Shown here in pieces: positions 1-38,526 of a stretch of 38,526 nucleotides of DNA (the stretch's first letter is position 1; every line of letters starts with the position of its first letter). The position numbers and the translations under genes are program-made. Source of the DNA: a virus. The stretch covers positions 1 to 38,526 of IMG/VR virus record IMGVR_UViG_3300042568_000519; one strand, written 5' to 3'. The notes beneath the pieces are model-generated. The model was not told the DNA's origin. It saw only the letters and a list, made by a program, of their open reading frames with translations, and ran no database searches.

Positions 1-114
1 CTCGCCGGCCAGACCGCCGGTCAGCATGGTCAGACCCTTGAGCAGCGGATTGATGCGCTGCTTGGCCTTCTTTTCGAGGTCGTCTCTAATTTCTTCTGCT
101 GATTGTGTAGCCAT
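1..114 (-). CDS. 5' fragment of gp15-like virion protein (continues at the other end)
   Basis: The start codon lies at 114-112 and the frame runs off the window edge. The 38 residues match the N-terminus of the complete gene at 36815-38161, so this is the same gene seen twice because of the terminal overlap. It should not be counted as a separate gene. No substitutions separate the two copies within this segment. Confidence 0.9.
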   Translation of the reverse strand, partial: MATQSAEEIRDDLEKKAKQRINPLLKGLTMLTGGLAGE

Positions 115-479
115 AGATCGTTAGCTCTGTTCGTTGAGGATTGACCGGCGGGCCATGCGACCGCCCATGCTTCGCATCGCCGCGGCGAGGATCTCCTCGG
201 GATCGTAGTTGATGTCGCGGAAGTACCTGCTCGGAGCCATGTCCCGATTGCGAGTCAGCACGGGGTTGACCGGAAGCTCGGGCAACGGAGTCGTAATGAC
301 TGGCCTGCTCAGCACCGAGGCACCGGGGAGTACGATGGGGTTGCGAGTGGTCGTTGACGGAAAACTGGTTGTGGGCTGTAAGGTGAATTGAGGTTTATCC
401 AACGGGATCAACCCTGGAGTGATAGGCTTGCTCTCTATAGCGGGGCCGGCAACACCAGTGTCCTCTATGTAGTAAGGCT
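1..479. repeat. Left copy of terminal redundancy (circular genome overlap)
   Basis: This stretch is repeated at 38048-38526. Aligning the two by eye gives 8 substitutions (left positions 128, 148, 172, 228, 234, 289, 295, 385) and no indels. The overlap contains the start of one virion gene and the 3' part of its neighbour, so it joins the two window ends into one continuous gene order. I read it as an assembly overlap of a circular or permuted genome from a mixed population, because a true terminal repeat would be expected to be identical. Confidence 0.9.
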
Positions 480-1161
480 TCTCGCCTCCTTGGACGGGGT
501 TTGTGACAACGCCTGAGAAAATGTTGGTATTAACATCTTCCACCTTTGGGAGAGGTGTCTCAGGAAGAGGATTCACCGGAGTGGGTTCCGATGGTCCCTG
601 AAGATTCATCCCGCCTTCCCTGATGTACCTTTCCCTGTTTTCATCGGTTATCAGGCTGGTTCCAGAGTCTTCTCCCTCGCTGCTGTATGTCGGTTGTTGA
701 GATACAGGAGGCGAGGTTGGCTCAGGAGCAGGCGATGAAACCGGAGTAAACGTCTGGATATTGCTCAGATCCAAAGCGGGACGATTGATTTCCCACCACC
801 TTGTTGGCCCACCAGTGTACGGAGTCGGTTCAGGAGTCGGTTCAGGAGTCGAGTAGTAGCTCAGCGGATCTACGGGAGGCTGAGCGTATCCGGATCGAGT
901 TACTGGTCCGAACTTAGGGGTTGGAGGGGTCGATAGATCGACTGCTGGCCTATTGTATTCCCAGTCATCGATCTGCCAGTCCCAGCGATTCCCAGCGTTA
1001 TCGACATATTCATCTCCAACTCGAAGTCCACCCGTGCCAGGAATGATTGCTCCCCATGGCAGATACTGGTCGCCGGCAAGATATAGCCTCTCAGACGCCT
1101 GATTCGGACTTGATGAATCCGTTCCAGATCCTGACGTATCTGTGCTGGTATCGTTTGCCAT
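121..1161 (-). CDS. Proline-rich hypothetical virion protein, 346 aa
   Basis: The protein is low in complexity and rich in Pro, Thr and Ser. It contains a short P-E-P-T repeat around residues 105-115, and a NRPAxDLS-type motif occurs twice (around residues 70 and 126), which suggests an internal duplication. No catalytic motif, signal peptide or membrane segment is visible. It sits 3 bp after the 457-residue virion protein and just before the coiled-coil protein at 36815-38161 across the circle joint, in the position of T7-type internal virion genes. I do not recognise a family. The C-terminal 119 residues are encoded again at 38168-38526 with two amino-acid changes. A structural or ejection-linked role is inferred from position only. 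Confidence 0.75.
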   Translation of the reverse strand: MANDTSTDTSGSGTDSSSPNQASERLYLAGDQYLPWGAIIPGTGGLRVGDEYVDNAGNRWDWQIDDWEYNRPAVDLSTPPTPKFGPVTRSGYAQPPVDPLSYYSTPEPTPEPTPYTGGPTRWWEINRPALDLSNIQTFTPVSSPAPEPTSPPVSQQPTYSSEGEDSGTSLITDENRERYIREGGMNLQGPSEPTPVNPLPETPLPKVEDVNTNIFSGVVTNPVQGGEKPYYIEDTGVAGPAIESKPITPGLIPLDKPQFTLQPTTSFPSTTTRNPIVLPGASVLSRPVITTPLPELPVNPVLTRNRDMAPSRYFRDINYDPEEILAAAMRSMGGRMARRSILNEQS

Positions 1162-1164
1162 TGA

Positions 1165-2538
1165 TCAGGCTTTCGGGATGAGGCTCTTGATTCGACCGAG
1201 CATCCAGTTGGCCACGAGCTTCTTGGTCTTCGGCTTGTCCTTGATCCACTTGGCGAACTTCTCGGCATTGCTGTCGTAGAAGCTCTTGAACCACTTGGGA
1301 CCAACAAGTTCCTTCCAGAAGTAGAACGCCTCCCACTGATCTGGGATGCACTCGCGGGCCACGTAGCAGCCGGCAAGGCCGAATCCGCTGAATGCCTGAC
1401 CGAGGTTTCCGATGCTGCTTGTGACGCCCTGAGCAATGGCAAGAGGAGAATTGGCCTTCGAGGCTTCAAACGCGTTCTGAGCGTTCTGTAGTGCGAAGCT
1501 CGAACCCATCTGCATCGACTGAGCTGGACTTGCCATTTGCATTCCCTGCATGAGCTGAGGAACAGCAAATGGCGAAGCGCCCTGTTGAAGACCTCCAAGT
1601 TGAGAAGCCTGCGAAACGATCGGCTGGAGTCCCAGGGCAGACTGGATGTTGGCAATGTTCTGCTGGCGACTGGCCTGCTGCTGCTGCTGCGCGGCCATCT
1701 GACCGGCGAAGCTCTGCTGCATCGCAGTATTCCGCTGACCGGTGGCCGCGAGGATGTTGTTGAACGCCTCCTGCGCCTGACGATTGGCGACATCGCTCGT
1801 AGTCTGGCCGCTCTGGAGCAGACCAATGGCTTGCTGCCGGCGCTGCACATCCGCGTTGGCGATCGCCTCGTTGACGGCGCGAGCCTCACGGAAAGCGGAC
1901 AGGTTGCCGAGGATGTTGCCGGTAGCGGTTCCGCGGGCGCGAGCGGCTTGCTCGGCAGCACGGATCATCGTGGGATCGAGAGTGCCAGCCTGAGCAAGAC
2001 CGGCTCCGATCTGGCGCTCGAGATCGCTGCGGATGGACTGTGCGTAGCCGGTATCCTGCGGGCCAGTAGGCATGCCCACGCGCTCGTAGGAAGGAGCGGC
2101 AGGAGAAGTCTCAGAGATGGGAGCTTTGCTGATATCGCTTAGGAACTGGGAATAGAGACCGGGAGTTCCGGGTCTTCCATCGGCAGCAGCAGTGCCATAC
2201 CGCTCGGGATCAAGAGCCTGAAGCTCTTTAAGCCGTTGTTCGGCGAACTTGGTGCCGTACAGTTGAGACGCCTCAAGCTGGCGTTGGGCTTGAACCGGAG
2301 CAAGATCAGCAAGCGCTTGGCCGATAGCTTTGGTCAGCGCGATATCTGATGTCTTGCTAAAATCAACCGTTCGGAACTGACCGGTTTCCTTTCCATCCTT
2401 GTAGATTGGAACTTGGACTGTCTCTCCAATCCGGGATGCTGCCTCAATCTCGCGCTGGAGCGGAAAAGTTTCAATTCCGGCCATAACCGCTTCCCGGTTG
2501 GCCGCTGCCATATCTGGTGCTTTATATGATCCGCCCAT
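1165..2538 (-). CDS. Virion protein, possible gp14-like internal protein, 457 aa
   Basis: The central region is Ala/Gln-rich and likely helical, including a run of five Gln near residue 265. The C-terminus carries a Cys-Tyr-Val-Ala-Arg motif near residue 388, followed by a Trp-rich stretch (QWEAF, FYFWKEL, GPKWF, KWIKDK). I recall similar C-termini in tail or structural proteins of uncultured phages, but cannot name the family. The ATG at 2538 has a good AAGGA ribosome site about 6 bases upstream and overlaps the preceding gene by 17 bp. Gene order (tubular A, tubular B, gp13-like, this one, then large proteins) matches T7 genes 11-16, so gp14 is the best positional analogue. Sequence alone does not prove it. 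Confidence 0.7.
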   Translation of the reverse strand: MGGSYKAPDMAAANREAVMAGIETFPLQREIEAASRIGETVQVPIYKDGKETGQFRTVDFSKTSDIALTKAIGQALADLAPVQAQRQLEASQLYGTKFAEQRLKELQALDPERYGTAAADGRPGTPGLYSQFLSDISKAPISETSPAAPSYERVGMPTGPQDTGYAQSIRSDLERQIGAGLAQAGTLDPTMIRAAEQAARARGTATGNILGNLSAFREARAVNEAIANADVQRRQQAIGLLQSGQTTSDVANRQAQEAFNNILAATGQRNTAMQQSFAGQMAAQQQQQASRQQNIANIQSALGLQPIVSQASQLGGLQQGASPFAVPQLMQGMQMASPAQSMQMGSSFALQNAQNAFEASKANSPLAIAQGVTSSIGNLGQAFSGFGLAGCYVARECIPDQWEAFYFWKELVGPKWFKSFYDSNAEKFAKWIKDKPKTKKLVANWMLGRIKSLIPKA

Positions 2539-2950
2539 AGGAAATCCTTCGGTTCATCAGTAGTTTGGAGTACCTGTCAAAATCGTACAAACGGGAAATG
2601 CCTTTGCGGAACCCACCCAGCTTGGTGACGTTCTTCGAGCACAGCCCCATCATGGCCAACCAGAGTGTCTGAACCGCATATGGCTCAGCACCAATAGCGA
2701 TCTCGATCCACGCGATGTGACCGTCTGGGAAGTTGTTGTTCAGATCCTCGGACTCCTCTATCGAGTTGAGAAATCGAACAGCCCCTACGCCAACGCACTT
2801 ACCATCCTCGTTCTTCACAATTCCGATCAGCTTCTTGGCATTGAAGATTCCAATCCAGTTGAGCAACTGATCATCGTTCCACGTGGAACAAGTAGGCCAA
2901 TGTTGTCTCAGCAGTTGTGCCGCTTCGATGATGGTGGGATGTGCGGTCAT
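2522..2950 (-). CDS. GNAT-like small protein, possible gp13 analogue, 142 aa
   Basis: Residues 38-65 (KKLIGIVKNEDGKCVGVGAVRF) and the strand-like segment around residues 78-86 (HIAWIEIAIG) resemble the central strands of GNAT acetyltransferases, although the acetyl-CoA loop is not convincing. Podophages often encode a small GNAT-like protein between the tail nozzle gene and the internal virion proteins (T7 gp13 position), and this gene sits exactly there. It overlaps the upstream gene by ATGA. Acetyltransferase activity is doubtful; a virion assembly role is inferred from position. Confidence 0.65.
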   Translation of the reverse strand: MTAHPTIIEAAQLLRQHWPTCSTWNDDQLLNWIGIFNAKKLIGIVKNEDGKCVGVGAVRFLNSIEESEDLNNNFPDGHIAWIEIAIGAEPYAVQTLWLAMMGLCSKNVTKLGGFRKGISRLYDFDRYSKLLMNRRISYGRII

Positions 2951-4905
2951 TGCTGAGGACGCACAGAATCAACAAAGCCAGAAAGTATCGTGGACTGGAG
3001 ACTCAACCGGCTTCCGCTGGTCGTGTTGATCTTGAACTGGATGTTGTTCCAACGTCCTCGGCTGATGAGGTTGTAAGCCGCCAGGAACTTCTGGGTGCTC
3101 GGGATGCTGATCGCTGGATCAATCGAGGTGAACGTCCCGCTCATGTTTGTGGCGTATGAGAGCGAGGCACCGATGCTCGAAGCGTACGGATTATCAAGCG
3201 CGATCTGGATGCTGTATCCGATCTTGTCCGGAATGGGTTCCCCGAGGTTGTACGCCTTGGTGATGACCGTGGATTGGTAGGTGCTACCGCCGTCGAGGTA
3301 AGCAGACTGCTGCACGGGGCTGAGGCGGGTGTTGGGTAGGTAGTCGTTGAAAGACCAGACTTGGCCCGCACCTTCACTGAGCGAGATGATGTCGCCGGCG
3401 AACATGAGCACGGGGCCGAAGTTCGAGAAGGCGGTGGGTATGAAGTCGTTGACCTGCCAGTTGTCCCAGTAACCGAGCCACGAGCGGGCCAGTGAGTGGT
3501 AGACGATGACCGCGTTGTTCTGGTTGAAGGTTCCTTCGAGTTCGATTGAAGAACCGGATTCGAGCAGAAGTGCCTCTTCGCTTTCCAACCCGATGGAGAA
3601 CGGACCAGCGGTAACGAACGGAACGGCCAAGAGGTAGCGGTTGTTCCAGAACACGCCATCGCAGTATTCCAGCTTGGTCTTGTCGATGCGGCTGATCAGG
3701 TCGTTGATCGGGCTGCTGAGCGCGAGGCCAACGCTGGTCTGGGTACCCGCTTGGATCTGCGCCATTGAGCGGATGCCGTCGCGGGACAGGAAGAAGACAT
3801 CGGCACCGACAGCGGTGATCGAACGGTGCGAGGAGCAGCCGATATTGCCCGAGATGAGTGTGATGACCCAATCGGCTGGATCCTGCGTAGGATCGGCATC
3901 TACGCTCCAAATTGAGCGTTCCTTGAAGACGAGGAGCTTGTAACCGAACCACGAGTAGAGACCGCGGATTGGATCACCATCGCCACCGACACGGATGGAA
4001 CCGAGCGGATCCCACGACTCGCCATCGAGGATGTCCGAGAAGTAGAGGGTATCTGGCTGGATGGTGGTATCTGCGGACACGGCCCACAGACGGTTGGTGT
4101 GGGTGGTGAGATAGAGCGGCTTGGCGGGAGCGGCGAGTGATACGAATGCGACCGCGTGGGACTGGTTTGCCGGTGAGATCGAAACCGTAGGAGCCGTGAT
4201 GTAACCGCTGCCGGGGTTCGTGATGGTAATCGCAACTAGGTTGCCATCATTGGCCACAATGGCGGTGGCCGTAGCGGTTACACCGCTTGGCGGAGCCGAT
4301 ATGGTGATCGTGGGAATCGAGTTGTGATTTGAACCCTGCCTGATCACATCGATGCGGCTGATTTTGCCGGCTGTAATTGCCGCGTTGGTGTTCGTGCTCG
4401 TGACATAACGCAGGGCGCTATAGCCGTCCGCGTAGAAGAGTTTGTCGTTGAGCTGTGCGAAGTAAACGAACCGGGAGGCGTCGTTGATCGTCGAGCTTGC
4501 GATCGAATTGTACGAGACTCCGGGTGAACCGTAGTAGAGATCCTTGGTACCGGTGTTCCGATTGAGAACGGCGATTACGAGGCGCTCGGAAGCCGCAGTA
4601 TCGAAATAGAAGCCAGAGAAGACCTGCGAGTTGGTGGGTAGGTTACTGGCAAAGTTGGAAGTGGTGGACTCCCAGTTGGTGATGATGTCTTCCCAGTTGC
4701 GCGATTCGCTGTTGCCGGTCAGCGACAGGGTCCCGAGGCGTGTGACGAGGTTGCCGAAGTCGTCATAGTCCATGTTGATTGCCTCTTCCATGCTGGTGGC
4801 AGGAATGGCATCGGGACGAGTGGCGGAGATGACCCCGGTGGAGAAGCCGTTGCTTCCATCCAGAAGCATTTGGTCATCGAGCGCGTCTGAGGATTGGAAA
4901 GGCAT
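2947..4905 (-). CDS. Tail tubular protein B-like (tail nozzle), 652 aa
   Basis: The N-terminus has the pattern AINMDYDDFGNLVTRLG, typical of podophage tail nozzle proteins where the chain starts each beta-propeller blade. The middle contains blade-like phrases such as LYFSDILDGESWDP, WFGYKLLVFKERSIW and VFFLSRDGIRSM. The length (652 residues) is somewhat shorter than T7 gp12 (about 790). It starts at an overlapping TAATG directly after the tubular A-like gene, which is the expected order. The protein should form the distal tail tube through which DNA exits. Assignment is by pattern and synteny, not by alignment. Confidence 0.75.
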   Translation of the reverse strand: MPFQSSDALDDQMLLDGSNGFSTGVISATRPDAIPATSMEEAINMDYDDFGNLVTRLGTLSLTGNSESRNWEDIITNWESTTSNFASNLPTNSQVFSGFYFDTAASERLVIAVLNRNTGTKDLYYGSPGVSYNSIASSTINDASRFVYFAQLNDKLFYADGYSALRYVTSTNTNAAITAGKISRIDVIRQGSNHNSIPTITISAPPSGVTATATAIVANDGNLVAITITNPGSGYITAPTVSISPANQSHAVAFVSLAAPAKPLYLTTHTNRLWAVSADTTIQPDTLYFSDILDGESWDPLGSIRVGGDGDPIRGLYSWFGYKLLVFKERSIWSVDADPTQDPADWVITLISGNIGCSSHRSITAVGADVFFLSRDGIRSMAQIQAGTQTSVGLALSSPINDLISRIDKTKLEYCDGVFWNNRYLLAVPFVTAGPFSIGLESEEALLLESGSSIELEGTFNQNNAVIVYHSLARSWLGYWDNWQVNDFIPTAFSNFGPVLMFAGDIISLSEGAGQVWSFNDYLPNTRLSPVQQSAYLDGGSTYQSTVITKAYNLGEPIPDKIGYSIQIALDNPYASSIGASLSYATNMSGTFTSIDPAISIPSTQKFLAAYNLISRGRWNNIQFKINTTSGSRLSLQSTILSGFVDSVRPQQ

Positions 4906-5666
4906 TAGAGGATGTCCTGGAACGTGTAATCGTAGAGGCTATCCGGGATGATGCGGCTGATCTGCTGCTGTTGGCCACGCTCCATGTCTTTCATGATGGA
5001 GACCTGAGCAGCGCCCTCTTGGAACTTGGCCTGCGCCTTCCCGTACTGCCGGGAGTATTCGAGGAGATCGCCTTCTGTGTAGGCCATCAGTGCGTTCTCG
5101 ACGCCGCGCAGCTCGAAGTTGGTATCGTTCGAGATGGTCTGGGCTTCGCCGAACTGGCGCATCTGGGACTGTTTCTTGCCCAGGATGAAGAGGGTGCCGT
5201 TGGTATTGGGTGTCGGGATGAGCTTGATGCGCGGGACACCGGCTTCACCGTAGGAGACACCGAGGACGCGAGCCCAGTTGACAAAGTTGCCGGGTGTGGA
5301 CTTGCGGCTATCGACGTTGTTCCAAGTGTTGGGATCGAGCTGGAAGAACGAGACCCATTCGGCGGCTGGTACTTCGATACCATCGGTATCACCGGAGACC
5401 GTGAAACGGGATGCGACCGGGAAGTCGAGGAACATGTTGTAACCGGTCCCGGAAGTGTACGTGGCGGTGACGTACTCGGAGATGGTGACGAGTTCTTGGC
5501 CGTCTGTGACGGGTGTTGAGACGACTCCGAGGGTATCGTTCCAGAGGCACGAGTCCCAGATCATCGAGTAGCGACGGATGCAGAACTTCTTAGCCAACGT
5601 GAGGGTGGCCGAGTCCGTGAACGAGAGCTTGTCGCAGGCCGCTTGGGCTACTTCGGAGGGTTTCAT
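4905..5666 (-). CDS. Tail tubular protein A-like (head-tail adaptor/gatekeeper), 253 aa
   Basis: The protein has a helical N-terminus (KPSEVAQAACDKLSF) followed by a Trp-rich segment (MIWDSCLWND) and later beta-rich segments with a DFPVASRF strand. This layout is seen in podophage adaptors that sit below the portal and bind the nozzle. Its size fits, T7 gp11 being about 196 residues and related adaptors 200-260. It overlaps the upstream tail fibre gene by ATGA and the downstream nozzle gene by TAATG, so the three are translationally coupled. Confidence comes mainly from the neighbour pair. Confidence 0.65.
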   Translation of the reverse strand: MKPSEVAQAACDKLSFTDSATLTLAKKFCIRRYSMIWDSCLWNDTLGVVSTPVTDGQELVTISEYVTATYTSGTGYNMFLDFPVASRFTVSGDTDGIEVPAAEWVSFFQLDPNTWNNVDSRKSTPGNFVNWARVLGVSYGEAGVPRIKLIPTPNTNGTLFILGKKQSQMRQFGEAQTISNDTNFELRGVENALMAYTEGDLLEYSRQYGKAQAKFQEGAAQVSIMKDMERGQQQQISRIIPDSLYDYTFQDIL

Positions 5667-6985
5667 GCGAAGAACTCTTGGAGCGTCATGGCGGAGATTG
5701 TTGTGAAGCTGGATCCACCGTTTATCGCGTAGTTGAGGTACAGGTTCGTGACCGACAACGGAGAGAAGATGTGAACCTTGTACGTTGTTGAAGTGGACGA
5801 TGACGGGGAATCGAGGAACTCGATCTTCGTGTTGTTGATCGCATTGACCTCACCGTCTTCGTAGCTTCCTGAAGCAATACCTTTCTGGCCTGTGCCAATC
5901 GAAGTGCCGATCTCGGTTCCGTTTCTGGTTACACGGAACAATACGAATTGAGAGGCGTTAACCAGTGTTGAGTAATTCAGGACGATGCTGACCAGAATCT
6001 TGGACGAAGTGGACCGAGGAGTGATTGACCTTGTTACAGAGGCGATCTCGGTTCCAGGACCAGTGAGTGATCCAGTGTAGTTGTATCGATCATCAGCAAC
6101 CTGCTGAACGCACTGAGGAGCGTTGGATGCGTTGATGCCAAGTGAATTGGCTGTCACCACTTTTACCTTACTGGAGTCGCTTGCATCGGAGATGAGCACC
6201 TTGTCGTTGGCCAGATCAACGGTGACCGTCGAAATGTTCGGAGCGGTGATGTTGTCCGAGTTGAGAGTCAGCGTGTCCGTGCCGGCATTGCCCAGCGTGG
6301 TGTTGCCATTGGCCGCAAGATCTCCGGTGAGCGTGGTATTGCCGGTGACACCAAGCGTAGATCCCACCGTTGCAGCCCCCGTCACCGACAGGATCGCCAG
6401 GGTGGACAAGCCGGTCACACCGAGCGTGGTGCCGATCGTGGCCGCATTGGTAACCGCGAGACTATTGAGCGTGGATCCTGAGGTAACCGCGAGGCTGGCG
6501 AGCGTAGAGAGTCCGGTGACGCCCAGTGTGGTTCCGACCGTAGCAGCGCCGGTGACACCAAGGCTGGCCAATGTGGAGGCTCCAGTGACGTTGAGGGTGC
6601 TGCCCATGCCAACCGCGCCGGTGAGCGTGGAGATGCCGGTGACTGACAGGGTGCCGGGGATCGTGAGGCCACCGGTGATACCGAGCGTTCCACCGATCGT
6701 GGCATTGCCGCTGGTGATGAGCGAGCTCAGGGAGGTGACGCCGGTGACGTTGAGGGTGCCGGCCACAGCGGTGTTGCCGCTGGCGGAAGCGACCGTGAAG
6801 CGGCTGGTTGCGACGCTGAAGTCTCCGGTGGAGTTGAGCGCGGTGGTGGAGACTTGGAGTGCGGAATCGTTTCCGCTGCCGTCGCTGAGTGTTCTGAGAA
6901 CACCTGTCAGCGTGGCGTTATCGGCTGTCTTCAGCAGGCCAGTGTAGGTGCTGGCGACGGTACTGCCTGTGAGTGGTGTTCCCAT
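5663..6985 (-). CDS. Tail fibre / receptor-binding-type protein with beta repeats, 440 aa
   Basis: Residues from about 70 to 235 are a series of short repeats built on the pattern VTGxSTLxSLxVTGAATVG, typical of trimeric beta-structured fibre shafts. The C-terminal 150 residues are non-repetitive and rich in Ser/Thr and aromatic residues, suggesting a globular tip. The N-terminus is short, with no recognisable virion anchor. The gene lies directly upstream of the tail adaptor gene. This is a different fibre from the S74-type one at 8241-9641, so the phage probably has two receptor-binding or shaft proteins. Confidence 0.75.
   Translation of the reverse strand: MGTPLTGSTVASTYTGLLKTADNATLTGVLRTLSDGSGNDSALQVSTTALNSTGDFSVATSRFTVASASGNTAVAGTLNVTGVTSLSSLITSGNATIGGTLGITGGLTIPGTLSVTGISTLTGAVGMGSTLNVTGASTLASLGVTGAATVGTTLGVTGLSTLASLAVTSGSTLNSLAVTNAATIGTTLGVTGLSTLAILSVTGAATVGSTLGVTGNTTLTGDLAANGNTTLGNAGTDTLTLNSDNITAPNISTVTVDLANDKVLISDASDSSKVKVVTANSLGINASNAPQCVQQVADDRYNYTGSLTGPGTEIASVTRSITPRSTSSKILVSIVLNYSTLVNASQFVLFRVTRNGTEIGTSIGTGQKGIASGSYEDGEVNAINNTKIEFLDSPSSSTSTTYKVHIFSPLSVTNLYLNYAINGGSSFTTISAMTLQEFFA
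6290..6770 (-). repeat. Tandem degenerate coding repeats in the tail fibre
   Basis: Units of about 45-75 bases encoding VTG(A/L)(A/S)T(V/L) motifs recur head to tail. They are diverged in DNA but strongly conserved in protein pattern. They create a long open antisense frame (6123-6947 plus) that is an artefact of the repeats. Boundaries are approximate. Confidence 0.7.
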
Positions 6986-6986
6986 A

Positions 6987-7211
6987 CTATTCTCTTGGAG
7001 GTAGTGCGTACCAACCCTCGTGGATTGTCACGCGGTTTCGGCTTTTGACGGTGTTACCGCTGGCATCTTTGGCCCACACATGGGCTTTGACGTTTTCAGC
7101 CAGTCTGACGGGTTGTCCTGGCGGGACCATCACCACTCTTGTTGGGGCGCAGCCCAGCGGCATCAGCGCGAGCAAGGAGATCGTCGCGTAGGCGATTGTC
7201 TTTCTGTCCAT
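6987..7211 (-). CDS. Small lipoprotein, possible outer-membrane spanin-type, 74 aa
   Basis: The N-terminus is a signal peptide (MDRK followed by a hydrophobic stretch) ending at a lipobox-like LMPLGC, with Cys at residue 21. The mature part is about 54 residues with the phrases VVMVPPGQPVRLAE and HEGWYALPP, which I recall from small lipoproteins in many phages. Its neighbours are two small membrane proteins, so a lysis role is plausible. The ATG at 7211 is chosen; an in-frame TTG at 7217 is possible. Unlike classical Rz1 it is not proline-dense, and no convincing inner-membrane spanin partner is visible. Confidence 0.65.
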   Translation of the reverse strand: MDRKTIAYATISLLALMPLGCAPTRVVMVPPGQPVRLAENVKAHVWAKDASGNTVKSRNRVTIHEGWYALPPRE

Positions 7212-7296
7212 CTTCAAGGGTTTGGTCTTTCTGATCTATGATCTTGTTGAGCGTGGCGTTGGCCACTCCTTGGGCTATGCTGAGGATTGGGTCCAT
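7096..7296 (-). CDS. Possible overlapping small ORF, 66 aa
   Basis: An ATG at 7296 opens a frame whose first part (MDPILSIAQGVANATL, then QKDQTLEDGQ) is helical and charged. Its last third overlaps the lipoprotein gene in another frame. It fills an otherwise uncoded 80 bp after a terminator-like hairpin. There is no clear ribosome site. Overlap with a lipoprotein recalls nested Rz/Rz1 genes, but no membrane segment is present, so the comparison is weak. Confidence 0.3.
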   Translation of the reverse strand: MDPILSIAQGVANATLNKIIDQKDQTLEDGQKDNRLRDDLLARADAAGLRPNKSGDGPARTTRQTG

Positions 7297-7301
7297 AATG
7301 G

Positions 7302-7331
7302 AAAAGCCAGCGAGGTGTGAATCCCGCTGGC
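7302..7331 (-). terminator. Rho-independent terminator candidate, minus strand
   Basis: The arms 7306-7315 (GCCAGCGAGG) and 7323-7331 pair over 9 bp with one bulged base and a 7-base loop. On the minus transcript the hairpin is followed by a short U run (AAAA at 7302-7305 on the plus strand). It lies after the holin-like gene (stop at 7357) and before the lipoprotein. Confidence 0.55.
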
Positions 7332-7356
7332 GATGCATTGCCGTTCTGGCGGGATG

Positions 7357-7539
7357 TTACTCGGCCTTCTTCTCGGCGTCCTTGGCCCAGATAAGGCCGA
7401 TGCCAACGGTCACTTGAGCGATGGTGGCGGTCAGATCGACGTTGGTGCTAGGATCGCCATCGAACACGGATTTGAGAGCACTTCCAATAGCAACGAGAAT
7501 GACGCCAACGCCAGCGAGTGTAGTTTTGATGTTTTTCAT
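7357..7539 (-). CDS. Holin-like small membrane protein, 60 aa
   Basis: Two hydrophobic segments, about residues 8-23 (LAGVGVILVAIGSALK) and 36-52 (LTATIAQVTVGIGLIWA), are separated by a polar turn with DGDPSTN, and the tail is charged (KDAEKKAE). I recall this layout from many small phage proteins annotated as holin or membrane protein. The start overlaps the stop of the upstream 57-residue membrane protein by ATGA. It would act in the inner membrane; pore formation is inferred. Confidence 0.6.
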   Translation of the reverse strand: MKNIKTTLAGVGVILVAIGSALKSVFDGDPSTNVDLTATIAQVTVGIGLIWAKDAEKKAE

Positions 7540-7709
7540 TTTTTCAGGGCTTTGTAAAGTGCAACGCAGGCGGCGGCAAGGCCAACCAAGGCGGAGAGGA
7601 ATCGAATCCCGTCCGTGAGCTGGGGGAGCATCGACGCTGCGGTCGCAGTCGCCGCGGTTCCGAGCGAAAGGGCTAGGCCGTTCGTTCCGCCTTGGTTGGA
7701 AGCGTCCAT
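7536..7709 (-). CDS. Small membrane protein, possible holin partner, 57 aa
   Basis: The frame runs from ATG at 7709 to a TGA overlapping the next start. The C-terminal half has a clear membrane segment (residues about 36-52, RFLSALVGLAAACVALY) followed by a basic tail (KALKK). The first half is Ala/Thr-rich and moderately hydrophobic. Only one base separates it from the preceding stop, and it is coupled downstream by ATGA, so it belongs to a tight cassette of tiny genes. A holin or antiholin function is inferred from size and position. Confidence 0.6.
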   Translation of the reverse strand: MDASNQGGTNGLALSLGTAATATAASMLPQLTDGIRFLSALVGLAAACVALYKALKK

Positions 7710-7710
7710 G

Positions 7711-7872
7711 TTACTCGGGCTTGTGCTGCTGCTGTGCGTTCACTTGGGCTTCAATGCTTTCGTACAAAGGAAGCCCAACCTTCATATTCATAACGTCTCC
7801 AGCCTTCATCCCGATCACGAGAAGCTGGGTGAGCTGTTGCAACTGTTGCAGTGTGAGTTCAATTTTAATCAT
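7711..7872 (-). CDS. Small Gln/Leu-rich protein, 53 aa
   Basis: The N-terminus (MIKIELTLQQLQQLTQLL) is amphipathic with a QQL repeat, and the C-terminus reads AQVNAQQQHKPE. The start at 7872 overlaps the stop of the preceding gene (ATGA); a longer in-frame extension upstream would run through that gene and is unlikely. No known family is recognised, but I recall similar short LTLxxLxxL proteins beside phage tail fibre genes. Confidence 0.55.
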   Translation of the reverse strand: MIKIELTLQQLQQLTQLLVIGMKAGDVMNMKVGLPLYESIEAQVNAQQQHKPE

Positions 7873-8237
7873 GCCGCCGGAGCATCGACGACAGTTTCGA
7901 CGGGTGCAACCAAAACCGGCGGCACCGGCACCCACGGCAGCGGAGGAGCGATGACCGGCGGGTTGATCTGGTTCTCGATCTGCGCGGTGACGTTCGCTTC
8001 AATGGAAGTCTTATCGACGCCATTGGCGTAGCACCAGTCCAGCACCTGCTGCTCGGTCAGATCCTCGTAAGGAGTGAACGATCCGGTCGGAGGCGCGAAC
8101 GACGCGCTGCCGTAGCAAGTGCCGCTGTAGGTTTCGTCGGTGCCGTTGCATCGCCAATCGGCGGTAATCACGACATCGGTGAGGGAGCCTTCAGTAGGTT
8201 TGACGAGAAGGCGTTCGATGATCCAGAGGATGGTCAT
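7869..8237 (-). CDS. Tail fibre-adjacent hypothetical protein, 122 aa
   Basis: The N-terminus (MTILWIIERLLVKP), the segment DVVITADWRC and the motif YEDLTEQQVLDWCYANGVDK fit a small family I recall next to phage tail fibre genes. In that family a beta-rich first half precedes a helix with LTEExVLxW and a segment ending in Asn-Pro. The tail is proline-rich (PPLPWVPVPPV). It lies 3 bp after the S74-type fibre. A fibre accessory or assembly role is inferred from position; no activity can be read from the sequence. Confidence 0.6.
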   Translation of the reverse strand: MTILWIIERLLVKPTEGSLTDVVITADWRCNGTDETYSGTCYGSASFAPPTGSFTPYEDLTEQQVLDWCYANGVDKTSIEANVTAQIENQINPPVIAPPLPWVPVPPVLVAPVETVVDAPAA

Positions 8238-8240
8238 AAA

Positions 8241-9641
8241 TTAGCGGGCTTCGAGGGTTTGGACGCGGGCGGTGAGTTCTTGTATGGCTTTCAAGAGCAT
8301 CGGAATCAGGATGCTAGTCTTCACGCTACGAATACCTTCGGCTCCGTCGTATTCCTTATCAGATTGATCGACTAGATTCGGGAACACCAGTTCGACTTCC
8401 TGAGCGATAAAACCGAGTTTGGTTGCAACAGCGGAAGACTCTTCTTTGAGCGAATACTTCACCACGCGCAACTTGAGCAAGTCGGCCAGATAGTTGCGAG
8501 CATCGGAGATGTTCTCCTTCAATCGCAGATCGGAGATGGTGCCGTAAGTTCCAGTGGTATTGTTGAGCGCACCAGCGGACGTAAGCTGCATCCGATACGC
8601 AGAATTCGGATAGGTATTGTTTGCTGAGCTTACAGTGAAATCAAGATTGCCAGCAGCACTTCCATTTGCGGCAAGCTGCCAGTTTCGATTTGAAGCACTT
8701 CCGGTGTTATTAGGAACAATGTTAAAACCGTTTAAGCTGTTAACAAAATTAGAACCAACACCGACATATGCTGTCGTACCAACGTGCAAATTCCCAGTCG
8801 TATCGAGGGTCATTGCTTGGGTGAAGGTGAAGGCGTTGCCTGCCGTTCCTGTTCCAATGCTCCATGTATGGCATCCGACAGTGCTTACGTTAAAGTCGTA
8901 CTTTCCAGTTCCACCTGTGACAACACAGATGTTTTGAGAGCTACTATTGAAAAACGAGTTGAAGAAAAGCTCGCCAGATCCGCTGGTGCCAGTCAACGCA
9001 ATGGCACCGCTGTTAGTGCCACCGATTTGTAGAACGCGCCGGTTTGTTGCCCAAGGGCTAGAAATCGACATTCCTAAGGCCAGCCCCGTGGAGTTCAGGG
9101 TCATGGCGGTGGAGCCGCCGACGGACCAAGTGGAGATGCCGGTGCTGTCGATCAGGTAACGCTCAGATCCATTGGTCGTAAAACCAAGTGCGTAGTTCTT
9201 ACCGGAACCAAATGCGGAGTTGTAAGCCGTGATTGCGGCAGTTGCGCTTGTGGCCTGATCGGCAAACAGGATCTGATTGATATTGCCGGTTGTTGATCCT
9301 CCAGTAGAAAGCCGAAAAATATTGTCCGCAAAATTGGTCTGAACGAATCGACCGGTTCCAACTACATCCAAAGGATATGTCGGAGACGCATTAACAATAC
9401 CCACCCGATCATTCGTCGAATCAACCTTCAACACGTTTGTGTTCACCGTCAGATCGCCGGTGATGGTGGCGGAGGCGAGGGTGGCGGTGCCGCCGGCTCC
9501 CAGGATCTGGTTGCTGGTGATCTTCTTCGTGGTGCCCGATGCAGCCATCGTCGTGTCACTGACATCGACAATGGGAAGGACATCCACCGCGGGATCGACG
9601 GTCGTGATCGCCGTCAGTGCTGTGATCTTTGTATCTGCCAT
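8241..9641 (-). CDS. Tail fibre/spike with C-terminal S74 intramolecular chaperone, 466 aa
   Basis: The N-terminus (ADTKITALTAITTVDPAVDVLPIVD) is the form common to phage fibre proteins that mark a trimeric attachment region. The middle is a Gly/Ser/Thr/Asn-rich beta shaft. The last 100 residues are a peptidase S74 chaperone domain: SDLRLKENI at residues 370-378 holds the conserved Ser370 and Lys375, and GFIAQE follows near residue 410, with a closing coiled coil (LLKAIQELTARVQTLEAR). In known S74 proteins this domain trimerises the fibre and then cuts itself off at the conserved Ser. The mature fibre should therefore end near residue 369. Confidence 0.85.
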   Translation of the reverse strand: MADTKITALTAITTVDPAVDVLPIVDVSDTTMAASGTTKKITSNQILGAGGTATLASATITGDLTVNTNVLKVDSTNDRVGIVNASPTYPLDVVGTGRFVQTNFADNIFRLSTGGSTTGNINQILFADQATSATAAITAYNSAFGSGKNYALGFTTNGSERYLIDSTGISTWSVGGSTAMTLNSTGLALGMSISSPWATNRRVLQIGGTNSGAIALTGTSGSGELFFNSFFNSSSQNICVVTGGTGKYDFNVSTVGCHTWSIGTGTAGNAFTFTQAMTLDTTGNLHVGTTAYVGVGSNFVNSLNGFNIVPNNTGSASNRNWQLAANGSAAGNLDFTVSSANNTYPNSAYRMQLTSAGALNNTTGTYGTISDLRLKENISDARNYLADLLKLRVVKYSLKEESSAVATKLGFIAQEVELVFPNLVDQSDKEYDGAEGIRSVKTSILIPMLLKAIQELTARVQTLEAR

Positions 9642-9647
9642 AAACTG

Positions 9648-9878
9648 TTAGTTAGCTTGAATGATGAGTTTGCCACTGTCCTCTTGGAGTAGGAAATCCC
9701 CATTCTCCAAGTCTAAAGAGTCAAAAGTCCCAAACGTGATGACGATCTTGTCACCATCCTCCAGCAGAACGAAGAAGTCGTCCTCCTGAAGCAGATCCCG
9801 GCGCAGGATAGGCAGATCGCCAGGGGTAACATTACCCCCGCCGTTCGATACCAGTCGTGTGCCGAGAGCGAGTGTCAC
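9648..9878 (-). CDS. Small acidic tail-associated protein, 76 aa
   Basis: The start is GTG at 9878-9876, overlapping the upstream stop as GTGA. The sequence contains a repeated acidic strand pattern (LLQEDDFFVLLEDGDKI, later DFLLQEDSGKLIIQ), suggesting a small beta repeat. It is located between capsid-side small genes and the fibre. No family is recognised with certainty. Confidence 0.55.
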   Translation of the reverse strand: MTLALGTRLVSNGGGNVTPGDLPILRRDLLQEDDFFVLLEDGDKIVITFGTFDSLDLENGDFLLQEDSGKLIIQAN

Positions 9879-10141
9879 GATTGAATCACGCCATTGAATG
9901 CGATCACCTGACCGCTGGAAATCTGGAAGCTCGTGATCGGTCCCGGCAGGGTAATACCAGCAGGGATGGTCGCCGTGGACCAGGATCCGCTGATGTTGCC
10001 ACCGGTGATCGAGCTAAAGGTGGTAGGGGCGATGGTGGTGATGGCCACAAACGGGCCAGTGGTCAGCGTGGTGGCTGTCACCAGTTGAAAGCCGCCCTGT
10101 CCCATCGAATACTCGATGGCCTGATTTGCTACGTCGCTCAT
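9875..10141 (-). CDS. Small Thr/Ser/Gly-rich structural-type protein, 88 aa
   Basis: The start at 10141 overlaps the upstream stop (ATGA), which supports it over a longer frame. The sequence is rich in Thr, Ser, Ile and Gly (for example TTIAPTTFSSITGGNISG), suggesting beta strands as in head decoration or tail proteins. It sits in a run of four overlapping small genes after the capsid gene. Function is unknown. Confidence 0.55.
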   Translation of the reverse strand: MSDVANQAIEYSMGQGGFQLVTATTLTTGPFVAITTIAPTTFSSITGGNISGSWSTATIPAGITLPGPITSFQISSGQVIAFNGVIQS

Positions 10142-10392
10142 ATATCCCAGATCTTCCGGATTTGATTCTTGGTGAAAGTGCTCTCGAAGCGGGAACCCTG
10201 ACGGTCTTCCATCCGGCTGAATCCCTTCTTCACGTTGTCCTTGAGTTCGGTCTCGCGAGCAAAGCCGGTGACCCCGAAGCGGGCCACCGGTTGTCGCATC
10301 CACCGCTTCCCATCAAGGACAACAGAGTCGGTACCCATCGGAGCGATATGCTCGATGGACTTGCCATTGTTCTCGAAGGTGTAGATCGGCAT
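10138..10392 (-). CDS. Small head-module protein, 84 aa
   Basis: The N-terminus MPIYTFENNGKSIEHIAPMG resembles in outline the FmdB-type zinc-ribbon start (MPIYxFxC) but has no cysteines, so zinc binding is excluded. Later residues are basic (KDNVKKGFSRMEDRQ). It starts at 10392, one base after the end of the preceding gene, and overlaps the next gene by ATGA. Function is unknown. Confidence 0.55.
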   Translation of the reverse strand: MPIYTFENNGKSIEHIAPMGTDSVVLDGKRWMRQPVARFGVTGFARETELKDNVKKGFSRMEDRQGSRFESTFTKNQIRKIWDI

Positions 10393-10393
10393 A

Positions 10394-10666
10394 TCAGGAA
10401 CCCATTTCGCTGTCGTACTCCTCAACCATCTCCCGCATACCCTTCTCGTCCATCGGCTCCTTGGAGGCCATGGCCTTCTCGCTCTTGTTCTCGTACTCAG
10501 CGGGCATGCCGTTGACGCTGCGGATCTCGATATAGGCTTCGCCGTTTTCGAGCTTCTTGAGGACACCGCGAACATCGTCCAAAACCACTTCATCACCGAC
10601 CTCGGGCATGGCCTGTTGGCCATCCTCCATGTCAGTGGAAAGGGCTTCGAGCGGAATAGAAATCAT
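10394..10666 (-). CDS. Capsid-linked acidic small protein, 90 aa
   Basis: The start at 10666 (MISIPLEALS) is preferred because an in-frame upstream extension would be encoded by the terminator hairpin at 10713-10745. The protein has a short beta domain (VGDEVVLDDVRGVLKKLE, then AYIEIRSVNG) and a charged helical tail (EKAMASKEPMDEKGM). I recall similar proteins downstream of phage capsid genes. Function is unknown. Confidence 0.6.
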   Translation of the reverse strand: MISIPLEALSTDMEDGQQAMPEVGDEVVLDDVRGVLKKLENGEAYIEIRSVNGMPAEYENKSEKAMASKEPMDEKGMREMVEEYDSEMGS

Positions 10667-10712
10667 GGGTGCATTGTTGTCAGCCTCATCGCATCCGCAA
10701 GCGGAATGAGAA

Positions 10713-10745
10713 GAGGGGGCACCACCTTTACGATGATGCCCCCTC
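10713..10745 (-). terminator. Terminator hairpin after the major capsid gene
   Basis: The arms 10713-10726 and 10732-10745 form a 14-bp stem on the minus-strand transcript, including two G-U pairs, with a 5-base loop. The next minus-strand bases are only moderately U-rich (UUCU). It lies 46 bp after the capsid stop codon. Partial termination here would keep capsid mRNA in excess over tail mRNA. Confidence 0.65.
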
Positions 10746-10790
10746 GGGCTAACGGCAATCACCATGATGGTGGCCGTCTTGGGTCGCATA

Positions 10791-11942
10791 TTACAGCGTG
10801 GTCGAGGTCTTGGTCCGATGGACGAGGTACCACACCGGGTTACCGGTGGAACCGGTGTTACCAGCGGCCAGACGCAGAGCGGCGAAGTACAGCTTCACAC
10901 CAACGGTGACGAGCTGGTTCAACGGATCCGACTTGTCGGGGGTGTCGGTGATCACGATGCGCGGGGACAACGGATCATCACCGGTCAGAGCAGGGATACC
11001 GAACGACTCGTTACCGAAGAAGAACGAGGCGATGATGTCCTTGCTGACGGCCAGACCGCCACCGGCGGAGGTCGCTTGATAAACGAACTCATCGGCAGCA
11101 GTGCCGGAGCCGGTGCTGACGAACGAGTTGGTCTGGGTGACCACGCGGCAACCGTAGATGGAACCAACCTCGCCCTTGTAGAACGGCTGGCCCTTGTTGC
11201 CGTAGTTGGAGGCGTTCAACCAGTCAGCATCGCGCATCAGGTCGCGGGTCACACGGGGGTCGGTGGCCAGGACGTAGCCGCCGTTGATCAGCGGGGCGCG
11301 GTTGCGCTTCAGGCGGGTCATGGAATCGAGGACAGCCGAAGCGGTCATCGTGGTGTTGGCCGCGGTGGTGTCGCTGTTCAGCGCAGAGAAGCTCTGCGTG
11401 GTCAGGGTGGCGGGGTTACCGTACACCTTCACGCCTCCGGAGCTGGCCACAGTGTTCACGGCATCCGAGTTGTCGAACGTACCACCACCCTCGGCGGCGG
11501 AACCGATGGAGGAACCGCTGGCGGTGAGGTTGGAGCCGATCAGGGTGTTGCGGATCACCGAGTCAACCCAGAGGGCCATGTCCAGACCGGAGGTCTTGGT
11601 GGCCTGCTGGAGCGAGTTGAACAGGTCGGTGGCGCGGAGGATGTCGGTCAAACCGATCACCTGACCGTACTGAGCCAGCGACTTGCTCAGGCTGTTGAGG
11701 GCCAGAGCGCGGTAGTTGGAGGAGCTGATAGCCGTACCCTCAGAGCTGATGGTCTGAACACTGCCAATGCTCGGAGGTCCGAAACGGAACATCGAGATGG
11801 CCTTGTTACCATTGTTCTTGGGGATCGGGGCCTTCATAGAGAACTGATCGAGGATCGTCTCCTGCTGGACGATCGAGAGCAGCTCCTTGCTGAAGTAGTT
11901 CTGGAACTGGTTGGTGAGCGTGGTTGAAGTAGTAACTGGCAT
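10791..11942 (-). CDS. Major capsid protein, N4-gp56-like family, 383 aa
   Basis: The N-terminal pattern TLTNQFQNYFSKELLSI, then LDQFSMKAPIPKNNGNKAISMFRF and SLSKSLAQYGQVIGLTDIL, is characteristic of the N4-gp56 capsid family, an HK97-fold group. Length (383) is in the family range. It follows the scaffold gene by 21 bp and precedes a strong hairpin, as is usual for the most abundant virion protein. The start has no Shine-Dalgarno motif; the leader is A/C-rich (AACAACCACAACTCAAAT). Confidence 0.85.
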   Translation of the reverse strand: MPVTTSTTLTNQFQNYFSKELLSIVQQETILDQFSMKAPIPKNNGNKAISMFRFGPPSIGSVQTISSEGTAISSSNYRALALNSLSKSLAQYGQVIGLTDILRATDLFNSLQQATKTSGLDMALWVDSVIRNTLIGSNLTASGSSIGSAAEGGGTFDNSDAVNTVASSGGVKVYGNPATLTTQSFSALNSDTTAANTTMTASAVLDSMTRLKRNRAPLINGGYVLATDPRVTRDLMRDADWLNASNYGNKGQPFYKGEVGSIYGCRVVTQTNSFVSTGSGTAADEFVYQATSAGGGLAVSKDIIASFFFGNESFGIPALTGDDPLSPRIVITDTPDKSDPLNQLVTVGVKLYFAALRLAAGNTGSTGNPVWYLVHRTKTSTTL

Positions 11943-11963
11943 ATTTGAGTTGTGGTTGTTCTA

Positions 11964-12917
11964 TCAGTTTTCGTCCCGGTCGAACGCCCTCGACGCTTTC
12001 AACAGCGCCTCCCTCTGCTCCTTGAGAGACAGCTTCGAGAAATCTTTCTCCTCAGCCTTGAGTTGTCCTGCCGGCACGCTTTTACCAATAGCGGTCTTCT
12101 GCTGGAGCTTATTGAGTTGTTCCTTCAGAGCCTTGTTCTCGGCCTCGATCGACTGAGCTTTTCCCGCAGTGTCCTGGAGCTTCATCAATTCCACCGCATG
12201 GACAAGTCCATCGGGCATTGATGTCAGCATCGGCACCTTCTGGAGCAGTTCGACAGTACGTTTGTACTCGGGGCTGTTCTGATCCTTCAGCCAAGTCTCC
12301 TTCTCGGACAACCGTGCATACGAATCAGACCATGCCTTTGCGAACTTCTCCTGCTGTACCTTCTGCTGTCGCTCCGTAGCAGCTTTTCGGACTCCGTCAG
12401 CCTTGGATCGCGCTGCCTTGGCCAACTGAGAATCGCCATCAGCATCAAACTCCTTGGCCGCAGCCTCGTAGTCCTCCGCCGTGTAGCCCTTCTCATCTCG
12501 GAAGGAACTGGTCTCAGCAGCCTTGGATTGCTCCCGCTGCTTGCCCCACTCCTCCCTTTCCCGCCTCACCGCTTCGCGCTCAGCCTTGAGGGCCTCCTTC
12601 TCAGCGTTGATTTGCTCCCAGGTCTTCGCCTTTCGGTTCTGTTCCTGGGCGAATTTGCTGCTCTTATCCTTCTCCGTCTTCTGCTCGGTCTTCTTCTCGG
12701 CCTTTGCTTCTGGCTCTGATCGGCTAGTGCCTACTTCCTGCTCGCCACCATCGACCTCTTTACCGGCACTCCCCGCATCGGAGGAATCTTGCTCAGCAGG
12801 AGCCGTCTCATTGTTATTGGGAGACTGCTCCTTGGGCTGGCTGTCGATATCGACACCGGCATCGTAGTCATTGGCCAAAGCGAGCATCGCATCGGCACTC
12901 AGTGTATCATCTGGCAT
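11964..12917 (-). CDS. Scaffolding protein candidate, 317 aa
   Basis: The protein is highly charged and helical. Residues 20-95 are Glu/Ser/Lys-rich (for example EAKAEKKTEQKTEKDK), a long coiled coil follows (INAEKEALKAEREAVRREREE), and another Gln/Lys-rich coil lies near residue 270. No catalytic motif is visible. Position between the portal block and the capsid gene, size and composition are typical of podophage scaffolds that guide capsid assembly and then leave. Confidence 0.75.
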   Translation of the reverse strand: MPDDTLSADAMLALANDYDAGVDIDSQPKEQSPNNNETAPAEQDSSDAGSAGKEVDGGEQEVGTSRSEPEAKAEKKTEQKTEKDKSSKFAQEQNRKAKTWEQINAEKEALKAEREAVRREREEWGKQREQSKAAETSSFRDEKGYTAEDYEAAAKEFDADGDSQLAKAARSKADGVRKAATERQQKVQQEKFAKAWSDSYARLSEKETWLKDQNSPEYKRTVELLQKVPMLTSMPDGLVHAVELMKLQDTAGKAQSIEAENKALKEQLNKLQQKTAIGKSVPAGQLKAEEKDFSKLSLKEQREALLKASRAFDRDEN

Positions 12918-12972
12918 ATTGTGCTTTTACTCGTTTGCTGGTCCGCACAGACCGGCAACCGCAACTTTGATC

Positions 12973-13296
12973 CTATGTGTTCGTGGCAGAATCCGGATCA
13001 TCCTCCTGCCCCGTAATTGATTCTTGGTCGGCCATCATCTCGATGACCTTCACAAGACTGGCCTGACCCATTGCAAAACCTGATGAGTATTGCAAATGGT
13101 TTCGGTCAGTTATGGCTGAAGCGTTCTGCATGAGAACGGTATTCAGCAAAGCGTCCTTGAAGCGTTTCCCGCTATCGCTCTTGAAGAAGTTGCTCAGTGC
13201 ATTGGCGTCTTCCTTGCGCCATGGTAGCGGGTTTACCCAGCACTGATGTCGGCCAAAGGTCCAAGCAGCGCGGACTCGTGCGATGATGGAGATCAT
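12973..13296 (-). CDS. Head-module hypothetical protein, 107 aa
   Basis: The central part (LPWRKEDANALSNFFKSDSGKRFKDALLN) matches a pattern I recall from small phage proteins near portal genes, with an acidic tail (GQEDDPDSATNT). It follows the Lys-rich 52-residue gene by 2 bp. It may be a decoration or assembly factor; function is unknown. Confidence 0.6.
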   Translation of the reverse strand: MISIIARVRAAWTFGRHQCWVNPLPWRKEDANALSNFFKSDSGKRFKDALLNTVLMQNASAITDRNHLQYSSGFAMGQASLVKVIEMMADQESITGQEDDPDSATNT

Positions 13297-13298
13297 GG

Positions 13299-13457
13299 TT
13301 ACTTTGCGGCCTTCTTCCGACCTGCGGCCTGACGGCGCATGAACTCCGCGGCACCGAGCTTCTTGCGACCGATGTAGGCAGCAAGTGCGCGGGGATCATC
13401 GGCACCCTCTTTCTTGAGTTCGGTGGCGAGCTTACTGAACTTGGATTTCTTCTTCAT
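13299..13457 (-). CDS. Small basic protein, 52 aa
   Basis: The frame runs from ATG at 13457 to TAA at 13301-13299. The sequence is basic, beginning MKKKSKFSKLATELKKEG and containing DPRALAAYIGRKKLG. I recall this DPxALAAYIGRKKxG pattern from many small phage genes in head modules. It is probably DNA- or capsid-associated. No ribosome site is visible upstream (CCAAT precedes ATG). Confidence 0.7.
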   Translation of the reverse strand: MKKKSKFSKLATELKKEGADDPRALAAYIGRKKLGAAEFMRRQAAGRKKAAK

Positions 13458-13469
13458 ATTGGAAATGGG

Positions 13470-13715
13470 TCACCACGCTTTGCAGCTCCAATGCCGCGGC
13501 GTGGTCTTGTCCGTGGCCGTATCGCAGTTATGCCGTGCGCGGAAGTTTTTCCGGCGCTCCGGATCATCCCGCTTGATCTCCATATTCGGATCGCCGAAGC
13601 GGACCTTGATCACGGTACCCTTGGGATTGCGAACGTACACCGCACTCTTTTTCCGTTCGCCAGATGTATAGAAGGGCTTGTTGAGCGTAACCTTCTTGCC
13701 TTGGTATTCAGCCAT
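13470..13715 (-). CDS. Small head-module protein with FRARHNCD and WSCKAW motifs, 81 aa
   Basis: The C-terminal half contains RFGDPNMEIKRDDPERRKNF, then FRARHNCD, then TPRHWSCKAW. I recall this motif set as a small conserved domain in head-morphogenesis regions of various phages, but cannot name it securely. Two Cys and two His could bind metal. The start at 13715 is preferred over an upstream extension that would run into the preceding gene. Confidence 0.65.
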   Translation of the reverse strand: MAEYQGKKVTLNKPFYTSGERKKSAVYVRNPKGTVIKVRFGDPNMEIKRDDPERRKNFRARHNCDTATDKTTPRHWSCKAW

Positions 13716-13716
13716 A

Positions 13717-14043
13717 TCAGCCCTCTCCAAAGATTGGTGATTCCTGAATCTCCTTAAGATCGGACACCGGTTTCTTCCGCTGGAATCGAACCTTCGGCGG
13801 AACACCCTCCTCGAGCGCCTGCAATCCTCCCGGCTCTATCTCCCGCGGTGTGGCCGGTGCGACGCTGCATTGGACGACGGTTCCCTCGGTGAGTGGTATC
13901 ATAATCTTTTTATTCTCGAACTCTCCGCACCAGTCATTGGCATTGAGAGTTGGCCAACAACTCGGTCTCCCCGCGGGCGGGAACCTGCGGCAGGTCCCGT
14001 CCACACAATAGAACCGACAATCCTTACATGTCACGGTGATCAT
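13717..14043 (-). CDS. Cysteine-rich small protein, 108 aa
   Basis: The N-terminal 40 residues have six Cys in the pattern TCKDCRFYC...GTCRRFPP...CWPTLNANDWCGEF, typical of a small metal- or Fe-S-binding fold found in many bacterial and phage proteins. The remainder is polar. It lies directly after the portal (TAAGGATCATG junction, whose AAGGA can serve as ribosome site). Function is unknown. Confidence 0.7.
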   Translation of the reverse strand: MITVTCKDCRFYCVDGTCRRFPPAGRPSCWPTLNANDWCGEFENKKIMIPLTEGTVVQCSVAPATPREIEPGGLQALEEGVPPKVRFQRKKPVSDLKEIQESPIFGEG

Positions 14044-14048
14044 GATCC

Positions 14049-15935
14049 TTACATCACGGGAGCCTCAGCGACCGGAGCGGGGGGTTGCGGAGCCGCTTCT
14101 GCGGCGAGCAATCCCGTGCTCTCGAAGAACTTCTGGATCTCCTTCCGCAGCTTCCGCGCCTCGTTCGTAGCCACCTGCTCGTAGCCCTGGAGCAGGCTAT
14201 CGATCCGCATCATGAACGCGTTCTGGCTCACCGGACTCAGTTGCTGCCCCTGCTGAATCGCACCATTCAGGTACTGCATCAGCACCCCGATCCGACCCGC
14301 ATAATTCTGACCCGGCTTGGCCGGCACCGGGATACCCACGAGTAGGGTGGGGATCGTCTTGGTCTCGTCCTCCAGCTCGTCCGCCGCCTTCTGGCCCGGA
14401 TCCCGGAGCAGCCGCTTCACCAGACTCGGGTCGTCCAACTCCATGATGCTCTTGTCCAGTTCCACCTGATCCACCCACGGGCTGTTCATGAACAACTGCT
14501 TCCGATTGATGGCCTGCTGGATCATCATCTGCCGGCTCACCATGTCCATTCCACCCTTCGGCTCCAGCTCGTACTGATCGTGCAGCGCCTTCGGATCCGC
14601 CTCCAACGAGTCCTCCGCGAAGCGGTACCGCAGGCTCTTGGAATCATACTGCACATACAAGCCCCACGCCTGCCGGTACAATTTGCCCAGTGCCATGCGG
14701 AACAGCCGAGCCCGGAGATCCCCGCTCTGCATGGCCTGAGCGTTGATGCTCTGGATCTCGGTCGCGGTCCTCCGGTCACTTCCACCGCTCATCACACTGC
14801 CCATCGCGTAATCCGGGCTCCCGATCCGGTTCTCCGCCACGGCCCGTGTCTGGTTTAGCTCCTGATCAAAGCTCACCGGCGGCTGCGGCATCTGCACCGG
14901 AGCCACGCCATACGGGAGGATCTGACCCGGCTGGAACCGCAGGTTGATGCTGTTCGGAAGCTCCCGCTCCGCCCGAAAGAGTGGGCGGTTGTACAGCGTC
15001 ATCGCATCATGCTTGTGGTTCCACATCGAGGTCATGGACAGCTCGAACGGAGCCAGGATCTCGCACACTCCCCGCGGGCTGAACCATCCCTTGTCCTTGA
15101 TCTCGTAGGGGAAATCGATGAATGGCAGTTGGCCATGGTCATACGGGAGCTCCATGGGATCCCGCAGATCCAGATCCACCGCCGCGGGGCTATACAGATA
15201 CACCTCCCACACCCCGTCATCCCGCTTCCGGTACACCTCCCAGACAATCACACCATCCGTGTTGTTGGTGTACGTGATACCCTCGCGCAACTGCTTCGCA
15301 TCGTCCTCGGTCGCAGCCCCCGGAATATTGTCATCCTGCTGCGGGTTACCCCGGATCTTCTCGATCGTTTTGGAGTCCGACTTCCACCCAAACTGGCCAG
15401 CCATCCGCTTGTACGCTGGCACACTCATCGGCATCACATGCACCGCCCAGTCCGCATCCTGCAAATCCGTGGTATACGCCGGCACCACAAAATACATCGG
15501 GTCCACCGCCTCAAACCCCACCCGCTTATCACCCGGATTCCAGAAGCACTTCATCACCCCGCGCCCGCTCATCAGCGTGTAATCCACCCAGGATAGGACC
15601 TCGTCAGTAAAGTTGGTCTTCTCCCGGATCTTATAATTGAACCAGTCCTCCGCCACCTTCGTGTACGCGTTCAACTGCTGGCGCATCGGCACAAAGCTGG
15701 CCACCACATCCATCCCCAGCGCCTGCTGGAGAAATAGCGGCTTCAGCTTCTCGATCGCGGTATCGATCAGCGGCCAATGCAGATCCGCGGCCTTGGGCCA
15801 GGGCTTGTTCGTCCGGCGAAGACCATGATGGCGCAACTCATACCACCTCGTCTGCCGCAGCTCCCACGGGCTCCGCTGGCCCACGGCCTCAACAATCTGC
15901 CCCTGCAACGCATTCCGCTGTTTATCGCTCATCAT
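14049..15935 (-). CDS. Portal protein, 628 aa
   Basis: The chain shows the portal pattern: helical N-terminus with ELRHHGLRRTNKPWPKAADLHW, a clip/stem region with DEVLSWVDYTLMSGRGVMK, FEAVDPMYFVVP, and a C-terminal Gln-rich barrel region (QQGQQLSPVSQN). It lies between TerL and small head genes. The start at 15935 is chosen because GAGGGGAGGA lies 5 bases upstream; a longer in-frame start at 15971 would overlap TerL. Twelve copies would form the DNA channel at one vertex. A C-terminal AAPQPPAPVAEAP tail is disordered. Confidence 0.85.
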   Translation of the reverse strand: MMSDKQRNALQGQIVEAVGQRSPWELRQTRWYELRHHGLRRTNKPWPKAADLHWPLIDTAIEKLKPLFLQQALGMDVVASFVPMRQQLNAYTKVAEDWFNYKIREKTNFTDEVLSWVDYTLMSGRGVMKCFWNPGDKRVGFEAVDPMYFVVPAYTTDLQDADWAVHVMPMSVPAYKRMAGQFGWKSDSKTIEKIRGNPQQDDNIPGAATEDDAKQLREGITYTNNTDGVIVWEVYRKRDDGVWEVYLYSPAAVDLDLRDPMELPYDHGQLPFIDFPYEIKDKGWFSPRGVCEILAPFELSMTSMWNHKHDAMTLYNRPLFRAERELPNSINLRFQPGQILPYGVAPVQMPQPPVSFDQELNQTRAVAENRIGSPDYAMGSVMSGGSDRRTATEIQSINAQAMQSGDLRARLFRMALGKLYRQAWGLYVQYDSKSLRYRFAEDSLEADPKALHDQYELEPKGGMDMVSRQMMIQQAINRKQLFMNSPWVDQVELDKSIMELDDPSLVKRLLRDPGQKAADELEDETKTIPTLLVGIPVPAKPGQNYAGRIGVLMQYLNGAIQQGQQLSPVSQNAFMMRIDSLLQGYEQVATNEARKLRKEIQKFFESTGLLAAEAAPQPPAPVAEAPVM

Positions 15936-15952
15936 AAATGTCCTCCCCTCCT

Positions 15953-17533
15953 TTATCCCCCTACCTCGCAACCAGCAAGCGCAACCCCCTCCGGTTCAAG
16001 TGGGCCAAGCTCATCCTCCATCCGCTCCAACAGGCTCCGCCCATCCTCGCCCAGCGCCTTCATGTACTCGTCCATCCGCTTCCCGCCACCACCACAGAAG
16101 GCCAATACCATCGCATCCGCCCGATCCGGACTGTTCACCCCTCTGGCGCGTAGCTCATCCTTCCCCTCCAGCGTCAGCTTACCCTTGCCATTGGTCCGCA
16201 CCTTCCGGCTCACGAACTGCTGGAGCAATACCTCGTCGGTCCCGACCGGTCCCAGATTCACCTTCCCCTCCTCCACCATCCGCCCGAACTCAATCCACAT
16301 CTCCGCCGCCCGATTCACAAACTGATCATCCCGGATGGCCCGCTCCCCGAAATTCACCCGCCTCACATCCCACCCCTCCGCCCGGAGCGCATCGCACATG
16401 ACAACCCCCATGCCACCCACATCCGCGTAGATGTCCTCAGCCTTCAGCTTCCACTTCCGGAACTCACTGATGAACCGCCCCACACTGGCCATCGTGTCCT
16501 TGTCCCGCCAGCGGATCAGCCCCTTCACCGTGTTCCCATGGCGCACCACCATCACGCTCTCATCCCCGCCGGCGCTGAAATCGCAGCCCGCGGTCAACCG
16601 GTGCCCCTCCGTATCCTCCTTGGGTGGGCCACTCACCACCTTCTGCCAGTCAGCCGTCTTCACCGCGGTCAGGCTCCCGTCATCCTCCATGAACTCCGCG
16701 TAGATCATCGAGCGCACCAACGGATGACCCTCTCCCCAGCGGGCCATCTGCTCATCAATCCACTCCTTCCGGATATGCGGACAATCGTAAGCGGTAACGG
16801 TAAAGGTCTGCCACTTGCCATCATTCCTCCGGAATACATCGTAGAAGTACCCGGAGCTGCCACCAGGGCTGCTCATCAGCAGGGTTCTGGTCGGCTGGCA
16901 CCGCTCCATTGACTGGAAGATCCCGTCCGGAACCGCCTTCGCCTCGTCAACAATGTACATCAAGTCATTGCTCGGACCCTGCACGTGCCAGCCCTCCGCC
17001 TTCTCCGGGTTGCTCGCCGAGAACCCAATACACCGGCTGATCAGCTCCTGACCATCCACTTTCTTCGGGTACACATACCGAATCTCACCATCCTTGATCG
17101 AGAATCCATTCTCCTCGCCTCCCAACCCATTGATCATCTTCCGCAGGTGAGGCCACAACGCGTCGGCCACCTGTCGGTACACACCAGCGGTACACACCAC
17201 CAAGCTCCCCGGCCAGCGGAGCATGTGCCATACCACCGCGCTCGCCGCTACCATGCTCGTCTTGCCAGAGCCGTTCGCAGCTTTCAGAGCCACCTTCGAG
17301 TGCTTCTCGTTCAACGCCCCCAACACCGCCTCCTGCCACGCGTAGGTTTCACGTAGGCCAAGCATCATCTTGGGGAAGTTCTTCAGCTGCTGAGCCTCCT
17401 CCAGGAGCTTGCGCTGCTTCCACGCAGGGATGTGAGAACCCATTCCAAGTGAAGGGGATTTCTTGCGCTTAATTTGCTTGACGGGCATAAAATTTGGTGT
17501 GGGACGGGGAGGGGGTATATAGGTAACACCCAC
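15953..17533 (-). CDS. terL: Terminase large subunit, ATPase and nuclease, 526 aa
   Basis: The ATPase domain shows Walker A AANGSGKT (residues 85-92), Walker B LMYIVDEA (191-198) and the coupling motif LLMSSPGG (218-225). The nuclease domain shows acidic residues in GCDFSAGGDES (Asp318), YADVGGMG (Asp371) and SPDRADAMVLAF near residue 480. It packages DNA at the portal. The frame opens with GTG at 17533, next to AAGAGGGG; an alternative ATG at 17488 (511 aa) has no ribosome site. The start region lies within a hairpin (17524-17569). Confidence 0.9.
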   Translation of the reverse strand: MGVTYIPPPRPTPNFMPVKQIKRKKSPSLGMGSHIPAWKQRKLLEEAQQLKNFPKMMLGLRETYAWQEAVLGALNEKHSKVALKAANGSGKTSMVAASAVVWHMLRWPGSLVVCTAGVYRQVADALWPHLRKMINGLGGEENGFSIKDGEIRYVYPKKVDGQELISRCIGFSASNPEKAEGWHVQGPSNDLMYIVDEAKAVPDGIFQSMERCQPTRTLLMSSPGGSSGYFYDVFRRNDGKWQTFTVTAYDCPHIRKEWIDEQMARWGEGHPLVRSMIYAEFMEDDGSLTAVKTADWQKVVSGPPKEDTEGHRLTAGCDFSAGGDESVMVVRHGNTVKGLIRWRDKDTMASVGRFISEFRKWKLKAEDIYADVGGMGVVMCDALRAEGWDVRRVNFGERAIRDDQFVNRAAEMWIEFGRMVEEGKVNLGPVGTDEVLLQQFVSRKVRTNGKGKLTLEGKDELRARGVNSPDRADAMVLAFCGGGGKRMDEYMKALGEDGRSLLERMEDELGPLEPEGVALAGCEVGG

Positions 17534-17569
17534 CCCCCTCTTGGGGGTCCTGGTCCCCCCGTGGTGTTA
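17524..17569 (-). promoter_or_regulatory. Folded TerS/TerL junction
   Basis: TAACACC (17524-17530) pairs with GGTGTTA (17563-17569, containing the TerS stop), and an inner hairpin pairs 17532-17537 with 17543-17548 (ACCCCC/GGGGGT, loop of 5). On mRNA this encloses the candidate GTG start and G-rich ribosome site of TerL. It may control TerL translation; there is no U run, so it is not a terminator. Confidence 0.4.
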
Positions 17570-18010
17570 TTTCCCTCCTCCGAAGGCACCGAGTAGGGCA
17601 CCGGATACCGAGAGTTCCTTCCCTCCTTTGCCGGTATGTTCGAGCGATGCCCTTGCTACGTAACCTCTGGTTCTTTCTAGCAACCAAGCAGAGCCTTGCC
17701 AGCCGTTGCCGCATGATCGGACAACCGACGTAAGGTCATACTCGCCCCGAGTCCTGGCCGCTTCGATGGCTTCCTTCCTTTCCGGATACCGCAGCAAGTA
17801 CTTGTTAAAAGTCTTATCGCTCATTCCGGAAAGGGCCCACAACCTTTCCATCGGGAGCCCGAGCGATGCGGCGTCAAGTACTCGAGACCAGTCGGCATCG
17901 GCGATAGTCTTAGGATCAGGACCGTTTTTTTTAGGTGCATCGGAAGGACGTTTTATGGGTGCTTTCCCCTTCCCCCCTTTGACCAGGTCACCGCTCCCTT
18001 TCGCTTTCAT
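17567..18010 (-). CDS. Terminase small subunit candidate, 147 aa
   Basis: Residues 41-75 form a helix-turn-helix (WSRVLDAASLGLPMERLWAL, then SGMSDKTFNKYL), followed by a helical region and a basic C-terminus. This matches small terminase architecture: N-terminal DNA binding, central oligomerisation. It lies directly before TerL. The Lys/Gly-rich first 30 residues may be disordered. ATG at 18010 is chosen; a GTG at 18046 would add 12 residues. It would bind phage DNA to start packaging. Confidence 0.75.
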   Translation of the reverse strand: MKAKGSGDLVKGGKGKAPIKRPSDAPKKNGPDPKTIADADWSRVLDAASLGLPMERLWALSGMSDKTFNKYLLRYPERKEAIEAARTRGEYDLTSVVRSCGNGWQGSAWLLERTRGYVARASLEHTGKGGKELSVSGALLGAFGGGK

Positions 18011-18049
18011 GCCGCAACTCACCCCTACAAAAGGCCACTTGGCCACATT

Positions 18050-18078
18050 TTCTCAGATTTAGTTGCGATGAGTATAAT
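18050..18078 (+). promoter_or_regulatory. Sigma70-like promoter candidate for the plus-strand operon
   Basis: TTCTCA at 18050-18055 and a perfect TATAAT at 18073-18078 are separated by 17 bp, in the 90-bp gap between divergent genes. It would drive 18101-20009. No equally good promoter was found for the leftward packaging genes in this gap. Confidence 0.5.
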
Positions 18079-18100
18079 ACCGTAGTAAACAAGCGACTCC

Positions 18101-18436
18101 ATGACATCCCAAGCAACGACAGCAACGCCAGCAACCACCACCGAACACCCGTTCGCTTCATTCACGAACGTAGGATGGGTCCGCCCCGGAACTTTCGTTC
18201 CTATTGCAACCATAAGCCCGACTCCTGATTGGGTCCGAGGAGTTACCGACGCCCATCACGGGTGCCACGAGATCTTGACGGGCACCGAGAAAGATTGTTG
18301 GTGCATGCTATTCGTTCGCTTTGGTGCAAACGACGGGCTCCCTCCCGGTGATTGGCTGATTTACTACCGGTACGACGACGACGACGGTACCCACGATCAT
18401 CAGCTTTGCGTTTCGGCCCGCATCACCCCGCAGTGA
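18101..18436 (+). CDS. Hypothetical protein, 111 aa, first gene of plus operon
   Basis: The N-terminus is Thr/Ala-rich and probably disordered. The rest holds VRPGTFVPIATISPTPDW, three Cys and several His (DAHHGCHEI, DCWC), and an acidic patch (YRYDDDDGTHDH) that could bind metal. It begins 23 bp after a TATAAT box. No family is recognised. It heads a compact block of short genes on the strand opposite to almost everything else in the phage. Confidence 0.55.
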   Translation: MTSQATTATPATTTEHPFASFTNVGWVRPGTFVPIATISPTPDWVRGVTDAHHGCHEILTGTEKDCWCMLFVRFGANDGLPPGDWLIYYRYDDDDGTHDHQLCVSARITPQ

Positions 18437-18466
18437 CCGGATCCGGTGCCTTTCACTGAGAGGCAT
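18436..18466. promoter_or_regulatory. Palindrome plus hairpin in the gap before 18497
   Basis: A perfect 12-bp palindrome (ACCGGATCCGGT, 18436-18447) is followed directly by a hairpin with arms 18448-18455 and 18459-18466, including one G-T pair. There is no U run. It could be an operator or an mRNA processing element between the first and second genes of the plus operon. Confidence 0.35.
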
Positions 18467-18496
18467 CTGGTCTGGCCATTGAGGTCAGCTTACACC

Positions 18497-18601
18497 ATGA
18501 AATCAAAACTCCTCCGCGCTTGTGCATTCCTAGCGCTTCACCTCCTCCTCCTTCCAATCATCTGGCTCCTCGCCGATGCTTTGATCGGAGGTTCCAATTG
18601 A
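18497..18601 (+). CDS. Small membrane protein, 34 aa
   Basis: The peptide has a basic start (MKSKLLR) and one hydrophobic helix (ACAFLALHLLLLPIIWLLAD), so it should be a single-pass inner membrane peptide. Its stop overlaps the TTG start of the next gene (TTGA), and a GGAGG site inside it serves that next gene. No family is recognised. Confidence 0.5.
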   Translation: MKSKLLRACAFLALHLLLLPIIWLLADALIGGSN

Positions 18602-18852
18602 CTCTCTTCCGTTGCAACGGCTTTCGCTCCGTCCGCGCTCTCGGGATCCGAGACGCCGCCGAAGTTTTCGCGAAACGCGCCGCCCGCCGGGCATTCGGTC
18701 GTCGCGGTATCGTTCGGACCCTAGTGGAGGATTCCTACACCCGGAACCTGTCCATCGTGGAGTTTGCCGCTTTCATCGGATATCCGACCGGTCCCAATGA
18801 AACGACGGGCCACAATGTTCGTTTTACCGTGATCAACGGAGGTGCCCTTTGA
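18598..18852 (+). CDS. Conserved accessory protein, 84 aa, TTG start
   Basis: The start is TTG at 18598, placed six bases after GGAGG and overlapping the preceding stop. The sequence (FRCNGFRSVRALGIRDAAEV, basic RRAFGRRGIVRTL, then FAAFIGYPTG) matches a pattern I recall in plasmids and phages beside the family encoded next. A longer frame to 18520 exists but lacks this ribosome site. It ends in TTGA overlap with the following gene. Function is unknown. Confidence 0.65.
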   Translation: MTLFRCNGFRSVRALGIRDAAEVFAKRAARRAFGRRGIVRTLVEDSYTRNLSIVEFAAFIGYPTGPNETTGHNVRFTVINGGAL

Positions 18853-19541
18853 ACGGATTTGTCCTTCACGAGGATCGCGACCGCGTGATCATCGCCACGG
18901 GCTTCTCAAACCCTTCGGACAACCGGAAGACGGGCGACATGATTCAGATTTGGATTCTGGTCAAAGCCGTTGATCCCGTGGAAGCGATCAAACAAGGCCT
19001 CGACCGTCTGATTTGCGGTTCCTGCGTCCACCGAGGCAACGGCGACGGCTCCGGTCGTTCCTGCTACGTCAACGTAGGCCAAGCCCCGTTGGGAATCTGG
19101 CGGGCGTGGAAAGCGGGCGCATACCTTCCCCTCCCTTCCGTCTCCGTGTTCTCCGGAAGGCGGGTCCGTTTCGGAGCGTACGGGGACCCTACTTGGATCC
19201 CCCTTAGCCTCGCCTTGGCCATTGCCGGCGCTTCCTCCGGATGGACAGGCTATACCCATCAATGGCGCAAGCCTAGCTTGCAAGGGTGGCGTCAATTGCT
19301 TATGGCCAGTGTGGACACAAGCGCCGAACTCCTCATTGCCCGTTCCATGGGCTGGAGCACCTTCCGTGTGACTCCGGATCTAGATCATCACTCGATTGAG
19401 ATTTTGTGCGCCAGCGACCGAGTCGGTACCCCATGCGCCGATTGCCTAGCCTGCGCGGGCTCCCGTTCCGGTGTCCGCTCAATCCACATCCCGGTGCACG
19501 GGACCGGACGTCGACACTTCATTGAGTCGGCCAGTGTGTGA
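18849..19541 (+). CDS. Conserved accessory protein with GYTHQW and MASVDT motifs, 230 aa
   Basis: The start is TTG at 18849, again with GGAGG six bases upstream and TTGA overlap. Recognisable landmarks are CGSC near residue 67, RRVRFGAYGDP (about 113-123), GWTGYTHQW (about 142-150), MASVDTSAE (about 163-171) and a C-terminal CADCLACAG cluster. I recall this as a widespread family of unknown function in phages and plasmids, usually with the partner encoded just upstream. The Cys clusters suggest metal or Fe-S binding. No biochemical role can be stated. Confidence 0.7.
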   Translation: MNGFVLHEDRDRVIIATGFSNPSDNRKTGDMIQIWILVKAVDPVEAIKQGLDRLICGSCVHRGNGDGSGRSCYVNVGQAPLGIWRAWKAGAYLPLPSVSVFSGRRVRFGAYGDPTWIPLSLALAIAGASSGWTGYTHQWRKPSLQGWRQLLMASVDTSAELLIARSMGWSTFRVTPDLDHHSIEILCASDRVGTPCADCLACAGSRSGVRSIHIPVHGTGRRHFIESASV

Positions 19542-19609
19542 GTTGTCCGGTCAGCCTATGGGGGCGACTCCGTAGGTTGCGCGGGCAATTGACGCCCTTA
19601 CAAGAAAAC

Positions 19610-19843
19610 ATGAAAACCACACAAGTCCCTACCGCAACCCGCAACCCGTACCGAATCAGCGCCATGGAAGCGCTTGAAAACGAGGGTTGGGAACCATCCG
19701 AAGACGGCGCTTTTGAATACGCCCGCCATGCTATGTTCGATGGCACCTCGCCCGCTTGTTGCACTGAGGGTTGCATTGTCGAACCAGACGGGCGCTGCTC
19801 CCATGGGTGCCCTTCACTTCTGATCGCCCTTGGCATGATCTGA
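19610..19843 (+). CDS. Cysteine-rich small accessory protein, 77 aa
   Basis: The N-terminus (RNPYRISAMEALENEGWEPS) is helical, and the C-terminus has ACCTEGCIVEPDGRCSHGCP, five Cys and a His suitable for zinc. I recall similar small Cys-rich proteins in mobile elements. The ATG at 19610 is preferred to an earlier in-frame ATG because no ribosome site precedes that one. It belongs to the plus operon. Confidence 0.65.
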   Translation: MKTTQVPTATRNPYRISAMEALENEGWEPSEDGAFEYARHAMFDGTSPACCTEGCIVEPDGRCSHGCPSLLIALGMI

Positions 19844-19845
19844 TC

Positions 19846-19920
19846 ATGAAAACAACCCACACTTTCCTACTTGAAGAGCACGCCCGGGAGTTTTCGCTTT
19901 TAATCGAGGCTTTGGAATGA
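19846..19920 (+). CDS. Tiny ORF, 24 aa
   Basis: ATG two bases after the previous stop, stop overlapping the next start by ATGA. The peptide is helical and charged (HTFLLEEHAREFSLLIEALE). Support is limited to its coupling with both neighbours. Confidence 0.35.
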   Translation: MKTTHTFLLEEHAREFSLLIEALE

Positions 19921-20009
19921 CCGATCTATTCCGTGCCCTTGGGTATCTTCTCCTTGGCGCTTTCTTCGTTGCCCTTATGGTTCTCTCCGCCCTTGCCGGC
20001 AACGGCTGA
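19917..20009 (+). CDS. Small membrane peptide, 30 aa
   Basis: The frame starts at an ATGA overlap. A hydrophobic helix (YLLLGAFFVALMVLSALAG) spans most of the peptide. It is the last gene before the strong terminator at 20036. Single-pass membrane location is predicted; function is unknown. Confidence 0.45.
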   Translation: MTDLFRALGYLLLGAFFVALMVLSALAGNG

Positions 20010-20035
20010 CAAGTAGGCCAGTCCCCCCCCTTCGC

Positions 20036-20062
20036 CCCCTAGGTTCCCCCTAGGGGTTTTTT
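20036..20062 (+). terminator. Rho-independent terminator of the plus operon
   Basis: CCCCTAGG (20036-20043) pairs perfectly with CCTAGGGG (20049-20056) across a 5-base loop, followed by six T (20057-20062). This is the clearest terminator in the window and closes the 18101-20009 operon. Confidence 0.9.
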
Positions 20063-20265
20063 GTTGCCCGTACCCTGTCTCCACTCGGTTACCTTCCTTC
20101 CTTCCTTGCCCGTCGCCCGCCCCCCTAGGACACCCAATGTCCGACCAGGTGAGACGCTCGATGTCCTACCCCTCCGCCCTCGCGCCAAGATCTCCCGCAC
20201 CGGCCCATACGCCATACAGAATTCGGAATTCGGAATCTTGAAATCCGGAATCCGCGGAGCCCCGA

Positions 20266-20357
20266 GCATGGAGCGGTATCCTCCGGGGCATGGAGCGGTA
20301 GAAGCGATTTATTCCATCCCCACACTTTCCTGCTTGACGACTGAGCATGGAGCGGTA
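20266..20357 (+). repeat. Three copies of a 13-bp repeat
   Basis: GCATGGAGCGGTA occurs at 20266-20278, 20288-20300 and 20345-20357 with start-to-start distances of 22 and 57 bp. The last copy provides GGAG at a suitable distance for the GTG start at 20360. The copies are identical, unlike chance matches. Confidence 0.8.
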
Positions 20358-20359
20358 GG

Positions 20360-20599
20360 GTGCCCTCCGACATGAGCCCAAACATTGAGAGGTTACTTGA
20401 GGGCCTCCGCGAAGCCCGCGTGAGGACGAGCCAGGAGCACGACGAGGTATTCCGTGAAGCGATCGCTAAGATCCAGATCGGGAATCACTTGGCCGACTTG
20501 CTGGAACGCTGCATCAGGGGAGGAAAGAATCGGGTGCTGAGCAAGCGAACGATCGAAGACTCGGTGTACTACATCAACGAATTCAAAGGATACAAATGA
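20360..20599 (+). CDS. Small helical protein, 79 aa
   Basis: The start may be GTG at 20360, with GGAG seven bases upstream, or ATG at 20372. The sequence is charged and helical (SPNIERLLEGLREARVRTSQ; HLADLLERCIRGG). Its stop overlaps the next start (ATGA). No family is recognised. Confidence 0.55.
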   Translation: MPSDMSPNIERLLEGLREARVRTSQEHDEVFREAIAKIQIGNHLADLLERCIRGGKNRVLSKRTIEDSVYYINEFKGYK

Positions 20600-20895
20600 A
20601 CTACAACGACTACACTCTGATAAATAAAACTGATCTATCTATAATGAGAGATCGCATCAAGGAGCTGGAGGGATCCAACAGAAAGCTGATGGAGCTGGCC
20701 GACACGAAGCGGATGTTTTTGATACACAAGATCGAGGATCGTTTGACTGCTATATTGAAAGCGGGCCATTGCATGGCCGATCGCAAGCATTGCTATTGCG
20801 AGAACTCTAAGGGCTCGAGCCTGAAGATGGTCTGCGGATACTGCCGCTCGCTGATCGATGACTGGAAGTCCGCGGTCGGGAATCTGACCGAGTAG
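20596..20895 (+). CDS. Small coiled-coil and zinc-finger-like protein, 99 aa
   Basis: Residues 10-45 form a charged coil (MRDRIKELEGSNRKLMELAD). Residues 58-83 hold a Cys/His cluster: HCMADRKHCYCEN and MVCGYC, likely binding zinc. Translationally coupled to the preceding gene by ATGA. This pairing of coil and Cys cluster is frequent in small early phage proteins. Function is unknown. Confidence 0.6.
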   Translation: MNYNDYTLINKTDLSIMRDRIKELEGSNRKLMELADTKRMFLIHKIEDRLTAILKAGHCMADRKHCYCENSKGSSLKMVCGYCRSLIDDWKSAVGNLTE

Positions 20896-21098
20896 GCCAA
20901 ACATCCCCCGTCCTCCACCCCGCGGAGCCCTCGGACCACCCATCCGGGGGCTTTCCGTTTCCAGCCCCGCGGACCCCGCTTTCGCAATTTGATGCGGAAT
21001 CCCCCCTCCGACGCACTGGCGACCCCTTTCTGATCGATTGCGAGGCATCCATATCCATCCATCGGACCCGATACTTCGCAATCAGTGGAGGGTTATTG

Positions 21099-21165
21099 AA
21101 AAACCGCCGCTGAGCGCGGGGGGCCGGCACGAGCCCCCACGCAGCGTCTCAGCGTTGCGGTTTTT
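21099..21165. terminator. Large hairpin with A and T tracts, bidirectional terminator or structured RNA
   Basis: AAAAACCGC (21099-21107) pairs with GCGGTTTTT (21157-21165); GCTGAG (21109-21114) pairs with CTCAGC (21148-21153); 21116-21124 pairs with 21133-21142 with one bulge, leaving an 8-base loop. In total 24 pairs form three stacked stems. The flanking A5 and T5 give a U run on either transcript, so it could stop transcription both ways. Confidence 0.6.
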
Positions 21166-21166
21166 A

Positions 21167-21206
21167 ACTCCCTAGAAGAGGGAGTGACAAGACTCCCTCT
21201 AGGGAG
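21167..21206 (+). promoter_or_regulatory. Element with two exclusive hairpin folds
   Basis: ACTCCCT (21167-21173) can pair with AGGGAGT (21179-21185), with a second short hairpin at 21195-21206. Alternatively CTCCCTAG (21168-21175) pairs with CTAGGGAG (21199-21206) and AGGGAGT with ACTCCCT (21192-21198), giving a 15-bp stem with a 3-base bulge. The two folds exclude each other, as in attenuators. Confidence 0.45.
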
Positions 21207-21301
21207 GTAGCAGTGGCCATGGGAACTTCTTGGTATGCTCTGCAAAATGAACATTCCTTTACATTGACATGTTGCCGTGCATGACGCATTCTGTTCCTGC
21301 T

Positions 21302-21937
21302 ATGAGTTACCTAGACAATGGTTCAACCCTTCGGTCGATGTTCCGACTGATGCCCCCGCAACGCCACGATGCCGACCCGGATCGATCCGAGGTTCTGGCC
21401 TACATTCGTGAGAATCTTAGATGTGAGCTTGGTCGTGCGATCCGTGCGTTCAACTCTATGAGGAACAAGAAGTCTCAGGTGATTGTTTATGACATGGTTC
21501 ATAGGCAATGGCGTGGGTGCGACTGGGTGCCTCCGGAGGATGAGGACAAGGTTTCGCTGCTCTTGAGAACCATCAATGAGCTGAAGCGTGACGTTGCGTA
21601 TCTGAAGACTTCGGTGAAGAAGCACGAGAGGTTGTTTGGCCAACTGGAGCGTAAGCGATCGCGCAAGCGCGAGGAGGAGGAGCCCGACTCCGAGGTTGAG
21701 GTTCAGGAACAGAAAAGCTCCCCGGATGTGGATCCTGAGGAGCTCGAGCGTAAGAAGAGGGAAGAGGAAGATGCGGCTTACGATAAGTCTTCCAAGGAGT
21801 TTTGGGGTGCTATCCTCGCCGAAATGAACGACGAGCCGGTGGCTTCGGCTGCTTCAACTCGGCCCCGGTCATCACCATCGGATTCCACTGCTCCCACACA
21901 ATCCCGCTGGGAGAATGCTGAAGATGTAGTGAGTTAG
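21302..21937 (+). CDS. Hypothetical coiled-coil protein, 211 aa
   Basis: The N-terminal 95 residues are mixed (PDRSEVLAYIRENLRCELGR; VIVYDMVHRQWRGCDW). Residues 75-105 form a coil (INELKRDVAYLKTSVKKHER), followed by a basic patch (RKRSRKREEEE) and an acidic, Ser-rich tail. An ATG at 21269 would add 11 residues; neither start has a ribosome site. Its last 128 bp overlap the 3' end of the primase-helicase on the other strand, so transcription converges here. No family is recognised. DNA binding is possible from the basic patch. Confidence 0.6.
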   Translation: MSYLDNGSTLRSMFRLMPPQRHDADPDRSEVLAYIRENLRCELGRAIRAFNSMRNKKSQVIVYDMVHRQWRGCDWVPPEDEDKVSLLLRTINELKRDVAYLKTSVKKHERLFGQLERKRSRKREEEEPDSEVEVQEQKSSPDVDPEELERKKREEEDAAYDKSSKEFWGAILAEMNDEPVASAASTRPRSSPSDSTAPTQSRWENAEDVVS

Positions 21938-23660
21938 CATCCAGCCTTGATCCGCGCTTGCAGAAGGCCAGTTGGAACCGTCGAGGCTTTGATTGGCCTA
22001 CTTCTACCAAGACCGCGATCTCCCGCGCCCAGTTGGCGAGTTCGCTGGATCCGAACCCGGAGTGGGCGAGTTCCATGGTGGTCATGGGCTCGCCGTCCTT
22101 CCGCTGGGCTTTGCTGATGTGGTGCATCCAGATCCACGCGACCTTGGTCTGGTGGAGGATGGGCTGGAGCTTGTTGCGTAGGAATACGCTGACCTCGCCC
22201 TGATCGCTGAGGTCGCCCCCGAAGTAGGAGAAGAGCGGATCTCCGATGATGACATCGAGCTTCGATCGGGTGATGAATCTCTTCGCGTAGGCCAGGAATG
22301 CGTCACCGGTGCGGACGGCCTCGGTGCGGAAGTGCAGGTTCTCTTGGAGGATGCGGATGTCGGGCGTGTGCATGTTCAGCCCCTTGATGACGCCCTTGAA
22401 TGCTTCTGCGAGGTCGCCCTTGTCGTTCTCGGCTTGGACGATACCGATGCGGAGTGGTCGCACCGGTGCAACACCGAAGAAGTCCCTGCCCATGGCCCAC
22501 TGGATGACGATCTGCATCATCAGGGATGACTTCCCGATGCCGGTGCCACCGGAGATGATCATGGAGGAGCCGCGTGTGAGCCACCGTTTGCCGATGAGGT
22601 TATCCGGATCCTTGTCCGGGTCGAAGTTGATGAGGTCTTTGACCGTGACGACGGTGGCCTTGTCATCATCGGTCTCCCGATCGGTGAGCCAATCTTCCCA
22701 TGATCGAGCGCCGAGGTTGATGTCCAACAGCTTCTGCTTCTCTTCGCCCCGCCAGGAGCCGGGGAGCCGGGAGAAGCGCGATGGGTTCTTGTTCTTGGGA
22801 TCGACATCGGGGATTGCCGAGTAGATGAGGTCCCTGCGGGCGTCCCATTCCTTGCGGTTGGGGGCATCGACACGGACCCATGCATGGATGGACTTGCCAC
22901 CGGAGTCGATGAGGACGCTGATGGGGAGGCCCGAGGAGCGGAGGAGCTGTTCCTGCTCAGCCTTGGGTTTGGAATCGAACTCCACCAGGACATGGCGGTA
23001 GGCGCTGACATCGTTGTCGGAGCCGCTGTAGAGGTTGGGCTTGAACGGGTTGATGCGTACGAAGACTCCATCGGTTCGGTCGCTGCGGAACAGGATGGAC
23101 TCGGGGTCATCGAAGCGAGCGATCCAGTCCTCGAGGGGAAGGAATGAGCCGGCACTGATTGGCCTACCATCCTCGACCTGCTCGCAGATGCAGACCACCT
23201 CGGTGGCCGCGAAGGCGGATGTGAGGAAACGCTTGAACTCCGATGCGTCGTGCGAGGCCGGTATGGGGGCTGCGGGCGGGTTTGATGGCGCGGACGGCTC
23301 CACGGACCCCTCTGGCACCCGCAGAGGCTCCACAGGCTTTGGCCTACTGAACCGCACCCGTGTCAGATCCAATGGCTCAGCGGGGCTGCTTGCCGAGGAA
23401 TTGGCGAGGTGCCCGCGGGGCTTGGAGTGGGACTTCTCATTGGCCTGTCGGATCTTGTGGAGGAGTTCGCGGTCCTGCCAGGGTGGCTGGCATGAGCGGT
23501 TCCAATCGGACAGGAGTGTGAATGCGTCTGTGTCTGACAGGCCGAATCCGTGGACGAGGCCAACGGCGGCGGTGTAGGTTTGTGAGTGCCCTCCGGATCC
23601 GGAGATGGCTGGCGGTACCTTGGCGAGCCAAAGCGCCGCTCGTTCGAGGAGCGTTGTCAT
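21810..23660 (-). CDS. Primase-helicase, PrimPol-like plus RepA/KaiC-type ATPase, 616 aa
   Basis: Residues 20-75 are a PriCT-like helical domain (GSGGHSQTYTAAVGLVHGFG, then WNRSCQPPW). Residues 140-320 look like an archaeo-eukaryotic-type primase: LVEFD (225-229) as the acidic pair site and SGGKSIHAWVRVD (253-265) with the catalytic His. Residues 360-560 are a RecA-fold helicase with Walker A GGTGIGKSS (371-379), Walker B LDVIIGDP (468-475) and MHHISK. It should prime and unwind phage DNA. No DNA polymerase is encoded nearby, so host polymerase is presumably recruited. It is the last gene of the early operon. Confidence 0.85.
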   Translation of the reverse strand: MTTLLERAALWLAKVPPAISGSGGHSQTYTAAVGLVHGFGLSDTDAFTLLSDWNRSCQPPWQDRELLHKIRQANEKSHSKPRGHLANSSASSPAEPLDLTRVRFSRPKPVEPLRVPEGSVEPSAPSNPPAAPIPASHDASEFKRFLTSAFAATEVVCICEQVEDGRPISAGSFLPLEDWIARFDDPESILFRSDRTDGVFVRINPFKPNLYSGSDNDVSAYRHVLVEFDSKPKAEQEQLLRSSGLPISVLIDSGGKSIHAWVRVDAPNRKEWDARRDLIYSAIPDVDPKNKNPSRFSRLPGSWRGEEKQKLLDINLGARSWEDWLTDRETDDDKATVVTVKDLINFDPDKDPDNLIGKRWLTRGSSMIISGGTGIGKSSLMMQIVIQWAMGRDFFGVAPVRPLRIGIVQAENDKGDLAEAFKGVIKGLNMHTPDIRILQENLHFRTEAVRTGDAFLAYAKRFITRSKLDVIIGDPLFSYFGGDLSDQGEVSVFLRNKLQPILHQTKVAWIWMHHISKAQRKDGEPMTTMELAHSGFGSSELANWAREIAVLVEVGQSKPRRFQLAFCKRGSRLDANSLHLQHSPSGIVWEQWNPMVMTGAELKQPKPPARRSFRRG

Positions 23661-23680
23661 GTCGTTGATTTGTTGCTGGA

Positions 23681-23947
23681 CTACGGACTGGTATCGAACG
23701 CGGACGAATCGTCTTGTTCGAGTGGCGGACTATCCTTGGTGATCCATGTGTGGTAGGCTCGAGTCTTCTTTGGGTAGGAGATCCACCCTTTCTTGATGCC
23801 GTATTCGATAAGGCGAGGGGCGTCCTCGATGAGCTTTCGGTTGATGTCGCTCATGGTGGTACGTTCCTCTGCGGTCAATGGGGCTGGCTTCTTGTTGGTT
23901 TCAAGGCGGCATTCGTACCATGGCTGCTCGTGTCGTGGGGTCTTCAT
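23681..23947 (-). CDS. Small early protein, 88 aa
   Basis: The start at 23947 overlaps the preceding stop (ATGA). The sequence has WYECRLETNKKPAPLTAEER and a segment RLIEYGIKKGWISYPKKTRA, mixed and basic. It immediately precedes the primase-helicase gene. No family is recognised; a replication accessory role is only positional. Confidence 0.55.
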   Translation of the reverse strand: MKTPRHEQPWYECRLETNKKPAPLTAEERTTMSDINRKLIEDAPRLIEYGIKKGWISYPKKTRAYHTWITKDSPPLEQDDSSAFDTSP

Positions 23948-24189
23948 GTGGGGAGGATGCGAGCCAGGATACAATTGCAGTAGGTACCCTTGGTTTTGGA
24001 GTTACATCGAGGGTGATGCACAGGATTGGAGATGACGTGTGCAGTGAGGTCGCTCGTGAGCTTGACCATGTCAGTGAGACGACTTGCTGCTTCGAGGCAG
24101 AGGGCTTGCGCGACTCCATCTGGTGATTCGATTTGGGAGCTGACGATCTTGAGTGCCGTTACGATGTCGAGTGTTGAGGACTGGTTCAT
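23944..24189 (-). CDS. Small early protein, 81 aa
   Basis: Helical N-terminal part (STLDIVTALKIVSSQI; LCLEAASRLTDMVKLT), then a Cys/His stretch (HHPRCNSKTKGTYCNC) that might bind metal. The stop overlaps the next start by ATGA, and the start lies 1 bp after the preceding gene. Function is unknown. Confidence 0.5.
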   Translation of the reverse strand: MNQSSTLDIVTALKIVSSQIESPDGVAQALCLEAASRLTDMVKLTSDLTAHVISNPVHHPRCNSKTKGTYCNCILARILPT

Positions 24190-24190
24190 G

Positions 24191-24454
24191 TTATTTCTGT
24201 TTGTGGATTATGATGCCGTTACCCTTGGCGTCGGTGAGTTCGACTGATCGGACGTCTTCGAGGCGGGCCAAGGTCTTGATCATCTCGATGGGATCATGGG
24301 CTTGAGCGACGCAGGTGAGATGGATGTCTCCGTCGCCGTGGATCACTTTGAGGTCTTGCTTGGTACGATCCCTTGTAATGCGGATGGTCCGCCCCTCCGA
24401 GAGGCGGACCACCTTGATTGATTCAACGAGTGGGTATTGGTGACGGTTGCTCAT
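24191..24454 (-). CDS. Small early protein, 87 aa
   Basis: Predicted alpha/beta fold: VESIKVVRLSEGRTIRITRD, then DLKVIHGDGDIHLTCVAQ, with a helix DPIEMIKTLARLEDV. The start at 24454 overlaps the preceding stop by ATGA. No family recognised. Confidence 0.55.
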   Translation of the reverse strand: MSNRHQYPLVESIKVVRLSEGRTIRITRDRTKQDLKVIHGDGDIHLTCVAQAHDPIEMIKTLARLEDVRSVELTDAKGNGIIIHKQK

Positions 24455-24990
24455 GTTTGAAGGCCGCAGTGAGGACACTTCTTGCCGCTGAATGATTCAA
24501 GCGGTTTGACTTCGAGCCATTGGCAGAGGTCGGTGTAGGACTTGCGACCGAAGTTGTCCCACTTGAAAGGGGCGATCTCCCTAGATAGAACCGCGTTGCG
24601 AGCGGCCTCCTTGGATTTCAATTCGAGGAAGTCCATCAGCTTAGCGTTACGAACGCTGAGCCCGTAGGTCCACTTGGCCCGCTCGATATCGCGCTGCTGA
24701 CCAGCTTTGATGATCTGATAGACCCGCTGCTTGGACATCTTGAAGTGTTCACCGATGAGACGATAGGTGAGCCCTTCTGATCGCAGCTTGTTAACTTGAT
24801 CGATTGAATCGCTGAGTTTCATGTATATTCGCTTCTTGTCCTTCTTCTTCTTACTAACTGCCACTACCTCAAAGGTGTTTGTATTGCTCGGTACCTCTTC
24901 TGTGCTTTGTGGCACTGGACACACAGGCCGTGCTTGATTATGCATCCGCATCCCAAGCAATCGGCCAATTCGTGACATAACTGTTTCCAT
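24451..24990 (-). CDS. Regulator with sigma4-like HTH and RNA polymerase alpha-CTD-like domain, 179 aa
   Basis: Residues 71-95 (SEGLTYRLIGEHFKMSKQRV) form a helix-turn-helix like sigma region 4. Residues 111-160 follow the alpha C-terminal domain plan: LSVRNAKLMDFLELKS, then DNFGRKSYTDLCQWL, the latter close to the NFGRKSLxEIxxxL signature of RpoA. A CPHC (172-175) near the end suggests metal binding. It may recruit or redirect host RNA polymerase. The ATG at 24990 has AGAGGA upstream; an ATG at 24822 (123 aa) would keep both domains and avoid the overlapping frame. The Lys-rich residues 47-54 may be a linker. Confidence 0.65.
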   Translation of the reverse strand: METVMSRIGRLLGMRMHNQARPVCPVPQSTEEVPSNTNTFEVVAVSKKKKDKKRIYMKLSDSIDQVNKLRSEGLTYRLIGEHFKMSKQRVYQIIKAGQQRDIERAKWTYGLSVRNAKLMDFLELKSKEAARNAVLSREIAPFKWDNFGRKSYTDLCQWLEVKPLESFSGKKCPHCGLQT

Positions 24991-25043
24991 CGTTGTAGTT
25001 CCTCTATTGTTGTTTGTTGTTTTTGCTGTTCTTGATGTTCCAT
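24864..25043 (-). CDS. Possible overlapping zinc-ribbon-like ORF, 59 aa
   Basis: This frame overlaps the N-terminus of the alpha-CTD-like gene and the 3' end of the HTH gene. It reads EELQRWKQLCHELADCLGCG and GLCVQCHKAQKRYR, with CxC and CxxC pairs, a pattern seen in small phage early proteins. There is no ribosome site. Either this or the long N-terminus of the neighbour is likely the true reading; both could be used. Confidence 0.4.
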   Translation of the reverse strand: MEHQEQQKQQTTIEELQRWKQLCHELADCLGCGCIIKHGLCVQCHKAQKRYRAIQTPLR

Positions 25044-25249
25044 ACACATGACAGTGAGATGTTGTACTTTTTGGACAACTCTGGGTAAGTGCGTGACTTG
25101 TCCTCTTTCAGGATGGCATCCCGGATCTCGGTTGGAACAGCCGGCCACCGCCGGTTGATCCGAGGGTTCGGATCCTTGAACGGAGTGACGTGGCCCACCA
25201 TGCGAGACATGGACTCCTTGGTCAACCCCAATTGTTGAAGTATCGTCAT
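25004..25249 (-). CDS. Small HTH protein, 81 aa
   Basis: The C-terminal half (AILKEDKSRTYPELSKKYNI, then SLSCVWNIKN) is a helix-turn-helix of the kind found in small phage DNA-binding proteins and homing-endonuclease-associated repeats. The region upstream is basic (NPRINRRWPAVPTEIRD). Probable DNA-binding regulator; target unknown. Confidence 0.6.
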   Translation of the reverse strand: MTILQQLGLTKESMSRMVGHVTPFKDPNPRINRRWPAVPTEIRDAILKEDKSRTYPELSKKYNISLSCVWNIKNSKNNKQQ

Positions 25250-25261
25250 TTTCCCCTTCTA

Positions 25262-25441
25262 TTAGTCTGTTAGGGCTTTCTTGAGTTCGATCAGGGTGCA
25301 GTTGTCGCCGTCGGCCAGGTGTCGATTGGCTTCGAGTGTGGATCGGATGGCTGTCTCCAGGTGCGCGATCCGCTCCTTAGCCTCCTGCAGTTCCTTGTAG
25401 GTCTTCACTGCGTCGATGGTTCTCATTTCCTCGATGGTCAT
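25262..25441 (-). CDS. Small coiled-coil early protein, 59 aa
   Basis: The sequence is a coil (YKELQEAKERIAHLETAIRS) ending in NRHLADGDNCTLIELKKAL, a form I recall from small genes in phage early regions. The start at 25441 overlaps the preceding stop (ATGA). Function is unknown. Confidence 0.6.
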   Translation of the reverse strand: MTIEEMRTIDAVKTYKELQEAKERIAHLETAIRSTLEANRHLADGDNCTLIELKKALTD

Positions 25442-25653
25442 AGTATTGGCTCCACAGTGATGTAGTACCCTGTCTCGCGGAATGGTCCACCAGGCAGGCA
25501 GTGTGCCACTCGATGGGTTGCATCGGAATCTGAACAGTCCTTGTCCCATCCATGCACATGGTGAATCCGACAATATGGGCACCAGACTCTGATGGTGTTT
25601 CCATTCTTGGTTCCTGCCAGTAAAGGCCATGCTTTCTTGTTCCAGCGTTTCAT
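25438..25653 (-). CDS. Small zinc-binding-type protein, 71 aa
   Basis: The motif VWCPYCRIHHVHGWD with later HRVAHC gives Cys and His for a zinc site. The rest ends in FRETGYYITVEPIL. I recall similar CPYC...HxHG proteins in phages and actinobacterial elements. Coupled by ATGA to both neighbours. Confidence 0.6.
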   Translation of the reverse strand: MKRWNKKAWPLLAGTKNGNTIRVWCPYCRIHHVHGWDKDCSDSDATHRVAHCLPGGPFRETGYYITVEPIL

Positions 25654-25835
25654 GGTTTGATCTGCTTTGCTTTCAGTTCGTTGATGATGTCGCAGAGTCC
25701 GATAATCATGGCCATGTAGGCTTGGGGATTCTCAATCCCGTTGCGCTTGCAGGTTTCAACCCCTCGTTTCACTGCGTCCAATCCAACGTCGCGCCATGGC
25801 TCGTTGATAAAGTCGCTGATTTTGATATTGCTCAT
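25650..25835 (-). CDS. Small early protein, 61 aa
   Basis: Short, mixed protein (MSNIKISDFINEPWRDVGLD; AYMAMIIGLCDIINELKAK) with a hydrophobic helix near the end, coupled by ATGA to neighbours. No family recognised. Confidence 0.5.
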   Translation of the reverse strand: MSNIKISDFINEPWRDVGLDAVKRGVETCKRNGIENPQAYMAMIIGLCDIINELKAKQIKP

Positions 25836-26053
25836 GGTTTCTCGGTAGTAAGTGACTTGATGTATCGGTTCCTCTCAGCCGGTTTGGCGTCGATGATGTA
25901 CTGTAAAGCTCCGCAAGCATTCACGCTCGCAGTATGTTCCCAGTCCTCCTTTTTGTCGTAGTACTCATGCCACCGCTCGCTGGGTGCGACGACAATCTGG
26001 CCGGTTCGATTGTGACGGAACACGAATGCGGCAGGGCCGATGGGTACAATCAT
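25832..26053 (-). CDS. Small early protein, 73 aa
   Basis: The N-terminus (PIGPAAFVFRHNRTGQIVVA) reads as a beta hairpin, followed by a helix (GALQYIIDAKPAERNRYI). Coupled to the next gene by ATGA. No family recognised. Confidence 0.5.
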   Translation of the reverse strand: MIVPIGPAAFVFRHNRTGQIVVAPSERWHEYYDKKEDWEHTASVNACGALQYIIDAKPAERNRYIKSLTTEKP

Positions 26054-26055
26054 TG

Positions 26056-26256
26056 TCAGAATTCAATGAGGTTGTACAACCGCTTGCGAAGTTGGGCGAC
26101 CTCGGCTCGCTTCTCAAACAGGTCGTGATGATAAGCGATGTCGTATCTGACCGATCCATGCTCGTCGTGGAATGAGTCGCAGTACTTTTCAAGAAAAGCG
26201 ATGCGCTCCTCAGTGCGACGGATGCGCCAGTTGCGATACCATTTGAATGGATTCAC
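26056..26256 (-). CDS. Small early protein, 66 aa, GTG start
   Basis: The start is GTG at 26256, preceded by GGAGG and overlapping the previous stop (GTGA). The sequence is basic and helical (FKWYRNWRIRRTEERIAFLE; KRAEVAQLRKRLYNLIEF). Function is unknown. Confidence 0.55.
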   Translation of the reverse strand: MNPFKWYRNWRIRRTEERIAFLEKYCDSFHDEHGSVRYDIAYHHDLFEKRAEVAQLRKRLYNLIEF

Positions 26257-26438
26257 AACTTCACCTCCTTCTCTTCCCACAGCAGCAGATCTGCTCGCAA
26301 TGCGTCGTTCTCCTGCTCCAGTTGTTTCACCCGATCCTCCAGCTTGCGGACTTCTACGGCAAATTTGCGTAGTGAGTTTTTGTCGGCCGGCCCGAAAGGG
26401 TCTTCCGCCATGTACCGAAGGTGTTCTTCAATGCTCAC
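26253..26438 (-). CDS. Small coiled-coil protein, 61 aa, GTG start
   Basis: The start is GTG at 26438 with GGAGG seven bases upstream and a GTGA overlap. Most of the chain is a coiled coil (VRKLEDRVKQLEQENDALRA). No function inferred. Confidence 0.55.
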   Translation of the reverse strand: MSIEEHLRYMAEDPFGPADKNSLRKFAVEVRKLEDRVKQLEQENDALRADLLLWEEKEVKL

Positions 26439-26875
26439 GGCTTGGCCTCCTTGGCTTTGTACCACATTGCTTTTGCGTCTGCGCTCAACGCAACCCAGTC
26501 GCAATACTCCATTGAGTCTTCGGGCATCAACCATGCGTTCAGCATCGCATCCCCCGCTGCCTCCAGCCGCTTGATGCGTTCTAAAAGTAGAGGCACTTCG
26601 CGCTGAATCACTTTGCGCTGAGACTCTCCGAGTTTTGCTCCGAGCAGTGTTGCGATGGCGTTGGCGTCCCATTCGCGTTCAACCTCCAATGCCGACTCCT
26701 TCCATTCCTCCAGCCGCTTGATGCGCTCTTGAAGCCGCAGGTTTGCTTCATCCAGCAATTGCTGCTGCCGGATGATTGTATTGGCTGCGGTGAGTTCGCG
26801 TTCGATCCTCCTGCACAGCAGCCCCAACTCGGCTACGTTGTGCGGTGTTGAATCTGATATCGGGGTGTCGCTCAT
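26435..26875 (-). CDS. Coiled-coil early protein, 146 aa
   Basis: Long helical protein with repeated segments RIKRLEEWKESA and RIKRLEAAGDAM that suggest an internal duplication, and a Trp-rich end (YCDWVALSADAKAMWY). No catalytic motif. Coupled to both neighbours. Confidence 0.55.
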   Translation of the reverse strand: MSDTPISDSTPHNVAELGLLCRRIERELTAANTIIRQQQLLDEANLRLQERIKRLEEWKESALEVEREWDANAIATLLGAKLGESQRKVIQREVPLLLERIKRLEAAGDAMLNAWLMPEDSMEYCDWVALSADAKAMWYKAKEAKP

Positions 26876-27153
26876 TTTGCCTCCGCCCTCGCTTTGAGCA
26901 TTGCGTCGGCTAGATCGTATGATAACTTAGCAATTCCAGATAACGCTCCGGTGTCATTTTCAAAATCATCTGGAATGTTCGAGAAAACCCAATGACTGTC
27001 TTTACATTGGCTTGCCAGCGAACCGTTTAGCGCCGCCGCTGCGAAGTAGTCGCGCATTGAAATACCATGGTAATTGATTGCTGGAGTAATTCCGTCCCAT
27101 TGCGTTGTATGTGGAAACGCCGGTCCTCCGGCGTTGATTGGTTGGTTGCTCAT
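26872..27153 (-). CDS. Conserved phage early protein, 93 aa
   Basis: The pattern NAGGPAFP near the start and GISMRDYFAAAAL in the middle marks a family common in phage and prophage early regions, often beside recombination genes. The function is not known to me. Start at 27153 fits the family N-terminus (MSNQPINAGG). Coupled by ATGA to both sides. Confidence 0.65.
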   Translation of the reverse strand: MSNQPINAGGPAFPHTTQWDGITPAINYHGISMRDYFAAAALNGSLASQCKDSHWVFSNIPDDFENDTGALSGIAKLSYDLADAMLKARAEAK

Positions 27154-27347
27154 TTCGATTCCTCCACCTTCACCATCGGAACAAAGTCCAATCGGTTGCT
27201 CTCGTCGATTGCGATTCCCCAATTGTTCCTGCGGCAGGACAGTTCGGTGGCGTTGTAAACTTCCGCCACCTTCTCGTCCGGCAGGTAAATGGACAGCAGT
27301 CCTTTGAATGTTAGTCGTACCGTCTCTGATTTGTTTTGTTCGCTCAT
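27150..27347 (-). CDS. Small early protein, 65 aa
   Basis: Mixed sequence (VRLTFKGLLSIYLPDEKVAE, then WGIAIDESNRLDF). Coupled by ATGA to both neighbours. No family recognised. Confidence 0.5.
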   Translation of the reverse strand: MSEQNKSETVRLTFKGLLSIYLPDEKVAEVYNATELSCRRNNWGIAIDESNRLDFVPMVKVEESK

Positions 27348-27538
27348 TTCGCCTCCTGTCTCTTTAGATATTCTACAATTGCTTCATCTGCTAGTCCCTG
27401 AGTTCTATATCCATTTTTGATTGCGTATGCCTTTAACTCAGCATGCACATCTGGTGACACCAAAACGTGTTTAACAAGCTCACGGTTTCGTTTGGGTTTG
27501 TTTGTTCTTTTTGTTCCTGTTCCAGTAGCTGACTTCAT
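27344..27538 (-). CDS. Ribbon-helix-helix-like protein, 64 aa
   Basis: A basic Lys/Arg-rich start (KRTNKPKRN) is followed by VKHVLVSPDVHAELKAYAIK and GLADEAIVEYLK, the beta strand and two helices of a ribbon-helix-helix DNA-binding fold. It would act as a small transcription regulator. An upstream GTG at 27574 is possible. It overlaps the 54-residue ORF 27480-27644 in another frame. Confidence 0.6.
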   Translation of the reverse strand: MKSATGTGTKRTNKPKRNRELVKHVLVSPDVHAELKAYAIKNGYRTQGLADEAIVEYLKRQEAK

Positions 27539-27644
27539 ATCTTTTAAGTTTCTTCGCTGCACGATAGGTTTCACCGGCTTGGCTCCTGCTCATCTGGTAC
27601 ACCCCGGTACCATCGTTGATCATTCGTTTGACCTGCTCGCTCAT
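27480..27644 (-). CDS. Small protein, 54 aa
   Basis: The ATG at 27644 has GGAGG six bases upstream, the best ribosome site in this region, and overlaps the resolvase stop by ATGA. The chain (MSEQVKRMINDGTGVYQMSR, then TYRAAKKLKRYEV) is helical and basic. Its 3' part overlaps the ribbon-helix-helix gene by 59 bp. No family recognised. Confidence 0.55.
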   Translation of the reverse strand: MSEQVKRMINDGTGVYQMSRSQAGETYRAAKKLKRYEVSYWNRNKKNKQTQTKP

Positions 27645-28099
27645 CGACCACCTCCCTGGGCGTAGTGGAGGACCAGTAGGGCGTCACAGTTCTTAAGCGT
27701 GACATCGAGGTGCGGATACAGTTCCTGGGCCTTGGCCTTGAGCTTGCGCTTCCACTCCGCGGAGTTGGCGCAGGAGCGTTTACCACCCAGTCCAAGAGGG
27801 TCTTGCCATACCTTGGGTTCCACGCGGTGGAGGGCGTAGCCAATGGAGTAGGCCAATCCTTGGATGATGCCGTAGTTCTCGTGCAGGGTGGCGACCGAAG
27901 CAGCAGGAGTCAGCTTTGACACGAACTTGGGGACCTTCTCAATCCAGAGATGGCTATCTGCTAATTTGAATCCGCTTAGTAGTTGCGCCATATCCGGTAA
28001 GGATTCGGGCATTGCGAACAGGAGGATCCCGTCCTTGGTGTGGATTGCGAACCCGCCGTTCACGCCGGGGTCACATGCGATTACGATTCGATTGCTCAT
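27641..28099 (-). CDS. RuvC-like Holliday junction resolvase, 152 aa
   Basis: RNase H-type fold signature: IACDPGVNGGFAIH with Asp10, LWIEKVP with Glu54, and the closing KNCDALLVLHYA with Asp139. RuvC-type phage resolvases are usually 150-180 residues, so length fits. It would cut branched DNA made by replication and recombination before packaging. It sits after the helicase and a small membrane peptide. Confidence 0.75.
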   Translation of the reverse strand: MSNRIVIACDPGVNGGFAIHTKDGILLFAMPESLPDMAQLLSGFKLADSHLWIEKVPKFVSKLTPAASVATLHENYGIIQGLAYSIGYALHRVEPKVWQDPLGLGGKRSCANSAEWKRKLKAKAQELYPHLDVTLKNCDALLVLHYAQGGGR

Positions 28100-28208
28100 T
28101 GGTTGTTTGTTGGGACTTGATGGTGAGAGTGTGGCCTACGTAGATGCCTGCGATCACGCAGAGGGGCATCAGCACGGCCATGGAGACGATGGTGAGTGCG
28201 GTGCTCAT
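28071..28208 (-). CDS. Small membrane protein, 45 aa
   Basis: The ATG at 28208 overlaps the helicase stop by ATGA. Residues 4-25 (ALTIVSMAVLMPLCVIAGIY) form a membrane helix, and the rest is polar and basic. It overlaps the start of the resolvase gene by 29 bp. Function is unknown. Confidence 0.5.
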   Translation of the reverse strand: MSTALTIVSMAVLMPLCVIAGIYVGHTLTIKSQQTTNEQSNRNRM

Positions 28209-29365
28209 GCGAAGTGGCATCCGAGTTCCTTGTAGCACTTGATGCGCTTCTTGGCGTGCGCGATCGCCATGGGGTGGAAGTTGTCCAAGAAGTCGTAGAT
28301 ACGAGCATCAGTCTTGGTCTCAGTCCTACGCAGCGCACGGCTGGCCCGCTGGATAGTCTTCTGGGCGCTCCGCCCACCGGACACCATGACCAGTGTCTCG
28401 ACGTTAGGCAGATCCAACCCCTCGTCGGCCAGTGATGTGGCGATCATGGTTTTGATGTGGCCTTTGAGGAACTCATCCATGACGTACTTCCGAGACTTCT
28501 TGGGCATCTTGGAGTGAACCAGTACCGATCCTTCGATCTTGCTGGCGTACATTTCTCCGAGTGTGACACGGGGAACCAAAACGAGGGTGGGTCCGGTTGT
28601 AGAGTGGCAGTTGGCCAACATGATTGCGGTAGCGTTGCGTGTCTGGTTACCGCAGATACCGATCTCTGTGAGAGCCTCCCAAGCGCACATGGCACGGAGT
28701 TCTGGCTGGCTGATCCTCATATACCGCTTGCGTTCTGCGAACAATCTTTCGATGTGGTCATCGATCTTCGCCTGGATATGCAGGTCGGTGGCGGAACTCA
28801 TGTGCACGGTTGCATGAGCCAACACACCGGCCAGTTCATCCCGGCGGATTTCGAACTGGGTATCGCGGAAGAGCTTGCGAAGGATCTCATTACGCTCTGG
28901 ATCATCGGACCAAGGGGTCGCATCGAATCCAAATCGCAGGCCGCTGCATGACTCGATAATCTTGAGCCAAGTGGCAGCGGGACTGTGCTTCGCCTCGTCC
29001 ACGATGATCAGGTTCTTCCTGGAGAAATCGACTGATTCATGGGGGCAACGGACCTCAACGCGGGAGGTATTGACGCCCATCGCATGAAGCGAAGCAACCG
29101 CCTGCTGACATGTCTCTCGGGTGGGGGCGAGCCATCCAAATGTCCATGTCGGAAATTGGGAGAAATGCTTTAGGATCGAGGAAGCGATGAGGGTCTTGCC
29201 GCTCCCCGCGGGTGCGATGATGAGTCCATCAGCTCCAGACTTGGCCCACTCGACCGCTCGTTGCTGGTAGGGACGCAGCAGAAATGCTTGCGTCGAAATG
29301 GTTTCCGGATGATCTTTGGTCTGCATAGCGTGTCGTTGCGCTTTGTTTGTTTGTTTTGGACTCAT
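28205..29365 (-). CDS. SF2 DNA helicase (DEAD/DEAH-like), 386 aa
   Basis: Motifs in order: LLRPYQQRAVEWA (Q-like, 29-41), APAGSGKT Walker A (51-58), APTRE (80-84), IIVDEAKHS (120-128; DEAK replaces DEAD/DEAH), FDATPW (147-152), and later TSLADEGLDLP and QRASRALRR. Length is short for SF2 with no extra nuclease domain. It likely unwinds or remodels DNA in phage recombination. The ATG at 29365 is used because the upstream in-frame extension is encoded by a hairpin. Confidence 0.85.
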   Translation of the reverse strand: MSPKQTNKAQRHAMQTKDHPETISTQAFLLRPYQQRAVEWAKSGADGLIIAPAGSGKTLIASSILKHFSQFPTWTFGWLAPTRETCQQAVASLHAMGVNTSRVEVRCPHESVDFSRKNLIIVDEAKHSPAATWLKIIESCSGLRFGFDATPWSDDPERNEILRKLFRDTQFEIRRDELAGVLAHATVHMSSATDLHIQAKIDDHIERLFAERKRYMRISQPELRAMCAWEALTEIGICGNQTRNATAIMLANCHSTTGPTLVLVPRVTLGEMYASKIEGSVLVHSKMPKKSRKYVMDEFLKGHIKTMIATSLADEGLDLPNVETLVMVSGGRSAQKTIQRASRALRRTETKTDARIYDFLDNFHPMAIAHAKKRIKCYKELGCHFA

Positions 29366-29369
29366 GTCA

Positions 29370-29397
29370 CCCCCCGGAGCCTGCACTCTCCGGGGGG
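29370..29397. promoter_or_regulatory. Strong hairpin directly upstream of the helicase start
   Basis: CCCCCCGGAG (29370-29379) pairs perfectly with CTCCGGGGGG (29388-29397), loop of 8. On minus-strand mRNA it ends 4 bases before the ATG, and its G-run is the only possible ribosome site. On the plus strand it is followed by CTTTTGTTTG, so it may also stop antisense transcripts. Confidence 0.6.
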
Positions 29398-29411
29398 CTT
29401 TTGTTTGTAGG

Positions 29412-29831
29412 TCAGATGGTGTCGTTATCGCTCGGCACCTTCTTCATGCGACGGACACGCAGAGCGGTCTGCTCAGCACCGAACTTGTCGGTGTACTTTT
29501 CCTCTTCTAGGACGATCACGAGGGACAGTCCAACGAAGCCTTGGAGGAATCGGAAGAAGGCTCCGTTGAGGCTAAAATCGAACTCAGCACCGTCATCGAT
29601 GTTTGCCTCGGTCGCACTGATCAGCGCCTGAATGCGCCACATCATGGTGTCCTTGAGAACGAAGCGGTCGCTGATGACCTCCCCGGATGGACCCTTGTAT
29701 CGCAGGGTTGCGACGCTGTTACCGCTCTTGTCCAGACCGTCATCCTTGCAGGAGTTGACGATGACAGTGTATTCGCCGGGGCCGGCAAACGGCTTCACTT
29801 CGGCTTGGGAACGATCGACTTTGAATTTCAT
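29412..29831 (-). CDS. DUF669-like ssDNA-binding accessory protein, 139 aa
   Basis: Pattern PGEYTVIVNSCKDDGLDKSG, then RFVLKDTMMWRIQ, and LVIVLEEEKYTDKFG, resembles DUF669-type proteins found beside phage RecT/RecE systems and thought to bind single-stranded DNA. It sits between nuclease and helicase. The leader has no Shine-Dalgarno motif (AACAAACACAACACAACAC). Confidence 0.65.
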   Translation of the reverse strand: MKFKVDRSQAEVKPFAGPGEYTVIVNSCKDDGLDKSGNSVATLRYKGPSGEVISDRFVLKDTMMWRIQALISATEANIDDGAEFDFSLNGAFFRFLQGFVGLSLVIVLEEEKYTDKFGAEQTALRVRRMKKVPSDNDTI

Positions 29832-29848
29832 GTGTTGTGTTGTGTTTG

Positions 29849-30628
29849 TTATTCGGACTGACGCATCGCCCATGTGGGCAACGAAAGGGTTTGAGTTGTG
29901 GATGGGTAGCAGGGCCAAGAGTTCAGTTCCTGGCACTCGATGAATGTCTTGAGTTGTTCATCGATGATTGAATGTCCGACATCGATGGCCAACTGATCAA
30001 GCTCGTAGCAGGCGACACCGTAGGGAGCTTCCTTCTCAACGGCGATGAACACGAATCGATTGATGCCGGTGATGCGTTGGTACCAAGCGGCTTGGACGTG
30101 GTAGCGGAACTGAGCGCAGGACTTAGCGAACGCGCTTAGCGACGCATCCTGAGTGGTTTTGACATCGATGATGTAGTCCTTGGCGAGGCCATCGATGCGA
30201 GCCTTGACCTTCACGCCATTCCACGAGTCGAAGCACGAGACCTCGGTCTGGATTCCGTTGAGTAGCGGCGCTGCGGCAGGGTGAGCGTGAACCGCGGCTG
30301 CGGCTCCGGTGATGTTGTCCCACTGCTCTTGATTGAGCGGTGTCAGTCCAGCGGCGATGATGGCCTCGTAGGCTGCTTTGCCGTCCTTGGTGCGGCGATC
30401 TCCGGTGAATACCGCGTAGGACTTGGCGAACAGCTCAGGCTCAAGGATCGCCATGTGAACGGCGGTCCCGAACTCCAGAGCGGGGGACGACTCGTTCTTG
30501 GTCGTGCCATCCTGCCAAGCGCGGAAGTGGGCGGGGGACCGCCTGAACTGATCGAGGCCGGACTTGGAGAGGGCCTTGGTGCCGTGGTAGATGGCCGACG
30601 GCATGTTGTGGATTACCTCGGTGCTCAC
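29849..30628 (-). CDS. RecE-like exonuclease, PD-(D/E)XK fold, 259 aa
   Basis: ALEFGTAVHMAILEP gives the helix with His58; RIDGLAKDYIIDVKTT gives Asp146, Asp155 and Lys157 of the PD-(D/E)XK core; QFRYHVQAAWY (174-184) is the closing Gln motif. It should resect double-stranded ends for the annealing protein upstream, which overlaps it by ATGA. Confidence 0.8.
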   Translation of the reverse strand: MSTEVIHNMPSAIYHGTKALSKSGLDQFRRSPAHFRAWQDGTTKNESSPALEFGTAVHMAILEPELFAKSYAVFTGDRRTKDGKAAYEAIIAAGLTPLNQEQWDNITGAAAAVHAHPAAAPLLNGIQTEVSCFDSWNGVKVKARIDGLAKDYIIDVKTTQDASLSAFAKSCAQFRYHVQAAWYQRITGINRFVFIAVEKEAPYGVACYELDQLAIDVGHSIIDEQLKTFIECQELNSWPCYPSTTQTLSLPTWAMRQSE

Positions 30629-31407
30629 GGGGTCACCTCCGGGGTCACGACGGTCTCAGGCGTCACGATCAGCGGCAGCTTGCCGAGGATGAGGTCAGGC
30701 TTGCTGATGTACTTGCTGGCGAAGGTGTCATCCAGATCGCGGAAGGTCTGGCCTTCCTTAATTCGACCGGCCTTGAGCAGCAGCGCGTTCACATCGGACT
30801 CGCGTGACTCGAAGAGTTCCTCCAGCTTGGCCAAGAGGTCGAAGCTCTTGGTGGGAGCGACAGGCGTCTCAGCAATGGCTGGCTGGAAGTCCTCGGTCTC
30901 CTCAGGGGTGTAGATGCCGGCCACCACTTCAGGAGCGAGCATGCGGATCGCTTTGCTGATGCAGCGAGCGCGGAGCATGGCACCAGGATCCTTGGCCCAC
31001 CCGGAACCCGGCTTGGCGGGGAGGAGACCGGCGAGCTTGGCGTCCTCAGTAGAGAACCCGATCTCGCACTGGTTACCATCATAGGACCAGACAGCGATGG
31101 CTGCCTTGGTATCGAACTGCTTCCACAGCACCTTACCGCCGCGAGCGCGGTAGCCGGCCAGCATGGCATCGGAGCGCATACTGAGGGAGCCGTTGATGAT
31201 GTGGTATTCCCGGCGGAAATCGAACGGGGTCTTCTTCTCGGCGGCGCATTGCCACGCGATGAGCTTTCCCTGTTCGACCTTGGTGCATCCCAGCATTCCG
31301 CTGGCTGCGATCCACTCGCCCATCTTCTCGATGGCGGTGATGGGGTCTGCGATCTTGCTGTACATCTCGGAGGATGCATCAGCGGTTGTCGTTGCGATTG
31401 CGTTCAT
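30625..31407 (-). CDS. RecT-like single-strand annealing protein, 260 aa
   Basis: The core pattern WQCAAEKKTPFDFRREYHII, SLSMRSDAMLAGYR and WAKDPGAMLRARCISKAIRM, followed by GIYTPEE, matches the RecT-like group of phage annealing proteins. The C-terminus is polar. The start at 31407 overlaps the HTH stop by ATGA; a longer frame to 31506 would overlap that gene. It would anneal strands exposed by the RecE-like nuclease. Confidence 0.8.
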   Translation of the reverse strand: MNAIATTTADASSEMYSKIADPITAIEKMGEWIAASGMLGCTKVEQGKLIAWQCAAEKKTPFDFRREYHIINGSLSMRSDAMLAGYRARGGKVLWKQFDTKAAIAVWSYDGNQCEIGFSTEDAKLAGLLPAKPGSGWAKDPGAMLRARCISKAIRMLAPEVVAGIYTPEETEDFQPAIAETPVAPTKSFDLLAKLEELFESRESDVNALLLKAGRIKEGQTFRDLDDTFASKYISKPDLILGKLPLIVTPETVVTPEVTP

Positions 31408-31577
31408 TTGCTGTTGTTTCGGAGTAGTTGCTCGATGACGTCGGAGCGAACACGGATCGTGCGCTTCGTTGCCTTCATGGCTGGAAGCCGACCATCCCTG
31501 ATCCATCGACGCACCGTCTCGGGATGAGTCCCGAGGGTCTGTGCGATCTCTTTGATCGAGAGTAGTTTTACGCTCAC
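31404..31577 (-). CDS. Excisionase/MerR-like HTH protein, 57 aa
   Basis: The chain LLSIKEIAQTLGTHPETVRR, then WIRDGRLPAMKATKRTIRVR is the short winged helix-turn-helix of the excisionase family. No integrase was found, so regulation of the early operon is more likely than excision. The start is taken as GTG at 31577; a TTG at 31613 would add 12 residues. The GTG lies in a hairpin. Confidence 0.7.
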   Translation of the reverse strand: MSVKLLSIKEIAQTLGTHPETVRRWIRDGRLPAMKATKRTIRVRSDVIEQLLRNNSK

Positions 31578-31597
31578 GGGGAAGAAGTTACCCCGTG
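31575..31597 (-). promoter_or_regulatory. Hairpin over the HTH gene start
   Basis: CACGGGG (31575-31581) pairs with CCCCGTG (31591-31597), loop of 9. On mRNA the last three bases of the second arm are the GTG start. It may limit translation of the regulator unless opened. No U run, so not a terminator. Confidence 0.45.
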
Positions 31598-31630
31598 TTG
31601 CCGAGTGTTGCAAACTATTTCTTGCGGAAA

Positions 31631-34600
31631 TTATTCCTCGAAGCCTCGACGGGGAGCGACGGGCGTCAAAGTCTGGCCGGATTCTCGCAATTCCTTGAGG
31701 AATCTGAGCTTTCCGAGCTTGAGTCCGTTGTCGTAAGCCTCGGACAGCAGCTTGATGCGAGCCTCATCACCGCGCTGCTGGTAGGCACCGCTCATGAACG
31801 CTCTTTCGGAGAACTTTCTGCGGTAAAACCCGACGAGTTGAGCGTATCGGTCGTACTGCTCAGGAGTCATCCGCTCGAACGTCTGGTTCTTGTAGGTGAG
31901 CTGCGGATTCGGCACTGACGGGAGCGCCTTGTTGTCCGCAGTCCTGCGCCACACGCGGTAAATCGAGGCGTTCAGCGGGTCGGCATCGATCTCGCGGTTC
32001 TTGGCGAACGAAAGGAACTGGTACACCCACGGATTGTTGCCCTTTGGTGTCTGCTCAACCGCTTCTCCCCACAGATCACGGCGCACCGGCATCGCATTCG
32101 GATCCTTCGTGCCAGGGATGGCCAATCCAAGGGCTGCGAACCGCTGGTTCAGCTCGTTCACGGTGTCTTTGATAATGCCTTCTCCGCCCGTGACGGGCAG
32201 GTACTCGCGTTCAGCGCGGCGAATGGAACCGAGAGTAGATGGGGCGACTGGGGATGCAGCGGTAACCGCCAGATTCTTCACAAACCGCTCAAGCGAAGCG
32301 CCCGATTCCTCGGACATGAGCTTGATCAGATCGCTCGTTCCCTTGAGGAACTGCTGCTCCATCACGAAGTTGATGCCAGACAGAGCAGACCCCTTTCCGA
32401 GGGCGAAGAAGTCAGGTTCATCGGTGCGTGAACGCTCGGCGATACGCTTCGAGGATCCGACAATGATGCCAAGAGCGCCCATGGTTCCGAGGGCTGACAA
32501 GTCTTTGACGGTGTCCCCCGGCTGGAAGCTAGGATCCTGACCCGAAGTCAGGCGGCGCAGGGCCGACACGTTGAGAGTTCCGGGAGGCATGACGCCACCA
32601 GATTTGGCCAACTCACGAGCCTTGTTGGTCTCACCAGGAGTGTCGAGGTTAGGGGTGATGATCCCCTTGTCGTACAGGTAGGAGAACGCCCCCATCACCA
32701 TGCTTCCAACGATGAGCCGGCCAACAGCCTGCTCACGGTCGCGCACACTCATGTTGCCCCAGTCTCTAAGAACGCCAGCAGGAGTAAACTGCAATGCCTC
32801 AGCGGCGACGTTGATGGGCGTCTTCTGGAAGAGCGAGATCAGGCGGTACGGGACGTATCCAAGAGAACCAGTCTCCTGTTTGATGAACCGGTTGATACCG
32901 GCCACCATGCGGGTAGCGGAATTGTCCTGCTGGAACACCGACCGAGCGGCCTCGGTTTCGATCGTGTTGATGTCATCCGCGGTGAATCCTTTGCGCCCAT
33001 TGGCACGAGCCTGATCAGAGATCAGCGCAAGCTCAGGATCCTTGAGTGCCAGCTTGATTTGACTTTCGGTGAGACCGCGCATGCGTCCCAACTCAGAGAC
33101 GATCGCCGCACGGTTGGCCTGCTTGAACGGGATGTCGGTCGCCTGAGTCAGTCTCAGCATGATGTCAGGCATCACGCCAACGGTAGCCTCAACAATATTG
33201 CGGACCACGTTGCCTCGGTACTCACCGGACATGGCCTCGTACAGATTCTTCCACGCCCGCTGGAAGTTGAGCGGGTTTCCGATGCTTGTTCCCAGTTCGT
33301 ATGGGTTGGCGTTGGAACCCCTGAGAATCGCTTTCTGTGCAGCGGGCAAAGATTGTCCAAACGCCTTGATACGATCGAGCAACCGAGACCTGTAGTTGTA
33401 AGCGTTGTTCTTGCTACCAAACAGCGCCATGTCGATGAGCGACGAGGTAAGATCGGCGGTCTCACGGAGTGGCAGGTTGATGGCGTTGCCGACCACGTTG
33501 CGAACGATGGAGATCGGGGCCATGACCGATCCCTGCACAAGCGACACGAAGAGATCAGCAGCGGACGAAGGATTGATCCTGGCGATCGTCTCGTTGAGAA
33601 CGACATCCGCTTCCATGCGAAGCGTGTCGGCCACGTTGATGCGGTCCAGTGCGCTCTGGATATCGGATGGTTTGTTGCTTCCAAAAGCGGTGCGCCCTTC
33701 AACACGGGCGGCGGTCGCAGCGTCCTGAGCGATCTTGTACTGATCCATCGCAGTGCCGAGCTGATCGGCCTGCTTCGGAGTCATCGGCTTGCGCTTGTTC
33801 TGTTCAAGCGACTTGGTGACGAGTTGAATTACGCCCTCACGACTGGCCGACTTGAGGAGCTTGAACTGGTTGATGAGCTGACCCCAAGTGGTACCGCTCT
33901 TTGAAAGCGACAGCGCAGTTTTACTCGCACCATCCATGTCTCCACTGGCGATCTGGCGATTGAACTGCTCCATCCCCGAGATAACCCGAGTGTTGGATTC
34001 CGGATCGATGATGTCTGCGGCCAGTTCACGGTCGCTCTTGATGGAGGCTCGGCTGGCTTCATCACGAACGGATTGCTCGATGTACTGTGCTTCTGGAGAA
34101 CCAGCAACCACACGCCTTACCTCGGAAGGAACCTGCTCTGAAGCAGCAACACGCTCCGCGAACTTGCGTGTCTTCTCTTCTCCGCGTTGAAAACGGAAAC
34201 TACCCGAATCTCCGGTTTGTGGATTTTTAACAAAAACCGTATTCCCTATCTGAACAGCCTCATCCCCTCCTAAAATTGGGGTCACACCGTCAGCTCTGTC
34301 GTAAAAGTATGAATGCCTATCAGGATTGAATCCAACTTGAGTCCAAGTGTTTATGTCGCTTGGAATTGTTTGCAATTCATGCTTTATCCCTTTTGCGACG
34401 ATAGCAGGGTTCTTTGCAGCACCAGCACCTATCTTAAGTGACTGTGTTTCCATTCCTTTCGTGGGAACCATTTTGATGTTCCTGACACGAATAAACGGCT
34501 CGTATGTAGTTATATCTCCACTTGTTCCTGTTACTACGCCAACACCAAAATCAGTCATCGCAGGAACGTCCTGTCTAAGCGTCATTTCAGATCCAGCAGG

Positions 34601-36811
34601 TATTTCGTTTAACTTACCAACATTAGCTTTTTTCCTCGGATCACTAAGCGAGTCTCGAATTGTTTTAAAATCTGGAAGTGATTTCGTTGAAAACTCAGCA
34701 ACTTTTCTAACCGGAATATCTCGGTTTATTGCAGCCTGCAACGCCTCTCTGTCCAGTGTTCCTCCAGCTTGAAGAGCCTCAAGTTTAGCTCTGACATCTG
34801 GAGAAAAGATTCTGCCACTTTCCATCATTTCGGCTTGTGAGCCAGGAGTAGATTGCTTGAATCTTTCAAATGCAGCAGCTCTACGCTCTGAAATGGTTTG
34901 AGGTTGCTCATCCCTCTGCATTCGCTGCTCAGTAGCCTTCGGAGCAGCAACACCCTTCCATGGCACCGCTTCCGTGCTGGCGTAGTGAAGCCAAGCGATA
35001 GCGTCATCCGGTGAGAGTCGGCCAGTGACGAGTTGCTTGGTGGACGCCTTAAACGCTTGGAACCACGAGCGGAGTTCGCTGCGGTTGATGTTCGGTATCT
35101 GTTCACCGAACGCTTGGATGACACCTTCTTCGAGAGCGATCTCTCTGGCCCTCTGCGGGCTCATAAGACCCTGATCGACCTCGGCCTGTCTTGCGGCCAT
35201 CTCAGACTTGAACGCGGGCGTGTCGATCGCCGTTTCCAGCAAGGACTTCCGCATCGAAGGGTTCGTGACTCCACGAAACACATCGTGGCCAATCTCGTGA
35301 ATAGCGGTATCCGGTGTGGCCATCAACGGGTTGACGCGAACAATACGGTCTCCAGTGTCCGGATTGACCATGTACACACCGCGAACCTCTCTCGAACCGG
35401 AGTAGGCTCGATCAAGTTCGATCTTCAAACCTCGGCGAGCAGCGATCTGTGCAGCGGCATCGATATCCGCTTGGCTGATTCGAGGTTCACCTTCACCGCG
35501 TTGGAAACGGCTGTAGATGTCGTTGTAGATCTCGCGGGCGGCAGCAATACCCTGCTTGTTGCGTCTCTTCTTTTGCTCGTTGAGAAGCTCCTGAGCAGCC
35601 ATGCCCTCTTCCATGAGTCCGGCTTCTTCGTTCTGTTTCTGGATCGTCTCAGCCTTAGCAACGTCCTCTAAAGCGGGACGCATCCAATCAGGCATCTCCT
35701 CAGTCTTAACAGCCTGATTTTGTTTTGCAGCGTTCTCGTAAGCGTCCTGAAGCGCGTCTTGGCTCTGCTTGGCTACGAACTCAGGCAGAGTTGTCGGATC
35801 GTTGATGACGCGAGCGACATCAGGATCGTTGGCCAACTCATTGATGCGTTCACGAGGGATCTTGATCTTAACACTTTCAGCCGCTTGCTTGATGAGATCA
35901 GCAGTCGGTTCGGTCTCAGACTTCCACCAGTTGGCGTATTCCTTTGCAGCGCGTTCTTCACTGACAGGTCGATTGCGCTGATCCATCTCAGTTCCAAAGA
36001 ACTGCTCTGGAGCAACTTTTTCGCGCCCGATACCAAGCCGTTCTTCACGCGGTGTAACAAACTCTTCTGGCCTTTCAGCCATCAGCCGAGCGCGTTCCAA
36101 ATCGGTCTTCTGTGCTTCGGGAACTTCCGGAAGATCGGGCAATCCCAGCTTACGCCCAAGTCGAGTCGGTCGATTGAACAGGGTTCCGATAGCAGTTTCC
36201 GCAGCAAACTCAGTGGGCGAGAACTCTCCACCTTGAGCAACCTTGAGAGCTTGGCCAGCGGCTGACTGAGCAATGTTGGCTGCGACGTTAGACGCAGGAG
36301 CAACGAACTCAGGTCTCGTGACAGCCTCTCGTAGAGTTGTTCCACGAACTGTAGGACGAAGCAGGCCACTCAATCCCTGAGTGGTTGGACGCATGGTGAG
36401 CGCAGTAGGTGCAACTCCACCAACGAACGAAGCAACAGGCTGCTCTTCTTGCGCTCTGGCAATCTGCTCAATCGCTTCGGGAGCGTACCTTTCAAGTGCA
36501 GCCTCCTGAGCTTTTCCGGTGAGGTATGATCCACCGAATCCGGTAACCATGCCGCCGATGACAGATCCGATTGTAGATCCGACAGGGCCACCAAAAGGCG
36601 CACCTGCAATAGCGCCAACCTTCATGCCAGGAACAGCAGCAGCCAAGCCACCGAGACTTGGAAGGGTGCTTGCAGCGGCTGATGTCAGCGCAGCTCGCGT
36701 CTTGGACATCCGCTCGACGGGGTTTTCGAAGACATTGCCTTCGGCGTCGATGTCGTAGACCGTAGGATCAAGGCCGTTTTTCTCCAGCCAGTCGCGCTGT
36801 TCTTGAGTCAT
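31631..36811 (-). CDS. Giant polyvalent virion/ejection protein with metallopeptidase motif, 1726 aa
   Basis: Residues 42-97 are Gly/Ala-rich with a glycine zipper (VGSTIGSVIGGMVTGFGG), fit for membrane insertion. RFQRGE lies at 435-440, then AIHEIGHDVF with HExxH at 505-509 (zincin-type metallopeptidase), RMQRDE at 630-635, and a second RFQRGE at 873-878. Residues about 650-872 are encoded by AT-richer DNA and contain HSYFYDRADG and GDEAVQIGNTVFVKNP, a domain I recall from large polyvalent phage proteins. The C-terminal 850 residues are helical. Position matches T7 gp16, so delivery into the host with DNA is likely. Processing by its own protease is inferred. Confidence 0.75.
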   Translation of the reverse strand: MTQEQRDWLEKNGLDPTVYDIDAEGNVFENPVERMSKTRAALTSAAASTLPSLGGLAAAVPGMKVGAIAGAPFGGPVGSTIGSVIGGMVTGFGGSYLTGKAQEAALERYAPEAIEQIARAQEEQPVASFVGGVAPTALTMRPTTQGLSGLLRPTVRGTTLREAVTRPEFVAPASNVAANIAQSAAGQALKVAQGGEFSPTEFAAETAIGTLFNRPTRLGRKLGLPDLPEVPEAQKTDLERARLMAERPEEFVTPREERLGIGREKVAPEQFFGTEMDQRNRPVSEERAAKEYANWWKSETEPTADLIKQAAESVKIKIPRERINELANDPDVARVINDPTTLPEFVAKQSQDALQDAYENAAKQNQAVKTEEMPDWMRPALEDVAKAETIQKQNEEAGLMEEGMAAQELLNEQKKRRNKQGIAAAREIYNDIYSRFQRGEGEPRISQADIDAAAQIAARRGLKIELDRAYSGSREVRGVYMVNPDTGDRIVRVNPLMATPDTAIHEIGHDVFRGVTNPSMRKSLLETAIDTPAFKSEMAARQAEVDQGLMSPQRAREIALEEGVIQAFGEQIPNINRSELRSWFQAFKASTKQLVTGRLSPDDAIAWLHYASTEAVPWKGVAAPKATEQRMQRDEQPQTISERRAAAFERFKQSTPGSQAEMMESGRIFSPDVRAKLEALQAGGTLDREALQAAINRDIPVRKVAEFSTKSLPDFKTIRDSLSDPRKKANVGKLNEIPAGSEMTLRQDVPAMTDFGVGVVTGTSGDITTYEPFIRVRNIKMVPTKGMETQSLKIGAGAAKNPAIVAKGIKHELQTIPSDINTWTQVGFNPDRHSYFYDRADGVTPILGGDEAVQIGNTVFVKNPQTGDSGSFRFQRGEEKTRKFAERVAASEQVPSEVRRVVAGSPEAQYIEQSVRDEASRASIKSDRELAADIIDPESNTRVISGMEQFNRQIASGDMDGASKTALSLSKSGTTWGQLINQFKLLKSASREGVIQLVTKSLEQNKRKPMTPKQADQLGTAMDQYKIAQDAATAARVEGRTAFGSNKPSDIQSALDRINVADTLRMEADVVLNETIARINPSSAADLFVSLVQGSVMAPISIVRNVVGNAINLPLRETADLTSSLIDMALFGSKNNAYNYRSRLLDRIKAFGQSLPAAQKAILRGSNANPYELGTSIGNPLNFQRAWKNLYEAMSGEYRGNVVRNIVEATVGVMPDIMLRLTQATDIPFKQANRAAIVSELGRMRGLTESQIKLALKDPELALISDQARANGRKGFTADDINTIETEAARSVFQQDNSATRMVAGINRFIKQETGSLGYVPYRLISLFQKTPINVAAEALQFTPAGVLRDWGNMSVRDREQAVGRLIVGSMVMGAFSYLYDKGIITPNLDTPGETNKARELAKSGGVMPPGTLNVSALRRLTSGQDPSFQPGDTVKDLSALGTMGALGIIVGSSKRIAERSRTDEPDFFALGKGSALSGINFVMEQQFLKGTSDLIKLMSEESGASLERFVKNLAVTAASPVAPSTLGSIRRAEREYLPVTGGEGIIKDTVNELNQRFAALGLAIPGTKDPNAMPVRRDLWGEAVEQTPKGNNPWVYQFLSFAKNREIDADPLNASIYRVWRRTADNKALPSVPNPQLTYKNQTFERMTPEQYDRYAQLVGFYRRKFSERAFMSGAYQQRGDEARIKLLSEAYDNGLKLGKLRFLKELRESGQTLTPVAPRRGFEE

Positions 36812-36814
36812 GGT

Positions 36815-38161
36815 TTACTTGTTGAACGGAGATTCGTACATCACACCTTCTTGCTCACGATACCTACGCTTTTGCATCGCTTGATTCAAAGCGTCCATGA
36901 CAGCTTGGTTCTGAACCTCTTGAGGAAGTTGGCCAAACTGACCAAGGTACTGGTTCAGATTTGATTCAACCACTTTGTACGGACGGGTGCTCAATCTGGA
37001 AGCTCCGATCTGCTCTGGCTGAACACCAAGTTCACGGGCGATGTTCTCGTACATTGGAATCATCAGAGGGTCAGTTGATCTCGTATACGGAACACGGCCA
37101 GATTCAGCGGCTAACTGCTTGGCCTTGCGATTATATTCCTCCATGAGGAACGGACCAAACATCGGCTGTTCGGTTTGAGTAGGCATTGCAGTAGTGCTTG
37201 GAGCAGTAGTCCTACCACCGCCCGCAGCAGCACCTCCCCCAAACCGACTGACTTGAGCAGCACCTTGAGCCGCAGCCGGTCCTTTGGGAAAAGTCTTCGG
37301 AGCGCCCGCAGATGGAACACCGCCCATTGCACCTTGTTCCATTCCATAAGCCTTGCGAACTCTTCCAAGAAACTCCTCTTGTTTTTCGATTGGATAGCCA
37401 GGAGGGAAGTCAACAAGAGGTCGAGCGTTTCCAAGCTCGTCGTAAGTAGCCCTCACTGAAGGCTCGATGTCCTTGGTTTTATCAGGTTTGGCAACAGTGA
37501 TGTTCTGAACCAGATCAGGATACTGCTCCATCAACTCCTTGCGAGTTCCGTACACCACGCTTCCGCTCGGAGTCATAAGCTGCATGGTGGTTCCTTTAGC
37601 GGCTCTTTCCTTAGCGGAAATAGCTGCTTGAGAAGCAGAAGCCATGCGTTCAAGAGCAGCCGTATCAAGTTCAGCAATCGGGGTGGTGAGACCCTGCTGT
37701 TCGGCAAGCAATTCAAGCGGGCCACGATCAACGGACAAAGCACCGATCAGTTGAGACCTGCGAGTGCTCTTGGCCTCATCTTCCTTCTGCTTCTGTTCCT
37801 TTGACTTCTCGAAAGCTGCCATCTCACGAAGCGTGTCGATGTCAGGATCTCCGAGATTGTATCCACGGGATCGGAGATAGCCGCCGAGTTCAGGGCGAGT
37901 GCGCTCGATTTCTTTCTTGATCTCGTCTTCTCGTTTAGCGGCCATACGGGCAGAGATCCGCTCGTTCTCAAGATCACGCTGCTGCTGCTCAAGCAGTGAA
38001 GCTCTGGCCTTGTTGCGCTCGCGGATCTGCTCGTTGGTACCAGTGAACTCGCCGGCCAGACCGCCGGTCAGCATGGTCAGACCCTTGAGCAGCGGATTGA
38101 TGCGCTGCTTGGCCTTCTTTTCGAGGTCGTCTCTAATTTCTTCTGCTGATTGTGTAGCCAT
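36815..38161 (-). CDS. gp15-like internal virion protein candidate, 448 aa
   Basis: Residues 22-40 are moderately hydrophobic (NPLLKGLTMLTGGLAGEF), followed by a long charged coil (LLEQQQRDLENERISARMAA). A Gly/Ala/Thr-rich linker (FGGGAAAGGGRTTAPSTTAM) precedes a helical C-terminus with NQYLGQFGQLPQEVQNQAV. No catalytic motif is visible. It lies 3 bp before the giant protein and continues gene order across the circle joint. By position it corresponds to T7 gp15; sequence similarity is not evident to me. Confidence 0.65.
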   Translation of the reverse strand: MATQSAEEIRDDLEKKAKQRINPLLKGLTMLTGGLAGEFTGTNEQIRERNKARASLLEQQQRDLENERISARMAAKREDEIKKEIERTRPELGGYLRSRGYNLGDPDIDTLREMAAFEKSKEQKQKEDEAKSTRRSQLIGALSVDRGPLELLAEQQGLTTPIAELDTAALERMASASQAAISAKERAAKGTTMQLMTPSGSVVYGTRKELMEQYPDLVQNITVAKPDKTKDIEPSVRATYDELGNARPLVDFPPGYPIEKQEEFLGRVRKAYGMEQGAMGGVPSAGAPKTFPKGPAAAQGAAQVSRFGGGAAAGGGRTTAPSTTAMPTQTEQPMFGPFLMEEYNRKAKQLAAESGRVPYTRSTDPLMIPMYENIARELGVQPEQIGASRLSTRPYKVVESNLNQYLGQFGQLPQEVQNQAVMDALNQAMQKRRYREQEGVMYESPFNK

Positions 38162-38526
38162 AGATCGTTAGCTCAGTTCGTTGAGGATTGACCGACGGGC
38201 CATGCGACCGCCCATGCTCCGCATCGCCGCGGCGAGGATCTCCTCGGGATCGTAGTTGATGTCGCGGAAGTACCGGCTCGAAGCCATGTCCCGATTGCGA
38301 GTCAGCACGGGGTTGACCGGAAGCTCGGGCAACGGGGTCGTGATGACTGGCCTGCTCAGCACCGAGGCACCGGGGAGTACGATGGGGTTGCGAGTGGTCG
38401 TTGACGGAAAACTGGTTGTGGGCTGTAAGGTAAATTGAGGTTTATCCAACGGGATCAACCCTGGAGTGATAGGCTTGCTCTCTATAGCGGGGCCGGCAAC
38501 ACCAGTGTCCTCTATGTAGTAAGGCT
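38048..38526. repeat. Right copy of terminal redundancy
   Basis: Matches bases 1-479 over its whole length with 8 substitutions. Together the copies show that the window closes on itself with a unique length of about 38,047 bp. Confidence 0.9.
38168..38526 (-). CDS. 3' part of the proline-rich virion gene (second copy through terminal overlap)
   Basis: The frame runs in from the window edge and ends at 38168. It equals the C-terminal part of the gene at 121-1161 with two amino-acid changes (Pro to Ser near left position 234, Gln to Leu near 128) and six silent ones. It is not a separate gene. Confidence 0.85.
   Translation of the reverse strand, partial: PYYIEDTGVAGPAIESKPITPGLIPLDKPQFTLQPTTSFPSTTTRNPIVLPGASVLSRPVITTPLPELPVNPVLTRNRDMASSRYFRDINYDPEEILAAAMRSMGGRMARRSILNELS

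Follow-up and report, generated by a model that had tools for sequence, protein, structure and literature searches.

The structured non-coding block at 21099-21206 is probably the replication origin of this phage family, or a single-strand initiation site within that origin. The window is the whole stretch that was analysed, namely the 38,526-nt viral DNA of IMG/VR record IMGVR_UViG_3300042568_000519 (positions 1 to 38,526). The block lies where converging operons meet, in a gene-free stretch whose length of 406 bp (20896-21301) we confirmed and which is flanked by the 20596-20895 and 21302 genes. The initial annotation had mentioned phage origins as one setting for large hairpins. This idea gains support from GC skew, gene context, a conserved shape and a like arrangement in distant phages, and it stands as a candidate. 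The features discussed below are the following.

20926-20960, plus strand: terminator-like hairpin, AGCCCTCGG/CCGGGGGCT then TTTCCGTTT, read from the sequence, with a similar hairpin in relatives
21075-21082, plus strand: TTCGCAAT motif, which precedes hairpin 1 by about 17 nt and is shared by many relatives but not all
21099-21165, plus strand: hairpin 1, with P1 (21099-21107/21157-21165), P2 (21108-21114/21148-21154) and the upper stem P3 (about 21115-21147)
21168-21206, plus strand: element 2 or P4, outer part 21168-21173 with 21201-21206, inner part 21177-21185 with 21192-21200
21264-21292, plus strand: TTGACA-N17-CATTCT, promoter-like by consensus resemblance only, for the 21302 gene and downstream of the element
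21302-21937, plus strand: the 21302 gene, encoding the co-inherited partner protein, tentatively a winged helix plus coiled coil
21810-23660, minus strand: primase-helicase gene, AEP/PrimPol-type primase by profile match plus RepA-type AAA_25 helicase, with its 3' end facing the element

As for gene context, the 21810 protein matches the phage primase family phrog_2597 and AAA_25. Used as a profile, it matches the PrimPol AEP domain of 6zp9 (E 4.6e-5), which we take to be the NrS-1 enzyme (PP-N190), and a relative of the protein matches the same domain as a single sequence (E 0.0019). The best fold match of its AlphaFold model is the RSF1010 RepA helicase, a weak match from a low-confidence model. 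The helices of the 21302 protein are consistent with a helix-turn-helix and a coiled coil, and its winged-helix matches are weak. The AlphaFold models of the two proteins are poor (pLDDT 63 and 47), with weak fold matches. Among the proteins scanned, which are part of the proteome, no DNA polymerase and no partition ATPase were recognised.

The 67-base hairpin with A5/T5 ends, and the two-base spacer that separates it from element 2, are present as first described, and the two structured parts are far more stable than shuffles. With RNA parameters, hairpin 1 folds at -41.6 kcal/mol (z -4.8; 0/200 shuffles equally stable), element 2, folded as 21167-21206, at -25.5 (z -4.4), and the whole 126-nt block has a z of -6.6. 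With DNA parameters the z-scores are -5.8 for hairpin 1, -4.4 for element 2 and -7.9 for the block, all measured against dinucleotide shuffles. The count of 24 bp given earlier is exceeded somewhat by the predicted fold of hairpin 1 once the upper stem is included. For element 2, a pair of small hairpins and one bulged stem are both possible, the bulged stem being the minimum-energy fold.

Relatives were collected in two ways. The 21810-23660 protein as a query retrieved 80 viral contigs, and an element-2 pattern retrieved at least 119 stretches; the loci compared contained 76 distinct cores. A model of the element, built on 36 relatives, detects a single strong copy per record in 14 phage records from the wider clade of the window; 2 records that are more distant have a weak match at the corresponding position.

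Covariation over the 36 relatives bears out hairpin 1. The whole-structure score was 0.177, compared with 0.070 in shuffles, and 0/500 shuffles scored as high, a count that is not a probability because the shuffle control keeps shared ancestry. There were 56 cells with two-sided changes (13.9 in shuffles), all of them in hairpin 1, and the signal vanishes when the partner is shifted by 1-3 columns. Only two of the 324 cells in P1 are unpaired, and the exchanges run from A-U to U-A and from C-G to A-U, U-A and G-C. Seven of the eight P1 arm pairs are fully paired (one via G-U) and the remaining one has a single mismatch. Hairpin 1 keeps its shape while its sequence differs. Within the window clade, element 2 hardly changes in sequence, its arms CTCCCT/AGGGAG being nearly invariant and without two-sided changes, so that covariation is unable to choose between its two folds. 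By inspection, a few paired insertions (e.g. in L124 and L084) favour the long fold.

Cumulative GC skew, named earlier as a way to look for an origin, has its minimum at the element in seven of nine genomes. After rotation of these near-complete genomes to the element, the circular detrended minimum falls 86-372 nt from the element start in those seven; the nine genomes are related rather than independent, and local base composition and coding bias contribute to the skew. In G006 and G008 the minimum is not at the element.

A comparable arrangement was found in other phages. Twelve annotated phages have primases 27-43% identical to the one studied here; Castelnaud has no gap behind the gene, which left 11 to be scored. 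The gap 3' of the primase gene ranked first for local structure in 7/11, second in 2/11 and fourth in 1/11, and was unstructured in 1/11; these ranks are against sliding windows and not length-matched control gaps, and gaps of different length have unequal chances. Strong folding was first seen in Enterococcus EFC-1 (z -4.6), Streptococcus Javan74 (-7.2) and Faecalibacterium Aster (-9.5), whose gaps ranked first, fourth and second, respectively, in genome-wide scans, which were coarse and used fewer shuffles. A sliding scan of the 8-kb locus placed the gap first in Javan535, Bacillus phage BCJA1c, Faecalibacterium phage FP_Lugh, Vadim, Javan253 and Javan311, and second in Javan406; the 75-nt gap of Dulem virus 35 was the unstructured one. 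The window's own element came fourth in a coarse 110-nt scan, and the three regions outside it weakened on refolding with 200 shuffles, reaching only -2.3 to -3.3. Repeated AGGGACA motifs, possibly iterons, were seen in the structured gap behind the primase gene of three Streptococcus phages (L284, L289 and L291).

In distant clades (L036/L037/L039/L041, L072/L073/L075/L195 and relatives), this position is occupied by a long hairpin whose sequence differs and which has a 3' bulge of 4-5 nt; a single small hairpin and TAGTGGG come directly after it. This counterpart of element 2 is a single 6-bp hairpin without an alternative fold. The homologue of the 21302 protein in L073 is 41% identical over 66 residues (E 3e-15). 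Where distant loci were scored, the homologue lies on the opposite strand, aligned with the primase gene, and the orientation of the element relative to the primase gene is unchanged.

Folded as RNA, the plus strand is more stable than the minus strand in 55/56 sequences, and more often has more G-U pairs. This points to a molecule of the plus strand, RNA or single-stranded DNA, and not to a symmetrical cruciform; the bias fits RNA as well as single-stranded DNA and does not separate the two. The main rival to an origin is a structured non-coding RNA that stands alone, some 110-170 nt long. It would be read from the plus strand in the direction of the primase operon's 3' end, and would either be bound by the 21302 protein or act as an antisense or decoy. 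The strand bias, covariation and paired insertions of the kind seen in RNA genes, and a further helix that by inspection is possible downstream are all on its side. Nevertheless, G-T pairs are tolerated in single-stranded DNA too, a weak scan found no promoter-like site just upstream, and Rfam searches, permissive and strict, gave no match to the element above the gathering score. Such an RNA would also leave unexplained both the skew minimum and the recurrence of structure behind the primase genes of other phages, and we consider it unlikely.

A bidirectional intrinsic terminator between the converging operons is suggested by the A5 before and the T5 after hairpin 1, and a terminator scan does flag the hairpin. 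However, the two tracts vary in step (AATAAA/TTTATT), the T-tract also occurring as TTTTTCG, and the hairpins behind the primase in other phages are mostly without U-tracts on inspection. The U-tract is absent in the distant clades, which excludes intrinsic termination as the general role. Moreover, the upstream plus-strand operon already has the terminator-like hairpin at 20926-20960, which from its sequence would end that operon before the element is reached. We regard this function as quite improbable.

The element appears to be inherited together with the 21302 protein. In a comparison of 32 loci, the distances between elements correlate with those between 21302 proteins (r 0.75; partial 0.70 given the primase and the flank), while the partial correlations with the directly upstream 150 nt and with the primase are 0.11 and 0.16. 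Judging from these distances, neither the upstream flank nor the primase seems to be co-inherited with the element; linkage on the 3' side could contribute. The spacing from the element to the ATG of the 21302 gene is fixed at 135/136 nt. When L012 is compared with window 20953-21068, the primases are near-identical, the element and 21302 cassettes differ, and the break at about 21069 is sharp; the cassette thus appears to be exchanged by recombination.

Strong co-inheritance, together with the invariant dyad arms in element 2, would also be expected of a binding site through which the 21302 protein acts in partition or transcription control rather than in replication initiation. Against this, the proteins scanned included no recognisable partition ATPase, and the large hairpin of conserved shape and its recurrence behind homologous primases would have no explanation, which makes the idea very doubtful.

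Least probable of all is the attenuator proposed in the initial annotation, a leader switch of the 21302 gene through two exclusive folds of element 2: both folds can indeed be drawn in the window clade and the element lies upstream of the gene at its fixed spacing, but the switch is not conserved, the U-tract is not either, element 2 has no two-sided changes, distant clades have only the single small hairpin, a promoter-like TTGAC stands between element and gene in the window clade, and in distant clades the gene lies on the opposite strand although the element keeps its orientation, which excludes a leader function as the general role.

The same promoter region holds an inverted repeat of varying sequence over the presumed -10 (window 21264-21301; also L009, L017 and L043), in the versions GGAGAAC..GTTCTCC, TGGAA..TTCCA and GGGAC..GTCCC. 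This suggests autoregulation of the 21302 gene, whose start codon is very near the presumed transcript start. A small ORF after element 2 was dropped on inspection, as its start codon is missing in one clade, and TTCGCAAT was rejected as a universal motif, as several relatives are without it.

Returning to the origin, the most economical view is that the stem-loop serves a PrimPol/RepA-type replication module as its origin or initiation site. In the model we propose, the 21302 protein, winged-helix-like, would mark or melt the site on duplex DNA, and the RepA-type helicase part of the 21810 protein would open it. The plus strand could then fold into the bulged hairpin and the small one next to it, where primers would be started by the AEP primase part of the 21810 protein. 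We infer initiation at the element, the assignment of proteins to hairpins, and an active form that is single-stranded DNA and not RNA. The precedents for the model are RSF1010 RepB' acting on ssiA/ssiB and a proposal made for the pRN1 stem-loop.

In pRN1, a stem-loop of about 100 nt behind the AEP primase-helicase gene is needed for replication and is conserved in shape only (Berkner 2014, PMC4234260), and a similar stem-loop has been reported in Bordetella phage BIP-1 (PMC4234260). Among the papers we searched for stem-loop origins behind RepA-type phage primases, only this work came up. Both systems have an AEP domain and a large non-coding stem-loop 3' of the primase-helicase (rep) gene, conserved in shape and not in sequence. 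The pRN1 protein, however, combines an SF3 helicase with a fused winged helix, whereas here the helicase is of RepA type and the candidate DNA-binding protein is separate. The pRN1 stem-loop starts 54 bp after the gene, while the element here lies some 400-710 bp from the gene, separated from it by the 21302 gene, and has an adjoining second hairpin. Since helicase type and protein layout differ, the element, though it would work in a similar way, is not a member of the pRN1 origin type by strict definition.

The likeness to RSF1010 oriV (ssiA/ssiB, RepA, RepB', RepC) consists of an AEP-type primase, a RepA-type helicase, a separate DNA-binding protein and hairpins; the ssi hairpins are bound and recognised by the AEP primase RepB' (PMC4434180). 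Here too the primase and the RepA-type helicase, the fold of the latter coming from a low-confidence model, adjoin the site. RSF1010 differs in having iterons, an ssi on each strand, and a primase and a helicase that are distinct proteins, whereas the window has one structured block, no iterons seen, a fused primase-helicase and a GTG priming motif that is not universal. As for NrS-1, the primase part matches the PP-N190 profile and the phage PrimPol is fused to a helicase. A difference is that this PrimPol recognises and initiates at short sequence motifs (TTTGGTTA, GTG) according to PMC8718748, a paper from which the word hairpin is absent.

Several findings count against an origin. Besides the two skew misses, the fourth rank of the element in the coarse scan and the weak winged-helix assignment, a search of 20880-21320 for iterons found none, only short repeats in two or three copies, and no obvious AT-rich melting region was seen in the sequence around the element. 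Furthermore, GTG, a known priming motif of AEP primases, is present just 3' of the hairpin in the window and in the L073/L041-type clades and absent in others.

To our knowledge, origins appear to have been mapped in few phages that use PrimPol-type replication proteins. Tentatively, a bulged hairpin with an abutting small hairpin, specified by shape and swapped with its own partner protein, might be a general origin type of phages with a fused AEP primase and RepA-type helicase, including those of Streptococcus, Enterococcus, Bacillus, Paenibacillus and Faecalibacterium and the uncultured phages studied here. If so, sequence alone would be enough to find the origin in many phages, cultured ones among them, by looking for a stem-loop behind the primase-helicase gene, and how hairpin shape, primase and dedicated partner protein are linked would become directly testable.

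Elsewhere in the window, a G+C-rich hairpin at 29371-29402, CCCCCCGGAG/CTCCGGGGGG then CTTTTGTTT on the plus strand, lies near the start of the 28205-29386 gene and looks like a plus-strand terminator or a minus-strand start-site structure. The two ends (121-1161 and 38168-38458) encode near-identical protein sequence, so that the assembly may represent a circular or terminally redundant genome; an exact end overlap of 21-600 bases is absent from the window.

Lastly, a DNA similarity search of 17500-25000 against annotated phages gave no match, and neither did a host search of genome contigs by primase alignment and element-2 pattern. The large terminase (15953-17533) is closest to those of Akkermansia phages, at 31-36% identity, hinting at a host in the Verrucomicrobiota.
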